Shown here: in pieces, positions 1 through 64,000 of the stretch
Position numbering within the stretch: the first letter of the stretch is position 1
Layout of the letters: each line of letters starts with the position of its first letter
DNA from: Stenomitos rutilans HA7619-LM2
Lineage (GTDB): Bacteria; Cyanobacteriota; Cyanobacteriia; Leptolyngbyales; Leptolyngbyaceae
Assembly (NCBI GenBank): GCA_019358945.1
Contig: JAHHIE010000008.1
Coordinates: 62,001-126,000 of the forward strand
Length of the DNA stretch: 64,000 nucleotides
Reading direction: 5' to 3'
Notes under the pieces: model-generated
What the model saw: the letters and a program-made list of their open reading frames with translations, nothing else
Databases searched by the model: none
Told to the model about the DNA's origin: nothing
Translations under genes and position numbers: made by a program

Positions 1-2
1 CA

Positions 3-404
3 CTGTATGATCGTTCAGCAAATAATAAACTCATACACGAATGGAGCTTGACAGGATATAAGGATGCAAATACAGCGGGTCACTTCCAGAAAGCAAACAT
101 ACCATTGCCTCCTCCTGCTGCTATTTCAAACTTCTCTGTCATTGAGCAGGGTTCATGGAAAGTACCCGATGGTATTGAAGAATGCCTTGTGAAAATAATC
201 ATTGACGTAGACTTCAAATTTTGCGGTGGTGTTTATGCACTGGTAAAAACTTTTTACAATAGAGCGAACACACCTAGACAGGTGGAAGTTAGCAAAGTAA
301 TCAGTCTAAAAGTAGATCCTTCGACTGGCAAATCAGATCAGACCGACGAGATTGTCATTGAGATGACCGAGCCTGCCCTTCACGTTTTTGATGAGGACGA
401 ATAG
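3..404 (+). CDS. Hypothetical protein, 5' end cut by the window edge
   Basis: The frame is open from the first complete codon at position 3 to the stop at 402-404. The gene therefore probably begins upstream of the window. The first in-frame start-like codon is only a TTG at 48, with no convincing ribosome binding site. The visible part is about 133 residues. It has a proline stretch (PLPPPAA) near the middle, then alternating beta-like segments around KIIIDVDFKFCGGVYALVK, and an acidic end (FDEDE). There is no signal peptide or membrane segment in the visible part. I do not recognise the family. The downstream neighbour on the same strand is also unassigned, so context gives no function. Confidence 0.55.
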   Translation: MYDRSANNKLIHEWSLTGYKDANTAGHFQKANIPLPPPAAISNFSVIEQGSWKVPDGIEECLVKIIIDVDFKFCGGVYALVKTFYNRANTPRQVEVSKVISLKVDPSTGKSDQTDEIVIEMTEPALHVFDEDE

Positions 405-618
405 GGAAACTCGACTAATTGCTTAACTGTAAATAAAAGAAGCTTGGAAGTGCTGATTTTACGTTGCCATTCTCAATGAGACTTAATTTTTTTGATGTTC
501 CTTTAAGTAATATGGGCGCTCTAAGAGCAATTGACCTAATTACCGTGTAGCCCTAAATTTTTCCTGCTTTGCTTGTAAAAATTACTTGCTTTTACTTTCT
601 ATCAGAGGCATTACTGAA

Positions 619-1185
619 ATGACTGTCACTCATGCAATAGCTTCAAGTCGCCTTGCTGCTGCAAGAAGCGCGATGTTGTCTGAACTGACTATTTTGTCAC
701 ACTATGAAAATACGTATTCAGCGCGGCACGGAGGTTCCTCCGTTCCTGCTCGCAGCGCTTATCTTGATCCCGCTAATCCCGCTTTCCAGGACTTTGCAAC
801 TTGGTGTAGTCAAAACCAAAACTCACCGGAATACCCAGAATTCCTTATAGCCCTTGCTCGTTTTTCAACCCTTCCACCAGGTGGAAGTTGGGAAACGGAA
901 TATGCGTCTATATCTGACAATTTTATGGAAGCTGGTGCTCCTTTTGAGATTAACTTGAGTCTCCCCCTACGCAGTTCGATAACCGATGATGTAGCGGAAC
1001 TCAGGCAAACGGGAGTCATCCCACCCGCCACTAGGACTCGTAGAGGTGGAGTGTCGACTAGAAGGCCAACTCCAGGTCCCCCATCACATGATGATGATGA
1101 CGATGATGATGATGGCCCATCTCGCACGCTTCGCTCAGGAAGACCAACACCCGGCCCTCCTCCTGAGCCAGTAGTGGAGGGGTAA
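619..1185 (+). CDS. Hypothetical protein with proline-rich repeat and aspartate run
   Basis: About 188 residues. I chose the ATG at 619; an in-frame TTG lies upstream at 586. Residues 1-130 look globular, with several Trp and aromatic residues (FATWCSQNQNS, PPGGSWETEYASI). The last 60 residues are low complexity: RRPTPGPPSH, then a run of eight aspartates, then a second copy GRPTPGPPPEP. The repeated RPTPGPP block suggests an internal duplication around the acidic spacer. No catalytic motif, signal peptide or membrane helix is visible. The family is not recognised. The acidic/proline tail could be a flexible linker or a tether. Coding status is supported by the long in-frame length and the globular N-terminal part. 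Confidence 0.55.
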   Translation: MTVTHAIASSRLAAARSAMLSELTILSHYENTYSARHGGSSVPARSAYLDPANPAFQDFATWCSQNQNSPEYPEFLIALARFSTLPPGGSWETEYASISDNFMEAGAPFEINLSLPLRSSITDDVAELRQTGVIPPATRTRRGGVSTRRPTPGPPSHDDDDDDDDGPSRTLRSGRPTPGPPPEPVVEG

Positions 1186-1236
1186 AACACATCTACTGCT
1201 GACTTAAGGACAGGATTGTAGCGATCGCTGATCTTG

Positions 1237-1308
1237 TAGGTTGAGTTTCGGGGTTCAACCTAACACCCACTGTTTGTTGGGTTTCCCTACACTCAACACC
1301 AACCTACC
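1237..1308. repeat. Hairpin-forming intergenic repeat
   Basis: The 72-bp segment starts with GTAGGTTG and ends with CAACCTAC. Inside are further complementary pieces (GGGTTCAACC, TTGTTGGGTTTCC, ACTCAACACCAACC). Related GTAGGTTGGGTT...AACCCAACCTAC palindromes are common between genes in cyanobacteria. I see no other copy in this window. Confidence 0.6.
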
Positions 1309-1565
1309 GAAGCGATGCATTACCAAAAGCAAAGAGGAGATCGCAGTTTGGGAAATCAGCAAGGGTGATTGCAGGATGACGAATGAGGAGCGATCGCATT
1401 CTTGTTTTGGGGAGCGATCACACTGTCACAAGCAAAGAGACGATCGCAGGGTCACAAACTGAGGGGCGATCATGATTAGATTTGAGTGGGGAAGCAATCT
1501 CTCCCCAGGTGAGCGATCGCTTCTGAATTTGAATAGCATAGAATTAGATCGATTGGAGGTATACC
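1309..1565. other. Gene-free stretch rich in HIP1-like GCGATCGC motifs
   Basis: This continues the 380-bp gap between the hypothetical gene and the antitoxin gene. It contains at least four close variants of the HIP1 octamer (for example near 1390, 1411, 1441 and 1513) in a loose tandem pattern. It ends in the antitoxin ribosome binding site (GGAGGT at 1555-1560). Short frames here look like chance. Confidence 0.5.
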
Positions 1566-1862
1566 ATGACCCCACAGCTTGTAGCCGCGATCGCTGCCAT
1601 CCAAACGCTTTCACCCACAGAGCGCCAACAACTGCTGCAAATTCTCACCCAAAGCAGCGATTCAGCCTCAAATTCTCAACCCGACCTCAGTGCCCTCAGT
1701 GCCCAGTTTTGGCAAGGCATCTCACTCCAGCAGCTACGCGCTACCCAAACCCCCACGACCGTTCATAGCCTCAAAGATCTCGCCGCTGACTTTTGGCCCA
1801 CAGAAGACTCGATTGATGATTTCTTGTTCTTCTTGCGACAACAGCGTCAAGCGGTGAGCTAG
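1566..1862 (+). CDS. Probable antitoxin partner of the adjacent PIN-domain toxin
   Basis: 98 residues. The ATG at 1566 is preceded by a good Shine-Dalgarno GGAGGT at 1555-1560. The protein begins with a predicted helical region (TPQLVAAIAAIQTLSPTERQ) and continues through a Ser/Gln-rich linker. It ends in an acidic, aromatic tail (DFWPTEDSIDDFLFFLRQQR), as expected of antitoxins that wrap a PIN toxin. The toxin gene follows 10 bp after the stop, which supports a two-gene operon. No HTH or AbrB motif is clear, so the antitoxin class is unknown and the role is inferred from position. Confidence 0.65.
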   Translation: MTPQLVAAIAAIQTLSPTERQQLLQILTQSSDSASNSQPDLSALSAQFWQGISLQQLRATQTPTTVHSLKDLAADFWPTEDSIDDFLFFLRQQRQAVS

Positions 1863-1872
1863 CCAAACGCTC

Positions 1873-2274
1873 ATGAGTCTTCTCCTGATTGATACGGACA
1901 TTGCCTCCTTCATCTTCAAAGGCAGCGACTATGCCGACCCTTATCTACCACTCTTGAACGCTCAGGAATTGGCACTGTCATTTATGACCGTCGCTGAGTT
2001 GTTCCAGTGGACAATCTCGCGCCAGTGGGGCGATCGTCGCCTCGCACAGCTAGAGCAATACCTGTCGAATTATCTGATTATCTCGGTCGATCAGCCCCTT
2101 TGTCGTCAGTGGGCACAGGTTCGCAGCGATCGCCAAAATTTGGGGCGACCGATTTCCCCTCAGGACGCTTGGATTGCAGCAACAGCTCTACGCCACGATT
2201 TACCGCTAATCACTCACAACATCAAAGACTTCCTTGAAATTCCCAATCTACGGCTTAGCACCTCTTCACCCTAG
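1873..2274 (+). CDS. vapC: PIN-domain ribonuclease toxin (VapC-like)
   Basis: 133 residues, the usual size for VapC. The acidic residues of the PIN active site are visible: the N-terminal LLIDTDIASF (two Asp), TVAELF (Glu) after about 40 residues, SPQDAWIAAT (Asp), and a C-terminal ITHNIKDF (Asp). PIN toxins are Mg-dependent endoribonucleases that cut specific RNAs such as tRNAs when their antitoxin is degraded. The gene sits 10 bp downstream of its presumed antitoxin. Its stop lies only 20 bp before the first attC-like site at 2294, the arrangement expected of a gene cassette. All catalytic residues are present, so it looks intact. Confidence 0.85.
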   Translation: MSLLLIDTDIASFIFKGSDYADPYLPLLNAQELALSFMTVAELFQWTISRQWGDRRLAQLEQYLSNYLIISVDQPLCRQWAQVRSDRQNLGRPISPQDAWIAATALRHDLPLITHNIKDFLEIPNLRLSTSSP

Positions 2275-2293
2275 CACCTTGCCTGTAGTAGCC

Positions 2294-2378
2294 AGCTAAC
2301 AAATCGTTGCAGCGGCGGAATAAAAGTTATCGTTAGGAGTCATGGATTACAAGCCGCCGCTGAACACGACCGTTAGCT
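2294..2378 (+). repeat. attC-like recombination site 1
   Basis: Outer boxes are AGCTAAC (2294-2300) and GTTAGCT (2372-2378), perfect inverse complements. Inner arms are CAGCGGCGG (2310-2318) and CCGCCGCTG (2354-2362), also perfect complements. The flanking base order (TCGTTG on the left, AACACGACC on the right) leaves unpaired bases, as in integron attC stems. The left 30 bases from 2295 are identical to those of site 2 from 5292. The site starts 20 bp after the vapC stop. I infer a cassette recombination site. No integrase gene is in the window. Confidence 0.6.
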
Positions 2379-2574
2379 TGCTCGGTATCGGGTCTTTGCA
2401 GATTGTCGGTGCCACCACGATCGCCCAGAAAATGGTCGGTGGAGGCAGTGGTTTGAGTGTTGTCTGGGGTGGCGAAAGCGTCCAGGAAGTTGTCAAAAGA
2501 CCGGAGCCGAAACCCCAGTTTTCTCAAGTAATTTAACACCAAGCCTTGATGGGTTCACAAACGGCACTGACAGA

Positions 2575-3360
2575 TTAGGAGGACTGTACATCCAGTAAAA
2601 ATCGATGATTGAGAGGTTGAACGGGGCGAGCATTGAGAGGAAAAATTCGTGTGAACTGATCAATTTGAGCCTGTGAGACTTCGATCGGATCATGGAATAC
2701 CACCCAGTTTACTATTTCAGAACAGGGCGGGGTTGTGAGAGAGCCGAAGTACTCATAGGCCTCTCGCCCAGCAGGGAGAAGGCTGGAGATCGGGACTTTA
2801 GCACCCGAAACGACTTTCTCTGGTTGTTTCTTTGATGGCATTGCCGCCCAAATAGGCTTTAACACGTCATTTTCTTTTCCGGCTTGCAAGAAAACACCCA
2901 GCACAGCCAGTTCACCTTTTGAGTCCTTGTGAACCAGGTGCAATTCCATTGGGTAAGCCTTGCTCATCAAGCTGTGTTCACTGGGATGATGGAAATGAAA
3001 CTGGATCAGCTCATACACAGTGCCATTTAACGTGATCTGGTTTCCAGGTCCCGCATTGATTTGAATCGTATGTCCATTGTTGAGAACCCGCAAAGGGATA
3101 TCGTGATAGGCAACCTGGATGGGTGATAGTTCAGCCTTAACCATCTTCTGCAAATTAACCGGAGATTGCTGCTGCCCAGCTTTGCAAGCCTGATAGTCTG
3201 CTGAGAGATCTCCCCAGTGGGTGGGATCTTCTGCACCCACATAGCCCCACTCTGCATGATTCTCGCTGGCGATCGCGGCAGTCAAGGAACGACCCCCAAC
3301 CCCTACTGCTGTGCCCACACCACCAATCGTTAATAGCTTTAACAGGTTGCGTCTGTCCAT
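2575..3360 (-). CDS. ecaA: Periplasmic alpha-type carbonic anhydrase
   Basis: About 261 residues from the ATG at 3360, which follows AGGAGT. A longer frame exists upstream but lacks a ribosome binding site. The N-terminus DRRNLLKLL followed by a Gly/Ala-rich hydrophobic stretch resembles a twin-arginine signal, so export to the periplasm is likely. Alpha-carbonic anhydrase features are clear: WGYVGAEDPTHWGDL, QQQSPVNL, the zinc ligands in QFHFHHPSEH and ELHLVH, and SLTTPPCSE near the C-terminus. The enzyme interconverts CO2 and bicarbonate and is the EcaA type of cyanobacteria. It runs opposite to its neighbours between attC-like sites 1 and 2. A second, unrelated carbonic anhydrase (beta class) lies at 56 kb. 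Confidence 0.92.
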   Translation of the reverse strand: MDRRNLLKLLTIGGVGTAVGVGGRSLTAAIASENHAEWGYVGAEDPTHWGDLSADYQACKAGQQQSPVNLQKMVKAELSPIQVAYHDIPLRVLNNGHTIQINAGPGNQITLNGTVYELIQFHFHHPSEHSLMSKAYPMELHLVHKDSKGELAVLGVFLQAGKENDVLKPIWAAMPSKKQPEKVVSGAKVPISSLLPAGREAYEYFGSLTTPPCSEIVNWVVFHDPIEVSQAQIDQFTRIFPLNARPVQPLNHRFLLDVQSS

Positions 3361-3569
3361 AAATCTGACTCCTGATAATTTGGTTGAAATATACAACTTT
3401 GCAATCTCTTGAGCAATTTGATCAATATTTCTCTGGATTTCTCTAGACGGTTCGACAGTTCTTCAAAGTTTGCCTTCACAATTATGTAGAAACGATTGCA
3501 ATTGTAGGAATCTAATTTGATCTCTGAAAAACTGTCAAAACTAAATTCCTGTACAGCTTACGCTTCAGC

Positions 3570-3642
3570 CTCAGCACACTCAGTAAAATTTAGCTTCAGT
3601 ACACTTAGAAAACCGCATTTTGTTTCAGTACACTTAGAAGAA
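3570..3642. promoter_or_regulatory. Triple direct repeat upstream of the carbonic anhydrase gene
   Basis: Copies of TTCAGTACACTTAGAA start at 3595 and 3624. A weaker copy CTCAGCACACTCAGTAAAA starts at 3570. Spacing is 25 and 29 bp. The unit is an imperfect palindrome (TTC...GAA ends around AGTACACT). Position, 210-280 bp upstream of the carbonic anhydrase start, fits an operator, but the binding protein is unknown. Confidence 0.4.
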
Positions 3643-4170
3643 ATCACACCAGGTCACCACGTCAGTCTCATTTGATTTCTCCCAGATGATTTTAGCCATC
3701 GTTCACTCGTCAACATAAAAAACTTTTCACAGGTTGTCAATTCGTAGACTTAGTTGCATAGTCATTACCATCAGACTGCAAGTACTCCTTTAGGTAGAGT
3801 AAATCTCTAAAAGATCACGCGTTTCAAATATCTTTAGAGTGAGCTTAAAACAAGCCTAATTTAATAACTGGTTCATTTCTCAATCGGCTAAACGCCCTCT
3901 ATCAAGCGTTACAAGAGATTAAAAAAGGTTAAAAACGATTGATTGAAATCACTAATGAGGTAATCAGGATAGGATTTGTTTATTCAATTAACATCTCTTA
4001 TTTTTGTTTTTGTGCCGCCACTATTTTTACTTTTCCACCTTCTAATAAAGCTAATCCATGTCATTGACTGCATCTTCAGGCGGAGGTTGAGCTACCACTT
4101 TAGATAGAGAGTATGGTTGATACCTGTGTGATACGCTACCAGCAAAAATTACCGGGTATTAGGGAAGACG

Positions 4171-4213
4171 AAGTTGCATAGACTACATTTTTGAGAAGTT
4201 ACATAGATTACAT
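4171..4213. promoter_or_regulatory. Pair of 18-bp direct repeats before the DUF4239 gene
   Basis: AAGTTGCATAGACTACAT (4171-4188) and AAGTTACATAGATTACAT (4196-4213) are direct repeats 25 bp apart, starting about 100 and 75 bp before the ATG at 4271. A third, weaker match (TAGTTGCATAGTCATTAC) lies near 3751. They may be operator sites; no regulator can be named. Confidence 0.4.
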
Positions 4214-4270
4214 CAGAGACGGGGTCATCTTGGCTCTCCGGCTCGCAAAACGCAGTTATGGAGGACTAAT

Positions 4271-5068
4271 ATGTTTTTGTGGATGTACAGCTTGCCTACT
4301 TGGCTGATGGCCGTCTTGTTCATCGTTGGCTTCGTTGCCTTTGGCTGGGCAGGCGTGTTCTTCGTCCGACCCGTCGTGCGGCGGAGATTGGGCCAGAACG
4401 CAGACCACAACGAGCACGTGACCTTTATCGTGAATGTTATAGGCTTGTTCTACGGCTTGCTGGTTGGCCTCGTGGTGGTAGCGGCATTCCAGCACTATTC
4501 CGATGTCCAGGAAAAAGTTTCCAACGAAGCCACCGCCCTTGGTGTGCTCTACCGTGACATCGCTGGCTTGCCCGACCCGCTGCGTAGCGACCTGCACGCG
4601 CAGTTGAGCGACTACAACTTGTACCTGATTAACGAAGTCTGGCCGATCCAGCAGCGGACAGGAGATGTCCCGTACCGAGAGGTCACGGCTAAAGTTAACG
4701 CCGTTCAGGATAAGCTTGTAACCTTCAAGCCCGACGGGGCTGCCCAAACCAATAGCCTGTACTTTTCCATGCAAAATCTGGATGAGTACATCAAGCTTCG
4801 CCGGGATCGGCTGTACGAGATCAATAACGGGTTGCTTGATATCCTCTACTACGTCCTGCTTTTCGGTGCGGCCCTTCTCATTGGGGCAAGTTGGTTTCTT
4901 TCACTGGAGAGCCGGGGAACCCACTTTGCGGTGACAGGCATTGTAGCTCTATCGATCGGTCTATTCCTCTTTCTAATCGTCGCCCTAGACTACCCGCTCC
5001 GCAGCAGTATCAGCATCGGTCCGAGGTCATTTGAAGTCCTTCAAACGACCTTGATAAAACCTCAATAA
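4271..5068 (+). CDS. DUF4239 (bestrophin-like) membrane protein
   Basis: 265 residues, ATG at 4271 preceded by GGAGG. There are four hydrophobic segments: two near the N-terminus (PTWLMAVLFIVGFVAFGWA; VIGLFYGLLVGLVVVAAF) and two near the C-terminus (LLDILYYVLLFGAALLIGAS; IVALSIGLFLFLIVALDYP). A hydrophilic helical domain of about 110 residues lies between them. This is the architecture of the DUF4239 family, distantly likened to bestrophin channels. The biochemical role is not established. The gene body has almost no GCGATCGC motifs, unlike most genes in the window, which may mean recent transfer. It ends 223 bp before attC-like site 2. Confidence 0.8.
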   Translation: MFLWMYSLPTWLMAVLFIVGFVAFGWAGVFFVRPVVRRRLGQNADHNEHVTFIVNVIGLFYGLLVGLVVVAAFQHYSDVQEKVSNEATALGVLYRDIAGLPDPLRSDLHAQLSDYNLYLINEVWPIQQRTGDVPYREVTAKVNAVQDKLVTFKPDGAAQTNSLYFSMQNLDEYIKLRRDRLYEINNGLLDILYYVLLFGAALLIGASWFLSLESRGTHFAVTGIVALSIGLFLFLIVALDYPLRSSISIGPRSFEVLQTTLIKPQ

Positions 5069-5290
5069 TACGCATGAGGCGATCGCGTTCCCAAGGCGTG
5101 GTGCCCGCTGCAAACCAGCGATGCGTGGATCGTGGAGTAGCGTGTATGTAACCGGTCACAGGGTTTGTTGTATACCGCACAGATCAGCGCATCCTATTCC
5201 GCACCCATACCCTCCGCAACGCTCGCGCTGCGTGGTGGTGGCGCAATGCCATCGCGAGCCACTGTGACCTATTCCAATCCCAACGATGCG

Positions 5291-5374
5291 GGCTAACAAA
5301 TCGTTGCAGCGGCGGAATAAAGATTGGTCAATGGAGATGCTCAAGTTACCCGCCGCTGCACTTAACCGTTAGTC
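5291..5374 (+). repeat. attC-like recombination site 2
   Basis: Outer boxes are GGCTAAC (5291-5297) and GTTAGTC (5368-5374), complementary at 6 of 7 positions. Inner arms are CAGCGGCGG (5307-5315) and CCGCCGCTG (5350-5358), perfect complements. The left arm is identical to site 1 over 30 bases, while the loop between the arms differs. It has the same orientation as sites 1 and 3. A conserved stem with a variable loop is typical of attC families. Confidence 0.6.
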
Positions 5375-5525
5375 TGCAAATCTACGTGTAAGTGCATAGA
5401 TAAAAGCTTATCTGTAAGAAGCGTTCAACTTTGTAACTATAGATTCATCGTCTTTAGCAAGAGAAGGCGATGAATCTATTTGGTTTTGAAGACTCACCAG
5501 TTCAGAAATCTGGGAGTCACGATCG

Positions 5526-5834
5526 TTATTTGTAGTGTGGCGAGTTCAAGAAACGACTGGCTTCTTCAGTCACGTTACCGTCGAAAATTCGGGTAGTGAA
5601 TGCTGCCCCAATTTCCTTGGCTTCCGTTGGGAAGTAGTCGTAGGCAAAGGCTTGAGCGTTCTCAAGTGAATCGAACACATAGAAGCCACCAACCGAGTCG
5701 TTTTGCACCCCGCTTAACCAAGTTTTGTTCTGAAGACCTTTTTGGCTTTTCAAGATGGGGTTGAGCCTGCGCCAAGGAGCTTGATCAAAAGGCACAGAAA
5801 GCTGCACTTCGGTATAGACAAAAAACTTGCTCAT
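5526..5834 (-). CDS. YdhR-like putative monooxygenase
   Basis: 102 residues. It resembles the small YdhR/antibiotic-biosynthesis-monooxygenase-type proteins of ferredoxin-like fold: a beta strand (FFVYTEVQLSVPF), a helix leading to LKSQKGLQNKTWLSG, then the hallmark GGFYVFDSLENAQAFAYDY and a C-terminal TTRIFDGNVTEEASRF. Such proteins are usually dimers. Some oxidise quinone-like or aromatic substrates, but the substrate here is unknown. It is transcribed divergently from an HxlR-family regulator with a short shared promoter, a common pairing that suggests induction by an electrophile or redox signal. The pair lies between attC-like sites 2 and 3. Confidence 0.75.
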   Translation of the reverse strand: MSKFFVYTEVQLSVPFDQAPWRRLNPILKSQKGLQNKTWLSGVQNDSVGGFYVFDSLENAQAFAYDYFPTEAKEIGAAFTTRIFDGNVTEEASRFLNSPHYK

Positions 5835-5908
5835 TCCGTTACTCCAAATTTAGTTCGTGGCTCGATGTGAAGTCCGGACTCACATTCTTACTGTAGGCAT
5901 CTGCTATC

Positions 5909-5922
5909 ATTACGTCAATAAT
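5909..5922. promoter_or_regulatory. Candidate HxlR operator
   Basis: ATTACGTCAATAAT is an imperfect palindrome (ATTA...TAAT) in the short gap between the divergent YdhR-like and HxlR genes. It is placed where an autoregulating HxlR dimer would bind. An ATG at 5921 falls inside it, which argues for the downstream ATG at 5963 as the true start of the regulator. Confidence 0.4.
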
Positions 5923-5962
5923 GCACTTTTTCGGTAGATACTCTCAAAAAGGAAAGTATGGA

Positions 5963-6337
5963 ATGACCTCAAAGGAACGATATACGATGTGTCCGGTTGA
6001 TGCTGCGATCGCGCTAATGTCAGGAAAGTGGAAGCCGCGTATTCTTTGGAAACTGCACCTCTATCAGGTTTTGCGTTACAGTGAATTTCAGCGAGAAATG
6101 CCCAGCATCACCCATAAAATGCTTGCCCAACAGTTACGCGAGTTAGAACGAGATGGTTTGATCATTCGTACCATGTATGCAGTCATGCCACCCAAAGTGG
6201 AATATCGGCTCTCGGAGTTCGGTCAGACGCTTGCTCCAGTCATTAACTCGTTAGTCACTTGGAGTCGTGCCCATGAACCTGAGGTTCGTGCGGTGCTGGA
6301 GCGAAAAGATCTAGCCGATTCTGCATCAGTAGGGTAA
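5963..6337 (+). CDS. HxlR-family winged-helix transcriptional regulator
   Basis: 124 residues from the ATG at 5963, preceded by AAAGGAAAG. The family signature is clear: MCPVDAAIALMSGKWKPRILW with the conserved Cys near the N-terminus, then LRYSEFQREMPSITHKMLAQQLRELERDGLI (recognition helix and wing) and VEYRLSEFGQTLAPV. HxlR/DUF24 proteins act as dimeric repressors or activators that sense aldehydes, quinones or disulfide stress through the N-terminal Cys. It probably controls the divergent YdhR-like gene. Its stop lies only 30 bp before attC-like site 3. Confidence 0.9.
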   Translation: MTSKERYTMCPVDAAIALMSGKWKPRILWKLHLYQVLRYSEFQREMPSITHKMLAQQLRELERDGLIIRTMYAVMPPKVEYRLSEFGQTLAPVINSLVTWSRAHEPEVRAVLERKDLADSASVG

Positions 6338-6366
6338 ACCACATTCACGGATCTCTCTTAACAGCA

Positions 6367-6449
6367 GGCTAACAATTCGAATGCAACGGACGAAAGTCAT
6401 TGGTGTTGAGTTTGAGGTTATCTACCGCCGCTGATTTGAGCCGTTAGTG
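6367..6449 (+). repeat. attC-like recombination site 3 (partly degenerate)
   Basis: Outer boxes are GGCTAAC (6367-6373) and GTTAGTG (6443-6449), complementary at 5 of 7 positions. The right arm CCGCCGCTG (6425-6433) is kept, but the left arm reads CAACGGACG rather than CAGCGGCGG, so the stem is weakened. It begins 30 bp after the HxlR stop, in the same orientation as the other two sites. Confidence 0.5.
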
Positions 6450-6601
6450 CTATAGCCTCTCTTCGTAGGATAGTGAAGTCTGCGAAACCCATACTAATGC
6501 TCTAGCGCGACACTTTTCTTCTGCTGTGCGATCGCTACCCTGTTACTTAATGGTAAAAAACTCGTTCAAACGCTTATCTACTAGAACTGTGTGATGGTAG
6601 G

Positions 6602-6875
6602 TCATGTTTTTTGTTGACTTTGCCGTAGTCTTGACGTAATCACGTTTCTACGAATGTCTCGAGCGGATAAGTTACCGACAGAAAGCAAATGTCTTGGCAT
6701 TCCTCCCATGCGATCGAGAACGCTAGGCTTCGGTAGCTGAGTTTCCGTACCAGAATCAATGAGCTTTTTCTGTTCCTGCCTCTTCTTTACGAAAAGCAAG
6801 AAGTCTAGCACTTCCTCTAGAGGTAAATCTGAACCCTGCTCAACCTCCTGAAGTAAGTTGCTCTCTAGCTGTCAT
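6602..6875 (-). pseudogene. DUF2281-family antitoxin, frameshifted near the start
   Basis: The C-terminal part is intact on the minus strand: EEVLDFLLFVKKRQEQ, then KPSVLDRMGGMPRHLL and SVGNLSARDIRRN, typical of cyanobacterial DUF2281 proteins. The expected N-terminus MTAREQL starts at an ATG at 6875, but it is in another frame. One extra base around 6857-6860 breaks the join between MTAREQ and LLQEVEQGSDLP. In the downstream frame a stop lies just upstream of the join and the first start codon is a GTG at 6811, inside the conserved helix. DUF2281 proteins are usually antitoxins beside a PIN toxin, but no toxin is adjacent. I consider it a recent pseudogene. Confidence 0.6.
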
Positions 6876-7323
6876 AAGCTCAATAACCGAATGGCTCTGT
6901 GGTCATCCTAACAAGCGTGATTTCCAGTAGCGCGATCGATCCCCTTCTGTGATGCGATCGCCCTAACGTTAGTGATATACGATTTCACTCTCCGGTAGTA
7001 GTGAGACCTTAAACCTTCTTAAGTTTTTTCGTTCCCACAAAGAGGTAGAGTCAAAGACGACTTCTTTAATCATTCCAACGTTTGCAGATGGACGTTGCTT
7101 GAGAGGTTGTTGGCACCATGAGCGCATTACTCTACGGTGCACCAACATAGTGGCTCGATGCCAACGCTCAAGCAGCGGTAAATATGTGTGAATCTTGGCG
7201 TGCGATCGTTCTATTCCTTTGCTGCTTGCTCATTGCTTTTGAGCGGTGTTGTCTTTCTGCGATGAAGGGAGTGTGAACCATTCACGCATGTTTCAGATGG
7301 CTTCTAAATCTGGCTAAAACCCT
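6876..7323. other. Gene-free stretch before pfkA
   Basis: About 450 bp with no convincing frame. It has three GCGATCG-type motifs near 6932, 6953 and 7201. At 6906-6974 there is a weak attC-like arrangement (TCCTAAC...GTTAGTG) that I do not accept as a site. The 7040-7180 part looks like decayed coding sequence, but I could not assign a family. Confidence 0.4.
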
Positions 7324-8406
7324 ATGGGAACTCCAAAAAGAATTGGCATTTTAACGAGTGGCGGCGACTGTGCGGGTCTCAATGCCGTTATTCGTGCGGT
7401 TGTGCATCACGCGGTCAATACCTACGGTTGGGACGTGTTTGGCATTCGTCAGGCAACGCAGGGATTAATGGTGCGTCCACCCCTGGCAAGTAGTCTCAGC
7501 CCTGATAAGGTAGACCCGTTTCTGACGGCGGGCGGCACGATGCTGGGCACCACCAACAAGGGCAACCCGTTTGCGTTTCCCATGCCAGATGGTAGCTTGC
7601 TCGATCGTTCTCATGAAATCATTGAAGGCTATCATCTACTCGGCTTAGATGCTCTCATTGGCATTGGCGGTGATGGCAGTCTGGCGATCTTACAGCGGCT
7701 GGCACAGCAGGGCAACCTGAATTTGGTAGGTATTCCCAAAACCATTGACAACGATGTGGGCGTTACCGAGCTTTCCATCGGCTTTGATACCGCCGTTAGC
7801 ATTGCCACAGAAGCGCTCGATCGTCTGCACTTTACCGCTGCCAGCCACAGTCGCGTCATGATTTTAGAGGTGATGGGGCGGGATGCGGGGCATATTGCCA
7901 TCAGTGCAGGCATTGCGGGTGGAGCCGATATCATCTTGATTCCCGAAATTCCCTACACTATTGATGGCATTTGTCAGGCGATTAAAAAACGACAGGAAGC
8001 GGGCAAAAACTACTGCCTGGTGATTGTGGCAGAAGCCGTTCGCACGGAAGCGGGTGAGTCGGTGACACTGGATTCTGATGTGGAGCAGTGTCGGCTTGGC
8101 GGGATTGGTCAATATCTCTCGAAGCAAATTTGTAGCCGCATTGATGCCGAAACACGCGTAACCGTTCTAGGGCATATTCAGCGTGGCGGCACCCCATCAC
8201 CACTCGATCGCCTCATTGGTGCAACGTTTGGTGTGGCTGCCGTCGATCTCATTGCTGAAGGGAAGTACGATCGCGTGGTGACCTGGCAGAATCGGCACGT
8301 CAGGAGTGTCTCCATCCGTGAAGCGATTTTGCACTATGCCGCTGTGAACCCTGAAGGTACGCTGGTGAAGACAGCGCGTGGATTGAATATTTATTTAGGA
8401 GATTAG
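7324..8406 (+). CDS. pfkA: 6-phosphofructokinase
   Basis: 360 residues, the usual bacterial length. It phosphorylates fructose-6-phosphate to fructose-1,6-bisphosphate in glycolysis. Motifs visible: ILTSGGDCAGLNA (phosphate binding), IGGDGS (115-119), PKTIDND (138-144) with the catalytic Asp, IGFDTA, MGRDAGHIA, and RGGTPSPLDR (fructose-6-phosphate binding). The Gly in GGDG is typical of ATP users, while the Lys in PKTIDND is typical of pyrophosphate-dependent and mixed group III enzymes. ATP use is likely but the phosphoryl donor is not settled by sequence. It stands alone on the plus strand with no operon partner. Confidence 0.95.
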   Translation: MGTPKRIGILTSGGDCAGLNAVIRAVVHHAVNTYGWDVFGIRQATQGLMVRPPLASSLSPDKVDPFLTAGGTMLGTTNKGNPFAFPMPDGSLLDRSHEIIEGYHLLGLDALIGIGGDGSLAILQRLAQQGNLNLVGIPKTIDNDVGVTELSIGFDTAVSIATEALDRLHFTAASHSRVMILEVMGRDAGHIAISAGIAGGADIILIPEIPYTIDGICQAIKKRQEAGKNYCLVIVAEAVRTEAGESVTLDSDVEQCRLGGIGQYLSKQICSRIDAETRVTVLGHIQRGGTPSPLDRLIGATFGVAAVDLIAEGKYDRVVTWQNRHVRSVSIREAILHYAAVNPEGTLVKTARGLNIYLGD

Positions 8407-8564
8407 CCAGAATGAAAGGCCAGGGGCGATCAACTCGCCCTCTGCCATCGATCGAGTAAGTTCATACAGCTCGATATGCAAGTGCGTTGTCAACATCCTA
8501 ATGCGCTCATTGCGGAACGACCTGTTGCTAAGACCGTAGGGTGGTAGAGCAAATTAGCGATTCA

Positions 8565-8851
8565 GTCACGTTAGTTACGGGTGCCAAAGGCGGACTTGGG
8601 TTTCATTGCTGAGTCAAGGCTTAATTGCACCGGCTGATCTGGAAAAGGCCCGTTCAGAGGTGGAAGTGAATTACTTTGGCGTGTTATCGACGTGCCGAGC
8701 CTTTGCATCCAGTTTGAAACAGCAGGGTGGTGGCGCAATTTTAAATGTGTCGTCGCTTTTGGGACGTGCGAATTTACCTTCCAAGCAGTCGCCTTCGAGC
8801 AAAGCCTCGATCGTTGACCAATGGATTGACTTTTTACCTGCGGCCGTGTAA
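8565..8851 (+). pseudogene. Short-chain dehydrogenase remnant with internal deletion
   Basis: From about 8565 one frame reads VTLVTGAKGGLG, the nucleotide-binding N-terminus (TGxxxGxG) of a short-chain dehydrogenase/reductase. Within a dozen codons the homology ends. A different frame then gives DLEKARSEVEVNYFGVLSTC and GGAILNVSSLLGRANLP, which in intact enzymes lies some 80 residues further on. The NNAG region, the catalytic YxxxK and the C-terminal half are missing. An internal deletion plus truncation is the simplest explanation. The protein would be non-functional. Confidence 0.7.
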
Positions 8852-9041
8852 ATTGCTTACATAGACACAGATCTAGCAGTAATCGGCAATTGAGATGGCA
8901 TTGGCGTACATCCAATAACCAGACTTAACGATCGAGCCTTGACAATCAGGTGCCAACTGATCGTGGTCAATTCGATCGCTCTCCCTACAGCCGTTGCTAC
9001 CGAGCCAGGGTCTTTGTCTTTATGTCATCTTTGAGGTCTCT

Positions 9042-9293
9042 ATGCCTAAGAATTTCTTGCTTTCTGCTAGCGAAGCATCTGACGTTGCCAGGGGTGCAAC
9101 AGCCAGGGAAGGAACACCTGAGCGGGAGTCTCTACGCCTGTTGCTGATTGGTTCACGTCATGGCGTGGTTGGTACCATTCAAACCCTACATCGCCTGCGG
9201 TTTGCCGAAGTAGGCGAGTGGAGTCCCCTTTTACCTGGCCCCAACCCTGGCGAGGTGATGAGCATTCTCACTCGGCTCATTACACTGTCTTAA
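9042..9293 (+). CDS. Small conserved cyanobacterial protein of unknown function
   Basis: 83 residues from the ATG at 9042, which follows TTGAGGTC; the frame is open further upstream with only a TTG. The C-terminal half, LLLIGSRHGVVGTIQTLHRL followed by RFAEVGEWSPLLPGPNPGEV and MSILTR, is a compact domain that I recall as a recurrent hypothetical in cyanobacterial genomes. No catalytic motif, signal or membrane segment is seen. The N-terminal 30 residues are variable and hydrophilic. It is flanked by a pseudogene and a long repeat protein, so context does not help. Confidence 0.65.
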   Translation: MPKNFLLSASEASDVARGATAREGTPERESLRLLLIGSRHGVVGTIQTLHRLRFAEVGEWSPLLPGPNPGEVMSILTRLITLS

Positions 9294-9523
9294 TCAACAC
9301 ATCCTCCGAAAGCGAGTTTAAGTACATTCATACAGATGTTTTGATGAGGAGAGCAGATCCGGGTGTTACCCATCGTTAGGCATAGCAGTCTTTTTCCACA
9401 AGATTGGGCACCTTTACCAAACCTTTAACTTAAGCAGGAAATGAATGCTTAACTTCAGGGTTCTTGCAGGCTAACAAATAAAAACGGTATAAACTAAGAC
9501 AACTAAGTTTTCTGGGCCGTCCA

Positions 9524-11662
9524 ATGTTCACCGATCGCGACTTGTACGCCTCTGACATTACCTCTTACACTGGTCAGTCCTCAGACCGCATACACCTAGC
9601 CCTCACGAAATTAGGCACGAGTCGATCGTTGCTTTCGGCGACTGGTAACGCTCTGGGAAGCTCACTGGCAAGCGCACTGACAAGCTCAAGTACGGCTCGT
9701 TCTAGTCTAGCCAGTGAGAATGTGGCTAGTGAGAGTATAGCGGCCACCTCTGAATCGCAATCATCTACGGCTGTTATAACGCTTTCTGTGCCGTCAACGG
9801 CACCTGCGCGACCCCTGAAGACCAGCGCAGATTTTAATCAAGATGGTCGGGCGGATTTGATCTGGCGCAATTATGCCACTGGGCAAAACACCATCTGGCT
9901 GATGGATGGGGCGACACGCCTGTCGAGCATTGCCCTGATGACCGTTAGCGATCTCAATTGGCGGGTTGAGGGCCTCAACGACTTCACAGGGGATGGTAAG
10001 ACAGATATCGTATGGCGCAACTATGCAACCGGACAGAATGCACTCTGGGTCATGGACGGCACCGTGCTGCGATCGAGCCTCTCTTTGCAAACAGTTAACG
10101 ACTTTAATTGGCAGATTCAAGGCACGGTGGATTTTACAGGCGACGACAAACCTGACCTGCTTTGGCGCAACTACGCCACTGGGGAAAATCTCGTTTGGGC
10201 GTTGAATGGCACAACCCTCAGCACCTACTTCTCCCTACCCACTGTCGCTGGCAGCAACCTGAAAATTAGAGCCGCAACAGACTTTGACCAGGACGGCAAG
10301 CCGGACATTCTTTGGCAAAACGACCTTTCAGGCGAAACCTTTATCTGGTCACTCAGCGGCACCACGATCGCCAGTACAACCTTTTTACCTGCCGCGACTG
10401 ATGCCAACTGGCAAATTCAGGGTGCAGTGGACAGCAACCGTGATGGCAAACCCGACTTAATTTGGCGCAACCTGGTCACTGGGCAGAACGCTGTCTGGTT
10501 GATGGATGGATTGAAAGACACAGGTAAACGGCTGGAGTTGCCAGGCGTCAGTGATGCTAACTGGCGCATTGAGCTACAGGACACGTACACGACAGCGAGT
10601 GCGATTAAGCTCAGTAACTTCTCTTTTAGTGGGCTGGAAGGCGATTCTGGAACGTTAACTGTGCGGCTCACGCAAGCACCGACCGCCAACGTAACCCTCA
10701 CCTTCTCGACCAGCAATGTTGTGGTCGTCGATGCCGATGGCACGGTCGCCAACGGCACACAAAACACGCTCACGTTTACCCCTCAAAACTGGCAAACGGC
10801 GCGTACAGTTTCGTTTATTGCGGAGAAGGATAATGTAAGTACCGATCGCTTGCTGGGCGATACCGTTCGCTACACGCTGAGCGGTGGCTTGACGGGTAGC
10901 GGCGTTTACGACCTGGGTAAAGTGACCAACACCTACGCACCAGACCCGACTCGGTTCAATATCGATCTCGATTTCCGTAATGATCCGCTTGGCTTTTGGA
11001 CAACCCAACATCGGGCGATCGCGCAAAAAGCCGCTGATGATTGGGCAACACAGATTGCCAATGAATGGACAGGTTTTCAACTCGACAACACGCTCGGCAA
11101 GTTAGACGCAAACTCCACCCGTCCCTACAGCTTCACGAGCAAACGCTACGTAGATGACCTCCTCATTTTCCTCAACCCGTATCAAGGTAACGCTGGCCTA
11201 GAAGCAGGCAACGGCGGCCCTGACTACCAGTTTGGGGGCTGGATTTCGTCTCCAGAATTAATGCCACGCGTTGGACAAGTTGCCCTCAATGCGGACAGTT
11301 TTTCTGACAGCAACGACCCCAACGGTTGGCTGCTATATCAGGTCGTAACCCATGAAATTGGGCATGTTCTCGGTTTGGTGGGGCTGAACTGGATTGGCTA
11401 TAACCTGGTCGATCGCGCCACCCCTCAGACAGCGGTGTTTAAGGGTGAGTATGCCAAAGCTGCCAATGGTGGAAACTACGTCGCACTGCAATCTCAGGAT
11501 GGAGCTAACCCGGTCACAGGTACCTATGACTACTCGCATCCTGCCGATCGGGTGCAGTCGATTATGTCCTATGGCTGGCTGTATCGCGTCTATGCTCCAA
11601 CCACCGTAGATTACGCCCTGCTTGCCGACAGTGGCTATCGTGTTTATGGATTTAACGCGTGA
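9524..11662 (+). CDS. VCBS/FG-GAP repeat protein with metzincin-like C-terminal domain
   Basis: 712 residues. Residues 1-100 are Ser/Thr/Ala-rich with no classical signal peptide. Five repeats of exactly 50 residues follow, with cores DFNQDGRADLIWRN, DFTGDGKTDIVWRN, DFTGDDKPDLLWRN, DFDQDGKPDILWQN and DSNRDGKPDLIWRN starting near residues 103, 153, 203, 253 and 303. These are calcium-binding beta-propeller-type repeats. Next comes a Calx-beta-like segment (LEGDSGTLTVRLTQAP) at 360-470. The end resembles a zinc metalloprotease: HEIGHVLG at 610-617 and a Met-turn-like SIMSYG near 680. The third metzincin ligand position (620) is Gly, not His or Asp, so activity is uncertain. It is probably extracellular, secreted by a type I-like route. 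Confidence 0.8.
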   Translation: MFTDRDLYASDITSYTGQSSDRIHLALTKLGTSRSLLSATGNALGSSLASALTSSSTARSSLASENVASESIAATSESQSSTAVITLSVPSTAPARPLKTSADFNQDGRADLIWRNYATGQNTIWLMDGATRLSSIALMTVSDLNWRVEGLNDFTGDGKTDIVWRNYATGQNALWVMDGTVLRSSLSLQTVNDFNWQIQGTVDFTGDDKPDLLWRNYATGENLVWALNGTTLSTYFSLPTVAGSNLKIRAATDFDQDGKPDILWQNDLSGETFIWSLSGTTIASTTFLPAATDANWQIQGAVDSNRDGKPDLIWRNLVTGQNAVWLMDGLKDTGKRLELPGVSDANWRIELQDTYTTASAIKLSNFSFSGLEGDSGTLTVRLTQAPTANVTLTFSTSNVVVVDADGTVANGTQNTLTFTPQNWQTARTVSFIAEKDNVSTDRLLGDTVRYTLSGGLTGSGVYDLGKVTNTYAPDPTRFNIDLDFRNDPLGFWTTQHRAIAQKAADDWATQIANEWTGFQLDNTLGKLDANSTRPYSFTSKRYVDDLLIFLNPYQGNAGLEAGNGGPDYQFGGWISSPELMPRVGQVALNADSFSDSNDPNGWLLYQVVTHEIGHVLGLVGLNWIGYNLVDRATPQTAVFKGEYAKAANGGNYVALQSQDGANPVTGTYDYSHPADRVQSIMSYGWLYRVYAPTTVDYALLADSGYRVYGFNA

Positions 11663-11722
11663 AGCCGTAGAGTAATGCTTTAGCCGCCTAGCGAATGTTT
11701 TGTCTGTTAGAACTTCTATCTG

Positions 11723-11771
11723 TCAGAAAATGAGTCTGTTAGAAGTGTTGTTTATCAGAAAATGAGTCTGT
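11723..11771. repeat. Short direct repeat between convergent genes
   Basis: TCAGAAAATGAGTCTGT occurs at 11723-11739 and again at 11755-11771, 32 bp apart. Related pieces (TCTGTTAGAA) lie around it. It lies in the 108-bp gap between two convergent genes and touches the stop of the kinase gene. No clear terminator hairpin is seen. Confidence 0.45.
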
Positions 11772-13519
11772 CAAAAGATGACGCGAGCCGTTTGGGTGGA
11801 AGCAGGCTGCACTGAATCGGTGTCAGGCTCTGGCTGTGCATTCGGCCGACCCCTATGAAAGAGATTGTCAGGCTCGTTCGTTTGCATGTGATGTGTTGCG
11901 CCATTTGATTCAGTCTGTGCCTCTAGAAGCGGCAGGTTCACTGTAAACGTGGCACCCTGATCAACGCCTGCACTTTCTGCATGGACAGTACCTTTATGCT
12001 GTTCGACCAAATGGCGGACGATCGCCAGCCCCAGTCCTAAGCCATTCTGGGGGCGGCTAGTCGTGCTGTCTGCCTGCCGAAAGCGATCGAATACATGAGG
12101 CAAAAACTCTGGACTAATGCCGCTGCCCGTATCGCTAATTTGAATTTGGGCGTAGCGGTTCTGAGGGGGTTGTCCGTTTTCGGGGGTTGGGGCTTCTAGC
12201 TGCGTCGCTGATAGCTGCACAGTCACCGTGCCAGCCTCAGGCGTAAATTTGATGGCATTGGAGAGCAGATTCCACACCACCTGCTGTAATCGGATGGAAT
12301 CGCCCCAAACCTGCCCCACCATTGGATCAAGCTCCGACTCTAGCTGAATACCTTTGACCTCTAGCATGGGACGCACAGACTCGATCGCCGCTTCAACCAC
12401 CGAGGACAGATTCAAGGCGTAGCATTTTAGCCGCAGTTTACCGCGCACAATTTGAGACACATCCAGAATGTCATCAATGAGTTGAGCCTGTGCCAAGGCG
12501 TTGCGTTCGATCGTTTCGAGGGCACGGGCGATCGTCTCTTCGTCGAGTTGGCGCGTGCGTAGCAGCCGAGACCAGCCCAGCATCGAGTTCAAAGGGGTTC
12601 GCAACTCATGGGATAGCACCGCCAAAAACTCATCTTTCATCTGGTTAGCCGCTTCGGCTTCGCGTCGGGCTGCCTGTTCTCGAAAAACCTGAGCACGCAC
12701 TTCCTCTGCTTGCCTGCGCTCTGTGAGGTCTTCAATGGTGCCCACGTAGCCAGTCAATTCGCACAGGTCAGAAAATAAGGGTGAGGAACGGGCATACACC
12801 CAGCGAACGGTACCGTCTCGATGTTGAAAGCGGTATTCGGTGGCAAAGGTAGACGCTTGCCCGCTGGTATAAGCCTGCCACTCGTGCAAGACGCGATCGC
12901 GATCATCCGGGTGAATGCGCTGTATCCAACCACTGCCGAGTCCTTCTGTCAGGCTAAAGTCTCCGATCGTCTGAAAGCAGGGATTGGTATAGGTGCAGGC
13001 ACCCGTTGTATCGTTCATAAAAATGCCCACAGGCGCATAGGCGCTGAGCGAACGAAACCGCTCTTCACTCTCGCCCAGTTCTGCATTGATGGCAGCAAGC
13101 TGGGTGGCCTGGGCCTTCACTGCTTCGGTTTTCTTAAATAAATCAACAAAGACCGTGACTTTAGAGGTCAAAATGCTGGTATCGATCGGCTTCAGCAAAT
13201 AATCAACCGCCCCAAGCGAATAGCCTTTGAACATCAACTGCTCACTGGTACTAAACGCTGTGAGAAAAATGATAGGAGTCTGGCGCGATCGCTCTCGGTT
13301 GCGGATCAGCGTTGCCGTTTCAAAGCCATCCATGTCTGGCATCTGCACATCCAGCAAGATGACCGCAAAATCCTGATTGAGTAGGCAGCGCAGCGCTTCT
13401 TGACCAGAGTTTGCCCTCACCAGGTTTTCACCTAAGTGACCGAGAGTGGCTTCCAGTGCCAACAGGTTTTCTGCGTGGTCATCCACCATTAGGATGTTGA
13501 CTTTAGACGGCAGCGTCAT
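11771..13519 (-). CDS. Response regulator-PAS-histidine kinase hybrid
   Basis: 582 residues from the ATG at 13519, four bases after the cheB stop; an upstream in-frame ATG would overlap cheB. Domain order is receiver (1-125, phosphoacceptor Asp57 in LLDVQMPDMDG, conserved Lys in LLKPID), coiled coil, PAS/PAC (170-290, IHPDDRDRVL and DGTVRWVYARSSP), HisKA (His304 in LSHELRTPLN), and HATPase with N box (NLLSNAIKF), DTGSGI and GLGLGLAI. It is soluble, with no membrane segment. A receiver at the N-terminus suggests that the upstream hybrid kinase, encoded in the same cluster, passes phosphate to it and so tunes its activity. The output partner is not encoded here. Confidence 0.92.
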   Translation of the reverse strand: MTLPSKVNILMVDDHAENLLALEATLGHLGENLVRANSGQEALRCLLNQDFAVILLDVQMPDMDGFETATLIRNRERSRQTPIIFLTAFSTSEQLMFKGYSLGAVDYLLKPIDTSILTSKVTVFVDLFKKTEAVKAQATQLAAINAELGESEERFRSLSAYAPVGIFMNDTTGACTYTNPCFQTIGDFSLTEGLGSGWIQRIHPDDRDRVLHEWQAYTSGQASTFATEYRFQHRDGTVRWVYARSSPLFSDLCELTGYVGTIEDLTERRQAEEVRAQVFREQAARREAEAANQMKDEFLAVLSHELRTPLNSMLGWSRLLRTRQLDEETIARALETIERNALAQAQLIDDILDVSQIVRGKLRLKCYALNLSSVVEAAIESVRPMLEVKGIQLESELDPMVGQVWGDSIRLQQVVWNLLSNAIKFTPEAGTVTVQLSATQLEAPTPENGQPPQNRYAQIQISDTGSGISPEFLPHVFDRFRQADSTTSRPQNGLGLGLAIVRHLVEQHKGTVHAESAGVDQGATFTVNLPLLEAQTESNGATHHMQTNEPDNLFHRGRPNAQPEPDTDSVQPASTQTARVIF

Positions 13520-13523
13520 AGCA

Positions 13524-14096
13524 TTAACTCCGGACACAGGACAACAAATGAACAAGATACGGTGCAATCTCTGGCAGCGGTAAAATGGCATCGACCGCTG
13601 TTTTGGCGATCGCAAGCTGAGGCATCATCCCGATTTCAGCCGTTACCGGATCTTGCACGATCGCCACGCCACCCTTCGCTTTAATACGTGCCAGTCCGTT
13701 CGTACCATCCCGATTGGCCCCTGTTAAAATAATGCCGATCACCCGTTTACCGTAGGTATCTGCGGCTGACTCAAACAGTACGTCGATCGAGGGCCGAGCA
13801 AAACACACAGGGTCATCCACTGACAGCGTGAGGTGCCCGCGTTCTACGAGCAAATGGTAGTCCGCTGGGGCAAGATACACATGCCCTGGCAGCAATTCGT
13901 CTTTATCTTCCGCTTCATGGATGGGTAGCGTTGTGTACTGCTGCATATAGCCACTCATGAGGGTGCCAGACTCTTTATGCCGATGTTGCACAATGGCGAT
14001 CGCCAGTGGAAACGGCGACTTCAGTGCTCCCAGTAATGCTTTTAGTGCCGAAAAGCCACCCAAAGACGTACCAATGACGACCAGTTCAAACGGCAT
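13524..14096 (-). CDS. cheB: CheB-type methylesterase without receiver domain
   Basis: 190 residues, only the catalytic domain. The catalytic triad is visible: Ser11 in VIGTSLGG, His38 in IVQHRH and Asp130 in GANRDGTNG. CheB removes methyl groups from glutamates, or deamidates glutamines, in chemoreceptors. Classical CheB carries an N-terminal receiver; here it is missing, as in the CheB-CheR-kinase modules found outside chemotaxis operons. The start overlaps the cheR stop (TGATG) and the next gene starts four bases after its own stop, so the three are translationally coupled. No chemoreceptor or cheA is in the window, so the substrate is unknown. Confidence 0.9.
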   Translation of the reverse strand: MPFELVVIGTSLGGFSALKALLGALKSPFPLAIAIVQHRHKESGTLMSGYMQQYTTLPIHEAEDKDELLPGHVYLAPADYHLLVERGHLTLSVDDPVCFARPSIDVLFESAADTYGKRVIGIILTGANRDGTNGLARIKAKGGVAIVQDPVTAEIGMMPQLAIAKTAVDAILPLPEIAPYLVHLLSCVRS

Positions 14097-14974
14097 CAGT
14101 TTAGCCTCCGGTAAAGCCGCTCGCCCTTCACGATTTCTTCGTAGTGCGGCTCATACGGCGACAGCTTGAGCGATTCTCGCCGCCCCAATCCTAAGACGCC
14201 AAACGAGCAGAGACTATCGTAAAACAGTTGATGCACCCGTTGCTGTAACGTGCGGTTGAAGTAGATCAACACATTACGGCAAAGGATCACGTTGAACTCA
14301 TTGAAGGAGCTATCCGTCGCAAGATTGTGCTGCGAAAAAACGATATTCTCCTTCAGAGAGGAGCGAAAAATCGCGTTCCCATAGCCCGCCGTATAGTATT
14401 CAGAAAACGATCGTAGCCCACCCGCCTTCAAATAAAGTTGGGTATATTCCTGCATTAGCTCGATCGGGTAAATGCCTTGCTTTGCCTTTTGCAGCACCAG
14501 CTCATTCGTGTCGGTCGCATAGAGGCGACACCGATGATACAACCCTTCTTCTTGCAACAAGATCGCCATTGAATAGACCTCTTGCCCAGTTGAGCAACCC
14601 GCATGCCAGATGCGAATAAATGGGTAGGTACGCAACAGCGGCACGACTTTTTCTCTAAAAGCTACAAAAAAGCTCGGATCACGAAACATTGACGTGACGT
14701 TGACCGTCAGCCCCAGAAGAAACCGCTCCAAACAAGCTGAATCGTGCAAAAGGCGGTCTTGTAGCGTTGAGATAGTAGGTAGTGCTTCTGCTGACAAGAT
14801 CTTGCGAATACGCCGCCTTAATGAGGATGGTGCGTAATCTCGGAAGTCGAAGCCGTAATAACGGTATACGCCCTCTAAAAGCAACTGCACCTCAATATCT
14901 TCTAAGTTGGAATTGGTTGCGTCAGAGTTGATCGGAGCCATGAGCTGAGAATAAGATGACCCCAGAGCTGTCAC
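14096..14974 (-). CDS. cheR: CheR-type protein-glutamate methyltransferase
   Basis: 292 residues. The N-terminal helical domain (GVYRYYGFDFRDYAPSSLRR) contacts the substrate. The SAM-binding domain has IWHAGCSTGQEVYSMAI, the acidic ATDTNELVL and the typical late motif NVILCRNVLIYF. CheR adds methyl groups from S-adenosylmethionine to receptor glutamates. An internal ATG at residue 12 is an alternative start. The gene lies between a large hybrid kinase and cheB on the same strand and overlaps cheB by one base. Pairing with a receiver-less CheB and kinases, without receptors, suggests a methylation-based control of kinase signalling rather than classical taxis; this is inference. Confidence 0.9.
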   Translation of the reverse strand: MTALGSSYSQLMAPINSDATNSNLEDIEVQLLLEGVYRYYGFDFRDYAPSSLRRRIRKILSAEALPTISTLQDRLLHDSACLERFLLGLTVNVTSMFRDPSFFVAFREKVVPLLRTYPFIRIWHAGCSTGQEVYSMAILLQEEGLYHRCRLYATDTNELVLQKAKQGIYPIELMQEYTQLYLKAGGLRSFSEYYTAGYGNAIFRSSLKENIVFSQHNLATDSSFNEFNVILCRNVLIYFNRTLQQRVHQLFYDSLCSFGVLGLGRRESLKLSPYEPHYEEIVKGERLYRRLN

Positions 14975-15129
14975 TTGCGAACTGCCACCTGCGATATATG
15001 ACCAGAGAGAGAATAGCCTATCGAACTTAGCAGGTTTCGCTCCTTTTTTAGCCCTACCTAAAGACAGAAGTGCTTAATGATTCAGTCGTAGAAAGATCTA
15101 GGTACTGATTAGGGGAAAGGGTGTTTGGG

Positions 15130-18100
15130 TTAGCGGTAGAGCCAGACTCGCATGAGTGAGAGCAATTGTTCGGCATCAACGGGTTTAGTGATGTAGTCGG
15201 AGGCTCCTGCTTGCAGGCATTTTTCTCGATCGCCCTGCATAGCTTTGGCTGTCAGCGCAATGATGGGCAGCGATCGAAAGGACTCCACCTGACGAATGGC
15301 CTGGGTGGTTTCGTAGCCATCCAATTCTGGCATCATCACATCCATCAACACCAGATCGATATCGGGATGCTTTTGGAGAGCCGCAATGCCATCGACTCCG
15401 TTCTCCGCATACGAAACCTGCATCTGATAGCGCTCCAGCAGGCTGGTGAGGGCAAAAATGTTACGAACGTCGTCATCGACAATCAGCACCTTCTTATGCG
15501 CCAATACTGGATCGCTCTGGTGCAGTTGCTCTAGCATCTGCCGCTTCCCTTCGGGTAGATTTGCCTGCACGCGGTGTAAAAAGAGTGCGGTTTCGTCGAG
15601 CAGGCGTTCGGGCGATCGCACATCCTTCACAATAATGGTTTCTGCCAAACGCCGGAGTTGCGTTTCTTGAGAAGGGGTCAGCTCTCTTCCGGTGTAAACA
15701 ATAATGGGCAAACGAGTAAACGCTGGCTGCTGTTTAATTTGCTCAATCAAGTCAAACCCGGTCATATCGGGTAAGCCTAAATCCAGTACCACGCAGTCAA
15801 AAAGCTGTGACTGGAGGGCCGCTAGCGCTTCAGCCCCTGTGCCCACAATGCTGGTAAACACATCCCCATTCCCAATTAGTTCGCGGATGCTTTGAGCCTG
15901 CACTGGATCGTCTTCTACCACCAGCAGATTTTTTACCTGGCGCTCGACAAAGCCTTTGATATCGACCAGAGCCTGTGTCAGGGCCTCTGGTGAAATGGGT
16001 TTTTGCAGATACGCGATCGCCCCGAGCTGCAAACTGCGCTGCTGTTCATCGTCTGCTGAGACAATATGTACCGGAATGTGTCGCGTGTCTGGATCGCGCT
16101 TGAGTCGATCGAGCACTGCCCAACCATCCATATCGGGTAGCCGCAGATCCAGCATGATGGCATCGGGCTTGTAAGTCTGTGCCAGTAGCAATCCAGGTTG
16201 GCTGCGTAAAGAGGCCAGCACTTTAAAGCCCTGCTGACGTGCCATCTCCATCAAAATACGGACAAAGTGCTGATCGTCTTCAATGATCAGCAAGACGCGA
16301 TCGCTGGGCTGAATGAAGGTGCGATCGTCGTCGATTTCGTTAACAGGTAAGGAGTGAGGAGTGAGGAGTGAGGGGAGTAGGGTGGGGGGTGAGGGGTGAG
16401 GGGGTGAGGGTGGTTGTGAGATAGGTCTTATCGCTGACTGCTGACCGCTGACTGCTGACCGCTGACTCCTCTCTCCTTTCTCCTCTCCCCCCACCTCCAC
16501 TGGCAGCACTAGTGTAAAGGTACTTCCTCGCCCCGGTTCGCTGAGAAGTTCGATCCTGCCACCCAGCAGTTGCGCCAGTTCGCGGCTGATCGATAAGCCC
16601 AGACCTGTACCGCCGTATTTGCGGCTTGTGGTGCCATCTGCCTGCTTAAAGGCTTCAAAGATGACAGCCTGTTTTTCAGGGGCAATGCCAATGCCTGTAT
16701 CAGTGATGGCAAAGGCAATCCTGGGCACTGAGTGAGCGAGTGCTGTCTGGGGACGATCGTCGGCGATCGAGGCAATGTGTACTGTCACACCACCCTGCTC
16801 AGTGAACTTAAAGGCGTTTGCCAACAGGTTTTTCAAAATTTGCTGAAGACGTTTGGGGTCTGTCAACATGAACGGTGGTAAGGCTTCGTCAAGCTCAATG
16901 CGAAAGGTTAACCCTGCATTTTGGGCCATTTGCTCAAAGGTGCGCTCCAAAAACTGCCGCAAATCGGGGAAGCGCAAGGTTTCAATGTCTAAGCTGATGG
17001 TGCCCGATTCGATCTTGGCTAAGTCTAGAATCTCGTTGATTAACTCCAGTAGGTCGCTACCTGCGGCGTGAATGGTGCGGCTGTACTCAACCTGTTTGTC
17101 GGTTAAATTCCCATCGCTGTTTTTGGTGAGTAGCTGCGCCAAAATGAGCAAACTGTTTAGTGGTGTCCGTAGCTCGTGAGACATGTTTGCCAGAAATTCA
17201 GATTTATAGCGTGAACTTTGGGCCAGTTGATCCGCTTTTTCTTCGATCGCCTGTCTTGCTTGCTCGATCGCCTGATTTTTGCGCTCACCTTCTTGCTTTT
17301 GTTCGGCTAACAGTTGGGCTTTTTCTTCCAGTTCTTCGTTAAGTTGTTGCAGTTCTTCGTTGGTCTGCTGCATTTCCTCTTGCTGCTCTTTGAGTTGCGC
17401 TTCTGACAGCCGCAGCGTTTCGGTTTGCTCTTCTAGTAGGCGATTGCTTTCCTGAATTTCGTCTTGCTGCTGTTGCAGTTCTTCTGTCAGAGTTTGTGAT
17501 TCTTGCAGCAATTCATTCGTGCGAAGGTCAGCTGCGATCGTGTTGAGCACGACCCCAATGCCCTCGCTGACGTTTTCAAGTAAGGTGAGTTGGCTGGGGG
17601 TAAAGCGCTGGAGCGATGCGAGTTCCATGACGGCAGTCACCTGCTGCTCAAACAGAATGGGCAGAACGACGATGTTAATCGGCAGTGCTTCGCCCAACCC
17701 AGACCGAATACGGCTGTAGTCACTTGGTACATCCGTTAGCAAAATGCGCTGTTTTTCGAGGGCACATTGTCCCACTAGCCCTTCACCGAGGCGAAACTGG
17801 TTGGCAAGATGCTTGCGTTCACGGTAGGCATAGCTATCCAACAGTTTGAGCAAGGGTGGATTGGCAGCAACATCAAGAAGGTAAAACACCCCCTGCTGTG
17901 CCCCAACGAGGGGGGCCAGTTTAGAGAGCAACTGACGTGCAACGGTGCCTTGATCGCGCTGTCCCTGGAGCAGCCGACCAATGTCTGCCAGGTTGGCTTT
18001 GAGCCAGGTTTGCTCATCGTTGCGTCGATTGGTGTCTCGCAGATTGACAATCATCTGGTTAAAGGTGCGCGTCAATGTGCCAATTTCATCCCGTCGATCG

Positions 18101-18810
18101 CTCATTGGCACACTGACCTCTAAATCGCCTTCCCCAATGCGATCGGCCACTTCTGAGACTTTCCGCAGCGGCCGTGAAATGTGGCGCGATAGAGCCAATC
18201 CAATCAAAATCAGCAACACGGAGTACAGCGGCATGCCGTAGAGAATACTGTCCGTTGTCTGCCTAGCAGCTGTAGTCGCTGCTTGCGATCGCTGTTCAAG
18301 CAGCCGTAGCTCCTCAGTCTTCATCTCTGTGAGAATTTGCCGAATTTCGTTCATCAATCGACTGCCGCGATCGGTCAGCACAACCTTTTGAGCCGCCGCA
18401 AAGCCCTGTTGTCGCCGTAGCTCAACGGTTTGGGCCAACTCAGCGAGTTGGCCAGTGACTAACGGCTCCACCTGATCGAGTCGGCGCATTTGAGCAGGGT
18501 TATCGTTAATCAACTCGCGTAATCGTCCTCTGGTTCTACCATCCAGCACGCTGAGCGCTGAGTTGTAAGGCTCCAGGTATTTTTCGTTGCCAGTCAGAAG
18601 ATAACCGCGCTGCCCTGTTTCTGCATCTTTCAAGCGCGACAGCAGTTCTTCTACTTGTCCAATGACTTCGTAGGTATGTGCTTCACGCTTAGAGGTCTCT
18701 ACTAGTTGGTTAGTACTGCGGTAGGCAACGGCTGAAAGCACTGCAAAGAAGAGCAACCCAAGTGCAAAGCTAGCTCCAATTTTGGTACCAATCTTCAAAC
18801 GATTTAGCAT
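15130..18810 (-). CDS. CHASE3-HAMP-GAF hybrid histidine kinase with three receivers
   Basis: 1226 residues. TM1 is at about 12-32. A CHASE3-type periplasmic domain follows (AETGQRGYLLTG, near residue 65). TM2 is at 188-210. Then come HAMP (210-262), GAF (280-425), a long coiled coil (430-530, QEEMQQTNEELQQLNEELEE), HisKA (His545 in MSHELRTPLN), HATPase (NLLANAFKF, DTGIGIAPE, GGTGLGLSI), and three receivers with phosphoacceptors Asp888, Asp1010 and Asp1157. This architecture resembles stress or phosphorelay sensors. The linker at about 774-822 is encoded by intergenic-type repeats (see separate entry). It is first in the cluster with cheR, cheB and a receiver-kinase. The second receiver lacks the usual KP motif (IIVKDVRSP). 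Confidence 0.93.
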   Translation of the reverse strand: MLNRLKIGTKIGASFALGLLFFAVLSAVAYRSTNQLVETSKREAHTYEVIGQVEELLSRLKDAETGQRGYLLTGNEKYLEPYNSALSVLDGRTRGRLRELINDNPAQMRRLDQVEPLVTGQLAELAQTVELRRQQGFAAAQKVVLTDRGSRLMNEIRQILTEMKTEELRLLEQRSQAATTAARQTTDSILYGMPLYSVLLILIGLALSRHISRPLRKVSEVADRIGEGDLEVSVPMSDRRDEIGTLTRTFNQMIVNLRDTNRRNDEQTWLKANLADIGRLLQGQRDQGTVARQLLSKLAPLVGAQQGVFYLLDVAANPPLLKLLDSYAYRERKHLANQFRLGEGLVGQCALEKQRILLTDVPSDYSRIRSGLGEALPINIVVLPILFEQQVTAVMELASLQRFTPSQLTLLENVSEGIGVVLNTIAADLRTNELLQESQTLTEELQQQQDEIQESNRLLEEQTETLRLSEAQLKEQQEEMQQTNEELQQLNEELEEKAQLLAEQKQEGERKNQAIEQARQAIEEKADQLAQSSRYKSEFLANMSHELRTPLNSLLILAQLLTKNSDGNLTDKQVEYSRTIHAAGSDLLELINEILDLAKIESGTISLDIETLRFPDLRQFLERTFEQMAQNAGLTFRIELDEALPPFMLTDPKRLQQILKNLLANAFKFTEQGGVTVHIASIADDRPQTALAHSVPRIAFAITDTGIGIAPEKQAVIFEAFKQADGTTSRKYGGTGLGLSISRELAQLLGGRIELLSEPGRGSTFTLVLPVEVGGEEKGERSQRSAVSGQQSAIRPISQPPSPPHPSPPTLLPSLLTPHSLPVNEIDDDRTFIQPSDRVLLIIEDDQHFVRILMEMARQQGFKVLASLRSQPGLLLAQTYKPDAIMLDLRLPDMDGWAVLDRLKRDPDTRHIPVHIVSADDEQQRSLQLGAIAYLQKPISPEALTQALVDIKGFVERQVKNLLVVEDDPVQAQSIRELIGNGDVFTSIVGTGAEALAALQSQLFDCVVLDLGLPDMTGFDLIEQIKQQPAFTRLPIIVYTGRELTPSQETQLRRLAETIIVKDVRSPERLLDETALFLHRVQANLPEGKRQMLEQLHQSDPVLAHKKVLIVDDDVRNIFALTSLLERYQMQVSYAENGVDGIAALQKHPDIDLVLMDVMMPELDGYETTQAIRQVESFRSLPIIALTAKAMQGDREKCLQAGASDYITKPVDAEQLLSLMRVWLYR
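16345..16490. repeat. Heptamer-type tandem repeats inside the hybrid kinase gene
   Basis: AGGAGTG is repeated in tandem three times from about 16352, then shades into GGGGTGA runs. A second tract near 16436-16468 alternates GCTGACT and GCTGACC. The same GCTGACC-type units occur between genes at 20448, 27115 and 54450. Here they are in frame and give a Ser/Pro/Gln-rich linker between the ATPase domain and the first receiver. Confidence 0.75.
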
Positions 18811-19168
18811 ATGCGTGGTTGAGAGTGAGCATGAAATGCACTTAGATGGACATCCAAAGCTTGCGGGTGTAGAACCTGCTCAAAAAATTCAAGCCGATCG
18901 CGGCAACCCTTCAGGCTGCATGACTAACGCTCTGCCTTACCTTGGATTCTTATTCTAAGTTCATGCTCTGCAATCTGATCCTGAGAGATAACCACGCTTG
19001 CGCCGTTGATCGACCGTATACAGTGATGCCACTCGCGATCGACCAGCGCACAACCCGGATGAATCAGCCCTACGGTAGAATAGATATCTGCCTTAAGGAA
19101 GAGCAAACGTCTCTCGTCGTTAAGGGGGCTACCCCCGAAATTAAGACTCGCATTTAGTGGGAGCCTGT
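18811..19168. other. Divergent intergenic region between two kinase genes
   Basis: About 360 bp between the divergent hybrid kinase and the RsbRD-type kinase. Short frames on both strands overlap each other and show no protein features. Promoters for both genes are expected here. I see no clear operator or hairpin. Confidence 0.4.
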
Positions 19169-20395
19169 ATGACGCTTTTTCAGTTATCCCCCATCCCGGA
19201 TTTAAGCCAGTTGCTCACCGAGCGATCGCATATCATCACGGAGCAGTGGGTAGAAGCGGTGTTCCAGGATAAACAGATTAAAAGTGCGGATCCGCTTTCA
19301 CCAACGGCGATTCGAGACCACATTCCCCATATCCTGGCCGCCTTAGCCACTGTACTCGCAGAAACACAAGCGAACGATATCACTACGGTGGTCAAAGCGA
19401 GTTTAGAGCACGGTGCGCTGCGTGCAGACCAGGGCTTTGACCCTACAGAGATTGCACGGGAATATCATCTACTGCGCACAAAAATCATTCAAGTGCTACG
19501 AGCCGATTTGGTCAAGCGCACGGCAGAAGAGGTGTTGCGAGCCGTCATGCTGATTGATGCCGTAGTGGATAGCGCGATCGCTCAGTGCTTTAAAAGCTAC
19601 GTGGGCGAACGTCTGCAAGAGTTGGATAAGCTACGCGGTCAACTGATTCTAACTAAGCAGGAACTCGATCGGCTGGTGCATTCCAACCAGGAAAATCTGT
19701 CTGTTCTGGCACATGAGCTTAAAACCCCATTGACTTCCATCATTGGGTACTCTGAACTGTTTCTACGCCAACAGCGTCAACCCGTCGTCCGCGACAACCT
19801 GAATAGCCTGGAACACATTGAGCGCGTTGTGCGGAATAGCCGTCAATTGTTGCGCCTCATTAACGACACATTAGAGCTTTCGCGCTATGAAGCGGGTCAG
19901 ATGGCGCTGCGACCAGAGCCGACCGACGTACAAAGTATCATTCACACTGTGGTTGAGGTCATTCAGCCCTTAGCCGCAGCGAATGGTCTACAGGTCATTT
20001 TGGATGAGCAGCAGTCCCCCGATCAAGTCATCACCGATCCGCTCCGTCTCCAGCAAATTTTGGTGAATCTCGCTAGCAATGCCGTGCGCTATACCAGAAC
20101 AGGCAGCATCACCATTCAAAGCCGTCTGCTGTCTGATCATTGGTGGTCGATCGCGGTCAGCGATACAGGCATCGGCATTGCGGCTGCCGATCAGGCTCGC
20201 ATTTTTGAACCGTTCTTTCAAGTGCTGCCCACAGACTTTGAGCGATTACCCAACAGTACAGGCTTGGGATTGGCGATCGTGGCTCGCATCGTCAAGCTCT
20301 TGCAGGGTGAGATCAGCCTCACCTCAGAAGTAGGCGTTGGGTCTACGTTTACAGTGGTTTTGCCCCTTGAGATTCAAACAGCTTCGTTGGGGTAG
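19169..20395 (+). CDS. Histidine kinase with RsbRD-type N-terminal sensor
   Basis: 408 residues from the ATG at 19169; a GTG lies four codons upstream. Residues 1-155 form a helical domain (ITEQWVEAVFQ, SPTAIRDHIPHILAAL, HGALRADQGFDPTEIAREY) typical of the RsbRD/RsbT co-antagonist N-terminal family. The kinase core follows: coiled coil, HisKA (VLAHELKTPLTSIIGYSE), N box (NLASNAVRY), DTGIGI and TGLGLAI. There is no membrane segment, so it is cytosolic. The domain pairing suggests sensing of an internal stress signal. It is divergent from the CheR/CheB kinase cluster, but no response regulator is adjacent, so its partner may be one of the receivers of that cluster. Confidence 0.88.
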   Translation: MTLFQLSPIPDLSQLLTERSHIITEQWVEAVFQDKQIKSADPLSPTAIRDHIPHILAALATVLAETQANDITTVVKASLEHGALRADQGFDPTEIAREYHLLRTKIIQVLRADLVKRTAEEVLRAVMLIDAVVDSAIAQCFKSYVGERLQELDKLRGQLILTKQELDRLVHSNQENLSVLAHELKTPLTSIIGYSELFLRQQRQPVVRDNLNSLEHIERVVRNSRQLLRLINDTLELSRYEAGQMALRPEPTDVQSIIHTVVEVIQPLAAANGLQVILDEQQSPDQVITDPLRLQQILVNLASNAVRYTRTGSITIQSRLLSDHWWSIAVSDTGIGIAAADQARIFEPFFQVLPTDFERLPNSTGLGLAIVARIVKLLQGEISLTSEVGVGSTFTVVLPLEIQTASLG

Positions 20396-21189
20396 AAGGC
20401 AAAAGAAGTTGTTGGTTGTTAGTTGTTAGAAGAAAGCTGACGACTGATGGCTGATCGCTGATCGCCAAGGCTCGCAGAGGCAGAAGATGATTAGACTCTA
20501 CGAGCATAGTGGGGGCGATCGCTATCTTGCTCGCTGGCGATCGCGTTTGTCGTTCTCAGCTTGTGTGCTATTGAACCTGGCGCTGTTGCATCCAGTCTAA
20601 AAAGTTTAGCGTTGGTTGGAGGATGTCTGAGGCGTATGATTAGCAGCGGATTCATACCGGATGAAACGGACAGATAACAGCTCTCGCTCAAAATTTACCA
20701 TCCGATTCATCCGTTCCCTATCCGTTGCCCGCATGCTACGCCCTAACAGATGTTGGCTATGATCCATACTTTTTAAGGTGTTCTCTTAACGAGCGTGCGC
20801 TACCCCCAACTGGATGAATCATGTGGATGAATGGTTACTTCACCTCAATTACTATTAGGAAAGTGATCGCTTTTTTGCAATCAAACTATTTGTGACAGTT
20901 GCCTAAGAGGCCATCTTAAAGCTTGATAAATTGACTCAAAACGTTATACCAAAGAAAGAAGAGTAACGCAGTCTTAGCTTTTCCTTCTGTGGAGATTACG
21001 CTTTAAATAGAGCCTGGATAAACAGCTCTCCTCAACCTGATATAAAATTGGTTGAGCGGCGTATCACATCTTTTGTTCTACTCTTCTAAAAATCGTTTAG
21101 TTGGTTGCCACTTGCGGAACATATTCAACACGATTTACGACTTTAAATTCAGCTGGATCAAACAACCTAACCCTGTGAGGAACTCTACC
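20396..21189. other. Long intergenic region with repeat tract and possible promoter
   Basis: Almost 800 bp without a convincing gene. At 20402-20465 there is a repeat tract (GTTGGTTGTTAGTTGTTAGA, then AGAAAGCTGA and GGCTGATCGCTGATCG) that recurs at 27070-27133. The rest is AT-rich towards the beta-barrel gene and probably holds its promoter and a leader of more than 100 bases. A frame open upstream of that gene from 21052 is not expected to be translated. Confidence 0.45.
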
Positions 21190-21744
21190 ATGCTATTCTC
21201 TCAAACCCTTTCACTAGCCCTTCGCAAAGCTCTGCCTGCTAGCCTTGTTGCAGGGGCCGTACTGGCGATCGCACCGACTTTTTTATCTGCGGGTGCGGCT
21301 TCTGCACAACCCATTACCTTTAACGATAGCTACATTGGTGCGGGCGTTTCTGCTGGCGTAACTAACGGTGGACAAAGCGGTGACGCAGCTACTATTGGTG
21401 GCAACGTTCAAGGGCGTTTCGCTATCCCCAATGCGCCTGTTTCTGTTAGGGGTGCTGTTCTCTTTGGTGGCGAAAGTGCCGCAATTATGCCACTCGTTAC
21501 CTACGATCTTCCAGTTTCTAGCAACGCGAACCTTTATGCAGGTGCTGGCTATTCTTTCGCTGACAAAGAAGGTAAACCATCACCATTAGGTAACAAGAAC
21601 GCCCCCGTTCTAACCGCTGGTGCTGAAGCAGGCATTGGCCGCAACGTGGTCGTTTACGGCGATGCCAAATGGGGTATTGATGCATACAAAAACAGTTCTG
21701 CTGATGCCGTCAGCTTCCAGGCTGGTCTGGGCTACCGCTTCTAG
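21190..21744 (+). CDS. Small outer-membrane beta-barrel protein
   Basis: 184 residues from the ATG at 21190. A signal peptide of about 39 residues is clear: a basic start (LRKALP), a hydrophobic core (SLVAGAVLAIAPTFL) and a cleavage-like AASA before QPITF. The mature part alternates Gly-rich strands (YIGAGVSAGVTNGG, VYGDAKWGI, SFQAGLGYRF) and ends in Phe, the recognition residue for the BAM assembly machine. This fits an 8-stranded barrel of the OmpA/OmpX or opacity type. Substrate or function is unknown. A very strong terminator follows at 21801, so it is transcribed alone and probably abundantly. Confidence 0.8.
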   Translation: MLFSQTLSLALRKALPASLVAGAVLAIAPTFLSAGAASAQPITFNDSYIGAGVSAGVTNGGQSGDAATIGGNVQGRFAIPNAPVSVRGAVLFGGESAAIMPLVTYDLPVSSNANLYAGAGYSFADKEGKPSPLGNKNAPVLTAGAEAGIGRNVVVYGDAKWGIDAYKNSSADAVSFQAGLGYRF

Positions 21745-21800
21745 AGTTGTTTGCGACCTTACTCCGTCTAGTTGCCTCCTCAGTTGACCAAATGACAGAG

Positions 21801-21840
21801 TCAGCGGGGGCAGAGAGATTAATCTCTCTGCCCCCGCTGA
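21801..21840 (+). terminator. Perfect 20-bp-arm terminator hairpin
   Basis: The arms TCAGCGGGGGCAGAGAGATT and its exact complement meet without a loop spacer and are followed by TTTTAT. It lies 57 bp after the beta-barrel stop. Such a long perfect stem is unusually strong. Confidence 0.85.
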
Positions 21841-22098
21841 TTTTATGCTGCTGACCGTAATTAAGCTCTCATGTGATGAGAACTTTCGGTTATTACGGCG
21901 TTCAACAGGACGGTTTTCCTATCGCAGGAGGGACGCGAATGTTAGTGCTTTTTGCCATGATCAAGCTAAGCAGCTAAACCAATGAGCAAAGGTATGGATT
22001 GAAGCGTTGGTTTTGGATGAGGATTCGCAAGATTTTTGAAGCAAAACGGATGGCTGCTCTGGCTGGCAAAACTGTATATTAAATAGGAGTTTGTAATC

Positions 22099-22929
22099 AT
22101 GTCTACTCCCGTGAAAGATAAGCTTTCAACCGAGCTAAAGCAGGTGAAAGACGTTGGCAAATTACGTCGCGATCGTATCCGCGACATTGTTAGCGCCGCA
22201 ATCGCTCAAGTCACGACTGAAGTAAAAGAAGGGTCTCGTGATTTTCGTGCGATCGTGAAGGATGTGTTCTCGTCAACGATCGCAGATTTACAGGAAAGCG
22301 GCAAAGAAACTAAAGACGAGATTGCAGCCTCCATTGAAGGGATTGTGGATGGCATTAGCAGTATCCGCCAGCAAAAAATTGCTGAAACTGAAGCTGAGGT
22401 CAAACGGTTACAGACCCAGCTTTCAACACAACAAGATGAGTTAGAGCAGGAAATCAACACTGGGTTAGAAGGTGTTCAAGAGGCCGCCAGCACAGCTCCT
22501 GCCAAAATCAGAGAATTGGTTGAAGACGCGATTGTCACGGCCCAAAACAGCGAAGAGGCTGCTTTACTGAAGAAGCGCTACGCCCAGCTGCAAGCGCAGG
22601 CAGCTCTGCTACGCGCTACGTTGGCGGCTCGTTCTGAGTCTTACTACGACCAGGCACAGAGCCATTTGGATGATGCGAAGCACTGGTATAGTCAAGCGCG
22701 TCCGAAAGCAGAAGCCGCTAAGGGACAGGCAGATCAAAAATTTGCTCAGCTTGAACAGCAGATTGGTGAAGCTGGAAGCGCTCTTGCTCGTCGTGAGCGT
22801 GAAGTCCGTAACCTGCTGAGTGCTTTACTGCGTCGTGCGTCTGAAGCCGTGAAAGAAGAGGATGAGGTCGTCGATCGCCCCACACCTCAGCTTCCACCCG
22901 TGCCCAAAGATCCTTCTAATTCTCTCTAG
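22099..22929 (+). CDS. Conserved cyanobacterial coiled-coil protein
   Basis: 276 residues, start ATG at 22099. Almost wholly helical: residues 20-130 are charged amphipathic repeats (KETKDEIAASIEGIVDGISS; EAEVKRLQTQLSTQQDELEQ). A second helical block (KKRYAQLQAQAALLRATLAA, DDAKHWYSQARPKAEAA) leads to a proline-rich tail (RPTPQLPPVPKDP). I recall related proteins in most cyanobacteria, sometimes labelled histidine kinase without any kinase motif; none is present here. It may be an apolipoprotein- or LEA-like membrane- or stress-associated protein, but that is a guess. There is no signal peptide. A hairpin terminator follows. Confidence 0.75.
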   Translation: MSTPVKDKLSTELKQVKDVGKLRRDRIRDIVSAAIAQVTTEVKEGSRDFRAIVKDVFSSTIADLQESGKETKDEIAASIEGIVDGISSIRQQKIAETEAEVKRLQTQLSTQQDELEQEINTGLEGVQEAASTAPAKIRELVEDAIVTAQNSEEAALLKKRYAQLQAQAALLRATLAARSESYYDQAQSHLDDAKHWYSQARPKAEAAKGQADQKFAQLEQQIGEAGSALARREREVRNLLSALLRRASEAVKEEDEVVDRPTPQLPPVPKDPSNSL

Positions 22930-22973
22930 TCCGACTGATAGCAGGGTTCTTTAGACAGCGTTTAGCGCTCAGC

Positions 22974-23008
22974 AGTCAGCCATCATCTTTTTCCTGATGG
23001 CTGACTGT
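22974..23008 (+). terminator. Hairpin terminator after the coiled-coil gene
   Basis: CAGTCAGCCATCA and TGATGGCTGACTG are perfect complements separated by TCTTTTTCC. It lies 45 bp after the stop. The arms are built of the same GTCAGC units seen in intergenic repeats elsewhere in the window. Confidence 0.6.
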
Positions 23009-23060
23009 TGCTTTGTAGGGCGTTGATCGTCCTACTCTCTGTGCTTCGGCGATTCACGTT

Positions 23061-23278
23061 ATACCAATTTGAATTGAAAATGCGACACATCCTTTAGGTG
23101 CAAGGCAATGCCTTGCACCTACCCACCGATTGATCTGTAGCCGTCATTCTTTTAGGACTTACGCAGTCGCCCCCTAAAGCCCCCAAATTTGGGGGACTTT
23201 GAGTGCTTGCTCCCCCAAATTTGGGGGCTGGGGGCTAGTTTTAGAGAACTTGCGTAAGTCCTCTCTTTAAATCGGTAT
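23061..23278 (+). repeat. 102-bp element family A, copy 1, split by an inserted element
   Basis: Begins ATACCAATTTGAATTG and ends ATCGGTAT, with the hairpin core GGTGCAAGGCAATGCCTTGC inside. The two halves are separated by the family B element at 23154-23262. Without the insert it would match the intact copies at 32270 and 33071. Confidence 0.8.
23154..23262. mobile_element. 109-bp MITE-like element family B, copy 1 (nested)
   Basis: Terminal inverted repeats AGGACTTACGCA and TGCGTAAGTCCT. The inside is built of inverted CCCCCAAATTTGGGGG blocks and has no coding capacity. TCTTT occurs on both sides, one base outside each end. The intact family A copies show only one TCTTT here, so it is a 5-bp target duplication. 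Confidence 0.85.
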
Positions 23279-23507
23279 TACAATATCTCAGGCGCTACAG
23301 CACGTTGAGCACTGAGTTTTAAGCGTTGCCTACTGTTTTAAACATTTGTGTCCTCATTGTTTGAGAAATGGCTAAGAAACCCTTGAACTGAAGAAGCAGT
23401 GATAGGATCTAGGTAATATTTACGTTATTCCGACCGATTTTTTGGGGATCGGGCCATTTCCCTGGTTGGATAATTTTGCTGTTGATTCTTTTCTTGCTAC
23501 CTTTCTG

Positions 23508-25469
23508 ATGGTTAACACTCAAACTCCTGCCGCTGTTCGCAAACCCTCTAAAGTCGAAGGTCTTAAAGACCGCAGTAACTTCTTGCGCGAACCTGTTGCG
23601 TCTGAATTGCTGCTAGACACGACACATTTCAGCGAAGACGCCATCCAAATTCTGAAGTTTCACGGTTCCTATCAGCAGGATAACCGCGATAATCGGGTGA
23701 AAGGGCAGGAAAAGGACTACCAGATGATGCTGCGGACGCGTAGCCCTGGTGGGTACATTCCGCCAGCGTTGTACCTGACGCTCGATCGCTTGTCAGATGA
23801 GTACGGCAACCATACACTACGGGCAACGACTCGTCAGGGCTTTCAGCTTCATGGCGTGCTGAAGCGAAACTTGAAAGCCACGATCGCGGCGATCGTGCAG
23901 AATATGGGATCTACTCTCGGCGCATGTGGCGACCTGAACCGTAACGTGATGGCTCCTGCTGCACCCTACCGAAACCGTCCTGAGTACGAGTATGCGCGGG
24001 AGTACGCTGACAACATTGCTGACTTGTTAACGCCTCAAACAGGAGCCTACTACGAAATTTGGCTAGACGGCGAAAAGGCAATTTCTGCCGAAGAGAACCC
24101 AGATGTGATCGCGGCTCGTCAACGTAACGGCAACGGCACGATCGTCCATGATGCCGAAGAACCGCTCTACGGCAAGCACTACATGCCGCGTAAGTTCAAA
24201 ATTAGCGTCACGGTGCCGGGTGATAATTCAGTTGACCTGTATTCGCAGGATGTCAGCCTCGTAGTGCTGACTAACTCACAGGGCGAACTGGAAGGGTTTA
24301 ATGTGTTTGCTGGCGGCGGTTTGGGGCGCACGCACAATAAGGAAGAAACCTTTCCCCGTGTGGCTGACCCAATTGGCTACGTAGACAAAGCCGATGTCTA
24401 TGACCTGATGAAGGCGATCGTCGCCACCCAGCGCGACTATGGCGATCGCACCGATCGTCGTCATGCCCGCATGAAATACCTCCTTGAAGACTGGGGCGTT
24501 GATCGCTTTCGTGAGAAGGTAGAAAGCTACTTTGGTAAAGCGATCGCTCCCTTTAAGCCACTGCCTGAGTTTAAGTATCTCGATTTCCTCGGTTGGCATG
24601 AACAGGGCGATGGCAAGCTTTTCTTAGGCATTTCGATTCAAAACGGGCGCGTTAAGGATGAGGGGTCGCTTCACCTCAAAACGGCGCTCCGAGAGCTTGT
24701 GCAGACGTTTAACCTGCCCATACTGCTTACCCCCAGTCAGGATGCGATTCTTTATGACATTCCGCCTGCCCAAAAAGCCCAAATTCAAGCCATTCTCACT
24801 CGTTGCGGCATTAAAGGCGTAGAGGACATTGATCCACTGGTGCGCTACTCAATGGCGTGTCCGGCCCTCCCGACCTGTGGTTTAGCCACCGCAGAATCCG
24901 AACGAGCGATTCCTGGCATTCTCGATCGCATTCGCGCGTTGCTCACCAATGTTGGGCTGGAACAAGAGCATTTCATCACTCGTATGACGGGTTGCCCCAA
25001 TGGGTGTGCTCGTCCCTATCTCGCAGAACTCGGTTTTGTTGGCAATGGCCCTGATACGTACCAGATCTGGTTGGGTGCGGCTTCTAATCAGACGCGTCTG
25101 TCGCAAGTGTACCTGGAGAAGCTCCACATCAACGAGTTGGAGACTGCCTTTGAACCCATCTTCGTGTACTTTAAGCAATCGCGTCAGCCCGGAGAGGGCT
25201 TTGGAGATTTCTGCGATCGCGTCGGCCTACCCTCCATGCACGAGTATGTCGCCCAGTATCAGCCTGAAACGGCTGCTGCCACGATTGAGCCTGCCACAAC
25301 CGAGCAAACGTCTACGCTGAAAGCTGCCAGCAAAATTCGTCGTCGCGTCACAATCCAGGAGGATGTTTACACGCGCTTACAGGAAGCGGCGTTACGCGAA
25401 GGCCAACCTGCAAGCCAATTGGCAAATGCGGCGATCGCCGCATACCTCAGCGCATTAGAGCAAGGCTAG
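23508..25469 (+). CDS. sir: Ferredoxin-dependent sulfite reductase
   Basis: 653 residues from the ATG at 23508; an upstream frame from 23442 is less likely. It reduces sulfite to sulfide with six electrons from ferredoxin, using siroheme and a 4Fe-4S cluster. The cluster ligands are Cys451, Cys457 ([11 protein letters not shown]), Cys496 and Cys500 ([10 protein letters not shown]). Siroheme/substrate residues lie in [12 protein letters not shown] and DLNRNVMAP. Residues 609-653 form an extra tail, [20 protein letters not shown] then [17 protein letters not shown], that resembles a ribbon-helix-helix DNA-binding or CopG-like fold. This tail is not part of the enzyme core. No sulfur-assimilation operon surrounds it. 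Confidence 0.95.
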
Positions 25470-25513
25470 TTTCTGGTTTGCAGGGATGTTACATCTAACG
25501 TCCCTACCAAAGA

Positions 25514-26992
25514 TTACGCACCACCGATCGCCCAATTGACAAGCGTTCTCACACCGTAACCCGTAGCGCCGGGGCTGTTGTAGCCGTTTTCTTTTTCCGT
25601 CCACACAGGACCCGCTACATCCAGGTGCGCCCAGGGTGTTTCTTTCACAAACTGCTTGAGGAATAACGCAGCAGTGATGGAACCGCCAGGGCGTGGGCCA
25701 GTATTCTTCATATCAGCGATCAGTGACTTCATGCCGTCGAAATATTTTTCTTCCATTGGCATCTGCCAGATCTTTTCGCCTGCCAGTTCGCCTGCTTGAG
25801 TCAACTGGTTCGCAATCTCAGGATCAGAACTCCACAGTCCAGCAATTTCATCCCCCAACGCAATGACGCAAGCTCCCGTAAGCGTTGCTAGATCGACGAT
25901 CGCATCCACGCCCAGCTTCTCTGCAAAAACCAACGCATCGGCAAGCGTCAGGCGACCTTCGGCATCGGTGTTGTTAATTTCGATCGTCTTGCCATTCGAG
26001 GCGGTGAGGATGTCTCCGGGATGGATGGCGTGACCGCTGATCATATTTTCGGTAGCAGCGGAGATAAAGTGAACTTCTACATCCGGCTTAATTTGGGCGA
26101 TCGCCTTTGCGGCCCCCAATGTTGCGCCTGCACCACCCATATCGGTTTTCATCATCTCAATGCCGCTGCCTGCACCTTTAATGTTGAGCCCGCCCGAATC
26201 GAAGGTCAGTCCTTTACCAATAATGGCGAGTTTACGGCGCGGCGTGCTTTCCGGCTTATAGGTGAGGTGAATAAACTTGGGTGGGAGGTCAGCCCCTTGA
26301 GCCACGCCCAAAAAGGCTCCCATCCCTAGCTTTTCGCAGTCTTCCCGTTCCAGAATTTCGAGCGACAGTCCGTGTTCCCTGGCGATCGCCTCTGCGGTTT
26401 CTGCCAGCGTAATGGGAGTAACGTAGTTCGCTGGAGCCGCCACTAGCTCTCGTGCGAGAAACACCCCAGATGCAATTTGACGCGCACGTGTAACCGCTTC
26501 ATCTTGTACGCCTAACCCCAACAATTCAATCTGCTCCACCGATGCGCCCTTGTCTTCAGTATCAGATTTGAAGCGGGTGTCTTGATACAGAGCAAGTTCA
26601 GCCCCTTCTGCGATCGTCTGCGCTGTCAATGCCGCCTGATCATTCCAGATCGGCAGACGGATTCCCAATAATTTGCACTTTTCTTTCTTCGCTACACGAG
26701 CACTAATCGCAGCAGCCCGACGCAGGGTATCTAGCTTCAAGCCCTCAGGTTTGCCTAAACCGACTAGAATGATCTTACGGACTGCGCTGCCCGAACCAAC
26801 CCGTGTTGCCGCGCTGCTGCCCTCTTTGCCTTTAAACTCTGCCTCAGCAATCAGTTCTTTGAGCGTGCCAGACAGCTTGTTGTCTAAGTCTGCTAACTCA
26901 GCCGTTAGTTCTACGTCGTCTTCAAACAGACCGATCGCCAAACCATCCCCAGACCACTTCAAGAGAGGCGTACCCGTCGTTCGCAAATCCAT
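25514..26992 (-). CDS. pepA: Leucyl aminopeptidase (M17 family)
   Basis: 492 residues, typical for cytosolic M17 enzymes, which release N-terminal residues from peptides in protein turnover. The C-terminal catalytic domain shows the metal- and substrate-binding motifs: [24 protein letters not shown] and the family signature [14 protein letters not shown]. The N-terminal domain (1-170) is the variable macro-like part. The enzyme is usually a hexamer with two metal ions per subunit. It is convergent with sulfite reductase (45 bp gap) and divergent from the ferredoxin/MBL gene. Nothing odd in length or motifs. Confidence 0.96.
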
Positions 26993-27064
26993 TCAGCTTT
27001 TCCTCGTTTGCTTACCAGATCTATAGTATCGATCAAAAACTGAAGACGGAGAGCAGGAGGCAGA

Positions 27065-27135
27065 AGGCTAAAGAAGTTGCTGGTTGTTGGTTGTTAGAAG
27101 AAAGCTAGACGGTTGACGGCTGACCGCTGATCGTT
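27065..27135. repeat. Intergenic repeat tract shared with 20402-20465
   Basis: AAGAAGTTGCTGGTTGTTGG, TTGTTAGAAGAAAGCT and GACGGCTGACCGCTGATCG repeat the same elements in the same order as the tract after the RsbRD-type kinase. It lies in the short divergent gap before the ferredoxin/MBL gene. Confidence 0.65.
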
Positions 27136-27173
27136 CTTCAACTCAAAACTCAAAACTCTCTCCTTATCTCCCC

Positions 27174-28046
27174 ATGCCCCACCTTACCCAACGTCGCCCC
27201 GAAAACGTTAGCGGGGACTTTTACGTTGATAGCACCTGCATTGACTGTGATACGTGCCGCTGGATGGCTTCGGCTGTTTTTCATGAAGCAGGCGACCAGT
27301 CCGCTGTGTTTCACCAACCAACCAACGAAATCGAACGGTTGCAGGCGATGCAGGCACTTCTGGCTTGCCCAACGGCTTCGATCGGCACAGTCGAGAAACC
27401 TGCGGATGTGAAAGCGGTACAGCAAAGTTTTCCCATTGCGATCGCTGAAAATGTTTTCCACTGCGGCTACCATGCCGAAAGTTCCTTTGGGGCAGCCAGC
27501 TACTTGATTCAGCGCCCGGAAGGAAACGTGTTGGTCGATTCGCCTCGCTTCGCGCCACCCTTGGTAAAGCGGTTAGAAGATTTGGGCGGTATTCGCTACC
27601 TGTATTTGACGCATCGGGATGATGTCGCTGATCACGAAAAGTTTCATCAGCATTTTGGGTGCGATCGCATTCTGCACAAAGACGAAATCAACGCGGGTAC
27701 TCGCAATGTTGAGATCCAGCTAACGGGCATTGAGCCATTTGAGCTGGCTTCCGATTTGCTGATCATTCCCGTACCGGGACACACCAAAGGGCATACGGTG
27801 CTGCTGTACAACGAAGCATTTCTCTTTTCGGGCGACCATCTTGCCTGGTCAGACGATCGCCAACAGCTCATCGCCTTCCGTTCGGTTTGCTGGTACTCCT
27901 GGACGGAACAAACAAAATCGATGCAGCGCTTAGCAGATTACCCGTTTGAATGGGTGCTGCCCGGTCATGGTCGTCGGTTTCATAGCGATCGCCTCACCAT
28001 GCAACACCAAATGCAGCAATGCGTCACCTGGATGCAAGGCGTGTAG
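27174..28046 (+). CDS. Ferredoxin-like/metallo-beta-lactamase fusion protein
   Basis: 290 residues. The first 75 residues contain CIDCDTC and, after about 45 residues, ACPTAS: four cysteines arranged as in a single-cluster bacterial ferredoxin. Residues 85-290 are a metallo-beta-lactamase fold with LTHRDDVADH (in place of HxHxDH), PVPGHTKGHTV, FSGDHLAW and LPGHGRRFH. The first metal motif is altered (HRDDVADH), so one of the two metal sites may be incomplete. A redox cluster attached to a hydrolase or dioxygenase fold suggests redox-controlled chemistry, perhaps sulfur or glyoxalase-like. Substrate unknown. Similar fusions occur in other cyanobacteria from memory. Confidence 0.85.
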   Translation: MPHLTQRRPENVSGDFYVDSTCIDCDTCRWMASAVFHEAGDQSAVFHQPTNEIERLQAMQALLACPTASIGTVEKPADVKAVQQSFPIAIAENVFHCGYHAESSFGAASYLIQRPEGNVLVDSPRFAPPLVKRLEDLGGIRYLYLTHRDDVADHEKFHQHFGCDRILHKDEINAGTRNVEIQLTGIEPFELASDLLIIPVPGHTKGHTVLLYNEAFLFSGDHLAWSDDRQQLIAFRSVCWYSWTEQTKSMQRLADYPFEWVLPGHGRRFHSDRLTMQHQMQQCVTWMQGV

Positions 28047-28217
28047 AAAATTTGGCTCTAACGGCACTGTTGCAGCGATCTCAAGGAGCCTCGGTAAGGT
28101 TGAACGAGCTTGCGTTGCTTAGGCTTTGTAATTCGGTTCTTTGCTTCGCCTGCGATCGTACTGCTTGAATTGATCATGGCATTGACGGATTCAAGTCGCT
28201 AACACGACAGGTGTTGT

Positions 28218-28717
28218 TTATAGGGCACTGCAGGGTTCGTTAGAGAGGTCTAAAACGCGTTGATACAACTGCGAACTGACGCGAAAATTAGCGCGATGGA
28301 TCAAGGCATCCATGATGGGTTGAACTTGGGAAATGAGGTTTCTTTGTTTAGCTGTAACTAGAATGCCCAGAATGCCAATGATAGAAAGACCAAGCTGAAG
28401 GGCTTCCCGCCGTCATAGACGTTCATCAATGAGGAGGTCATCAGCTTGAAGTTCAAGTGCCAGAGCGATGGCATTGGCTTCTCCGACATCAAGTCCTCGA
28501 TCGCGCTGAAGTTACTGGGCGATCAAGGTATCGGTGAGTGGTCGAGCTTGAATCCAATCAAGCTTGAGAATGGCGGGAATCACAGGATTTTTGGCGGCCG
28601 CAAGTTCATCGGCAACAAGGGTTGGAATAATGACAGTTTAGTAGATGGCCTCTAGCAACCAAAGATGATCAATTAGAGCAAAATTGCAGAGGGGGATGTG
28701 TCGCTAACGACAATCAT
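28218..28717 (-). pseudogene. DUF3368 PIN-like toxin, inactivated by stops and a frameshift
   Basis: Starting at an ATG at 28717, two bases after the antitoxin stop, the minus strand reads MIVVSDTSPL. One base is missing in a C run (28691-28695); the next frame then gives a full-length DUF3368 protein: LCNFALIDHLWLLEAIY, VIIPTLVADELAAA, GLDVGEANAIALALELQADD, LLIDER, LGILVTAKQ and ANFRVSSQLYQRVL. Three in-frame stop codons interrupt it (TAA at 28638-28640, one TAA after LIAQ and one TGA after IDERL). The PIN-like acidic residues are still readable, so decay is recent. The cognate UPF0175 antitoxin upstream is intact. Confidence 0.85.
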
Positions 28718-28719
28718 AG

Positions 28720-28965
28720 CTAACCCCGATCACGCAGATGCTGCACGTCTTGTTCAAAATCTTCCACGTCATAGTGAACGCAGATACCACGATCGGCAAT
28801 GAGCGTCTGGAAGGCCATCAAATCCATGCCCGCAATTTTGCTAGCGCGGCTGAGGGTGATGCGTTCTTGCTGAAAGAGGGCGATCGCTATTTCTCGCAGC
28901 CAGTCGCTCTGGTTAAAGGTATGAGTCTGAGCAAGGCTGTCAGGGAGATCGAGAGTAATTTGCAT
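28720..28965 (-). CDS. UPF0175-family antitoxin
   Basis: 81 residues, ATG at 28965 preceded by AGGAAA. The family pattern is visible: an N-terminal strand (MQITLDLPDSLAQ), then REIAIALFQQERITLSRASK and IAGMDLMAFQTLIADRGI, a helix-turn-helix-like stretch, ending in HYDVEDFEQDVQHLRDRG. UPF0175 proteins are antitoxins usually followed by a DUF3368 PIN-like toxin, and that is what lies two bases downstream, although the toxin gene is dead. It is intact, so it may persist as an orphan, possibly still protecting against related toxins. Confidence 0.85.
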   Translation of the reverse strand: MQITLDLPDSLAQTHTFNQSDWLREIAIALFQQERITLSRASKIAGMDLMAFQTLIADRGICVHYDVEDFEQDVQHLRDRG

Positions 28966-29199
28966 GGTAATTTCCTGGCACTATGCGTTTATTTTAAGGT
29001 TTGATTGGGCGGCTCTGGCTTATGGGCGATCGCGTTCCTTTGCTATAAGCACTGAATGAGGCCCCAACAAATTTGCCTTGCCACACAGGGCGATCGTTCC
29101 ATTCTTTCTTCGGTGATGCCTACTCAGAACGTTTCCGTTAACCTGTAGCGGAAGACTATAATCGACTCAACAAGCTCATTCAAATCTTTGGAGAAACAG

Positions 29200-30759
29200 G
29201 TGACAGAGGGAACAAAAGCACCTACAAAAGTCTTTATCAGTTATAGCTGGGACTCGGAAGAACACAAGGGCAAAGTGTTGTCGTTAGCTAATACCTTACG
29301 CAATCCTTGGGGAGTAGAGACAGAAATCGATCAATATGTCAAAGCTAGACCTCCCTACACTCCAGATAAAGGGTGGGATATCTGGATGAATGAAAGAATT
29401 CAATGGGCTGAGTTTGTACTTATTATTTGCACTGAAGCGTATAAGCGTCGATTTGAAGGCGACGAGGAATTAGGCAGCGGTTTAGGTGTTACGTGGGAAG
29501 GCGGCATTATTAGACAACATCTTTATAACGCTCAATTAAGGAATATCAAATTTATTCCTTTTGTGTTTTCCTCTCAAGATTTGCCCCATATTCCTGATGT
29601 CTTCGGCACACATGATAGATATAAATTTGAGGATGAAACGAGCTTTAGAGAACTTTGCTATCGACTCCGAAAGGAGCCTATTTTTGTAATACCAGATCCA
29701 TTGTTTTCTAATGTAACCTCTGTTGCTCCTAGAGCTTCGGCTGCTGAACCTCCGCCAGTCCATTTAGATGTCGCCGGAACCCTACCACGAGTTCCTCTCA
29801 AAAACTTATATGACTGCGATCCAAACAAAATCCTTTTTATCAAAAATGTTAAACATCCAGAGCCGAACACATGGGCTTATCCGCTAGAGTACATGCGCCA
29901 AACAGAAAGTAGAACTTTTGAGCTAATGTGGCGAGCAAGTAGTCATGGAGTTAGTCAACCGAAAGCAGAAGACTTAATGATTTTGCATCAGCGGGCAAGA
30001 GTGACTCATATTGTTGAGTTTTTAGATGATCAAGTTCGTGAAACAGATACAGGATCTTTCCGCTGGGTAAGGGCTGTGTGGCTTCCTGAACAAGATTGGA
30101 ATCAGCTTCCCCATCAAAAGGAAATTCTAGGATTCAGTCCGAGGTATGCTGATGGCAACACTCACTCCTTGAACAGCCCTAATTTTCCCAGGTTTCGTGA
30201 AGCCTGGAGCAGTTTAGAGGAGTTTCAGAAGCACATCTTTAAGCGTTTAACTCAACCTGAGGCGATCGTCACTAATGAAGATGATCTCACCTCTGAAAGA
30301 AGGGTAGATTACACTCGACTACGAGATTTGCTGAAGGCAGGGCAGTGGAAGGAGGCAGATCAAGAAACAGCAGACCGCATGTGCGAAGTTATGGGTCGGC
30401 AGGATGAAGGCAAATTGAGAGAAGAAGACGTTCAAAACTTTCCCTGCCGCGATCTTCGCACGATTAATTCGTTATGGGTAAAGTACAGCAACAATCACTT
30501 TGGCTTTAGTGTGCAGAGGCAGATTTGGCAAGATATTGAAGCTACAGGACAGAGTGACTATAACGCCTACTGTTCCTTTGGTGATTCTGTAGGATGGCAT
30601 AGTCCAGATGGTTGGAAGTCATACGAAGAAATTACTTTTAGTTTAGAATCTCCTTGTGGCAATCTGCCGTGGTGGGGTAAGCAAGCCACTTGGGTATTTG
30701 GTGCAAAAACAGGTCCTTATTTGAGTGCTCGCGTTGATATTTGTAAAATCAGCGAGTAG
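29200..30759 (+). CDS. SEFIR (TIR-like) - unknown middle domain - GUN4 fusion protein
   Basis: 519 residues from the GTG at 29200, with GGAG six bases upstream; a TTG at 29188 is an alternative. Residues 8-150 are a SEFIR/TIR-type domain (KVFISYSWDSEEHK, WMNERIQWAEFVLIICT, VTWEGGIIRQHLY). Residues 190-350 form a middle region (KILFIKNVKHPEPNTWAYP, MILHQRARVTHIVEFLDD) that I cannot assign; it faintly recalls PUA/EVE-like folds. Residues 370-519 are a GUN4 domain (DYTRLRDLLKAGQWKEAD, FPCRDLRTINSLWVKYSNN, HFGFSVQRQIW). GUN4 binds tetrapyrroles such as Mg-protoporphyrin. SEFIR domains act in immune-like signalling. The fusion and its toxin-antitoxin neighbours suggest a defence or stress sensor; this is inference. 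Confidence 0.88.
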   Translation: MTEGTKAPTKVFISYSWDSEEHKGKVLSLANTLRNPWGVETEIDQYVKARPPYTPDKGWDIWMNERIQWAEFVLIICTEAYKRRFEGDEELGSGLGVTWEGGIIRQHLYNAQLRNIKFIPFVFSSQDLPHIPDVFGTHDRYKFEDETSFRELCYRLRKEPIFVIPDPLFSNVTSVAPRASAAEPPPVHLDVAGTLPRVPLKNLYDCDPNKILFIKNVKHPEPNTWAYPLEYMRQTESRTFELMWRASSHGVSQPKAEDLMILHQRARVTHIVEFLDDQVRETDTGSFRWVRAVWLPEQDWNQLPHQKEILGFSPRYADGNTHSLNSPNFPRFREAWSSLEEFQKHIFKRLTQPEAIVTNEDDLTSERRVDYTRLRDLLKAGQWKEADQETADRMCEVMGRQDEGKLREEDVQNFPCRDLRTINSLWVKYSNNHFGFSVQRQIWQDIEATGQSDYNAYCSFGDSVGWHSPDGWKSYEEITFSLESPCGNLPWWGKQATWVFGAKTGPYLSARVDICKISE

Positions 30760-30847
30760 GTTAGGTACTGCCCACAACATCAACATCGTTTTGATCGCTC
30801 CTCCTCTTTTATCCTTAATAAAACATCAACCAGATTAAACTACCGCA

Positions 30848-31072
30848 ATGAGCAATCACCCTCTCCTCAAAGTTGAAATCTCTCAACTCAGCATTGCCGA
30901 GCGCATTCAACTGGCTGAAGATCTTTGGGACAGCATCTTGGAGCGGCAAGACGAACTTACTTTAACTGATGCCCAGAAACAGGAACTCGATCGTCGCTTA
31001 GAAAACTATCAGCAGGAGCCAACCTCTGGTTCAACCTGGGAAGAAGTTAAACAGCGGCTAGGTTTCTCCTAA
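30848..31072 (+). CDS. Addiction-module antitoxin
   Basis: 74 residues. The pattern VEISQLSIAERIQLAEDLWDS, then LTDAQKQELDRRLENYQQEP and STWEEVKQRLG, is the unstable antitoxin family of putative addiction modules, which pair with RelE/ParE toxins. The N-terminal half would form the dimer and DNA-binding part, and the C-terminal WEEVKQRL binds the toxin. The stop overlaps the toxin start (TAATG), so the two are translationally coupled. Confidence 0.9.
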   Translation: MSNHPLLKVEISQLSIAERIQLAEDLWDSILERQDELTLTDAQKQELDRRLENYQQEPTSGSTWEEVKQRLGFS

Positions 31073-31371
31073 TGAGTTACAGACTCATCATTCGCCTGGA
31101 AGCAGAATTAGATATTCAAGATGCTTTTGAATGGTACGAAGCACAAACTTCAGGCTTAGGCTCTGAGTTCGTTCGGGCAGTTGATAGCTGTCTGTCTAGC
31201 ATCGGACGTAACCCACTTGCCTATCCAATGATTTATAAACAGGCGCGACGAGCATTAGTCCGACGTTTTCCCTACGGAATCCTTTATGTATTTGACCAGA
31301 ACATCATTACTGTGATTGCTTGCTTTCACGGTAAACGCAATCCGAAACCGTGGCAAGATCGCCTCTATTAG
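31072..31371 (+). CDS. RelE/ParE-family toxin
   Basis: 99 residues, typical size. The family features are EAELDIQDAFEWYEAQTSGLG near the N-terminus, then FVRAVDSCLSSIGRNPLAYP, ARRALVRRFPYGILYVFD and the C-terminal IACFHGKRNPKPWQDR. RelE proteins cut mRNA on the ribosome and ParE proteins poison DNA gyrase; sequence alone does not separate them here, although the RRFPYGILY and H-x-KR-P-W pattern is the common plasmid-stabilisation type. The gene overlaps its antitoxin by one base. It appears intact. Confidence 0.9.
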   Translation: MSYRLIIRLEAELDIQDAFEWYEAQTSGLGSEFVRAVDSCLSSIGRNPLAYPMIYKQARRALVRRFPYGILYVFDQNIITVIACFHGKRNPKPWQDRLY

Positions 31372-31421
31372 ATACGTCTAACTGACTTTTCATATTGATA
31401 TCTCTAAGCCTAAAAAGAATC

Positions 31422-31736
31422 ATGGCTGTGCAAGCCAAAGCTCAAGTGTTTTCTCTCCTACGCCAGCATCAACAGAATTGCAGCAGTTTGGTGCGAGGCG
31501 ATGTGGGGTCTTTGGTTCTTTCGCACGGGATACTGCAATCCATGAGCAGAGCGATGTCGATATTCTAGTTGCGTTTGAGCCAGAGCAGAAAACGTTTGAT
31601 AACTTTATCCAGCCATCGTTTTTTTCTCGAAGACCTGTTTGATAGAACCGTCGATCGCGTCACGATCGCGTCACTCAGTTCCTACCTTGGTCCACACATT
31701 CTAGATGAGGTTGAGTATGTCGCCGTCGGCGGATGA
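31422..31736 (+). pseudogene. MNT-type nucleotidyltransferase remnant
   Basis: The ATG at 31422 starts MAVQAKAQVFSLLRQHQQN. After a frameshift the next frame continues FGARRCGVFGSFARDTAIHE and QSDVDILVAFEPEQKTFDNF, which contains the nucleotidyltransferase GSFARD...SDVDIL signature. A second shift leads to LEDLFDRTVDRV and SSYLGPHILDEVEYVAVGG. At least two frameshifts break the gene. MNT proteins act as antitoxins (nucleotidylating HEPN RNase toxins); no HEPN gene is adjacent. It is part of the 28-32 kb toxin-antitoxin cluster. Confidence 0.8.
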
Positions 31737-31759
31737 GTATGGCTACTTCTCTCACCCAA

Positions 31760-31790
31760 GACCTCGGAGGTTTTGAAAACCTCCGAGGTC
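31760..31790. terminator. Perfect palindrome, possible bidirectional terminator
   Basis: GACCTCGGAGGTTTT and its exact complement flank a single G. The palindrome lies between the dead nucleotidyltransferase (plus strand) and a convergent minus-strand gene, so it could stop transcription from both sides. This palindrome is a familiar intergenic repeat in cyanobacteria; only one copy is seen here. Confidence 0.6.
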
Positions 31791-31826
31791 TGAGAAAAAG
31801 ATCGTGCATCTTCCCCACTGACCGAA

Positions 31827-32249
31827 CTAACTCGCCGTCACCCTCGCTCCATTCCCATTCGTTTCTAAGCTGGGTGCTGCGGTAGGGATAATCATTGTCG
31901 TTGGGCTACTGCTCACAGCTTTACGGGTCGTGCGCTTGCGCGGCGTTCCACCGGCCTGCACATACTGCAAACTATCTTTGCCATACCGCGTTACCACACC
32001 CATCAGCATCTTTTCCGAATAGCTGCGAAGCTCCTCTTCCATCAGCTTCACCACTCCTGCCATTTCATCCACCGTCGAAAGCATCGTGTTGTAACGAGCG
32101 AGTTGCCCCTGCAATGCTTGAATGCGGACATCATATTCAGTCAAACTCAAGCCAGGGGCAAAATCCAGCGGATCGTTGATCGATCGCATCCCTGCCATGC
32201 GGCGTAGGCCCTTTTCCAACACCTTAGAACTGCGTTTGAGACGTGCCAT
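31827..32249 (-). CDS. Conserved hypothetical protein with basic/helical central domain
   Basis: 140 residues from the ATG at 32249, preceded by a strong AGGAGGG. The longer frame upstream runs into the element at 32270 and is not expected to be used. Residues 1-30 are basic (ARLKRSSKVLEKGLRRMAG). Residues 40-100 are helical (LTEYDVRIQALQGQLARYN, VVKLMEEELRSYSEKML). RYGKDSLQYVQAGGTPRKR precedes a Ser/Thr/Pro tail. I do not recognise a named family; the centre looks like a conserved small cyanobacterial protein. No membrane or export signal. Its promoter region abuts a family A element. Confidence 0.65.
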   Translation of the reverse strand: MARLKRSSKVLEKGLRRMAGMRSINDPLDFAPGLSLTEYDVRIQALQGQLARYNTMLSTVDEMAGVVKLMEEELRSYSEKMLMGVVTRYGKDSLQYVQAGGTPRKRTTRKAVSSSPTTMIIPTAAPSLETNGNGARVTAS

Positions 32250-32269
32250 AGAGACCCTCCTGTAAAGTG

Positions 32270-32371
32270 ATACCAATTTGAATTGAAAATACGACACATC
32301 CTGTAGGGGCAAGGCAATGCCTTGCCCCTACCCACCGATTGATCTGTAACCGTCATTCTTTAGATCGGTAT
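32270..32371 (+). repeat. 102-bp element family A, copy 2
   Basis: Begins ATACCAATTTGAATTG and ends ATCGGTAT, so the ends are short imperfect inverted repeats. The centre is the near-perfect hairpin GGGGCAAGGCAATGCCTTGC. It lies 20 bp upstream of the ATG of the minus-strand hypothetical gene. No clear target duplication is visible. Confidence 0.8.
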
Positions 32372-32564
32372 GACATGTATCTCCACACTCTAGCCAACCG
32401 CTCGCTAAATTTCCCTGAGCAAAAATTAGCAAAAATTTGAGCTACTTTTCATCTGGGTATACTTCTTTTCCATATTTATACTCAAACCAAATAAGAGCAT
32501 TGGTATAAAAACGATCTAGTTAGCTCAAAAGCTGTTGCAGCGCGATCGCCGTTGAGAACCCAAA

Positions 32565-32806
32565 TATCGTGTTGTAGCACCCAAACATGATGTTCAGGTA
32601 CTCGAACATCATGTTGCAGTACATGGACATCACGTTTGGGTTCCTGGATCTCGTGTTCAAGTACATAAACATCGTATTCAAGTACCCAAACATCGTATTG
32701 AGGTTCTTGAATACGATGTTTGAGTTCCTAGATCTCGTGTTTAGGTTCCTAGATCTCGTGTTTAGGTTCCTAGATCTCGTGTTTGAGTTTTCAAACGTTG
32801 TCCTAA
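32565..32806. repeat. Degenerate 21-bp tandem repeat array
   Basis: About eleven units. The last three (from 32724, 32745 and 32766) are nearly identical, GTTCCTAGATCTCGTGTTTA plus one base; earlier units diverge (AAACATCGTATTCAAGTACC type). Because 21 is a multiple of three, both strands stay open, giving FLDLVFR on plus and NTRSRNL on minus as 7-residue repeats. Neither frame shows other protein features, so I treat it as non-coding until shown otherwise. Confidence 0.75.
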
Positions 32807-33070
32807 AATCCTCGTCTACCCATTGCTTCAGATGCAGTACACCCATTGCTGAGAACATGCTGCCAAGATCAGCATTCTGATAGACAAAGCTCCCCCTTCT
32901 GCCATCATTCTTTTCCCTTGAGCAGGACGGGTTTCATTTAGGCAGAGGAGAAGCCGTGAGTGACAGGGCTACAACCCTACAGCTTGGCTCGTGAATACCA
33001 TCAAATACTACATTTGGTGCAAAGTTTATTGGCTTAAGGGCGCACTTGTGAGCATGTATTGGAGGTGCTT

Positions 33071-33172
33071 ATGCCGATTTAAAGAATGACGGTTATAGAT
33101 CAATCGGTGGGTAGGGGCAAGGCAATGCCTTGCCCCTACAGGATGTGTCGCATTTTCAATTCAAATTGGTAT
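33071..33172 (-). repeat. 102-bp element family A, copy 3 (inverted)
   Basis: Reverse-complement copy of the element at 32270, with the same hairpin core. It starts ATGCCGATTTAAAG and ends CAAATTGGTAT. TATGCC occurs at both edges and might be a remnant of a target duplication. With copy 2 it brackets the 21-bp repeat array in inverted orientation. Confidence 0.8.
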
Positions 33173-33267
33173 TATGCCTGCTTAAAATCATTCTTTCTTA
33201 TTCTCCCAATGTAGCTTTCCAGATGCTGCACCGTTCCACCAAAATCACAAAGGTGGATGCATCCGCC

Positions 33268-34221
33268 TTAAACAGTGGCCAATTCCGCTGACTGTCGGCG
33301 GGGAATTTCATAAGTCCAGAAGTCGGAAGCCATTTCCGTTGAAGGGAAAATAGCCCGCGCTTCTGTCAACAAATCTTTTAGCTCAATCTCATTACCGGGC
33401 GCATACCGTGGGCTGAAATGCGTCATAATCAGCCGCTTTGCTTGCGCTGCCAGGGCAACCTGCGCCGCCATCGTTGAGGTGGAATGTAAGCGTTGGTAGG
33501 CCATCTCCGCGTCTTGATGAGCAAACGTGGCTTCATGAATCAGCACATCTGCATCCTGCGCCAAATCAACTGATGTATCGCAGTAAACGGTATCGGTGCA
33601 ATAGGCTAGCTTGCGTCCAATCTCGGTTGGGCCACACAGATCTGCCCCACGAATGCGCCGTCCATCAGGTAGCGTAATGACCTCACCACGCTTGAGCTTG
33701 CCATACAGAGGCCCCGGTGGAATACCTAACGATGCGGCACGTTTTACATCAAAATGACCTGGACGATCGCGCTCCGCAATGCGATACCCGTAAGCAGGCA
33801 CTCGATGTTTCAGCAAGCCGCAACTCACTGTAAACTCGCTGTCTTCATAAATCACACCGGGACGTACCGTATGCACTTTGATGGGGTACGAAAAATGCGT
33901 TTGCGAGTAGCGCCGACAGGCTTTGAGGTACTCATCCAAATCAGGCGGACCATAAATATCCACGCGCTGTACATTGCCTGCCAGCCCACAGCTTGCTAGT
34001 AACCCCATCAACCCAAAAATGTGATCACCATGCATGTGGGTGATAAAGATGCGGGTCAACTGACTGCTTTTGATCTCGCTGCGTAAAAGCTGATGCTGCG
34101 TGCCTTCACCGCAATCAAAGAGCCAGAATTCAGCCCGTTGCGGCAGGCGCAGCGCGACACCGGAGACATTGCGCGATCGCGTTGGCACGCCAGAACTGGT
34201 TCCCAGGAATGTAATTTGCAA
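33268..34221 (-). CDS. rnz: Ribonuclease Z (tRNA 3'-processing endonuclease)
   Basis: 317 residues if started at the TTG at 34221, giving MQITFLGTSSGVPTRSRN at the N-terminus as in other RNase Z. The frame is open upstream but reaches the family B element and has no better start. It cleaves the 3' trailer of pre-tRNAs and needs two zinc ions. Motifs: FDCGEGTQHQLL, the metal motif ITHMHGDHIFGL, LKHRVPAYGYR, YCTDTVYCDTS, IHEATFAH and LIMTHFSPRY with the final His. It is a standard bacterial short form and appears intact. The family B element lies about 70 bp upstream, between this gene and its likely promoter. Confidence 0.93.
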   Translation of the reverse strand: MQITFLGTSSGVPTRSRNVSGVALRLPQRAEFWLFDCGEGTQHQLLRSEIKSSQLTRIFITHMHGDHIFGLMGLLASCGLAGNVQRVDIYGPPDLDEYLKACRRYSQTHFSYPIKVHTVRPGVIYEDSEFTVSCGLLKHRVPAYGYRIAERDRPGHFDVKRAASLGIPPGPLYGKLKRGEVITLPDGRRIRGADLCGPTEIGRKLAYCTDTVYCDTSVDLAQDADVLIHEATFAHQDAEMAYQRLHSTSTMAAQVALAAQAKRLIMTHFSPRYAPGNEIELKDLLTEARAIFPSTEMASDFWTYEIPRRQSAELATV

Positions 34222-34289
34222 AACTAGCGATCCGTAGACGTTTCTTCCTGAACCTATACTGACACAGGCGAAGGAGATAAGAACTTGAC

Positions 34290-34398
34290 AGGACTTACGC
34301 AAATCCTCGCAAAACTGCCCCCCGACCCCCAACTTTTGGGAGCAAGCACTCAAAGTCCCCCAGAATTGGAGGACTTAGCGGGCAACTGCGTAAGTCCT
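34290..34398. mobile_element. 109-bp MITE-like element family B, copy 2
   Basis: Ends AGGACTTACGCA and TGCGTAAGTCCT, the same length as copy 1, with an inverted CCCCCAACTTTTGGGAG-type centre. CTTGA occurs one base outside each end, a 5-bp target duplication. It sits upstream of rnz and extends its frame by chance. Confidence 0.85.
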
Positions 34399-34687
34399 GC
34401 TTGATCAAGACAGTCCGCCAAGGATCTGATTTAATAATCGTTACAAACGATCAGAGACACAAGATGCACGGCCTCAAACGGGCATCATCTTTCTAACGCA
34501 ATATATCTGGCGTAGATAGGGAACATTTACAGCAAGATGCCTGACTTTATCTAAAGCAAATTGACTTATATTAAGCCTCGTTGATCAATGATCGCGTTGC
34601 GGTTAATTCCATCATTGTGTGCAATGGTGCGATCGCTCAATCACATGACTGCTTTAAGTGCTTAAACCTGTGAGGAGACTTCTAGAA

Positions 34688-35911
34688 ATGTCGTTGGAAC
34701 GCTTCCCCCGTTTGCTAACCTCTCAACTGAGAGCGCTAACGCACTTAACGGGACGTAGTGGGTGGTACGGGCTTTTAATCTGGATAGCGCTGTTTTCAGC
34801 GATGGAAAGTGTTGTTAGCCGTCCCGCGCAATCGTTAGAACTTCGCGTGGCGATCGAAGAAGGCGTAAGCCAGGTTGCAGTCGGCAGCTCTAGCAAAGCG
34901 ATCGTGCGTGACAGCAGCGGTCGTCCGCTAGGTGAAATTGCACCGATGAATGCCTTTATTGCACAGCCAAAGCAAGGCAGTGTCGGCCTCGATCGCTGGC
35001 AGTCAGGGCAACTCTGGGTAGAGCCAACAGACGGCGGCTATGTCTACATTGGCAATCGCTGGTATCGTGGACGTACCCTCGTTGCACTCAGCAAAAGCGG
35101 ATTGACAGCCATTAATTACGTAGACCTGGAGCAGTATCTTTACAGCGTCCTCGGCGGCGAAATGAATGGCAACTGGCCCCAGGAAGCACTCAAAGCACAG
35201 GCCGTTGCTGCTCGCTCCTATGCCCTCTACCACCGCGAGAAGGCTATAGCAGCGAATAGCATCTATGACGTGGTAGACACAACCGCTTCCCAAGTCTATA
35301 GAGGCATTCAAGATGAGTCGGTTGGTACCCAAACAGCGGTTAATGCGACAGCGAACCAGGTATTAGCCTACGGTAACCGTCCGATTGAAGCCGTCTTTCA
35401 CTCCTCAGCAGGCGGTTGTACCGAAAATTCTGAGGATGTCTGGTTAAACCCCGTCCCTTACCTAAAATCGGTACGTGAAGGCTTTACCGAAGTTTCGCCA
35501 GTAGCTCAGTGGGAAATTGACATTCCTCGTAGCGAGTTAAGCAAGCGCATCACCGGAGTGGGTAACATTGTTGCTTTTCAGCCTGTGAGTATTACGACCT
35601 GTGGACGCATTAAGTCAATGCAAGTGGTTGGTGATCGCGGTCGAAAAACCATTACAGGTGAAGTCCTTCAAAGTGCGCTAAACCTCAGAAGTACGCTCTT
35701 CAACATCGTTCCTCAGACTGGCTTGGAAGCAAGCAAAGCTAAGGCGCAAGCTTCTCCCGCCATGTTTCAGGTAATGGGGCGTGGGTTTGGGCATGGGCTA
35801 GGCTTAAGCCAGTGGGGTGCTTACAATCTGGCGCTAGGTGGTAATAACTATCAGCAAATTTTGCAGCTTTACTACCAAAACACAACACTAAGTAAAATAC
35901 CGAAGCAGTAG
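34688..35911 (+). CDS. SpoIID/LytB-domain protein
   Basis: 407 residues from the ATG at 34688, preceded by GAGGAG. An N-terminal hydrophobic segment (WYGLLIWIALFSAMESVV, residues 28-48) is a signal peptide or anchor, so the protein acts outside the cytoplasm. Residues 55-140 are beta-rich. Residues 150-400 are the SpoIID domain: NYVDLEQYLYSVLGGEMNGN, EALKAQAVAARSYAL, FHSSAGGCTENSEDVW and GRGFGHGLGLSQWGA. SpoIID proteins are lytic transglycosylases acting on denuded peptidoglycan in spore formers. In cyanobacteria they probably act in wall remodelling or septal processing. The catalytic Glu is likely the one in LGGEMNG. Confidence 0.88.
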   Translation: MSLERFPRLLTSQLRALTHLTGRSGWYGLLIWIALFSAMESVVSRPAQSLELRVAIEEGVSQVAVGSSSKAIVRDSSGRPLGEIAPMNAFIAQPKQGSVGLDRWQSGQLWVEPTDGGYVYIGNRWYRGRTLVALSKSGLTAINYVDLEQYLYSVLGGEMNGNWPQEALKAQAVAARSYALYHREKAIAANSIYDVVDTTASQVYRGIQDESVGTQTAVNATANQVLAYGNRPIEAVFHSSAGGCTENSEDVWLNPVPYLKSVREGFTEVSPVAQWEIDIPRSELSKRITGVGNIVAFQPVSITTCGRIKSMQVVGDRGRKTITGEVLQSALNLRSTLFNIVPQTGLEASKAKAQASPAMFQVMGRGFGHGLGLSQWGAYNLALGGNNYQQILQLYYQNTTLSKIPKQ

Positions 35912-36063
35912 GCAGATTAGCGCTGGTTTGAAGTGGTAGTCTCTAGCATGAGAACTCTACGAGTTTGAAGCTTTCACAGGTTGCACCATTCATCTTAGGA
36001 AAATCTCACCAGAGCTTAATCAGCTTTGGGTGATGAGTCCTACTTCTCCTTGCCCCTCGTTCT

Positions 36064-36360
36064 TTGACTCAAGGTTTGCGGACTGTGGATGCTGAAAAAC
36101 GCCCGGATTTAGAGTTGATTGTGCAGCAGATTGGCGAGGCCGTTCTTGCAACCATGTCAACCGTCGATCGCCTGTCGGAGCGGATGGACACCTTAACCCA
36201 TCAGGTACAACAGCAGGGGTACCAGGTGTTTGCCCTCAGTGATGCGATTCAAACGCTGACAGAAACGCAGCATGAGTCGCTCAAACGGCTCGATCGGCTC
36301 ACAGATGTCCTTGATCACCTCGTCAAAGCAGTTGATCCCACTGAAACGCCGCCATCATAG
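36064..36360 (+). CDS. Small coiled-coil protein, unknown function
   Basis: About 98 residues. No ATG is available; a TTG at 36064 or a GTG at 36085 would serve. The sequence is helical and charged (ELIVQQIGEAVLATMSTVDR, LTHQVQQQGYQVFALSDAI, HESLKRLDRLTDVLDHLVKA), a likely coiled coil. No family recognised. It ends four bases before the stop of the convergent minus-strand membrane-protein gene. The absence of ATG lowers confidence, but the regular heptad pattern and lack of stops support coding. Confidence 0.5.
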   Translation: MTQGLRTVDAEKRPDLELIVQQIGEAVLATMSTVDRLSERMDTLTHQVQQQGYQVFALSDAIQTLTETQHESLKRLDRLTDVLDHLVKAVDPTETPPS

Positions 36361-36363
36361 AAT

Positions 36364-36795
36364 TTACCAACGGCGGTACGATCGCCAGTAGGGTCGCCCT
36401 TTCCAAAAAACTCCTACAGAAATGAGCACCAGTTCCGTCATGGTAAATCCCGGCGCACCAAATAATAGCCACTGTTCTAGCGCCAGCACCAGCGCCACGC
36501 ACAACACCAGCGCCCACAAGCTACCGATGCTGATGCTGAAGCGATCAACGCGCTCTAAAACATAAACAGCAAAGGCTCCTAGCGCCACCGGAATGCCAAG
36601 TCTCAGCACCAGCGATACCAGTGGTGACGAGAGCAGTCCCACCAGGCTCTCCAGAATTGGCGATTGGTCACGATTGCGAACTGCAAGCTGTAGCAAGCCA
36701 TCGATCGGCAACATCAGCAACAGAACGGCAAAGAACGCCGCTTGGAACAGCGATCGCCACGGCAATAGCTTTAAGCGGTCAAGGGGCTTTCTCAT
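36364..36795 (-). CDS. Small integral membrane protein, unknown function
   Basis: 143 residues with four hydrophobic segments: SLFQAAFFAVLLLMLPIDG, LVSLVLRLGIPVALGAFAVY, SLWALVLCVALVLALEQWLL and the weaker MTELVLISVGVFW. The N-terminus is basic (MRKPLDRLKLLPWR), so it probably faces the cytoplasm. No catalytic or transporter motif is seen and I do not recognise the family. It is on the same strand as rsgA downstream, with a 140-bp gap on the other side of which rsgA ends, so there is no operon evidence. Confidence 0.7.
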   Translation of the reverse strand: MRKPLDRLKLLPWRSLFQAAFFAVLLLMLPIDGLLQLAVRNRDQSPILESLVGLLSSPLVSLVLRLGIPVALGAFAVYVLERVDRFSISIGSLWALVLCVALVLALEQWLLFGAPGFTMTELVLISVGVFWKGRPYWRSYRRW

Positions 36796-36934
36796 AAAAA
36801 CTGAAACCCTTTAAATCTGTGCAGACGTAGTGTGATTCTAGCCTTAGTCCAGCACAAGGATGAGAATCACCTACCAACCCACACCTTTCCGAACTCCTAC
36901 CTTTTATCCTTCGTCCCCCATCCCTCATCCCTCT

Positions 36935-38113
36935 TTAGTCCCCATCCAGCGACGCATCCTTCAGGTCGTACCGCATATTCTGAAGCGTTTGCTGCTGCAC
37001 GCGGCGAGATGGACGGCGATATTTCTTCGTTTCTAGCTTCGGTTCATACTGCTCTTGACCGTCCCGATTGCTTTTACGCTTCAGAGTTGCCTCACTATCA
37101 CCGAGTTTGTTTAGGGCTTCTTGGCGAGCGATCGCTTCGTCTAGAAAGCTCAAATAATGTTCGTACCGTTCCCAATCGCCGCGCACAACGCAATTCGGTT
37201 CATCTCGATGCAGGCAATCGCTGAACTGACAGTTTGCGAGCGCTAAGCGCGATCGTGCTTCAGGGAAATAAGTTGCCAGTGCTTCAGGAGTGCAGTCTAA
37301 GTCTGGTTGGTTGAACCCGGGTGTATCTGCCAGCAAGCCACCTGTGGGTAGCTCAAACAACTCAACATGACGGGTCGTATGCCGTCCGCGTCCCAGTTTG
37401 CCCGAAACAGCCGCTACTCGCAAATCAGAGTGTGGTACCAGCCAATTAATTAAGCTGGACTTGCCTACCCCAGATGGCCCAGACACGATCGTCACCCGAT
37501 CGCCCAGTTGGGCTTCGACCGCAGCCAGTCCGATCGCCTGCTGTACACTCATCAAAATGGGCGCATAGCCCCATTGCTGCAAACGAGCACACCAATACTC
37601 GCGCTCATCCGTCGTCGCAAGGTCGCTTTTATTCAAACACAGGCAGACCTTAAGCTGCGTGGTCTCTGCTTTGACCAGAAAGTGGCTGAGTTGATACGGA
37701 TCGAGCATGGGGTCAACCAGCGCAAAGACTAGCAAAAGTTGGTCTGCGTTTGCGACAGGTGGACGATCGAGTGACGATCGCCTGGGTAACACCTGCGCAA
37801 TTGCACCCCGTCCACCCTCCCAGTCTGGCTCTTCAACTTCTACCTGATCGCCCACCATCACCCGCTGCCCAATTTTTTTCAGACGCGATCGACGGGTACA
37901 CAGCAACATCAGCGGCAAGGTCGGTTGCGTCCTTTCCCCCTCTCTCCCAGCTTTCGACTCTCGACTCCCGATTCCCACGCCTTCAAGCTTCACATGATAA
38001 TAATTCGCCTGCACTGCCAAAACAGTTCCCAACAGCGGCTTGGGCAAGCTTTCCCCTGTATGACCAGCAGGAGCGACACTCTGAATTCGTGGAGCATTCA
38101 AGTCAGCATTCAT
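36935..38113 (-). CDS. rsgA: Small ribosomal subunit biogenesis GTPase RsgA
   Basis: 392 residues. RsgA is a circularly permuted GTPase that tests late 30S assembly. Order: OB-fold domain (30-125), then permuted G motifs: G4 (CLNKSDLA), G1 (SGPSGVGKSSL), G2 region (GRGRHTTRHVEL) and G3 (DTPGFNQP). The C-terminal zinc site follows, LANCQFSDCLHRDEPNC (Cys, Cys, His, Cys). A basic tail of about 55 residues follows. The OB fold carries an extra loop (GIGSRESKAGREGER, about residues 47-62) encoded by heptamer-like repeat DNA at 37930-37985. It follows the tusA-like gene by 43 bp and probably belongs to the grpE-dnaK-dnaJ transcript. Confidence 0.94.
   Translation of the reverse strand: MNADLNAPRIQSVAPAGHTGESLPKPLLGTVLAVQANYYHVKLEGVGIGSRESKAGREGERTQPTLPLMLLCTRRSRLKKIGQRVMVGDQVEVEEPDWEGGRGAIAQVLPRRSSLDRPPVANADQLLLVFALVDPMLDPYQLSHFLVKAETTQLKVCLCLNKSDLATTDEREYWCARLQQWGYAPILMSVQQAIGLAAVEAQLGDRVTIVSGPSGVGKSSLINWLVPHSDLRVAAVSGKLGRGRHTTRHVELFELPTGGLLADTPGFNQPDLDCTPEALATYFPEARSRLALANCQFSDCLHRDEPNCVVRGDWERYEHYLSFLDEAIARQEALNKLGDSEATLKRKSNRDGQEQYEPKLETKKYRRPSRRVQQQTLQNMRYDLKDASLDGD
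37930..37985. repeat. Heptamer-like repeat tract inside rsgA
   Basis: On the plus strand the tract reads TCCCCCTCTCTCCCAGC, then TCGACTCTCGACTCCCGATT, similar to the intergenic tracts around 36900. It is in frame and adds a loop to the OB fold of RsgA that other RsgA proteins lack, judging from the family pattern. Confidence 0.55.
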
Positions 38114-38156
38114 AGGTCATCGCTCACCGCTCGATGTCCATTGCATGCGATCGCGC

Positions 38157-38426
38157 TCAAGCGTCTTCACGGTTTGCTGGCCGTCGAATTTTAAGCGCAA
38201 AATAACTGGAACGGTCTTCAATATGCTCGATCGCGTAGCCTTCCATTCTCAAACTATCAGGCACTTGTTCGATCGGTTCGCCAGGGTCAAGCCACACTTC
38301 CAAAAGCGATCCCGGAGGCATTTGATCAAGCTTTAGCTTCGTGCGCACAAAGTTGATCGGGCAGGGAGTGCCACGTAAATCCAGTTGAGCATCTGGGGCA
38401 AGAGAAGACGGTTCGGTTGCATTCAT
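38157..38426 (-). CDS. TusA-family sulfur-carrier-like protein
   Basis: 89 residues. The family core is [21 protein letters not shown] with the conserved Cys-Pro. The second half ([20 protein letters not shown]) forms the beta-alpha-beta fold. TusA relays sulfur from cysteine desulfurase for tRNA thiolation and molybdenum-cofactor synthesis. Cyanobacterial homologues next to dnaJ exist and their role is less clear. It overlaps the end of dnaJ by four bases (ATGA), so translation is coupled. Confidence 0.88.
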
Positions 38427-39556
38427 GTGCCAAACACCTTGCCGAAGAACCCTTCAATGCCACTTTTACCAATGCGATCGCCCCGCAACTTCGCCAGTTT
38501 CTCCAGCAGTTCCCGTTCTTCAATGGAGATTTTGGTGGGAATGTCGATCGAAATCGTAATCAGATGATCCCCACGACTGACCGGATTACCCAGTTTCGGC
38601 ACGCCCTTTCCTTCCAGCGTCAGCACCTTACCCGACTGGGTTCCCGGTGGAATCAGGAGTTCTTGAGGCTCATTATCAACGGTGTTGACTTCAACGCGAG
38701 AACCTAAAATTGCCTGCACATAGCTAATTTTGAGTTCCGAAAGAATATTAATGCCTTCGCGCTGAAATTCTGGGTCTTCATTGACGAACAGATAGACATA
38801 CAAATCGCCAGGAGGGCCACTGCGCTGTCCTGCATCACCTTCATTAGAAACGCGCAAGCGGGTACCATTATCGACTCCAGCGGGAACATTAATCTTGAGC
38901 TTTTTCGTCTCTTGGCGCTGACCGTTACCATTGCAGACTTCGCACTTCTCCTCAACGACCTGTCCAGTACCAGCACAGGTAGGGCAAACAGAAACTTGCG
39001 TGAAGCTGCCAAACGGTGTCCGGGTAGCTCGTCGTACTTGGCCTGCCCCACTACAGGTAGAACAGGTGCGTGGACGGGTGCCTGGTTTTGCGCCTGAGCC
39101 ACTACAGGTTGTGCAGGTTTCAAGGTGATTGATGCGGATTTCACGCTCACCACCAAAAATCGCTTCACGGAAGTCTAGCTTCAGATCAAGCCGCAAATCG
39201 TCGCCACGCATTGGCCCACTACGCCGTCGTCCCGCTTGACCAGGCGCGCCACCCGAAAACCCGCTGAAGAAACTTTCAAAGATATCCGCGAACCCACCCA
39301 TGTCGCCAAAGTCTTGAAAGCCTCCGCCAGCAGCAGAGCCAACACCAGCCTCACCGAATTGATTGTAGCGGGCGCGAGTTTCTGGCTCTGAAAGCACTTC
39401 GTAAGCACGATTGATTTCTTTGAAGCGCTCTTCGGCTCCATCTTCTTTGTTGACATCAGGGTGATACCGACGAGCTAAACGTCGGTATGCTTGCTTAATT
39501 TCGTCCTTGTCGGCATCGCGCGAAATGCCGAGAATTTCGTAATAGTCACGAGCCAT
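38423..39556 (-). CDS. dnaJ: Chaperone protein DnaJ
   Basis: 377 residues, full type I DnaJ. The J domain (1-70) contains HPD in [11 protein letters not shown] Gly/Phe-rich segment follows (75-115). The zinc domain has four CxxCxGxG-type repeats: [24 protein letters not shown] and CEVCNGNG. C-terminal substrate-binding domains complete it. It stimulates DnaK ATP hydrolysis and delivers unfolded clients. It lies 124 bp after dnaK and overlaps the tusA-like gene, so the order grpE-dnaK-dnaJ-tusA-rsgA on the minus strand is probably one transcription unit or two. No CIRCE element is seen upstream of grpE. Confidence 0.97.
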
Positions 39557-39680
39557 AGAATACTGCTGTGAGGGTAAAGGTTTTTTAGAGCTGGGGGCTT
39601 GAGTTCTGGGTCTGAAAGATTGGCTTTGGACAATGACCCTCTACCATTCACCGATACTGACCACTCCTCCTATACCTTAA

Positions 39681-41612
39681 CTAATCTACAGCTTCATAAT
39701 CGGCTGTAACAGTAGCGTCGTTCTCAAAGCTGTAGTCTTCGGGATCAAATGACCCATTCGATGGGCTAAACTGGGTCGTTGCTTCGTCGTCTGGCACTTC
39801 GTTGGCGCGCTGATAGACTGATGCCCCGATCGCTAGCAAGGTCTCTTGTAGTGTATCCAGGTGTTGTTTGAACGTTTCGGGCGCGATCGTCGGATCGGCC
39901 GCCGCCGCTTTCAATTCTGTCACCTTCTCTAATGCCTGCGCTTTGAGATCATCCCGAATGAAGTCACCATTGTCGCGCAGCAGAGTTTCGTAGCTGTAGA
40001 ACAAGCTATCTGCCTGATTTTTGAGCACCACCAGCTTCTTCCGGCGCTCATCCTCTTCTGCAAAGACCTCGGCATCCAAACGTATCCGCTCAATTTCGCT
40101 AGTGCTTAAGCCGCCAGTGTTGGTTGTAGAAACACTTTGCTCACGTCCCGTTCCCTTATCCCTCGCAGAGACTTTAAGAATACCGTTTGCGTCGATATCG
40201 AATGACACTTCGATTTGGGGCACACCGCGAGGGGCGGGAGGAATTCCGTTGAGTTGAAATTTACCCAGGCTTTTGTTGTCCTTTGCCATTGCCCGCTCAC
40301 CTTGCAGAGCGTGAATTTCAACCGACGTTTGCCCATCTGTTGCAGTAGAAAAGACTTGAGTCTTGCTGGTTGGAATGGTGGTGTTACGCTCGATGATTTT
40401 GGTAAAGACTTCGCCCAACGTTTCGATCCCCAGCGAAAGGGGTGTCACGTCCAGCAGCAGCAAGTCTTTGACTTCGCCACCGAGTACACCACCCTGAATA
40501 GCAGCACCCAGAGCCACAGCTTCATCAGGATTCACGGATCGATCAGGAGCCTTGTTGTTGAAGTATTTACGAATGGCATCCTGCACCGCTGGAATGCGTG
40601 TAGAGCCGCCGACCAATAGAATGCGATCGATATCATTAATCGTTAAATCGGCATCCTTCAGCGCTTGCTCAGTGGGCTTAATCGTACCTTCAACCAAATG
40701 GCTCACTAACTCTTCAAAGGTAGAGCGGTTCAGCTCCATTTCCAAATGCTTTGGCCCCGTTTCATCCGCCGTAATAAACGGTAGATTAATCGAGGTGGTC
40801 AATGTTCCAGAGAGTTCGATCTTTGCCTTTTCAGCCGCCTCACGCAAGCGTTGCAGCGCCATTTTGTCGATCGACAGGTCAATCCCTTCCTGATCTTTGA
40901 AGCTCGTAATCATCCAGCGCACGATGCAGTCATCAAAGTCATCGCCACCCAGATGGTTGTTGCCAGACGTTGCTTTTACTTCAAAGACGCCATCGCCCAT
41001 CTGCAAGATCGAGACATCAAACGTACCACCGCCCAAGTCAAACACTAGAATGCATTGATCTTGGTCTTGCTTCTCCATGCCGTAAGCAAGCGCAGCAGCC
41101 GTTGGCTCGTTAATGATGCGCAGCACTTCAAGCCCTGCGATCGTGCCAGCATCCTTAGTTGCCTGACGCTGAGCATCGCTGAAGTAGGCAGGTACGGTGA
41201 TAACCGCTTGCTGCACAGGTTCGCCTAAATAGTTTTCAGCGTCTTGCTTGAGCTTTTGCAGCACCATCGCCGACACTTCCTGGGGCGTATAGTTACGCCC
41301 GCGAATCTGCACATCGACGGTATCATCCTTACCCTTGACACAGGTGTAGGGAACTCGCGATCGTTCCATTTCGGTATCTTCCCAACGGCGACCAATGAAG
41401 CGCTTGATGCTAAAGACTGTATTTTCGGCGTTGGTGACTGCTTGCCGCTTGGCAAGCTGACCAACCAAACGGTCACCCACTTTGCCAAAACCTACCATGC
41501 TTGGCGTTGTTCGTCCGCCCTCTGAATTAGAGATGACAATCGGTTGACCGCCCTCTAGGACGGCAACGCAGCTATTTGTCGTGCCGAGGTCAATACCAAT
41601 GACTTTTCCCAT
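39681..41612 (-). CDS. dnaK: Molecular chaperone DnaK (Hsp70)
   Basis: 643 residues. ATPase domain signatures: [18 protein letters not shown] at the N-terminus, [14 protein letters not shown] and [14 protein letters not shown]. Then comes the linker and substrate-binding domain ([13 protein letters not shown]) and a helical lid. The end is an acidic, somewhat divergent tail ([13 protein letters not shown]) rather than the usual EEVD-like bacterial EVxxxD; cyanobacteria carry several DnaK paralogues, and this one sits in the grpE-dnaK-dnaJ order, suggesting the main stress-type copy. A 162-bp gap separates it from grpE. Confidence 0.97.
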
Positions 41613-41774
41613 AGCGAGTGGCGGTAAAAATACGTGATGTGAACTTGATGCTTAGAAGCCGATGCATGCAATGGCGCAAGAAAGCATTGCCACCGTTGCC
41701 ACCATTACATCGGTTGTTGATTCTGACTCCAAGCATGCCCAAATTAAATTTGGAATTAAACGTATCTGGCAAAA

Positions 41775-42527
41775 TTAATTTTCTGCACCGCCCTGATCGG
41801 TTTCCTCCGAGGTTATCACGGGCTCTGGGGCAGCAGCAACTTTTACTAACGCATGGCGTAGCACACGTTCGCCAAGCATATAGCCCCGCACCAACTCTTC
41901 CATGACCGTGCCTTCAGGCTGCTCATCGGTGGGTTGTCGCATCACCGCTTCATGCAGGCTTGGATCAAACTCTTTGCCCTCCGATCGCATGGGTGCAACC
42001 CCAATACGCTTTAAGCAATCAACCAGTTGCTTGTAAACGCTTTGATAACTTTTGTGAATGGTTGTTTCTTGCTCGGTTTGTGGTTTGATCTGCGATCGTG
42101 CCCGTTCAAAGTTATCGACTACAGGTAGGATTTCATTAATGGTTGAACATTTCACCTGTAGTTCTAAATCTTCACGTTCGCGCTGAGTGCGTTTACGGTA
42201 ATTATCAAAGTCTGCGGCAATTCGCACACATTGACTGGTGCGTTCCTCTAGCTGCGACTTCAGCAATTTAATTTCATTGTCCTTCTCGCCCAACACGGTT
42301 GAACTGTCAGAGGTTGAGGTTTGGTCAACAACATCTGCCTGAACTGTTTCCAAGGAAGGAGTGGATGGGTCATCATTAATCGGGGTGGTGGCTAACGTCG
42401 GGTCGATCGCCGCGTCTCCTGTGGCTGTATCCTGTAATGATGTGGCATCGGTTGCACCTACAGCGCTCTCCGAGGAGTCAGACGCTGAACCTTGTACATT
42501 CTCATACTGATTTACTTCGTCAATCAT
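41775..42527 (-). CDS. grpE: Nucleotide exchange factor GrpE
   Basis: 250 residues, longer than the E. coli type because of an 85-residue acidic Thr/Ser-rich N-terminal extension, common in cyanobacteria. The conserved part begins with a coiled coil ([40 protein letters not shown]) and ends with the beta domain ([37 protein letters not shown]). GrpE dimers release ADP from DnaK and act as thermosensors. First gene of the chaperone cluster; its promoter lies in the 640-bp gap before pilB. Confidence 0.96.
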
Positions 42528-43169
42528 TGCTATCTCGTCCCAATCCTCAAGACTGCTTGTTAGCTACCAGATTTATCCTATACGCTTTAAGAATCTAGCG
42601 ACGGTAAGAATCATCTCATTGCGGTTGATCGATTTTCATTCGTCAATTCTGTAGTTGTTCCCTGACGTTCTGTTTGGCTCACCAACGTTGTAACAAAAAC
42701 GTTGCAACAAAATTTAGTAAGGAGACTAGCAAGCCTCAAGCCGATCGGCTGAGCAACAGATGAACATCAAACGTTCAGAGCGAACTGTATTTCAAACGCC
42801 TAACGAACTGAGCCATAAGGGCTATGCTTTTGGAGTGTCAAGGTTCATGTAGGAACCTTATGGATCAAGTTCGCCTTGGAAACACCGAAAGCAGCAGGCG
42901 ATCGCTCCTTGACTCGGTGTTAATGGTTCGATCCTTTCGTCTGTTCAGTTCTCTCGTTCGTCATGCATACGTTTATCATGCATCTAATCTCATGCTAACT
43001 GTCTTGACTGAAGCTTGCCACCGATCGAGCTTTTGTGCTGGCTTCCTTTGGATGCAGCGCTCGGTTTCGACTGGGGTGGCGATCGTCGTGAGAAACAGAC
43101 ATCCTCTTAGCGATTCTTGTCGATTATTGGGCATATTCTAGTAAACCAGGAGACCCTCTTCAACCAGCT
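42528..43169. other. Long divergent intergenic region between grpE and pilB
   Basis: No gene is supported; a 105-codon plus-strand frame here has no protein features. At 42683-42713 ACGTTG(T/C)AACAAAA is repeated twice in tandem. At 42838-42857 AAGGTTC and GGAACCTT form a small hairpin. Promoters for the chaperone cluster and for pilB should both lie here. Confidence 0.45.
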
Positions 43170-45170
43170 ATGACTAACTCCTCTTCCCAACGTCGTGCGC
43201 TTGTCGTTCAGAATAACTTTTCGCCCTTTGGCAACAAGCTTGTTCAGTCTGGCTATGTAGACAATGCCCAGATGCAGCAGGCTCTCATCGAAAGTCGGAA
43301 GTCTGGCAGAGCGCTGATCGATGTGCTGGAGTCAATCACAGGGCATCAACTGCCGCCTGATTTGCTCCGTCAGTACAAGAAGCAACAGCTTTTTGAGTTG
43401 AAGATTCTTTATGGTGTGGAGTCGCTTGACCCCGAAATTAGCCAGATTACGGGTACGCAAGTCAGTGAGTTGATTGATACTCTCATCCCGATCGACCTAT
43501 GCCGTCGCTATAACCTCGTACCGCTCTCTAAAAGCGACGGTCAGCCACCGTTTGTGCTGGTGGCGATGGTTGATCCAGATAACCTGCAAGCTCAGGATGA
43601 TCTCAACCGTCGTCTACGTCCTCAAGGCTTGGCTCTTCAACGATTGGTCATCACGGTTGAAGATTACCGCCGCTTGATCAACCAATATTTGGATGAAAAA
43701 GAGAAGCGAGAGAAACAGCTTGAAGATCAATCCAAGGTTGACGTTAACAAGGATTTAGAGGGGTTAGGCTATCTCGATCTACAGGATGCGCCCGATGAAG
43801 ACGATGCTAATCTGGATGTTTCAGATGCCGAAGCCGCTCCGGTGATTGCGCTGGTCAACAAAATTATGATCAAAGCGCTGCAAGACGGGGTTTCTGATAT
43901 TCACATCGAGCCGCAAGAGGAATTTTTGCGCGTGCGCTTCCGTAAAGATGGGGTATTACGAGAACCCTTTGCAGATCCATTCCCTAAGAAAATTATCCCT
44001 GCGGTGACCGCTCGCTTCAAAATCATCGCGCAGCTTGATATTGCAGAACGTCGATCGCCTCAAGATGGACGCATTCGCCGTATTTATGATGGTCGGAAGG
44101 TGGATTTCCGGGTCAACACGCTGCCCAGCCGCTATGGTGAGAAGGTTGTACTGCGGATTCTAGATAACTCTGCCACCCAGCTTGGTCTGGATAAGCTGAT
44201 TACAGATCCAGAATCACTGCAAATCGTGCAGGAAATGGTGCGCCGTCCGTTTGGCTTAATCCTGGTAACGGGGCCAACGGGTTCTGGTAAGACAACCACG
44301 CTCTACTCGGCGCTGGCAGAACGGAACGATCCAGGGGTCAACATCAGCACAGCGGAAGATCCAATCGAATATTCTCTGCCCGGTTTAACCCAGGTGCAGG
44401 TGATTCGAGAGAAGGGTCTGGACTTTGCCGCGATTCTAAGAGCCTTTCTGCGTCAAGATCCGGATGTGATTCTGGTGGGTGAAACCCGCGATCGTGAAAC
44501 GGCAAAGACCGCGATCGAAGCGGCTCTCACAGGACACCTGGTACTCACTACGCTACACACGAATGATGCGGCTGGGGCGATCGCCCGCCTGGATGAAATG
44601 GGCGTTGAACCGTTCATGGTGTCTGGTGCGCTGCTGGGTGTTGTGGCTCAACGACTGATGCGCCGCGTGTGCAGTGAGTGCTGCGTGCCATACACACCCA
44701 CTAGAGAAGAGTTAGCGCGCTTTGGCTTATCGGCCTCTAACGAGGGTGAGTTGACCCTTTACAAAGCCGTCACGCTACAACCAAGTGAAATTCAGGAAGC
44801 GCGATCGCAGAATCGACTGTGTGCTAAGTGTGGCGGCGCTGGCTATAAAGGACGCTGTGGTGTGTATGAAGTGATGCGTGTCACCGAGCGGTTGCAAAAC
44901 CTGATTACTCAAGGCGCTCCGACAGAATCCATTAAAGAAGTTGCGGTTGAAGAGGGCATGCAAACCCTGCTGGCGTATAGCCTCAATTTAGTCCGCACAG
45001 GTCAAACAACCCTTGAGGAAGTTGAACGTGTAACCTTTACCGATACAGGCTTGGAATCCGAGTTGAGAGCAAAACGCAAAACATCGTTGAGCTGCCGTGT
45101 TTGCAGCGCCGACCTCAAACAAGAGTGGATTGATTGCCCCTACTGCATGACCCCACGCTTTCAGGATTAA
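43170..45170 (+). CDS. pilB: Type IV pilus assembly ATPase PilB
   Basis: 666 residues. PilB drives pilus extension by ATP hydrolysis at the inner-membrane platform. The N-terminal MshEN-type region (30-190) is followed by the ATPase core: Walker A GPTGSGKTTTLYS, Asp box SDIHIEPQ, Walker B QDPDVILVGETRD and His box ALTGHLVLTTLHTN. A zinc-binding insert follows (CSECC ... CAKCGGAGYKGRCG). A second Cys pair at the very C-terminus (CRVCSADLKQEWIDCPYC) forms an extra zinc-ribbon-like tail. First of three pilus genes in order pilB, pilT, pilC; gaps of 200-260 bp suggest partly independent control. Confidence 0.96.
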   Translation: MTNSSSQRRALVVQNNFSPFGNKLVQSGYVDNAQMQQALIESRKSGRALIDVLESITGHQLPPDLLRQYKKQQLFELKILYGVESLDPEISQITGTQVSELIDTLIPIDLCRRYNLVPLSKSDGQPPFVLVAMVDPDNLQAQDDLNRRLRPQGLALQRLVITVEDYRRLINQYLDEKEKREKQLEDQSKVDVNKDLEGLGYLDLQDAPDEDDANLDVSDAEAAPVIALVNKIMIKALQDGVSDIHIEPQEEFLRVRFRKDGVLREPFADPFPKKIIPAVTARFKIIAQLDIAERRSPQDGRIRRIYDGRKVDFRVNTLPSRYGEKVVLRILDNSATQLGLDKLITDPESLQIVQEMVRRPFGLILVTGPTGSGKTTTLYSALAERNDPGVNISTAEDPIEYSLPGLTQVQVIREKGLDFAAILRAFLRQDPDVILVGETRDRETAKTAIEAALTGHLVLTTLHTNDAAGAIARLDEMGVEPFMVSGALLGVVAQRLMRRVCSECCVPYTPTREELARFGLSASNEGELTLYKAVTLQPSEIQEARSQNRLCAKCGGAGYKGRCGVYEVMRVTERLQNLITQGAPTESIKEVAVEEGMQTLLAYSLNLVRTGQTTLEEVERVTFTDTGLESELRAKRKTSLSCRVCSADLKQEWIDCPYCMTPRFQD

Positions 45171-45371
45171 ACTTCAAACCTGCGTCTTTTCGGCCTTCAG
45201 AGTTGATTGATAACGCTCAGGTGAAAACCCATCGAGTGTCATGAGGGTTCAGCCAAGCTAGGTGGGTAGACTATACTCCTAGTTATTTGCAGGATGCGCC
45301 TTGAGCGATCGCACCTGAGCCAACCCCAACCACTGGCAAATCGCTAACCATTTCCCAAAGGAGCAAGCCTC

Positions 45372-46484
45372 ATGGAGTTGATGATTGAAGACTTGATGGA
45401 GCAGTTGATCGAAATGGGTGGCTCCGACCTGCACCTGACGGCTGGTCTACCACCCTACTTTCGCATCAGTGGGCACTTGCAGCCGATCGGCGACCAGGCA
45501 CTGACCGCAGAAGAATGCCAGCGGCTCATCTTCAGCATGCTCAACAACACGCAGCGGAAAAACCTGGAGCAAAACTGGGAGCTTGACTGTTCCTATGGTG
45601 TACGAGGGTTAGCCCGTTTCAGAGTCAACGTTTACAAAGATCGAGGCACCTATGCCGCCTGTTTGAGAGCGCTGAGTTCTAAGATCCCTAATTTTGAGAA
45701 ACTGGGCCTACCAGATGTCGTCCGCGATATGACCGAAAAGCCCAGAGGGCTGATTCTGGTAACGGGACCAACGGGTTCGGGGAAGACGACCACCCTGGCG
45801 GCCATGATTGACCTGATCAACCGCACCCGCGCTGAGCATATTCTGACGATCGAAGACCCGATCGAGTTTGTCTACGAACCGATTAAAAGTCTGGTACACC
45901 AGCGCCAGTTAGGTGAGGACACCAAGAGCTTTGCCAATGCCCTGAAAGCAGCACTGCGTGAAGATCCTGACATCATTCTGGTCGGCGAGATGCGAGATCT
46001 GGAAACCATCTCTCTCGCCATCTCGGCGGCTGAAACAGGTCACCTTGTGTTCGGCACCCTGCACACCAGTTCAGCGTCACAAACCGTTGACCGGATGATC
46101 GACGTATTTCCCTCAGAACGGCAAACGCAGGTGCGTGTCCAGCTCTCCAACTCCCTGGTAGCCGTCTTTAGCCAAACGCTCGTCCCTAAGAAAAACCCCA
46201 AACCAGGGGAATACGGTCGGGTGATGGCGCAAGAAATCATGATCATTACCCCTGCTATCTCCAATCTGATTCGAGAAGGCAAAACGGCTCAAATTTACTC
46301 TGCCATTCAAACGGGTGGGAAGCTGGGAATGCAAACCCTGGAGAAGGTGCTGGCTGACCAATACAAAGCTGGCCTGATTTCGTTTGAAGCTGCCATGTCA
46401 AAAACGTCGCGTCCAGATGAAATTCAGCGCCTCATTGGCGGAGCGCCTACAGGGGCAGCGCCTGCGGGAGCGGTCAAACGTTAG
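45372..46484 (+). CDS. pilT: Type IV pilus retraction ATPase PilT
   Basis: 370 residues, ATG at 45372 with AAAGGAG 10 bases upstream. PilT powers pilus retraction and twitching/phototactic motility. Motifs: GGSDLHLTAGLPPYFR at the N-terminus, Walker A GPTGSGKTTTLAAM, Walker B EDPDIILVGEMRDLET, His box ETGHLVFGTLHTSSA, and the PilT-specific C-terminal region (AQEIMIITPAISNLIREGK). It lacks the PilB zinc insert, which separates the two paralogues. The start codon is followed by a Met four codons later; the first is better placed relative to the ribosome binding site. Confidence 0.97.
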   Translation: MELMIEDLMEQLIEMGGSDLHLTAGLPPYFRISGHLQPIGDQALTAEECQRLIFSMLNNTQRKNLEQNWELDCSYGVRGLARFRVNVYKDRGTYAACLRALSSKIPNFEKLGLPDVVRDMTEKPRGLILVTGPTGSGKTTTLAAMIDLINRTRAEHILTIEDPIEFVYEPIKSLVHQRQLGEDTKSFANALKAALREDPDIILVGEMRDLETISLAISAAETGHLVFGTLHTSSASQTVDRMIDVFPSERQTQVRVQLSNSLVAVFSQTLVPKKNPKPGEYGRVMAQEIMIITPAISNLIREGKTAQIYSAIQTGGKLGMQTLEKVLADQYKAGLISFEAAMSKTSRPDEIQRLIGGAPTGAAPAGAVKR

Positions 46485-46744
46485 TTAAGTTTGCTGCTGT
46501 TTTGTTGGTTGACATCTTCGTTGCAGCAGTACAATCGGGTATCGCTTCTTGTGAGCGATCGCGCTGCTCCAACGGAGCCTCCCCTGAAGTTGTCTAACTT
46601 GTGACTAACGTGTTTCGCTTCTCAAGCAAGATCAGGCATACACTCACATCAGTTTCATTCTGCGCCGCTTCTCACCTGCTATGAGTCGGGTAAGAAGCTC
46701 GTAGGGCTTCTCGGTTCACTCCTCTTTCTATTCTGGTATCCACC

Positions 46745-47968
46745 ATGCCTACCTTCGTTGCTCGTGTTCAAGACGTTAAAGGGAACGCCAAGAAAGAAAA
46801 AATCGTTGCTGACACCATCAGCGATGCCCGTACTGCCTTACGAGAGAAAGGTCTCTTTATTCAAGACCTGAAGCAGGATGATGGGCTTTCTTTGAACTTC
46901 GACATGAAGAAGTTTCAATCGTCGATGGCGAAGGTTACCGTCAAAGACAAAGCCGTGTTTTCACGTCAGTTTGCCGCCCTGGTGAACGCAGGTGTAGCAA
47001 TGGTGAGAGGCTTGGGTGTGTTGTCCGAGCAGTGCCAGAATCCCAAATTTAAAGCCGCGTTGCTCGAAATTAGCTCTGACGTGCAGCAAGGGATGAACCT
47101 TTCAGATGCCATGCGGAAGCATCCCGCCTGTTTTGACAATCTCTACGTTGCCATGATTCAAGCAGGCGAAGTGGGTGGTGTGCTGGATGAAGTGCTAAAC
47201 CGTTTGGCAAAACTGCTGGAAGATGTGGCTCGTCTCCAAAACCAAATTAAGGCAGCACTCTCCTACCCAGTAGTCGTAGGCGTGCTGGCAACCATCATCT
47301 TTGTGGCGATGACTGTCTTTCTGCTGCCTGTGTTTGCCAGCATTTTTAAGGATATCGGTGTGGAACTACCAGGGTTTACGCTGGCAATGATGGCGATCAG
47401 TGAATTTTTACGCAGCCCCAGGGTGCTGATTCTCATCATTCTGATTCCGGTGTGCATTTTCTCCTACAAGCAGTACTACAAAACGCGGGTAGGACGCGAA
47501 ACCATCGATCGCCTCTCTCTGAAAATGCCGTTGTTTGGCGATTTGATTCAGAAAACTGCCACTGCACGTTTCTGTCGCACGTTTGGAGCGCTGACCCGAT
47601 CGGGCGTGCCCATTCTAACCTGTCTGGAAATTGTGCGTGATACCGCAGGTAACCAAATCATTGCCAACGCGGTTGATGAAGCACGACGCGAAATTCAAAC
47701 AGGTGGCATGATCAGCATTGCGTTACAACGCGAGCAGGTCTTTCCTTTAATGGCGATTCAGATGATCAGCATCGGTGAAGAAACGGGTGAAATTGACAAG
47801 ATGCTGATGAAAGTGGCGGACTTCTATGAGGATGAGGTCGAGCAAGCCGTGAAGGCTTTGACCAGCATTATGGAGCCGATTATGATTCTTTTCCTGGGCG
47901 GCATGGTGGGCTCTATTCTGCTGTCGATGTATCTACCCATGTTCAAAGTGTTCGAGAAGTTGGGCTAG
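46745..47968 (+). CDS. pilC: Type IV pilus inner-membrane platform protein PilC
   Basis: 407 residues. PilC is the polytopic platform on which PilB and PilT act. Two homologous T2SS-F domains are visible, FSRQFAALVNAGVAMVRGLG near 77 and FCRTFGALTRSGVPILTCLE near 278. Three membrane segments are visible: VVGVLATIIFVAMTVFLLPV, VLILIILIPVCIFSY and the C-terminal IMILFLGGMVGSILLSMYLP. The N-terminus (FVARVQDVKGNAKKEK) matches the GspF/PilC leader. It closes the pilB-pilT-pilC set; pilMNOQ are not in the window. Confidence 0.96.
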   Translation: MPTFVARVQDVKGNAKKEKIVADTISDARTALREKGLFIQDLKQDDGLSLNFDMKKFQSSMAKVTVKDKAVFSRQFAALVNAGVAMVRGLGVLSEQCQNPKFKAALLEISSDVQQGMNLSDAMRKHPACFDNLYVAMIQAGEVGGVLDEVLNRLAKLLEDVARLQNQIKAALSYPVVVGVLATIIFVAMTVFLLPVFASIFKDIGVELPGFTLAMMAISEFLRSPRVLILIILIPVCIFSYKQYYKTRVGRETIDRLSLKMPLFGDLIQKTATARFCRTFGALTRSGVPILTCLEIVRDTAGNQIIANAVDEARREIQTGGMISIALQREQVFPLMAIQMISIGEETGEIDKMLMKVADFYEDEVEQAVKALTSIMEPIMILFLGGMVGSILLSMYLPMFKVFEKLG

Positions 47969-48032
47969 CCTTCACACTAAAGATGAGCATCAGCACCAGC
48001 ACCGATCGCCGTTGTCAAACGACCTTTAGAGT

Positions 48033-48623
48033 ATGACTGCTCATCGAATTCACTACGAAGCAGCCCTGGCTGAGTGCTGTGATGCGGTAGGGGCGATCGC
48101 GCTCCTCAAACGCTATCGTCCGTACCTGGAATTGCTTCCCAGTATGCGTCGCCCTGACGAGAGCCTGATCACGGTGCCGTTGCCGATCGTCAAGTTTCGC
48201 CAAGTTGGCTCTGCTAGCAGTTCAGGTGGCCCAAGCAGTGAGGCAACGTGCTTACCGTGCGATCTTGCCATTTTGATGTGTGACCCAGAGTGGAAGATTA
48301 AAACTGGGGTGGAGATGTTCGTCTTTATTCATCGATCGCAGGAAGATTTTTCTGATCTTCTCAGTCGTTGGCGGCAGACCCAGGTTATTTTAAGTCGCGG
48401 TTATGAATGGGATTTGCCACTGCGCTACAAGCATATTTTGAATGAAGGAGCTGACAATCCCTATCCTCTCTTTGTCGTGTTTGAAGAGACTCCAGAGCGC
48501 ATTAAACGCGGCTTAAAAGGTGCCTTTTTGCCCTTTGTGCAGCAAGAAGCGGTAGCGACTGAAGTAGAACGCAGTGAACCTATCCCTTCAGAGGTGCGAT
48601 CGGGAGACGAGGCAGACTCTTAA
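48033..48623 (+). CDS. Hypothetical protein downstream of pilC
   Basis: 196 residues, ATG at 48033, 64 bp after pilC on the same strand. A globular protein with no signal peptide or membrane helix. Visible features: an N-terminal helix (HRIHYEAALAECCDAVGAI), a central strand-rich part (DLAILMCDPEWKIKTGVEMF, VFIHRSQEDFSDLLSRW) and an acidic tail. I do not recognise the family. Position suggests co-transcription with the pilus genes, but a pilus role is only a possibility. Confidence 0.65.
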   Translation: MTAHRIHYEAALAECCDAVGAIALLKRYRPYLELLPSMRRPDESLITVPLPIVKFRQVGSASSSGGPSSEATCLPCDLAILMCDPEWKIKTGVEMFVFIHRSQEDFSDLLSRWRQTQVILSRGYEWDLPLRYKHILNEGADNPYPLFVVFEETPERIKRGLKGAFLPFVQQEAVATEVERSEPIPSEVRSGDEADS

Positions 48624-48742
48624 GCCTCTATCCGAAAACCATACTGCTCTCTTTGCTTTGCTCTTTGTAGAGATATTATCTGTAACGCTTCTACAGGCGG
48701 TTGCCGACTCGGCTTTAAGGGCTGCTACCTGCGGTTACAGGT

Positions 48743-51172
48743 CTACGGGTCAGACTTGGTATCGCGATCAGATGCTGCTTCAGTCAACGGTAAGTAGGCG
48801 TTGGCCTCTCCAAAAGTTTCAGGCCACGGCTGCGTGGAGGCATGGAGTGGTGTCGCATCACCATCTAGCTGTGGTGGGAAAGAGACGACATCTTCTAGGG
48901 TTGGTGTTACCACGCTGTTTCCTAGATTCTGAAGTGCCTGGAGCGCTTCCGTTGCTGACTGATAGCGGTGTCTGAAATCGTAGCGCACCATGTTGCTGAG
49001 CACTTCTGCAAGAGCATAACTGACTTGTGCTCGGTGTTTCCAAGAAATTTCACCTGTATTCTTGTCCTGAATGAGCTGACCCGGTGACAAGCCCGTCAGC
49101 GCTTGAATGCCAACCATGCCCACAGCGTACACATCACTGTTGAATCGGGGGTTGCCAGCACACTGCTCGTTGGGCATGTATCCCTGAGTGCCAATGCCAA
49201 CCGTGAACCCTGTGCGGCGATCGTCTTCGGTGATTTGGCTAATTTCTTTGACTGCTCCAAAGTCAATAAGAACGAGCTTGCCATCAGAGCGTCGTCGGAT
49301 AACATTATTTGGCTTGATATCCCGATGAATCACGTTGTGACTATGAACAAATTCTAAAATGGACAGCAGTTCTTGTAGAATTGCTACCACTCGAAACTCC
49401 GGCGCTTGCCTGCCAAGTGACAGTTCGCTGCTTAAGGGTTGCCCTGGAATAAACTCTTGAGCTAAATAAAACTCCTGATCTTCCTCAAAGTAAGCCAGTA
49501 ACTGCGGAATTTGGTCGTGCCTGCCCAACTTCTCAAGCGTTTCTGCTTCCTGCTGAAAGAGCCGTTGTGCCAGATGAAAAAGCTTGGGATTGTTGCTGTT
49601 AGGTCGAAGTTGTTTCACGACGCACGTTGGATTGCCGGGTCGTTGGGTGTCTTCAGCTACGTAAGTTTCTCCAAAGCCACCTGAACCCAGAACTTTTTTG
49701 ATGGTGTAGCGACCGGCTAGCGTTTTGCCAAACATTTCTTGCTCTCGATACTCAGGCAGCAGATCCTTCAAATCATCTTGTTCGCTCTTGCTAATGATTT
49801 CTTGAATCAGGGGAGAGCCAGCATAGCTTTTCATCGTGCGACGAAGCTTGAATTTCTCACTCGCAATGCCAATGAATAGATACGCAGTACCGCTAAGCGC
49901 GATCGCGCTCATGGGCACTGCCGCTGGTAAAACCAATCGCTTTTGGGTAAACACAAAATAGGTGATGCTGCCCCAGACGAGTACGAGACCCATTGCAGCC
50001 GCAAAGCGCCGTAAGGAACGCTTGGCCCTACTTTGAAGGTAACCGGCCACCATGACAACCACAAACACAAAAACACCTTGAAGTGGGGCGCTTGAGATGG
50101 CGTCTGCGATCGACCTGTCCTCTAGCAGAGTGGCGATCGCGTTGGCGTTAATTTCGACCCCTGACATGGGGTGGCGATACAGAAAGCTGTCTGAAAACGG
50201 TGCTGCGTGAAAATCTTGCGATAGCCCAAAAGTCGGGCCAATCAGCACAATTTTGTCCTTGAACTCACCGCTTTTGACTAACCGATCCCAACTGTCGGGA
50301 TCTAGCACTTGCCAGAATGGAATTTGCTTAAACGTGCCTGCGGGGCCGTAGAAAAACATATTCTCGCCATGCGGCGCAGGATACATGCGCTGAGACGTTC
50401 GCATGGTGGCTTCTGCAAAGGATGCCATGAAGGTTTGAGAGCCAATCAACCACTCTTGGGGTGGCTTGGAGGCGTTGGTTTGTTCCACCTGGCGGGCAAA
50501 GCGACTGCCAAGCGCATGAATGCGACTGTTGGGTTCAACTGGATAGTTAATCAAACCAACCGACATCGGCCTGGTTTGAAACAGATCATTTGGCCCTACA
50601 AGCTGGGTCAAAATGCCCTGCGGAGTCGTGGTGTCTTCATACTTAGCAGCCAGGGTGACACGTCCAGCATACCGCTGTAGCGCTTGCTGAAACGCTCGAT
50701 CGCCCTCGTCATAACTGCTGGGAGAATCAAAAATCAAATCGACTGCCACCGTGCGAGCGCCCGCTGCCATGAGACGGTCAATTGCACGTGCATACGCAAC
50801 TCGGCTCCAGGGCCAGGTTTGCAACGGTTCCAAAAACGCATATTTTTGGGGATCGAGCGGATAGACTTTCGTGCCTTGCGAAAGCGAATCTTCATCGATC
50901 GCCAGAACGACGACATCTTTAGGGGGGGGGACGGGGCCTCGTAATTCAAAGAACAGGGTTTGCACCTGTCGTTCGAGCAGTTGCGCTAAATTTGATTGGC
51001 TGGTGGTGAGCAAGGCCGCCGCGATCGCCACTGCTCCCACAACGAGATGCCCAAAACCGCTTGGCTGTGGAGTATGTAGCCGCGACTTCAGTGTGTTCGT
51101 GAGGCGTTTAGTGGTAGAAGGCGTCTTAACAGTCAGCGGTTCCGTTTGGGGCAACGGCAGATTTTTAGCCAT
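48743..51172 (-). CDS. CHASE2-domain serine/threonine protein kinase
   Basis: 809 residues. TM1 (LVVGAVAIAAALLTT, about 42-60) is followed by an extracytoplasmic CHASE2 sensor (60-380; VVLAIDEDSLS, TWPWSRVAYARAIDRL, AVDLIFDSPSS). Three more membrane segments follow (GVFVFVVVMVAGYL, AAAMGLVLVWGSITYFVF, AVPMSAIALSGTAYLFIGI). The cytoplasmic kinase domain is complete: VLGSGGFGETYVAED, Lys in CVVKQL, HRDIKPNNVI, DFGAVKEI, and the activation loop to GTQGYMPNEQ. A 60-residue Pro/Asp-rich tail ends it. This is the standard cyanobacterial CHASE2-PknB type, expected to sense an unknown external ligand. Confidence 0.94.
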   Translation of the reverse strand: MAKNLPLPQTEPLTVKTPSTTKRLTNTLKSRLHTPQPSGFGHLVVGAVAIAAALLTTSQSNLAQLLERQVQTLFFELRGPVPPPKDVVVLAIDEDSLSQGTKVYPLDPQKYAFLEPLQTWPWSRVAYARAIDRLMAAGARTVAVDLIFDSPSSYDEGDRAFQQALQRYAGRVTLAAKYEDTTTPQGILTQLVGPNDLFQTRPMSVGLINYPVEPNSRIHALGSRFARQVEQTNASKPPQEWLIGSQTFMASFAEATMRTSQRMYPAPHGENMFFYGPAGTFKQIPFWQVLDPDSWDRLVKSGEFKDKIVLIGPTFGLSQDFHAAPFSDSFLYRHPMSGVEINANAIATLLEDRSIADAISSAPLQGVFVFVVVMVAGYLQSRAKRSLRRFAAAMGLVLVWGSITYFVFTQKRLVLPAAVPMSAIALSGTAYLFIGIASEKFKLRRTMKSYAGSPLIQEIISKSEQDDLKDLLPEYREQEMFGKTLAGRYTIKKVLGSGGFGETYVAEDTQRPGNPTCVVKQLRPNSNNPKLFHLAQRLFQQEAETLEKLGRHDQIPQLLAYFEEDQEFYLAQEFIPGQPLSSELSLGRQAPEFRVVAILQELLSILEFVHSHNVIHRDIKPNNVIRRRSDGKLVLIDFGAVKEISQITEDDRRTGFTVGIGTQGYMPNEQCAGNPRFNSDVYAVGMVGIQALTGLSPGQLIQDKNTGEISWKHRAQVSYALAEVLSNMVRYDFRHRYQSATEALQALQNLGNSVVTPTLEDVVSFPPQLDGDATPLHASTQPWPETFGEANAYLPLTEAASDRDTKSDP

Positions 51173-51328
51173 CTTGCAGGGTTACATAGGGGACTTTCAA
51201 ATCAACGCACCCAACTGATAGAGCATTTGAGCCATGCTTCCATTAGGATCTATTTTATGCGATCGTTCAACGAGCGGCTCTTCCCTCCAGCTCTAATGGT
51301 TGGCTTGTGTACGCCTTTAAACAAAGGC

Positions 51329-51397
51329 AGGACTTACGCAAATTCTCTAAAACTAGCCCCTCAGCCCCCAAATTTAGGGGGCGACTGCGTAAGTCCT
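51329..51397. mobile_element. MITE-like element family B, copy 3 (internally deleted)
   Basis: Ends AGGACTTACGCA and TGCGTAAGTCCT as in the other copies, but only 69 bp long because part of the CCCCCAAATTT inverted block is missing. AAAGG occurs one base outside each end, a 5-bp target duplication. It lies in the 460-bp divergent gap between the kinase and pseudouridine synthase genes; nothing else there is recognised. Confidence 0.85.
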
Positions 51398-51634
51398 AAA
51401 AGGGCTTTTTAATTTTCTTAATATTCTCTACTATAGGAATGAGGCTTTTGAGTTGAGATGTCTGTTGAATTGAGATGTTTGCCGAGTTGGCATGTCTGTG
51501 TAGTAGCTAGTGCCACGTTTGTTGCGCTTCGAGTCGTTTGCGCGTTCATTCACTTCTATTATTGTTGTTTAGAGCTAGGCGTTGTTTGAAGTTCATTCAC
51601 CACCCAGCACTGGGTTGTTGGTCAAAGTTGATTC

Positions 51635-52429
51635 ATGGATGAGCGAGTACAAAAGCTATTGTCGCAATGGGGCATTGCCTCGCGCCGTCAAGCAGAGCAA
51701 ATGATTTTGGCCGGGCGCGTGCAGCTCAATGGCACGATCGCCCAACTGGGGCAGAAAGCGAATCCTGTGGTCGATCGCGTTGCAGTGGATGGTGTTGTGA
51801 TTCGGCCAGCACAACGGCCTGCCTCCATTTACCTTCTCATGCACAAACCTGCGGGCGTACTGTCTACCTGTACCGATCCTTGGCGACGTACCACCGTTTT
51901 GGATCTCCTTCCTCCGTCCCTGTCAGAAGGGCAAGGTATTCATCCAGTCGGACGCTTGGACGCAGATTCTACTGGAGCACTGCTATTGACGAATGATGGA
52001 GCGCTGACGTTCTATCTCACCCATCCTCGGCACCATATTCCCAAAACCTATGAAGTTTGGGTAGAGGGGTACCCCACAGAGTCAGTTTTACAGCAGTGGC
52101 GACAAGGGGTGGTGCTGTCTGGTCGTTGCACATTACCCACTAAAGTCACTGTTCTTAAAGACTCTCCCCATCGTAAAACACTGTTGCAGGTCGTTTTGAC
52201 CGAAGGCAGAAATCGTCAAATTCGGCGTGTGGCAGAGCAGCTGGGTTATCCTGTCTTACAACTGCATCGCACTGCGATCGGCCCGATTCAACTGCACGCT
52301 TCGGGTACAAACCAATTAGCAAGTGGTCAACATCGCCCGCTGAAAGATTCAGAGATCCGTTTCTTGAACGCTCAACTTAACCTAACATCAGAAGGGGAGA
52401 CTGTGACGCGCGAGGAGTACAGCCGATGA
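51635..52429 (+). CDS. RsuA/RluB-family pseudouridine synthase
   Basis: 264 residues. S4 RNA-binding domain at the N-terminus ([20 protein letters not shown]). The catalytic domain has the family signature with the catalytic Asp: [20 protein letters not shown]. Supporting motifs are [27 protein letters not shown] and [20 protein letters not shown]. The enzyme isomerises a specific uridine in rRNA. RluB/RluE/RluF/RsuA specificity cannot be decided from sequence here. The stop overlaps the rodZ start by four bases (ATGA), so the two genes form an operon. Confidence 0.92.
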
Positions 52430-53298
52430 GTAACCAAATGGTTCAGATCAGCCTGGAGCAGGCAGAGAGGCTCAAAGAGTTGGGCTACCACTTGCAACAG
52501 TTTCGTCAGAAGCAGCGAATTTCGTTAGATACGGTCGCGTCTAAAACGCTAATTCCAGTCCGACTGTTGTCAGCGATCGAAACTGGCAACGTCGAACAAT
52601 TACCGGAGCCAGTATATATTCAGGGCTTTATTCGTCGCTATGCCGATGCGATCGGCATGAATGGCATGGAACTAGCAAGTGCGTTCCCGGCCCAAACTGA
52701 TTTGAAGGTGCCCCGATCATCATGGCGAGGGACCGTTCAGGCGCAACTGCGTCCTTTGCACCTCTACCTGATCTATATGGCACTGGTGATTGGTGCCGTC
52801 AGCGGGTTGTCCTTCCTCTTGAACCGTTCTTCCACTCCACAGATGGCGGGGTTAGATAAAACGGCAAAGCCTGTGCAAATTAATACGGCTGCTGTCACGT
52901 CCTCACCAAACGGCCCCGCAAACATCACGCAGCCTGATTCTTCATCTACTACAGGAAGTAACTCAACCCCTCTCCCCATGACCTCGCCGATGCCGCAGAA
53001 GTCAGTACGCGTCGGTCTCACGATGACCTCGCAGTCCTGGGTTCGCATTGTCGTCGATGGCAAAACCGATTTTGAAGGTGTTTTGTCGGAAGGGACTCAA
53101 CGAGAGTGGGAAGCTGACAAGCAGTTGATCCTACGCGCTGGGAATGCGGGTGGAGTAATGGTAAGCCTGAACAACGGTACAGCTAAGCGGCTCGGAGAAC
53201 CGGGTGCCGTTGAAGAGGTTACCTTTGGGGCAAATGCAGCACAACGACTTGAATCCTCATCTGAAACGCTGACTGCCTCCAAGCCAAGCTCGTTTTGA
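52426..53298 (+). CDS. rodZ: RodZ-like helix-turn-helix membrane protein
   Basis: 290 residues. An N-terminal HTH domain of the RodZ/HTH_25 type ([55 protein letters not shown]) is followed by a single membrane segment ([20 protein letters not shown], about 105-125). A Ser/Thr/Pro-rich periplasmic linker leads to a DUF4115 beta domain ([40 protein letters not shown]). RodZ couples MreB filaments to the envelope in rod-shaped cells. Many cyanobacteria carry such RodZ-like proteins. Overlap with the pseudouridine synthase gene is by ATGA. Confidence 0.85.
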
Positions 53299-53784
53299 GC
53301 TCCCGCGACTGTATAGCAGTTTTCAATTCAGCTAGCCAGATTTCGTTAAGACGGGTACCGGGTATAGAGGGCAGGGCCACGACGTGAGCGCTCAGCTGAG
53401 CGGTGCGGTGAATGTAAGTGAAACTGGCTGACTTAGAAACCAAAACGCCGCAGAAGCAGGCACTTTGCAAGACCTTCTGCTCTAAGTCGTCTTCCAAACT
53501 TCCCTTCAAGGATTAAGGCATCAGCCCAGACCTTGAAGCTGCTGGATAGAAATTTTATGAACGGTAATTTACAGAGACTGCTGGCACATTTTAAGGTCAT
53601 TGACGCACGAAGCCTGCCTATTCTGATCCCTGGCCTCCATCAACCAACAGAACGATCGCAGTGAGGCAGAAATCTCAGCTTCGCCGCGATCGCCTCTTAG
53701 CTAGCTCTCATAATTGCTCGTTATCATAAAGGAACGTAAAGCGGTTGAACACGCACTGTTGAACACACATTGGAGTTGAATCTC
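53299..53784. other. Intergenic region before msrA
   Basis: About 490 bp without a supported gene. Two HIP1-like GCGATCGC motifs lie near 53650-53690. A minus-strand frame overlapping the end of rodZ has no protein features. No clear terminator for rodZ was seen. Confidence 0.4.
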
Positions 53785-54441
53785 ATGGCAATCTTTGGCC
53801 TTGGTAAAAAACTGTCGCTTCCCACTCCTGAAGAAGCATTGCCAGGACGAACGGAGCCAATGCCAGTACCTGCCAAGCATTTCGTGAGCGGCAATCCGCT
53901 ACAGCCTCCCTACCAAAGCGGCCTTGAAGTAGCCGTCTTTGGCTTAGGCTGTTTTTGGGGCGCAGAGCGCAAGTTTTGGCAGCAAAACGGCGTTTTCTCA
54001 ACGGCTGTTGGCTATGCAGGCGGCAGCACCCCAAACCCCACCTATCAGGAAGTCTGTTCTGGTCGTACAGGGCATAACGAGGTGGTGCAGGTGATCTTTG
54101 ACCCGAAAGTCATTAGCTACGAAACACTGCTAAAAGTCTTTTGGGAAAGCCACGATCCGACGCAGGGGATGAGGCAGGGCAACGATGTGGGTACTCAGTA
54201 CCGGTCTGGCATCTACGTTTACTCTGACCAGCAGCGCAGACTGGCAGAAGCATCGCGTGCAGCTTACCAGCAAGCGTTAAATACTTCAGGCTACGGTGAA
54301 ATCACCACCGAAATCCTGGATGCGCCTCCCTTCTACTATGCGGAAGGGTACCATCAGCAGTATCTAGCCAAAAACCCGAATGGCTACTGCGGGCTGGGTG
54401 GGACAAATGTTTCTTGCCCGATCGGAGTAGCAACGGCATAG
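53785..54441 (+). CDS. msrA: Peptide methionine sulfoxide reductase MsrA
   Basis: 218 residues from the ATG at 53785. MsrA reduces the S-epimer of methionine sulfoxide in oxidised proteins. The catalytic GCFWGAE is at about residue 53, after a 45-residue N-terminal extension without signal features. Other core motifs: [40 protein letters not shown] and [17 protein letters not shown], whose Cys, with the later SCPIG, can act as resolving cysteines. Standalone gene, convergent with the transglutaminase gene. Confidence 0.95.
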
Positions 54442-54457
54442 AAGCAATTTAGCAGTC

Positions 54458-54496
54458 AGCGGTCAGCAGTCAGCTTAAGACTCTAGGCTGACCGCT
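54458..54496. terminator. Hairpin between convergent genes
   Basis: AGCGGTCAGC (54458-54467) and GCTGACCGCT (54487-54496) are perfect complements with a 19-base loop, built from the AGTCAGC/GGTCAGC repeat units. It lies between msrA and the convergent transglutaminase gene and could terminate both. Confidence 0.6.
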
Positions 54497-54516
54497 TATT
54501 CAGGGCACTGTATCGC

Positions 54517-55323
54517 CTACGATTCAGCAGCGTTGACCCAAACATGCATTTCGTTGAGTGTGAGCGGGCCATATTGGGTTGCCAACGCGACATCGGTGGC
54601 ATCTCGCCCATAGGCGATCGCAATGCGATTGCCGCGCGGTTCTGGCTGGGTAGCGTCAAAGGTAAACCAGCGGCCCTCAGCAGTGCCATCGGGATTACCC
54701 AGATAAGCTTCAAACCAGGCATGGAGATCCATTGGGTCTAGCTGATACAAATAGCCCACGACCATTCGTGCTGGAATGCTAAAGCTGCGGCACAGAGCGA
54801 TGCCTAAATGTGCAAAGTCTCGACAGACGCCAACACGCGCTTTAGCCGTATCTACGGCTGACGTCGAGGCATCGCTCGTGCCGTACTCGTATGCCACATG
54901 GGTATGAATCCAGTGGCGAATAGACTCTACTTGCGCGTAGCCAGGTGTGCTGTCGCCAACAATTTCATTCGCTAAGTCGCCCAAGCGATCGACTTCGCAG
55001 TAGCGACTGGGCAGCAAAAATTGCAGCACATTTTCTGGTAAGTGCTGAACGGGGACGTAGGGAGCTTCAGGTTCCAGGTCGATCGTGTCGGCCGTTTCCA
55101 CACACGCGGTCGTGCAAACGCGGAACGCTCCTTTCGGTGTGACTAACCGTTGGCAAAGGTTGCCATAGCTATCGGTGTATTCCAGCACCGGGGTTGTGGG
55201 TTTCAGGATGTATTCCTCGCGCACGACCCACTGCCCTGCACCACTGCGCGGTCGCAGCATTAAAATGAGCGGTGTCGGCTCACCCGCTTCAAACAGCAGT
55301 TCACATCCTGCATCCAGCCGCAT
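54517..55323 (-). CDS. Transglutaminase-like (cysteine protease fold) protein
   Basis: 268 residues from the ATG at 55323, preceded by TTGGAGG; the frame continues four codons upstream to a TTG. The transglutaminase-core triad is visible: Cys in ARVGVCRDFAHLGIALCR, His in DLHAWFEAYL and Asp in WFTFDATQPEP. The N-terminal 100 residues form a beta-sandwich typical of this group (EEYILKPTTPVLEYTDSYGN). Members can act as proteases, peptide transferases or amidases. There is no signal peptide. The peptidoglycan-binding gene lies 12 bp upstream on the same strand, suggesting a joint role at the cell wall, but the substrate is unknown. Confidence 0.87.
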   Translation of the reverse strand: MRLDAGCELLFEAGEPTPLILMLRPRSGAGQWVVREEYILKPTTPVLEYTDSYGNLCQRLVTPKGAFRVCTTACVETADTIDLEPEAPYVPVQHLPENVLQFLLPSRYCEVDRLGDLANEIVGDSTPGYAQVESIRHWIHTHVAYEYGTSDASTSAVDTAKARVGVCRDFAHLGIALCRSFSIPARMVVGYLYQLDPMDLHAWFEAYLGNPDGTAEGRWFTFDATQPEPRGNRIAIAYGRDATDVALATQYGPLTLNEMHVWVNAAES

Positions 55324-55335
55324 CACTACCTCCAA

Positions 55336-55866
55336 CTACCACCAATTGCGACCCCAAAGTCTGCGTCGTTGCTGCTCGCGCTTTTTAGTCAGGGGCTGAC
55401 CACGTAAGAGCGCCCAAGTAACCTCATCCACCACGCCATCGTTTCTCAGCTTATGTTCCTGTTGAAAGCCGTGCACGCACGCAAGCGTTGTTGGGCAAAA
55501 AACGCCGTTGCGATCGACTGCATAGCCGTTAACGCGCAGCAAGCCCTGCAACTCGGCCACATCGGCTCCTGTATGCCCCCGCCTGAGCAGCCGTGTACCA
55601 GGTTGAATAGATGCTTTTAGAGCAGCCCAGGTTTTAGGCCCAACGCATCCATCAATTCGTAACCCGTGCTGCCGCTGAAAGGCTTTGACGGCTGCTTCTG
55701 TAATATGACCAAAGTTGCCATCAATTCTCAGGCGGGAGAACCCATGAGCAACGAGTAATTCTTGTAGCTCTGCAACAGCAACTCCGATATCCCACGGATT
55801 GACAGTATGACCGCTCATGGCGGCAGGTGCAAGCGTCTGTTCAGCCCATGAATGAGATTCCACCAA
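55336..55866 (-). CDS. Double peptidoglycan-binding-domain protein
   Basis: 176 residues. Two PG_binding_1 repeats are clear: VAVAELQELLVAHGFSRLRI with DGNFGHITEAAVKAFQRQHG (about 28-85), and GADVAELQGLLRVNGYAV with FCPTTLACVHGFQQEHKLRN (about 97-155). A basic, Trp-containing tail follows. There is no signal peptide, which is odd for a wall-binding protein; export may be by another route or the start may be misjudged. It precedes the transglutaminase gene by 12 bp in the same operon. Confidence 0.88.
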   Translation of the reverse strand: MVESHSWAEQTLAPAAMSGHTVNPWDIGVAVAELQELLVAHGFSRLRIDGNFGHITEAAVKAFQRQHGLRIDGCVGPKTWAALKASIQPGTRLLRRGHTGADVAELQGLLRVNGYAVDRNGVFCPTTLACVHGFQQEHKLRNDGVVDEVTWALLRGQPLTKKREQQRRRLWGRNWW

Positions 55867-56207
55867 CTAATGCTCCTTCATGCCCACATAGTTGTTCATT
55901 TAGCGCGATCGATTCTAGTCCTGGTGAATGCTTTTAACACACTATCAGGGTTTCAAGATCGAGGCCGCAATGATGGTAACAAAGGCTAGACTTAAGAACG
56001 TTACGTACCATTACGCGACTAGTGGTCGTATCGATGTCAGGCTGAACTCACACCTGTTGATCTTGCGCTAAGCCTGATAGAAACGGGTTGGTGCAACGGC
56101 AGCTACATTTCATACCATTTCACTCAAAAAATCGTGATCTAAGCGAAGATCATTCAAGTGCAGCCTCAGTCACAGCCCATCGCTCCAAAGGTGTGGAGTT
56201 TTATGCA

Positions 56208-57059
56208 ATGAAGAAATTAGTCAGAGGGTTACGAGAATTCCGGGACACCTACTTCTCAACCCACCGAGAACTGTTTGAGCAGTTGTCCCACAAGCAAAAG
56301 CCGAGAGTGCTGTTCATTACCTGTTCAGACTCTCGTATTGATCCCACCTTAATTACTCAGGCAGCACCGGGTGAGTTGTTTGTCGTTCGCAATGCTGGCA
56401 ATATCATTCCACCCTTTGGTGCCACAAACGGTGGTGAAGGAGCCGCTGTTGAATATGCGATTCATGCCCTCAACGTTGAGCAGATTGTCGTCTGTGGGCA
56501 TTCTCACTGTGGGGCCATGAAGGGTTTGCTGCAATTAGGAAAACTAGAAGAAGAGATGCCGCTTGTTTACGACTGGTTGCGGCATGCCGAAGCAACTCGC
56601 CGCCTAGTGAAAGAAAACTATACCGAGTATGAAGGCGAAGAACTGGTAGAGATTGCGATCGCAGAGAACGTCCTGACGCAAATTGAGAATCTTCAAACCT
56701 ACCCCGTTGTCCATTCCCGGCTGTATCAGGGACGGCTGAAAATCTACGGTTGGGTTTACCACATTGAAACGGGCGAGGTCTTTGCTTACGATGCCGTTGA
56801 TCAAACCTATGTGCCTCTCCCTCAATTTTTTAGCGAAGAACAAGACGGAACGGCACAGGCAGGAGGCCGCTTTCCATCGCCCGTCGCCTGTGAACTGGCG
56901 ATGAATTTTAACATTCGCGCCAGCGGAAACGGCCAGGTCGATCAGCCCAATCCAGTAGATGGAACGCAAGATCCAGGTGTGCAGGAATTAGCAGCAGAAT
57001 TCTGGCTCTCTCCTGAGCAGGCAGAGCGTATTTATCGGGGATCAGCTAACAAGCGATGA
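56208..57059 (+). CDS. ccaA: Carboxysomal-type beta-carbonic anhydrase CcaA
   Basis: 283 residues from the ATG at 56208; the longer upstream frame from 56088 lacks homology. Zinc ligands are Cys39 (TCSDSR), His98 and Cys101 (CGHSHCGAM), with Asp41/Arg43 as the catalytic dyad. Further family motifs: FVVRNAGNIIPPFGATNGGE and LVYDWLRHAEATRRLV. The C-terminal extension of about 75 residues ends in PEQAERIYRGSANKR; the cyanobacterial CcaA/IcfA tail, with EQAERIYRGS, is the part that links the enzyme to the carboxysome through CcmM. It dehydrates bicarbonate to CO2 next to Rubisco. It is not in a ccm operon here. Confidence 0.95.
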   Translation: MKKLVRGLREFRDTYFSTHRELFEQLSHKQKPRVLFITCSDSRIDPTLITQAAPGELFVVRNAGNIIPPFGATNGGEGAAVEYAIHALNVEQIVVCGHSHCGAMKGLLQLGKLEEEMPLVYDWLRHAEATRRLVKENYTEYEGEELVEIAIAENVLTQIENLQTYPVVHSRLYQGRLKIYGWVYHIETGEVFAYDAVDQTYVPLPQFFSEEQDGTAQAGGRFPSPVACELAMNFNIRASGNGQVDQPNPVDGTQDPGVQELAAEFWLSPEQAERIYRGSANKR

Positions 57060-57471
57060 GGGGAGATGAGGCGCTGTAGCTGTTAGCAATTAGAAGGCAG
57101 TACGGCAGAGGGTAGGAGTCACTACTAAAGCAGTCTGTCGGTTGATGGCTAGCAATTCTTGAGTAGAGGCTGAAACGGTTTACGTGCGATCGTGGGTTGT
57201 ACGCCTGTTGCTTCAAGAACAGTTTTGACGAGTTTGAAGAAACACTGCTTTCGAGGACCAACTGAAAAGAACAGGTTAACCTTGAGGCATAGCAGGAGAC
57301 GCTGACTGCTTTCGCATTGGGTGCTGCGACAAAGCAGGATGAATGGAAGTGCGTTTCATTCTTCCAGTCTCTTTGTTCCCGGCACTGGCAGCGCCCTTCT
57401 ATTGAAGTGGATTTATAGGCTTAAACTTGATAGCGTTCCGCTTCATTCATCGCACAACCAAGGAGAGTGGC
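57060..57471. other. Intergenic region between ccaA and the lipoprotein gene
   Basis: 410 bp with no gene. A minus-strand 71-codon frame at 57046-57261 overlaps the ccaA end and has no protein features. A ribosome binding site (AGGAGAG) precedes the lipoprotein ATG at 57472. No hairpin is obvious. Confidence 0.4.
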
Positions 57472-57999
57472 ATGACTGTTTTCAACTGGCGTAGAGCGAT
57501 CGCACCGCTTGTGCTATCTGTTTTGCTTTTAGTCACAGGCTGTACCGCGAAAGAACCTTCACCATTCGCGCAGGCACAGCAAGAGAGCACGAAAAAAGGA
57601 GCTCAGCCTGCGGTTGCCAAAGATGCAACGCAAGGTAGCAGTTTCAACAAGTTTTTCCCTAAGCCTGGTAATGGCTACGAGCGGGTGTTTACGCAAGAAA
57701 AGAAAGGCTTTGCTGAAGCGAAACTCAAGAAAGACGGTAAAGATGTGGCTATGCTAGCGATTTCAGATGCTACGGCTGATGTGACGGCTGGCGTGAGTGC
57801 AACTAAAAAGTTTGACAAGAGCACGACCAAGATTGCAGGCTACCCGTCTGTAGATGTGGGTACAACACAGACAGCCGTTTTAGTGGCTAATCGCTATCAG
57901 GTGAAAGTGCTGTCGCGCAGTCCTGCCTTTGCTAAAACCGATCGACAGGCATGGATTCAGCGCTTTGACCTCGCTGGACTCGCAAAATTAAAGAAATAA
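57472..57999 (+). CDS. Putative lipoprotein, unknown function
   Basis: 175 residues from the ATG at 57472 with AGGAGAG upstream. The signal peptide ends in a lipobox, LLVTGC, with Cys24 as the lipid-attached residue; the core is LVLSVLLLVTG. The mature part is lysine-rich, with FNKFFPKPGNGYERVFTQEK, AEAKLKKDGKDVAMLAISDA and AGYPSVDVGTTQTAVLVANR. I do not recognise a family; it looks like a small cyanobacterial outer- or plasma-membrane lipoprotein. The next gene starts 67 bp after its stop on the same strand. Confidence 0.8.
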   Translation: MTVFNWRRAIAPLVLSVLLLVTGCTAKEPSPFAQAQQESTKKGAQPAVAKDATQGSSFNKFFPKPGNGYERVFTQEKKGFAEAKLKKDGKDVAMLAISDATADVTAGVSATKKFDKSTTKIAGYPSVDVGTTQTAVLVANRYQVKVLSRSPAFAKTDRQAWIQRFDLAGLAKLKK

Positions 58000-58066
58000 C
58001 CAACCTCAACTCCAGCAATCAACTCCAAGTACCGCTCTATTTTTTGAGCAAACCTACCTTTAACTT

Positions 58067-58954
58067 ATGAGCAAATCCATTTTTGAGTTGGTCGATGAGC
58101 TACCTACTGGTGGCGTGACGGTCATGGCACTGCGATCGATCGATTTTGCTGTACCAGGTCAATGGCAAAACCTGACAGGCTTTACAAATACCATTCGGGA
58201 AGTCACGGGTGAAACCGATGAAGCCTTGATTCAGCAAATTGGCGAACGAGCCGTCTATTTATTTAACGATAAATCTCAAGGCTACCAGCGTGCTCTGTGG
58301 CTCTACCAAACCGTAGACAGCGCGTCTGGTGCGTTAGGAGCCGCTGCAATGGCAAATAAGGTAGGCCAGGATATTTCCTTTTTGGGCTTCTTAGGAAACC
58401 TTACCCCCAAGCCAGAGAAAGCTCAAAGCATTGACCTGACCGTTAAGCTAGTGGTTGAACTCGTTGCCTTTTGCCAAATTAACGGCATTCCAGGGGATAG
58501 CATTGGCGACTTCTTGGCTGCACTGGGTGACTATGGCGGCGAATCGCTCATGCGAATGGCAGCACTGGTCTGTTTTGACGGACTGATCCCTCTAGGGCCT
58601 GACTTCATCCTGAAAGGCCTGTCAACCATTCAAGGCACCTCTCCGCAAGAACTGGAGCAAAACCAGACATTCAAAGGCGTGAGTGATCTCATTCCTGGTG
58701 GTGACTCTGCTGGTAAGTTGGGGTTCATCAACCAGAGCTTCGATTCTGTGAAAGGTTGGATGAGTGACTTTGTGTCGTCACGTGGTTTGACTCAGGACAA
58801 TGTGCTGGATAATCTGACGAAGTTTGTGGAAGTCTCGAAGGACAAGTTGGACTACGTAGGCGCGTTTCTCGATATTTCGGTCAACTACTACACCCATACA
58901 GGCACTCAAACCTTGGCTCGTCGGTTAATTGAGCGTGCGGTGGCAGAGATTTAG
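58067..58954 (+). CDS. Conserved hypothetical protein
   Basis: 295 residues. No signal peptide or clear membrane segment. The sequence is largely helical with Gly-containing turns: ELVDELPTGGVTVMALRSID, QQIGERAVYLFNDKSQGYQR, ALGAAAMANKVGQDISFLGF and VELVAFCQINGIPGDSIGDF. I do not recognise a named family. A terminator hairpin follows at 58999. It may be co-transcribed with the lipoprotein gene. Confidence 0.7.
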   Translation: MSKSIFELVDELPTGGVTVMALRSIDFAVPGQWQNLTGFTNTIREVTGETDEALIQQIGERAVYLFNDKSQGYQRALWLYQTVDSASGALGAAAMANKVGQDISFLGFLGNLTPKPEKAQSIDLTVKLVVELVAFCQINGIPGDSIGDFLAALGDYGGESLMRMAALVCFDGLIPLGPDFILKGLSTIQGTSPQELEQNQTFKGVSDLIPGGDSAGKLGFINQSFDSVKGWMSDFVSSRGLTQDNVLDNLTKFVEVSKDKLDYVGAFLDISVNYYTHTGTQTLARRLIERAVAEI

Positions 58955-58998
58955 CCGTTGTGTAGCCCGATGATTGCTTGCAGATAAAACCAAACCTC

Positions 58999-59037
58999 AA
59001 GGTGGCTGAGGCATCTTTGTGTTCAGTCACCTTTTGT
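58999..59037 (+). terminator. Hairpin terminator
   Basis: AAGGTGGCTGA and TCAGTCACCTT pair at 10 of 11 positions around a 12-base loop and are followed by TTGTTGT. It lies 45 bp after the stop of the conserved hypothetical gene. Confidence 0.65.
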
Positions 59038-59120
59038 TGTGGTCGTTTAACTGCTTGAAGGAGCGAAGGCGTACCAACGCGGAGCTGATGTGAGGATATG
59101 GTTGAATGAGCGATCGCTGT

Positions 59121-59318
59121 CTAATTGAGCCGACTAACCGATGATTGCAGTCGCCAACCCAGTCGCTCCAAGTTTTGACGCTGTCCGCAAATGACGGTAT
59201 TTGTATCAGGGCAAAAGATGATGACGCTCTCATGCATGTCAATGGCGCGAACATGGCAATCCGCCAAGTTCTGTCGCGGCTGATCGCACACGACTTTTTG
59301 TCCAATTTTCCATTTCAT
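59121..59318 (-). CDS. Possible small protein, 65 residues
   Basis: ATG at 59318, stop at 59121. The product starts MKWKIGQKVVCDQPRQNLAD and has five cysteines and a regular, non-repetitive composition (ADCHVRAIDMHESVIIFCPD, TNTVICGQRQNLERLGWRL). It reads like a small beta-rich domain, perhaps of KOW/SH3 type. No ribosome binding site is obvious. No family is recognised. It is the only supported frame in the 570 bp between the hypothetical gene and flv1. Confidence 0.4.
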   Translation of the reverse strand: MKWKIGQKVVCDQPRQNLADCHVRAIDMHESVIIFCPDTNTVICGQRQNLERLGWRLQSSVSRLN

Positions 59319-59409
59319 CGCATGTCGCTTTAAGTCTGCTACTCATACAGTAGGCTGAAAAATGTATGTAGACATCCCACCACTGTCAACCATTCGGGTG
59401 ATTTTTGCT

Positions 59410-59510
59410 CAACTTAATTTATACCGAGTCTAAACAGCAATCGCTACAGATGAGCGTTGGGTTAGGGGCAGGGCATTGCCTTGCCTCTACTTACACCAAG
59501 CAATCGGTCT
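59410..59510. repeat. Diverged relative of the family A element
   Basis: The core TTAGGGGCAGGGCATTGCCT followed by TGCCTCTAC resembles the GGGGCAAGGCAATGCCTTGC core of family A, but the ends do not match. It may be an old copy or a separate hairpin repeat. Confidence 0.45.
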
Positions 59511-59526
59511 TATGGCTGGAGTGGCC

Positions 59527-61410
59527 TTACTGCTGGAGGGCTGACTTACGGTGATTTACTGCTGTCACGCCTGTTGCATCCAGCACTTTACCGTGCTCGA
59601 CAACTGCGTAGATCAGCCAGTGGTCACCGCATTCCATCAGATTTTGAATGGTGCATTCCAGGTAAGCCAGCGCATCCGTCAGAATTGGACTACCATTCAG
59701 TGCTGTTTCAGTGGCGATCGTATCGAACGGATCGTCACCCAGGCTTGGTGGCTTGAGAAAGTGCCGCCGCAGATTTTTGCCCTGCTTAAGAATGTTGAGG
59801 ACAAAGGGTTCACCCGTATGGGCCAGCAACTCGCCTGTCCGGTCTTTGGCGATCGCGATCGTAAGGCCGGGTGGGTTGAAGCTCGCCTGCGACACCCACG
59901 AGGTTAAAACACCAAAGCGTGCGTCATCCTGCTGAGCCGTGAGCACGCAAAGGGAACCAGTCACTCGTCCAACCGCTTGCCCGGTGCGATCGGTCTGCAC
60001 CTCAGCCGGATTTGAATATGGCGCACGAATACGTTTTTGTTTGCGGAGACTTTGGGCAAATTCCGTTCCTGCGGCCTCGCACTGCTGTAGGGTTTCTTCG
60101 GTTGGTTTGAACTTAATCCGCAACGTTTCAAACCCCAACCGATAGCCAGAGTCTTTCAGCTTTTCCTCAATTTGATCCACCGCTTCGCCACTCCAACCGT
60201 AGGAACCAAACACGCCCGATAACAGCGTTCTAGGGGCCGTAGACAGAATGATTCCCAGAGCGGTCTGCATTTGTGTCGGTGCATGCCCACCCAACGTGGG
60301 AGAGCCAATGATAAAGCCATCGCATTGCTCGATCAAACTGGTTAACTCAGCGGGATCAGCAAATTCGCAGTTCACGCACTCCACATTCACCCCTGTCTGG
60401 GCAATGCCTTTAGCGATCGCCTGCCCGATCGTCGCCGTATTGCCGTAAGCAGAGGTATAGAGCAGTGCCACCTTTAAATCTTTTGTCTGCTGCTGTTGGC
60501 TCCACTCTCGATAATCGTGGGTCAGGCGGCTCAGGCTGTAGCGCACAATAGGGCCATGCCCTGGTGCATACAGTTTTGGTTTGGCAAGCAGCTCAAACTT
60601 ATCCAGTGCCGCTTCTACCTGCCGGGTTTGAGCCGCATGAAGACAGTCGAAATAGTAGTGTCGGTCTTCGTCCAACTGCTTCCAGTTTTCGTCCAGCACT
60701 GGCTCATCGCAGACATGGGCACCGAAGAATTTGTCCGTAAACAGAGTCCGTGTAGCGGGATCATAGGTGCAAAGGGCATCAGGCCAGCGAGGTGTGGGCA
60801 CAAACACAAACCGGAGTTCGTGACCCTGCCCCAAATCCAACACTTCATCACCACGAATCGACTTAATCTTGGCAGTCGCTTCCGAAAAGACCGCACGTAG
60901 CGCGATCGCTGCTGGCTTTGAGCAAATGACCGTTGCTTTCGGTGCCAATGCCAGCAAACGTTTCAGTGTCGTCATGCGATTAGGGTTCACATGCCCCACA
61001 ATCACATAGTCCAGCGCTGCCAGATCTGTCTGCTGTTGTAGCTCGGTTAGAAAAATCTCTGTAAACGACTCACCCGGTGGGTCAATGAGTGCTGTCTTGT
61101 CTGCCTGAACCAGATATGCATTGGCTGTAGTGCCCTTTTGTCGCCCATACTCCACCTCAAACTTCAGGCGATCCCAGGTGCGCGATCGCAGCACCGTTGT
61201 TCCATCCCCAATCTGTGCCACTTGCACATCACGGGGTCTTGTCGCCACGGGCGGTAAAACACTTTCAGCTCCCTCAGCCGCTTCAGTCGCTACCTTCGCG
61301 TCAGCATCAGCGATCGCGTCATGTACATCCGTTTCTCGCAACGCGTCAGGGGATGGCGCGAATTTAAAGAAACTGGAAAGAGCCTTTAAGAAGGGATTAG
61401 GCGAAGACAT
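59527..61410 (-). CDS. flv1: Flavodiiron protein Flv1 type
   Basis: 627 residues. Domain order: lactamase-like diiron domain, flavodoxin-like domain (LLYTSAYGNTATIGQAIAKG) and C-terminal flavin reductase domain (GSLCVLTAQ, SPILTDALAYLEC). Flv1 and Flv3 form a hetero-oligomer that reduces O2 to water with electrons from photosystem I. The metal motif of canonical members (HxExDH) is replaced here by GHVNPNRM, the pattern of Flv1/Flv2-type subunits, while the neighbour has the canonical motif. It carries an N-terminal extension of about 70 residues (Ala/Asp/Glu-rich). It follows flv3 on the same strand after a repeat-filled spacer. Confidence 0.93.
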   Translation of the reverse strand: MSSPNPFLKALSSFFKFAPSPDALRETDVHDAIADADAKVATEAAEGAESVLPPVATRPRDVQVAQIGDGTTVLRSRTWDRLKFEVEYGRQKGTTANAYLVQADKTALIDPPGESFTEIFLTELQQQTDLAALDYVIVGHVNPNRMTTLKRLLALAPKATVICSKPAAIALRAVFSEATAKIKSIRGDEVLDLGQGHELRFVFVPTPRWPDALCTYDPATRTLFTDKFFGAHVCDEPVLDENWKQLDEDRHYYFDCLHAAQTRQVEAALDKFELLAKPKLYAPGHGPIVRYSLSRLTHDYREWSQQQQTKDLKVALLYTSAYGNTATIGQAIAKGIAQTGVNVECVNCEFADPAELTSLIEQCDGFIIGSPTLGGHAPTQMQTALGIILSTAPRTLLSGVFGSYGWSGEAVDQIEEKLKDSGYRLGFETLRIKFKPTEETLQQCEAAGTEFAQSLRKQKRIRAPYSNPAEVQTDRTGQAVGRVTGSLCVLTAQQDDARFGVLTSWVSQASFNPPGLTIAIAKDRTGELLAHTGEPFVLNILKQGKNLRRHFLKPPSLGDDPFDTIATETALNGSPILTDALAYLECTIQNLMECGDHWLIYAVVEHGKVLDATGVTAVNHRKSALQQ

Positions 61411-61439
61411 GGTAGAAGTGAGGGGGGTAAGGAGGCACG

Positions 61440-61740
61440 GAGTTTTGAGTTTTGAGTTTGAACCTGGAAGGTCGAGCTTGGAGGTCGGAAGCTTGAGGCT
61501 TAAGATCGAACAGCCAAGCTTTGCCCTCGAAGTATCAAGCCTGGAAGTCGAAAAGTTGAGCTTTAGACTCGGAGTATTGAGCCTGAAGGTCGAAAGGTTA
61601 CGCTTTGAAAGCAGAGTACCAAGCCTGGAAGTCGAAAAGTTGAGCTTTGCACTCGGAATGTCGAGCTTTGAAATCGAAAAGTTGGGCTTTGCAGTCGGAC
61701 GGCTCTCGGAATGTCACCTTCTAGCCTTTATCTTCTGCCT
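61440..61740. repeat. Degenerate 21-bp tandem repeats in the flv3-flv1 spacer
   Basis: Starts with three GAGTTTT-type heptamers and continues as about 12 units of 21 bp. The unit AGCCTGGAAGTCGAAAAGTT plus G occurs at 61538 and again 84 bp (four units) later at 61622; other units read AGCTTTGCACTCGGAATGTC and so on. The array lies between the flv3 stop and the flv1 start, so it would be in the transcript if the genes are co-transcribed. A plus-strand frame across it is antisense and not considered coding. Confidence 0.75.
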
Positions 61741-61783
61741 TTCGTTTTCAATCTTTTAACAACCAAAAACTAAAAACCAACCA

Positions 61784-63529
61784 CTAGTAATGGTTTCCCA
61801 CTTTCCGATGATGCACAGCCGTCAGTCCATCTTGATTAGAAATGCGTCCGGTATCAACCGTGCTATAGACGATCCAGTGGTCGCTGCACTCCATGCGGCT
61901 GGTGACTTGGCATTCCAGATACGCGAGAGCCTCTGCCAGAATGGGTGAGCCGTTCGTTGCAGGGTAGGTTTTAACCCCGACAAAGCGATCGGCACCGGGG
62001 GCAAAGCGCTTCAAGAAGTGTCGCATCAAGGGCTGGTAGTTGCCTTCTTCCAGAATGTTGAGGACAAAGCGATCGCCCACATGCATGAAGGATTCGATCG
62101 CCCGGTCTTTGGCAACCGCAATGGTGATTCCCAATGGCTCGATGCTGGCCTGAGCGACCCAGGAGGCCAACATGGCACTGGACGCATTACCCTTTTGAGC
62201 GGTGATGATGTAAAGCCCACCGCTAAGCCGTCCCAGCGCTTTGTCAAGATCGCCATCCAAGGATTTCATTTGTTTGATGGTGCGATCGCGCGTCAGCCAT
62301 TGTCCCAAGTCGGTACCCGCTTCATCACAAAGCTGGTAGGTTGCTTCGGTTGGCGCTGACTTCACCAAAATCGGTGGAAAGGCTTCGGTTAAGCCCACAT
62401 CTTGCAGTTTGTTTCGCAGCAGGTGCACAGAATCATCGTCACCGCCACCGCTTTCAAACAACCCAAACGACTGCTTGGCATGAGTCGCCGCCAGAATGGT
62501 ACCTAACGAAGCCTTAGCAGTGGGTGCAAAGTCGCCTGTCTGTGGTGGCATGGCAATCACTACCCCCAGCGCGATCATGACCAACTCTCGAATTTCGTGC
62601 GGTTCTGCGGTACGCAAGTCCATCTGCTCAACCGCAACGCCCGTTTTGAGGATGCCCTGAGCGATCGAGTGGGCCAACCGTTCCCCTTCGCCGTATTCTG
62701 AAACGTAGAATAAGCCAACCGTTTTCACGGCTTTCGCTTGCTCTTGGCTCCAGGTGCGATAGCGCCCAACCAGTTCCTGGAGGTTGTACTGCAACAGAGG
62801 GCCGTGCCCGGTGGCAATTGTCACCACTCCTGGCAAATCGCCCATGCGCTTGAGGGCAGAGAGCACCGATCGAGCATTCGGCCCCATCAGGCAGTCGTAG
62901 TAGTAGCGGAAGTCGTGCTCAATGAGTTCCAGGTCTTCATCAAAGGTGGAATCATCGCAGTAGTGCATCCCAAAGGCATCGCAGGTAAACAACACCTGTG
63001 TTTTGTGGTCGTAGGTAAAGATGGTGTCAGGCCAGTGCAGGTTCGGTGCCGACACAAATTCCAGCAGGTGCCCGTTGCCCAGATCGAGGCGATCGCCATT
63101 CTTCACCAGCTTCCGCTCAAACGGTTGATGCACCAGATCTTCAAGGAACTGGATGGCGACCTTTGCCCCAACAACTGTGATGTGGGGAGCCAGCTTCAAA
63201 ATATCTGCCACTAAACCGCTGTGATCGGGTTCGGTATGGCTAATCACCAAATAATCAATCTCAGCGGGATTAATCAGCCCTTTCAGCGTATCCAGGTACA
63301 GCTTGCGAAATTTTTCGTGGGAGGTATCCACCAGAGCAACCTTTTCACCGCGAATCAGAAACGAGTTATAAGTAGTGCCATTGTCGAGGGCAAACTCAAT
63401 GTCAAACCGCTCCCGATCCCAATCAAGGCAGCGAATGGCAGTGGTATCCGTCTCTCCAGCGCCTTCAGGATGTGCCAATGCAACGGTTTCGAGGGTCAAT
63501 CGCTGAACACGCTCGGTGAGTGCTACCAT
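61784..63529 (-). CDS. flv3: Flavodiiron protein Flv3 type
   Basis: 581 residues. The canonical diiron motif is present: ISHTEPDHSGL, with later ligands in DAFGMHYCDDS and IATGHGPLL. The flavodoxin-like domain (GLFYVSEYGEGERLAHSIAQ) and flavin reductase domain (GGLYIITAQKGNASSAML; SPILAEALAYLEC) follow. Flv3 is the catalytic-type partner of Flv1 in light-dependent O2 photoreduction that protects photosystem I under fluctuating light. It is upstream of flv1 on the same strand, separated by 373 bp. Assignment as Flv3 rather than Flv4 rests on pairing with an Flv1-like neighbour and absence of an flv2-flv4 small-gene context. Confidence 0.92.
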   Translation of the reverse strand: MVALTERVQRLTLETVALAHPEGAGETDTTAIRCLDWDRERFDIEFALDNGTTYNSFLIRGEKVALVDTSHEKFRKLYLDTLKGLINPAEIDYLVISHTEPDHSGLVADILKLAPHITVVGAKVAIQFLEDLVHQPFERKLVKNGDRLDLGNGHLLEFVSAPNLHWPDTIFTYDHKTQVLFTCDAFGMHYCDDSTFDEDLELIEHDFRYYYDCLMGPNARSVLSALKRMGDLPGVVTIATGHGPLLQYNLQELVGRYRTWSQEQAKAVKTVGLFYVSEYGEGERLAHSIAQGILKTGVAVEQMDLRTAEPHEIRELVMIALGVVIAMPPQTGDFAPTAKASLGTILAATHAKQSFGLFESGGGDDDSVHLLRNKLQDVGLTEAFPPILVKSAPTEATYQLCDEAGTDLGQWLTRDRTIKQMKSLDGDLDKALGRLSGGLYIITAQKGNASSAMLASWVAQASIEPLGITIAVAKDRAIESFMHVGDRFVLNILEEGNYQPLMRHFLKRFAPGADRFVGVKTYPATNGSPILAEALAYLECQVTSRMECSDHWIVYSTVDTGRISNQDGLTAVHHRKVGNHY

Positions 63530-63859
63530 ACCTGCCTCCCTGTCAAATGACGTTTGGGTTTCTGTAACTTGCTACACCTCTATCTTAATGGAGCCTTGCC
63601 ATCTGTAAAGTTTTGTTAGGTAAACTTACTCATTAACCAAGCTTATTGATGCGGTTTACGCAACGGGTCTACTAGCCCACATCTCATCTGAAACAACCAT
63701 TTGAAGCAGCTTGAAGGAGAGTGTTAACAGATGCTTTTTAAAAACTGGGGTTTAGCAGGAAGGCAGCGATCGCCCTTCTCATTTCTTGGCTGAAACGGTA
63801 GCAGGGAATTAGGGCGCGATCGGGTTTGCCCAACTATGCTTAAGCGGGCGATCGGGCAA
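63530..63859. other. Upstream region of flv3
   Basis: About 330 bp with no supported gene. The part next to flv3 is AT-rich (TTTTGTTAGGTAAACTTACT near 63611) and probably holds its promoter. The distal part has three HIP1-like motifs near 63767, 63815 and 63848. Confidence 0.45.
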
Positions 63860-64000
63860 TCAACGCTGCAACGCTATCTGCCAGCGATTTAGCGATGTCT
63901 GCTTGTTTGTCGTTTCAGATTGCCTTTCTAACAGCGCCTTCAGGTCTGTAAAGCCAGTCTCGACTAAATGTGTCAGGCTGGCGATGTTGCTCGACATCTG
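63860..64000 (-). CDS. Possible C-terminal fragment of a helical protein running off the window
   Basis: The minus-strand frame is open from the window edge to a TGA at 63860-63862, 46 codons. It contains an ATG at 63997 and reads MSSNIASLTHLVETGFTDLK then ALLERQSETTNKQTSLNRW, an amphipathic helical pattern. It could be a small gene or the end of a longer coiled-coil protein. Nothing else in the region competes with it. Confidence 0.35.
   Translation of the reverse strand, partial: QMSSNIASLTHLVETGFTDLKALLERQSETTNKQTSLNRWQIALQR

Follow-up and report, generated by a model that had tools for sequence, protein, structure and literature searches.

The attC sites of integrons have a common anatomy, in which an R element is followed by a spacer, an L element, an extrahelical base and a variable terminal structure (PMC8946536). 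Arrays of such sites that lack an integrase are known as CALINs, for which IntegronFinder 2.0 requires at least two attC sites (PMC9024848). Cyanobacterial integrons had been reported by 2008 (PMC2426708), and a cyanobacteria-specific attC model exists (PMC8352920). In Xanthomonas citri pv. citri, CALINs were left behind after the loss of intI (PMC12444791), and the insertion of cassettes outside integrons, at attG sites, has been shown experimentally in other bacteria (Loot et al. 2024, as described in PMC12444791 and PMC12901181).

Here, we analysed a 64,000-nucleotide stretch of cyanobacterial DNA (the window; C117:62001-126000), which belongs to a 7.28-Mb draft assembly of 119 contigs rated 99.9% complete, and whose genome has Leptolyngbyaceae-type cyanobacteria as its closest relatives. 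Three repeats in the window are very probably integron attC sites that form a three-site CALIN, an array stranded by the decay of its integrase.

Results

Layout and predicted cargo of the array

The array consists of three co-oriented sites and the genes that lie before and between them (Table 1), with spacings of 2,997 bp (sites 1 to 2) and 1,076 bp (sites 2 to 3). The positions of the repeats and their single direction had been proposed in an earlier note made from the letters of the window, and both were borne out. The distances from the preceding stop codons also agree with that note: from the stop codon of vapC (2274) it is about 20 bp to the start of site 1, and from that of the HxlR-family gene (6337) about 30 bp to the start of site 3. 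Its putative cleavage points, between the G and the TT of the right-hand box, fall at the same bases in our analysis. Site 2 begins 223 bp past the stop of the bestrophin-like gene.

Table 1 Features of the array, in window coordinates
Feature	Position	Strand	Basis
Small ORF in antitoxin position 5' of vapC (cassette 1)	1566..1862	+	ORF list, position only
VapC-like PIN-domain toxin gene, final gene of cassette 1	1873..2274	+	Pfam PIN 2e-14
attC site 1, closes cassette 1	2294..2378	+	84.6 bits; predicted cleavage G2372/T2373
Cassette 2, 2,996 bp, from the cut in GTT of site 1 to the G of site 2	2373..5368	+	Site positions
Alpha-type carbonic anhydrase gene, against array direction (cassette 2)	2575..3396	-	Pfam Carb_anhydrase 5e-46
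Bestrophin-like (DUF4239) membrane protein gene, co-oriented (cassette 2)	4271..5068	+	Pfam Bestrophin-like 4e-50
attC site 2	5291..5374	+	68.9 bits; predicted cleavage G5368/T5369
Cassette 3, 1,075 bp	5369..6443	+	Site positions; 82% copy in G006
ydhR-like monooxygenase gene, weak (cassette 3)	5526..5834	-	Pfam ydhR 1.7e-5, 25.1 bits vs cut-off 27.1
HxlR-family regulator gene (cassette 3)	5921..6337	+	Pfam HxlR 3e-28
attC site 3, last of the array	6367..6449	+	45.9 bits; predicted cleavage G6443/T6444

The functions of the cargo of cassettes 1 to 3 are predictions from protein family models. The best NCBIfam relatives of the HxlR-family gene are the redox regulators RrpA/RrpB, with scores under the cut-off; the VapC-like gene likewise scored under the cut-offs of the NCBIfam VapC models, and the small ORF upstream of it matched no Pfam or NCBIfam family. 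Cassettes 2 and 3 each carry one gene that faces against the array, and cassette 2 is long (3 kb). Both features are unusual for gene cassettes, and cassette 2 may have arisen from two cassettes by decay of the attC between them.

Anatomy of the three sites

Inside the TAAC/GTTA outer boxes, each site has a spacer of 5-6 nt that stays unpaired, followed by an inner stem that encloses about 35 nt of variable loop. The term inverted repeat is thus too simple for a structure with unpaired spacers and with an additional base in its left inner arm, a layout that matches the published attC anatomy (PMC8946536). Sites 1 and 2 are identical over 30 bases of the left arm (2295-2324 and 5292-5321), exactly as noticed before. 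In site 1, the inner stem is formed by GTT.CAGCGGCGG and CCGCCGCTG.AAC, the left arm being longer by one base. The inner arms had been described as common to all three repeats, but the arm of site 3 is imperfect (CAACGGACG instead of CAGCGGCGG).

The outer boxes differ from one attC site to another. In the window they read AGCTAAC/GTTAGCT (site 1), GGCTAAC/GTTAGTC (site 2) and GGCTAAC/GTTAGTG (site 3). Integron-type ends had been claimed for the three repeats, and the AAC/GTT cleavage core of the outer boxes (TAAC...GTTA) is indeed present at all of them, but the strict RYYYAAC/GTTRRRY consensus is not, because position 2 of R'' is a G and position 6 of R' is a pyrimidine at every site. The other attC sites of this genome show a mixed fit to the strict consensus. 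Because the boxes vary across attC sites, we took the core as the defining criterion. A text scan of the whole window for the strict consensus proved a poor detector, as it missed all three sites and listed others only. A further repeat at 9466-9481 (GCAGGCTAACAAAT) was considered as a fourth site and was rejected, since its partner arm is absent. The DNA folding energies of the sites gave no strand preference, the bottom strand not being favoured.

Across 47 sites of the same genome, the R helix is paired at 92.9% and the outer L helix at 90.6%, with compensatory changes at 10 of the 16 pairs, and the extra L'' base is present as a G on the top strand. The covariation of the hairpin reached 0.287, compared with 0.114 after shuffling.

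A covariance model built from relatives recognises attC sites

A search with the left-arm pattern found matches in 15 of 58 genomes of relatives, whereas the reversed control pattern found none, and the matches yielded full attC-like hairpins. From 15 of these hairpins, with the sites of the window excluded, we built a covariance model, R1, which is our own and not the model of IntegronFinder. Run on the window with filters off, R1 returned exactly the three sites (E 3e-22 to 9e-11; scores in Table 1), and the next-best matches, at 14.5 and 14.3 bits, were the reverse strands of sites 2 and 1. By this model, the attC identity put forward in the earlier note stands far above background.

Next to intact integrases matching TIGR02249, R1 detected co-oriented attC arrays in the same genus (G006:C8, G001:C6) and in the family. 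In G006:C8, about a dozen R1 sites reach up to a divergent intI, and the integrase-linked arrays of G001:C6, G008:C20 and G019 contain about seven to nine R1 sites each. Five R1 sites adjoin an annotated 'integron integrase' on the Kovacikia plasmid pB (L175). Among proteobacterial plasmids, R1 placed one site between blaOXA-256 and aac(6')-Ib of the class 3 integron plasmid pUL3AT and one site adjoining the integrase of a Diaphorobacter integron, both at cassette ends. Since R1 finds attC at independent integrons, it recognises attC sites. With site 1 as the query, a plasmid collection gave a single weak match; it came from Kovacikia and turned out to be a further attC. Outside the cyanobacteria, the left arm has exact matches in Neisseriaceae, Acidobacteria and other MAGs, but these lack the right arm and were set aside as chance or unrelated. 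In six genomes without IntI, the R1 counts were 0, 0, 1, 1, 1 and 6.

Stems at gene ends might also be transcription terminators or RNA elements, as the G+C-rich stems of sites 1 and 3, 20-30 bp past the stop codons, could suggest. This reading is extremely unlikely, considering that no T run follows the stem, that the loop of about 35 nt is variable, that a search of Rfam gave no match at E<=1, that no more than some 40 genes in the 7 Mb carry such an element, and that the outer TAAC/GTTA boxes and the unpaired spacers are conserved.

Sites recur across the genome in co-oriented clusters behind genes

A single R1 scan of the genome found 33 sites at E<1e-3, and local scans of the site loci raised the number to about 41 at >=25 bits. 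Ten loci contain 2-4 sites inside 4 kb, and the remaining sites are mostly single. All 17 pairs of neighbouring sites are co-oriented. A same-strand ORF of >=90 aa ends between -30 and +100 of the left end of the site in 35 of 45 cases, compared with 12 for mirrored sites and a mean of 8.9 (maximum 16 in 300 draws) for random intergenic points. At several sites the TAA of the R'' box doubles as the stop codon of the ORF, and several attC sites of the genome show visible decay. The array of the window is therefore one of about ten CALINs in this genome, so that the CALIN-like array of the earlier note was well founded and its extent was underestimated.

Cassette starts match their own ends

If cassettes are inserted between the G and the TT, the bases past the GTT of one site are expected to be the reverse complement of the bases before the AAC of the next. 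Over the eight positions beyond GTTA, 17 pairs matched at a mean of 5.12 positions, compared with 3.17 +/- 0.30 when the ends were permuted, and 0 of 20,000 permutations reached the observed value. The match spans about 0.7-4 kb, whereas the two sides of one same site match less (3.76 and 2.71). The clearest cases are in C92, where GTTAGGTGTCT stands at both cassette ends, and in C53 and C17. Such a match is predicted by cassette recombination only, and not by a simple repeat family.

Within the window, cassettes 2 and 3 have 10 paired positions each, including one or two G-T pairs; in cassette 2, whose start and end pair over these 10 positions, there are 2. Because sites 1 and 2 show pairing between their own two sides as well, the pairing in the window is compatible with the expectation and not decisive. 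No cassette end pairs with the right flank of site 3, which is what an old target site should show. Complementarity to the left side of site 1 did not place the left edge of cassette 1, and a search for attI identified none.

Recurrence throughout the genome was the outcome feared as a refutation in the earlier note, and it is also what an ordinary dispersed family of intergenic repeats (MITE/REP-like palindromes), resembling attC by accident, would show: the sites lie at about 26 places in the genome, many of them single, and occur in many other cyanobacteria. We give such a family hardly any credence, since the arms covary while the loops vary, every neighbouring pair is co-oriented, the association of the sites with gene ends is one-sided, the starts of cassettes match their own ends about 0.7-3 kb away, and in relatives the arrays abut IntI genes. 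Members of a MITE/REP family would be independent of gene ends and mobile without the neighbouring gene, and the sites of this genome do not behave in this manner.

Eroded integrase genes in the same genome

The genome contains no intact IntI, its best match to TIGR02249 being <=32.4 bits against a cut-off of 265. Eroded pieces are present on two contigs. The piece at C39:353838-354257 is an eroded intI that points away from a pair of co-oriented attC sites at a distance of 1.3 kb. Over 35 residues it is 88.6% identical to the intact IntI of a cyanobacterium; it carries a stop-bearing insertion in its N-terminal part and has lost residues from about 77 to 199. A second intI fragment, with 61-65% identity over 34-36 residues, is located on C92, 5 kb from the attC pair of that contig. 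In place of the intact intI and attI of a complete integron, the genome thus has eroded intI only. The genome therefore formerly contained one integron platform at minimum, probably two, and has since lost the enzyme. Tyrosine-recombinase fragments on C110, C52, C22, C42, C23 and C77 aligned only weakly (23-34% identity) and are apparently recombinases of other kinds rather than IntI.

Among 390 genomes drawn from across the class, 125 encode an integron integrase above the NCBI cut-off (TIGR02249). A strong match, that is, an intact IntI, is found in five of six relatives of the same genus; G003, also of this genus, has no IntI and has kept 29 sites.

An IntI on an unassembled plasmid could in principle still move the CALIN in trans. 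The assembly is a draft, several relatives carry at least one intact IntI, which in Kovacikia is on a plasmid, and sites 1 and 2 are near the consensus and could still be recombinogenic. We nevertheless consider an active CALIN very improbable, in view of the near-complete genome without an intact IntI, the decay of its intI copies and the visible decay of several of its sites.

Cassettes are present or absent as units in related genomes

The stretch of cassette 3 from 5439 to 6446 has an 82% copy at another locus in a sister species (G006), which ends in a decayed attC and sits between cobD and a pentapeptide-repeat gene, far from any array. In G000, G001, G002, G003 and G004, cobD and the pentapeptide-repeat gene are adjacent, only about 70-260 bp apart. 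Since the junction is empty in these five genomes, the insert in G006 is the cassette 3 unit, about 1.06 kb. Conversely, a 5.9-kb array region of G000 (C27) is missing from G002, G004 and G005, in which the flanks are 2-20 bp apart. Gain or loss of cassettes as units between related genomes is thus seen both for cassette 3 and for the C27 array.

For the array of the window itself, the comparison of the locus between relatives, as conceived in the earlier note, gave a divided result: loci with and without cassettes exist in the genus, but the precise empty site of this array was not found. The homology to relatives is confined to the phosphofructokinase side, where it begins at 6991 or 7004. 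In G006, what is shared upstream of the phosphofructokinase gene ends at 6991, 540 bp past site 3. For the left flank, no relative was found.

Discussion

The following sequence of events would account for the array as an integron relic. IntI, a tyrosine recombinase, would have bound the folded single-stranded attC and joined it to attI, to another attC or to an attG-like target between the G and the TT, thereby inserting the cassette. Past insertions would have lined up genes that each have a co-oriented attC behind them, the start of each cassette being complementary to the bases before its own attC. The integrase genes of the genome have since decayed, which would have stranded the array of the window together with about 40 other attC sites, so that the array is presumably immobile at present and its cassettes would move again only with IntI supplied from outside.

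The loss of the integrase would thus leave dozens of captured genes, throughout the genome, tagged by decaying recombination sites, and the VapBC, carbonic anhydrase, bestrophin-like and HxlR genes of the window would be acquired cargo rather than core genes. A broader proposal is that the integrases of the genus repeatedly put single cassettes at non-integron loci throughout the chromosome, by attG-type insertion, so that the cassettes now make up a scattered reservoir of genes which persists after the integrase is gone; to us the chances for and against it seem evenly balanced. Sister species in the genus have kept intact integrases and have single cassettes in common at different loci, and the genus is therefore a good natural system for cassette questions, such as the frequency with which cassettes escape from the integron platform, or the possibility that an incoming integrase reawakens the arrays.

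Integrons and integrase-less CALINs are already known, and the array of the window joins them. Like the CALINs defined by IntegronFinder, it is a set of co-oriented attC sites, three in number and separated by 1.1 and 3.0 kb, in a neighbourhood free of intI; here, however, the sites were detected by R1 and not by the IntegronFinder model, and the genome holds about ten clusters of this kind as well as single sites. With the chromosomal integrons of cyanobacteria it shares the attC type, which is common to IntI-adjoining arrays in the same genus and family, but in the genome of the window the integrase is eroded. As in Xanthomonas, small arrays have persisted past the loss of the integrase; the Xanthomonas CALINs are at conserved loci, whereas those described here occupy many scattered loci and are missing from some relatives. 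The single cassette of G006 between cobD and the pentapeptide-repeat gene, away from arrays, resembles attG insertion, which the sources cited above describe as experimental elsewhere, whereas here it is deduced from genomes with a junction that is not base-resolved. Less usual than the array itself is how widely single sites and small arrays are spread over a genome with dead integrases, and the comparison of related genomes gives direct evidence that a single cassette was inserted, at least once in the genus, at an ordinary locus.

Gene copies and repeats in and near the window's cassettes

On contig C51 of the same genome (locus L133), the two genes of cassette 3, ydhR-like and HxlR, occur again as an 84% copy, with no attC behind them. 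The homology between cassette 3 and its copies in the sister species (G006) and on C51 starts at a 16-bp inverted repeat, ATAGATTCATCG...CGATGAATCTAT, 70 bp inward from the cassette start. Cassette 2 contains three short direct repeats (~23 bp each, TTTCAGTACACTTAGAA), flanked by the carbonic anhydrase gene and a bestrophin-like gene. Further upstream, an ORF encodes a product with eight consecutive aspartates and repeated RRPTPGPP-like motifs, for which a Pfam search of the product returned no match.

Coordinates of the features in the window and in its genome (G000)
Feature	Location	Relation to attC sites
ORF with aspartate run	window 586-1185	
Direct repeats	window 3563-3639	
Inverted repeat	window 5439-5479	
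Second ydhR-like/HxlR pair	C51:15593-16463	
Eroded integron-integrase pseudogene	C39:353838-354257	beside attC pair of C39 (1.3 kb off)
Eroded integron-integrase pseudogene	C92:13412-13519	near attC pair of C92 (~5 kb off)

Integrase remnants and array flanks elsewhere in the genome

In the integrase pseudogene of C39, the N-terminal part is interrupted by an insertion containing stop codons. The ends of three distinct arrays, on contigs C54, C3 and C4 (L087, L089 and L091), have a common right flank, GTTATGTCTGAAAATCCTCGTRTCA, and a 201-bp stretch with 98.5% identity is common to C54 and C4, ~0.5-1 kb upstream of each array. The common flank could be what is left of an old target or attI-like site shared by the three arrays; alternatively, the end of one array may have been copied.

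Follow-up and report, generated by a model that had tools for sequence, protein, structure and literature searches.

The unit at 23062–23277 of the window, the stretch of 64,000 nucleotides analyzed here (G000:C117:62001-126000, from a genome, G000, of 7.28 Mb in 119 contigs), is very probably the product of two unrelated MITE families, with family A having inserted before family B at this site, with IS630-type and IS701-type transposases as their respective partners, and with the mutual nesting of the two families reflecting random insertion. A family A element (TACC...GGTA) is split here by a family B element with the ends TAGGACTTACGCA...TGCGTAAGTCCTC. A sequence-only reading of the window had described this arrangement, and most of its description stands: the family A copy is broken at CATTCTTT, the insert has perfect 12-bp inverted ends (AGGACTTACGCA/TGCGTAAGTCCT) with TCTTT at either side, and uninterrupted copies are present at 32270 and, on the minus strand, at 33071. 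The two elements that it had sized at 102 and 109 bp are real, and their lengths are corrected to 100 bp for A and 111 bp for B. The former value comprised the element plus one duplication base per side; B has 111 rather than 109 bp because one further base per side falls within the 5-bp repeat. Subtraction of the 111 bp of B and of one TCTTT from the window unit leaves exactly 100 bp, the usual family A length. The features are as follows:

23059–23061, no strand: left TTA (TNA) duplication of family A, from the sequence, the single TTA at the empty site of the relative G006 (locus L165) and the TNA flank census.
23062–23152, plus strand: left part of family A (positions 1–91), from the TACC end to the first TCTTT, from the sequence and a BLAST match to A positions 1–91.
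23094–23122, no strand: 29-bp palindrome of family A, from the sequence and from the folding of the intact 32271–32370 copy into a hairpin (z −5.6).
23148–23152, no strand: left TCTTT duplication of family B, from the sequence.
23153–23263, plus strand: family B element of subfamily B1, 111 bp, matching the B1 consensus at 95.5% and folding into a single long hairpin (z −11.1).
23264–23268, no strand: right TCTTT duplication of family B, from the sequence.
23269–23277, plus strand: right end of family A (AAATCGGTA), from the sequence.
23278–23280, no strand: right TTA duplication of family A, from the sequence and the G006 empty site.
32271–32370, plus strand: intact family A copy with a TGA duplication, from the sequence.
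33072–33171, minus strand: intact family A copy (L088) with a TAA duplication in element orientation, from the sequence.

Two further stretches of the window were recorded: 59443–59490 partially matches the family A palindrome and its adjoining part (84% identity), and near-repeated units of ~20 bp (like ATCTCGTGTTTAGGTTCCTAG) occupy 32570–32790, between both intact A copies.

Both families look like MITEs, since their members are short, non-coding, bounded by terminal inverted repeats, dispersed in many copies and flanked by target-site duplications, and these copy numbers and duplications are far beyond chance. Within G000, family A was found in 88 copies by its 5' end and in 91 by its 3' end (0 in the reversed-pattern control), and its length is exactly 100 bp in 85 of the 88. 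Three copies were found by the 3' end only: at C18:72939 the 5' end is interrupted by B, C116:111093 has a one-base gap, and C118:90584 has diverged. The left flank reads T-N-A in all 87 scored copies, with an identical right triplet in 82; the window copy, itself TTA/TTA, lies outside this count because its end is displaced. The triplets TCA (30 copies) and TGA (27) are commoner than TAA (18) and TTA (12), from which it follows that the family A duplication is TNA, not TA. Copies differ from the consensus by a mean of 1.24 changes per 99 sites, and 26 are identical outside the palindrome centre. Some A copies lie within DDE transposase genes that belong to other IS elements and are degraded or split (L131/L140, G000:C39:410643-411423; L145, G000:C18:8674-9042). 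The same genome holds other short TACC-ended elements of other subfamilies, about 100–295 bp long (L040, L254, L252, L253, L255, L256), and at one of these loci (L040, G000:C48:21028-21255) an A copy abuts another TACC-ended element.

Family B, about 111 bp long, is represented in G000 by 52 copies with exact ends (control 0). When one extra base per side is assigned to the element (in 39 of 54 copies a T on the left and an A on the right), an exact 5-bp duplication flanks 38 of 54 copies; in 2000 flank shuffles the average was 0.9 and the highest value 6. These duplications vary in sequence, being merely A/T-rich, and the mean identity to consensus is 0.91 for B1 and 0.93 for B2.

The window site has an empty counterpart in G006, a relative of the same genus in which the neighbouring gene is 87% identical. 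G006 reads GATTCACG TTA CAATA, with a single TTA, where the window reads GATTCACG TTA, 216 bp, and then TTA CAATA; both the A and the B insertions are therefore absent from G006, and the site, filled in G000, provides for family A the empty counterpart that the sequence-only reading had proposed to seek in sister strains. The gap was read by eye in G006 only. Among the 8 loci of relatives recovered by BLAST, none carries A without B at this site, and the sole A match in them (L168, at 2236–2337) lies away from the window-site gap; the intermediate with A alone is thus one that we infer. We propose that a 100-bp A element would first have entered an intergenic TTA, duplicating TTA, and that a 111-bp B element would later have entered A, 9 bp from its right end, duplicating TCTTT. 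The genome-wide census agrees with this proposal: the outcome named earlier as telling against it, the same insert in every A copy, is absent, and only 2 of 91 A copies, in the window and at C18:73021, carry B (counted by BLAST on fetched stretches, with L148 and L149 read directly). The nesting of B into A in the window is well supported by both duplications, by the empty site and by the 89 of 91 A copies free of B.

Beyond the window, nesting occurs in both directions. In the window a B1 element is flanked by a target-site duplication at A positions 87–91, and at C18:73021 a B2 element lies near the opposite A end, with the duplication TTCAA at A positions 8–12 and the TGA duplication of A intact; both insertions are at most 14 bp from an A end. 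The reverse arrangement is found at C83:139761-139998, which reads AAGTT, the larger part of B, TAA, a 100-bp A, TAA, the remaining B end and AAGTT, placing A within the terminal part of a B-like element; the TAA duplication of A and the AAGTT duplication of B are both intact. Another locus, L112 (G000:C39:303237), has B at the extreme end of another kind of TACC-type element, whose palindrome is GTAGGGACGTTACATGTAACGTCCCTAC; it looks like a third B insertion, its duplication (TCGGT/CCGGT) has one mismatch, and it was left out of the B-in-A count. Since A lies inside B at C83, A was active after B was already present, and since nesting runs both ways the window copy fixes the local order only. 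The earlier claim that the nested copy fixes the order of activity of the two families fails at this point. As read from the nested copies, each family was active after the other was present, and their activity overlapped in time.

Mutual nesting of this kind would be expected if two active families inserted at random into neutral DNA between genes, a process that orders single events and not families. By a hand estimate assuming 20% intergenic DNA, chance predicts ~0.35 B-in-A and ~0.4 A-in-B insertions; 2 and 1 are observed, so no special attraction is needed. A preference of B for the ends of TACC-type elements, which would make the nesting something other than chance, nevertheless has points in its favour, as both B-in-A events fall near an A end (14 bp away at most), L112 resembles a third case and an ISPlag1 copy in L292 adjoins an A-like end. 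We nonetheless consider it unlikely, given that the 5-bp duplications are so varied and that the 2 of 54 scored B copies lying in A are only a slight excess over the expected number, under the same intergenic assumption.

It is very improbable that family A as a whole stopped or acted before family B. The tally of two B-in-A events versus one A-in-B leans that way, but the copy at C83, with both duplications intact, rules out a fixed order, and the greater likeness among A copies points in the opposite direction; because B copies are the more diverse, A may, if anything, be the younger burst. Hardly credible at all is a fixed composite unit in which A and B spread together: the two can indeed be found joined, but a fixed composite is ruled out by the 89 A copies without B, and the two joined copies contain different B subfamilies at different positions within A, each with a duplication of its own. 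Whole-genome searches returned no further copies with an identical A–B junction. Random mutual nesting of two unrelated families remains the reading that we prefer. One genome then offers two clean, countable MITE families with partners that are likely, together with an empty site and nesting in both directions, and it cautions that one nested copy must not serve to rank families by age.

The partner of family B appears to belong to the IS701 family. IS701-family transposases are encoded by elements of relatives and of cyanobacterial plasmids whose ends, (C/T)AGGACTTACGCA, are the same terminal repeat as that of B; the transposase of L246 scores 348 bits against NF049921 (cut-off 250). L246 itself (G024:C8:25972-28496) is a 2.5-kb element with B-type ends that holds, besides the IS701 transposase, a divergent 334-aa reading frame with no Pfam or NCBIfam match. 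ISPlag1 and copies from Nostoc and Gloeocapsopsis have B-type ends and the 5-bp duplications TTCAA, ATAGT and GGATA. An exact duplication of this length, the length found for B, flanks 3 of 4 plasmid copies, and L293 has no equal 5-mer. ISPlag1, an IS701-like element of Planktothrix, has its 12-bp ends (AGGACTTACGCA) in common with B, as well as a duplication of 5 bp; it is a full IS with a transposase gene, whereas B, at about 111 bp, has no gene. On the Planktothrix plasmid p2 (L292), ISPlag1 lies beside an A-like end (TTCAAATCGGTATC); its duplication, TTCAA, is the one also seen where B is nested in A at C18. In G000, four contig ends carry the same IS end with four different flanks, and no complete IS701-type copy is assembled; the partner is visible only as broken ends because the contigs stop inside the element, which is broken at C19, C51, C62 and C115. 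About 20 bp (TAGGACTTACGCAAAAGCGAT) of the IS end at C8 recur at the right end of subfamily B2. Based on these ends, B was probably moved by IS701-type (ISPlag1-like) transposases. ISAba11 is also IS701-like. Its characteristic 5-bp direct repeat (PMC7885321) resembles that of B; the organism is different, and the likeness is one of description. Related Acinetobacter transposases match the query at 48% and may or may not be ISAba11.

For family A, the same terminal repeat is found around IS630-type transposases in relatives. The remains of an IS630-type transposase lie between TACC ends flanked by TGA/TGA in L382 (G003:C69, 1152 bp; same genus) and L200 (1404 bp), and L380, one of 3 complete copies of relatives, has TACC ends and the unequal flanks TAA/TTA. 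The L380 reading frame reaches 111.8 bits against NF033545, over the cut-off of 100, and that of L382 80 bits, under it; both exceed the cut-off for PF13358. An intact autonomous partner was not found in G000, and the copies in relatives are decayed. These ends suggest that A would have been moved by an IS630-type transposase that recognizes TACC ends and duplicates TNA. Published IS630 elements duplicate TA (PMC6267812), and 57 of 87 A copies have TCA/TGA flanks, which offer no TA. Because its duplication is TNA, we do not place family A among the canonical IS630 MITEs and class it as IS630-like with a deviating duplication.

TNA duplication is known from IS5 elements of the DUF4096 type, which were considered as partners of A and rejected for their different ends. 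None of the 29 PF13340 loci from relatives, and none of the 12 own transposase loci examined, has paired TACC ends, and GAG/GAA-type ends with TNA flanks are present at six loci of this comparison. L248 and L249 (G010, G021) were likewise rejected as full-length A partners, as their ends surround or fall within a reading frame that is conserved and otherwise ordinary.

The palindrome of family A has an unusual centre. In 85 ungapped copies the central base is T in 44, A in 38 and C in 3, and at every other site at most 7 copies depart from the commonest base; the two centre forms are thus the palindrome and its reverse complement (the centres in the window are positions 23108 and 32317). It is as if the hairpin tip flips, the centre being about half A and half T in copies otherwise ~99% alike. 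The centre state is not linked to the remaining sequence (permutation p 0.45), and the 26 otherwise identical copies divide into 15 T and 11 A. Other genomes show the same dimorphism (T 18, A 12, C 1), in a tally that excludes L154 and L159 of G000 (both T) as well as L153 and the second copy of L354 (both A, no full palindrome). Matched changes on both stem arms occur in 3 of 85 copies, at stem pairs 37/55 and 44/48; the window copy is among them, its palindrome reading GGTGC...GCACC and not GGGGC...GCCCC, a form also present in Leptolyngbya sp. ES-bin-22 (L353).

These features would fit an inversion at the hairpin tip, and counting against it is a one-arm stem change (site 38) that is common to four copies and has its mirror image in none. 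We suggest tentatively, and with somewhat less than even confidence, that tip inversion in vivo randomizes the centre and copies stem mutations across the arms, and that A belongs to an IS630-like, TNA-duplicating group. Two co-amplified master copies together with gene conversion may also explain the dimorphism, as may hairpin flipping during library preparation. If in vivo inversion is true, family A would naturally record the extrusion of hairpins in the chromosomes of cyanobacteria, and could make extrusion readable from genome sequence, provided that the dimorphism is no sequencing artefact.

Among known MITEs, Nezha, from Zhou and colleagues in 2008, is reportedly cyanobacterial. RUP of Streptococcus pneumoniae is about 107 bp long, has 108 copies, uses TA targets and is found inside other IS elements; an IS630-family transposase is believed to mobilize it in trans (PMC2229807). 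Family A resembles RUP in length (100 bp), in copy number (91) and in also interrupting transposase genes, and differs from it in its TNA target, 3-bp duplication and perfect 29-bp palindrome mid-element. MITEPlu5 of Photorhabdus, an IS630-related MITE of 123 bp with a TA duplication (PMC6267812), is like family A in its IS630 relationship, high copy number and strong secondary structure, and unlike it in length, duplication and ends. In a literature search on palindromes and MITEs the match listed concerns Drosophila; for the element end sequences, no cyanobacterial or transposon title stood among the matches listed, which look like chance hits.

The 218-bp A+B unit has no DNA match in the plasmid collection. 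In a scan of genome contigs a 27-base A end gave no match, and a 20-base A end matched 38 stretches, mostly from Leptolyngbya sp. ES-bin-22, with others from Stenomitos frigidus ULC18 and 4 from other phyla; given the two named genomes, G000 most likely belongs to a filamentous cyanobacterium related to them. A 32-base A end, with up to 3 mismatches, was found in 5 of 97 genomes searched and 2 of 58 genera. Of 41 genomes, 24 contain B-type ends that fall outside the known MITE subfamilies.
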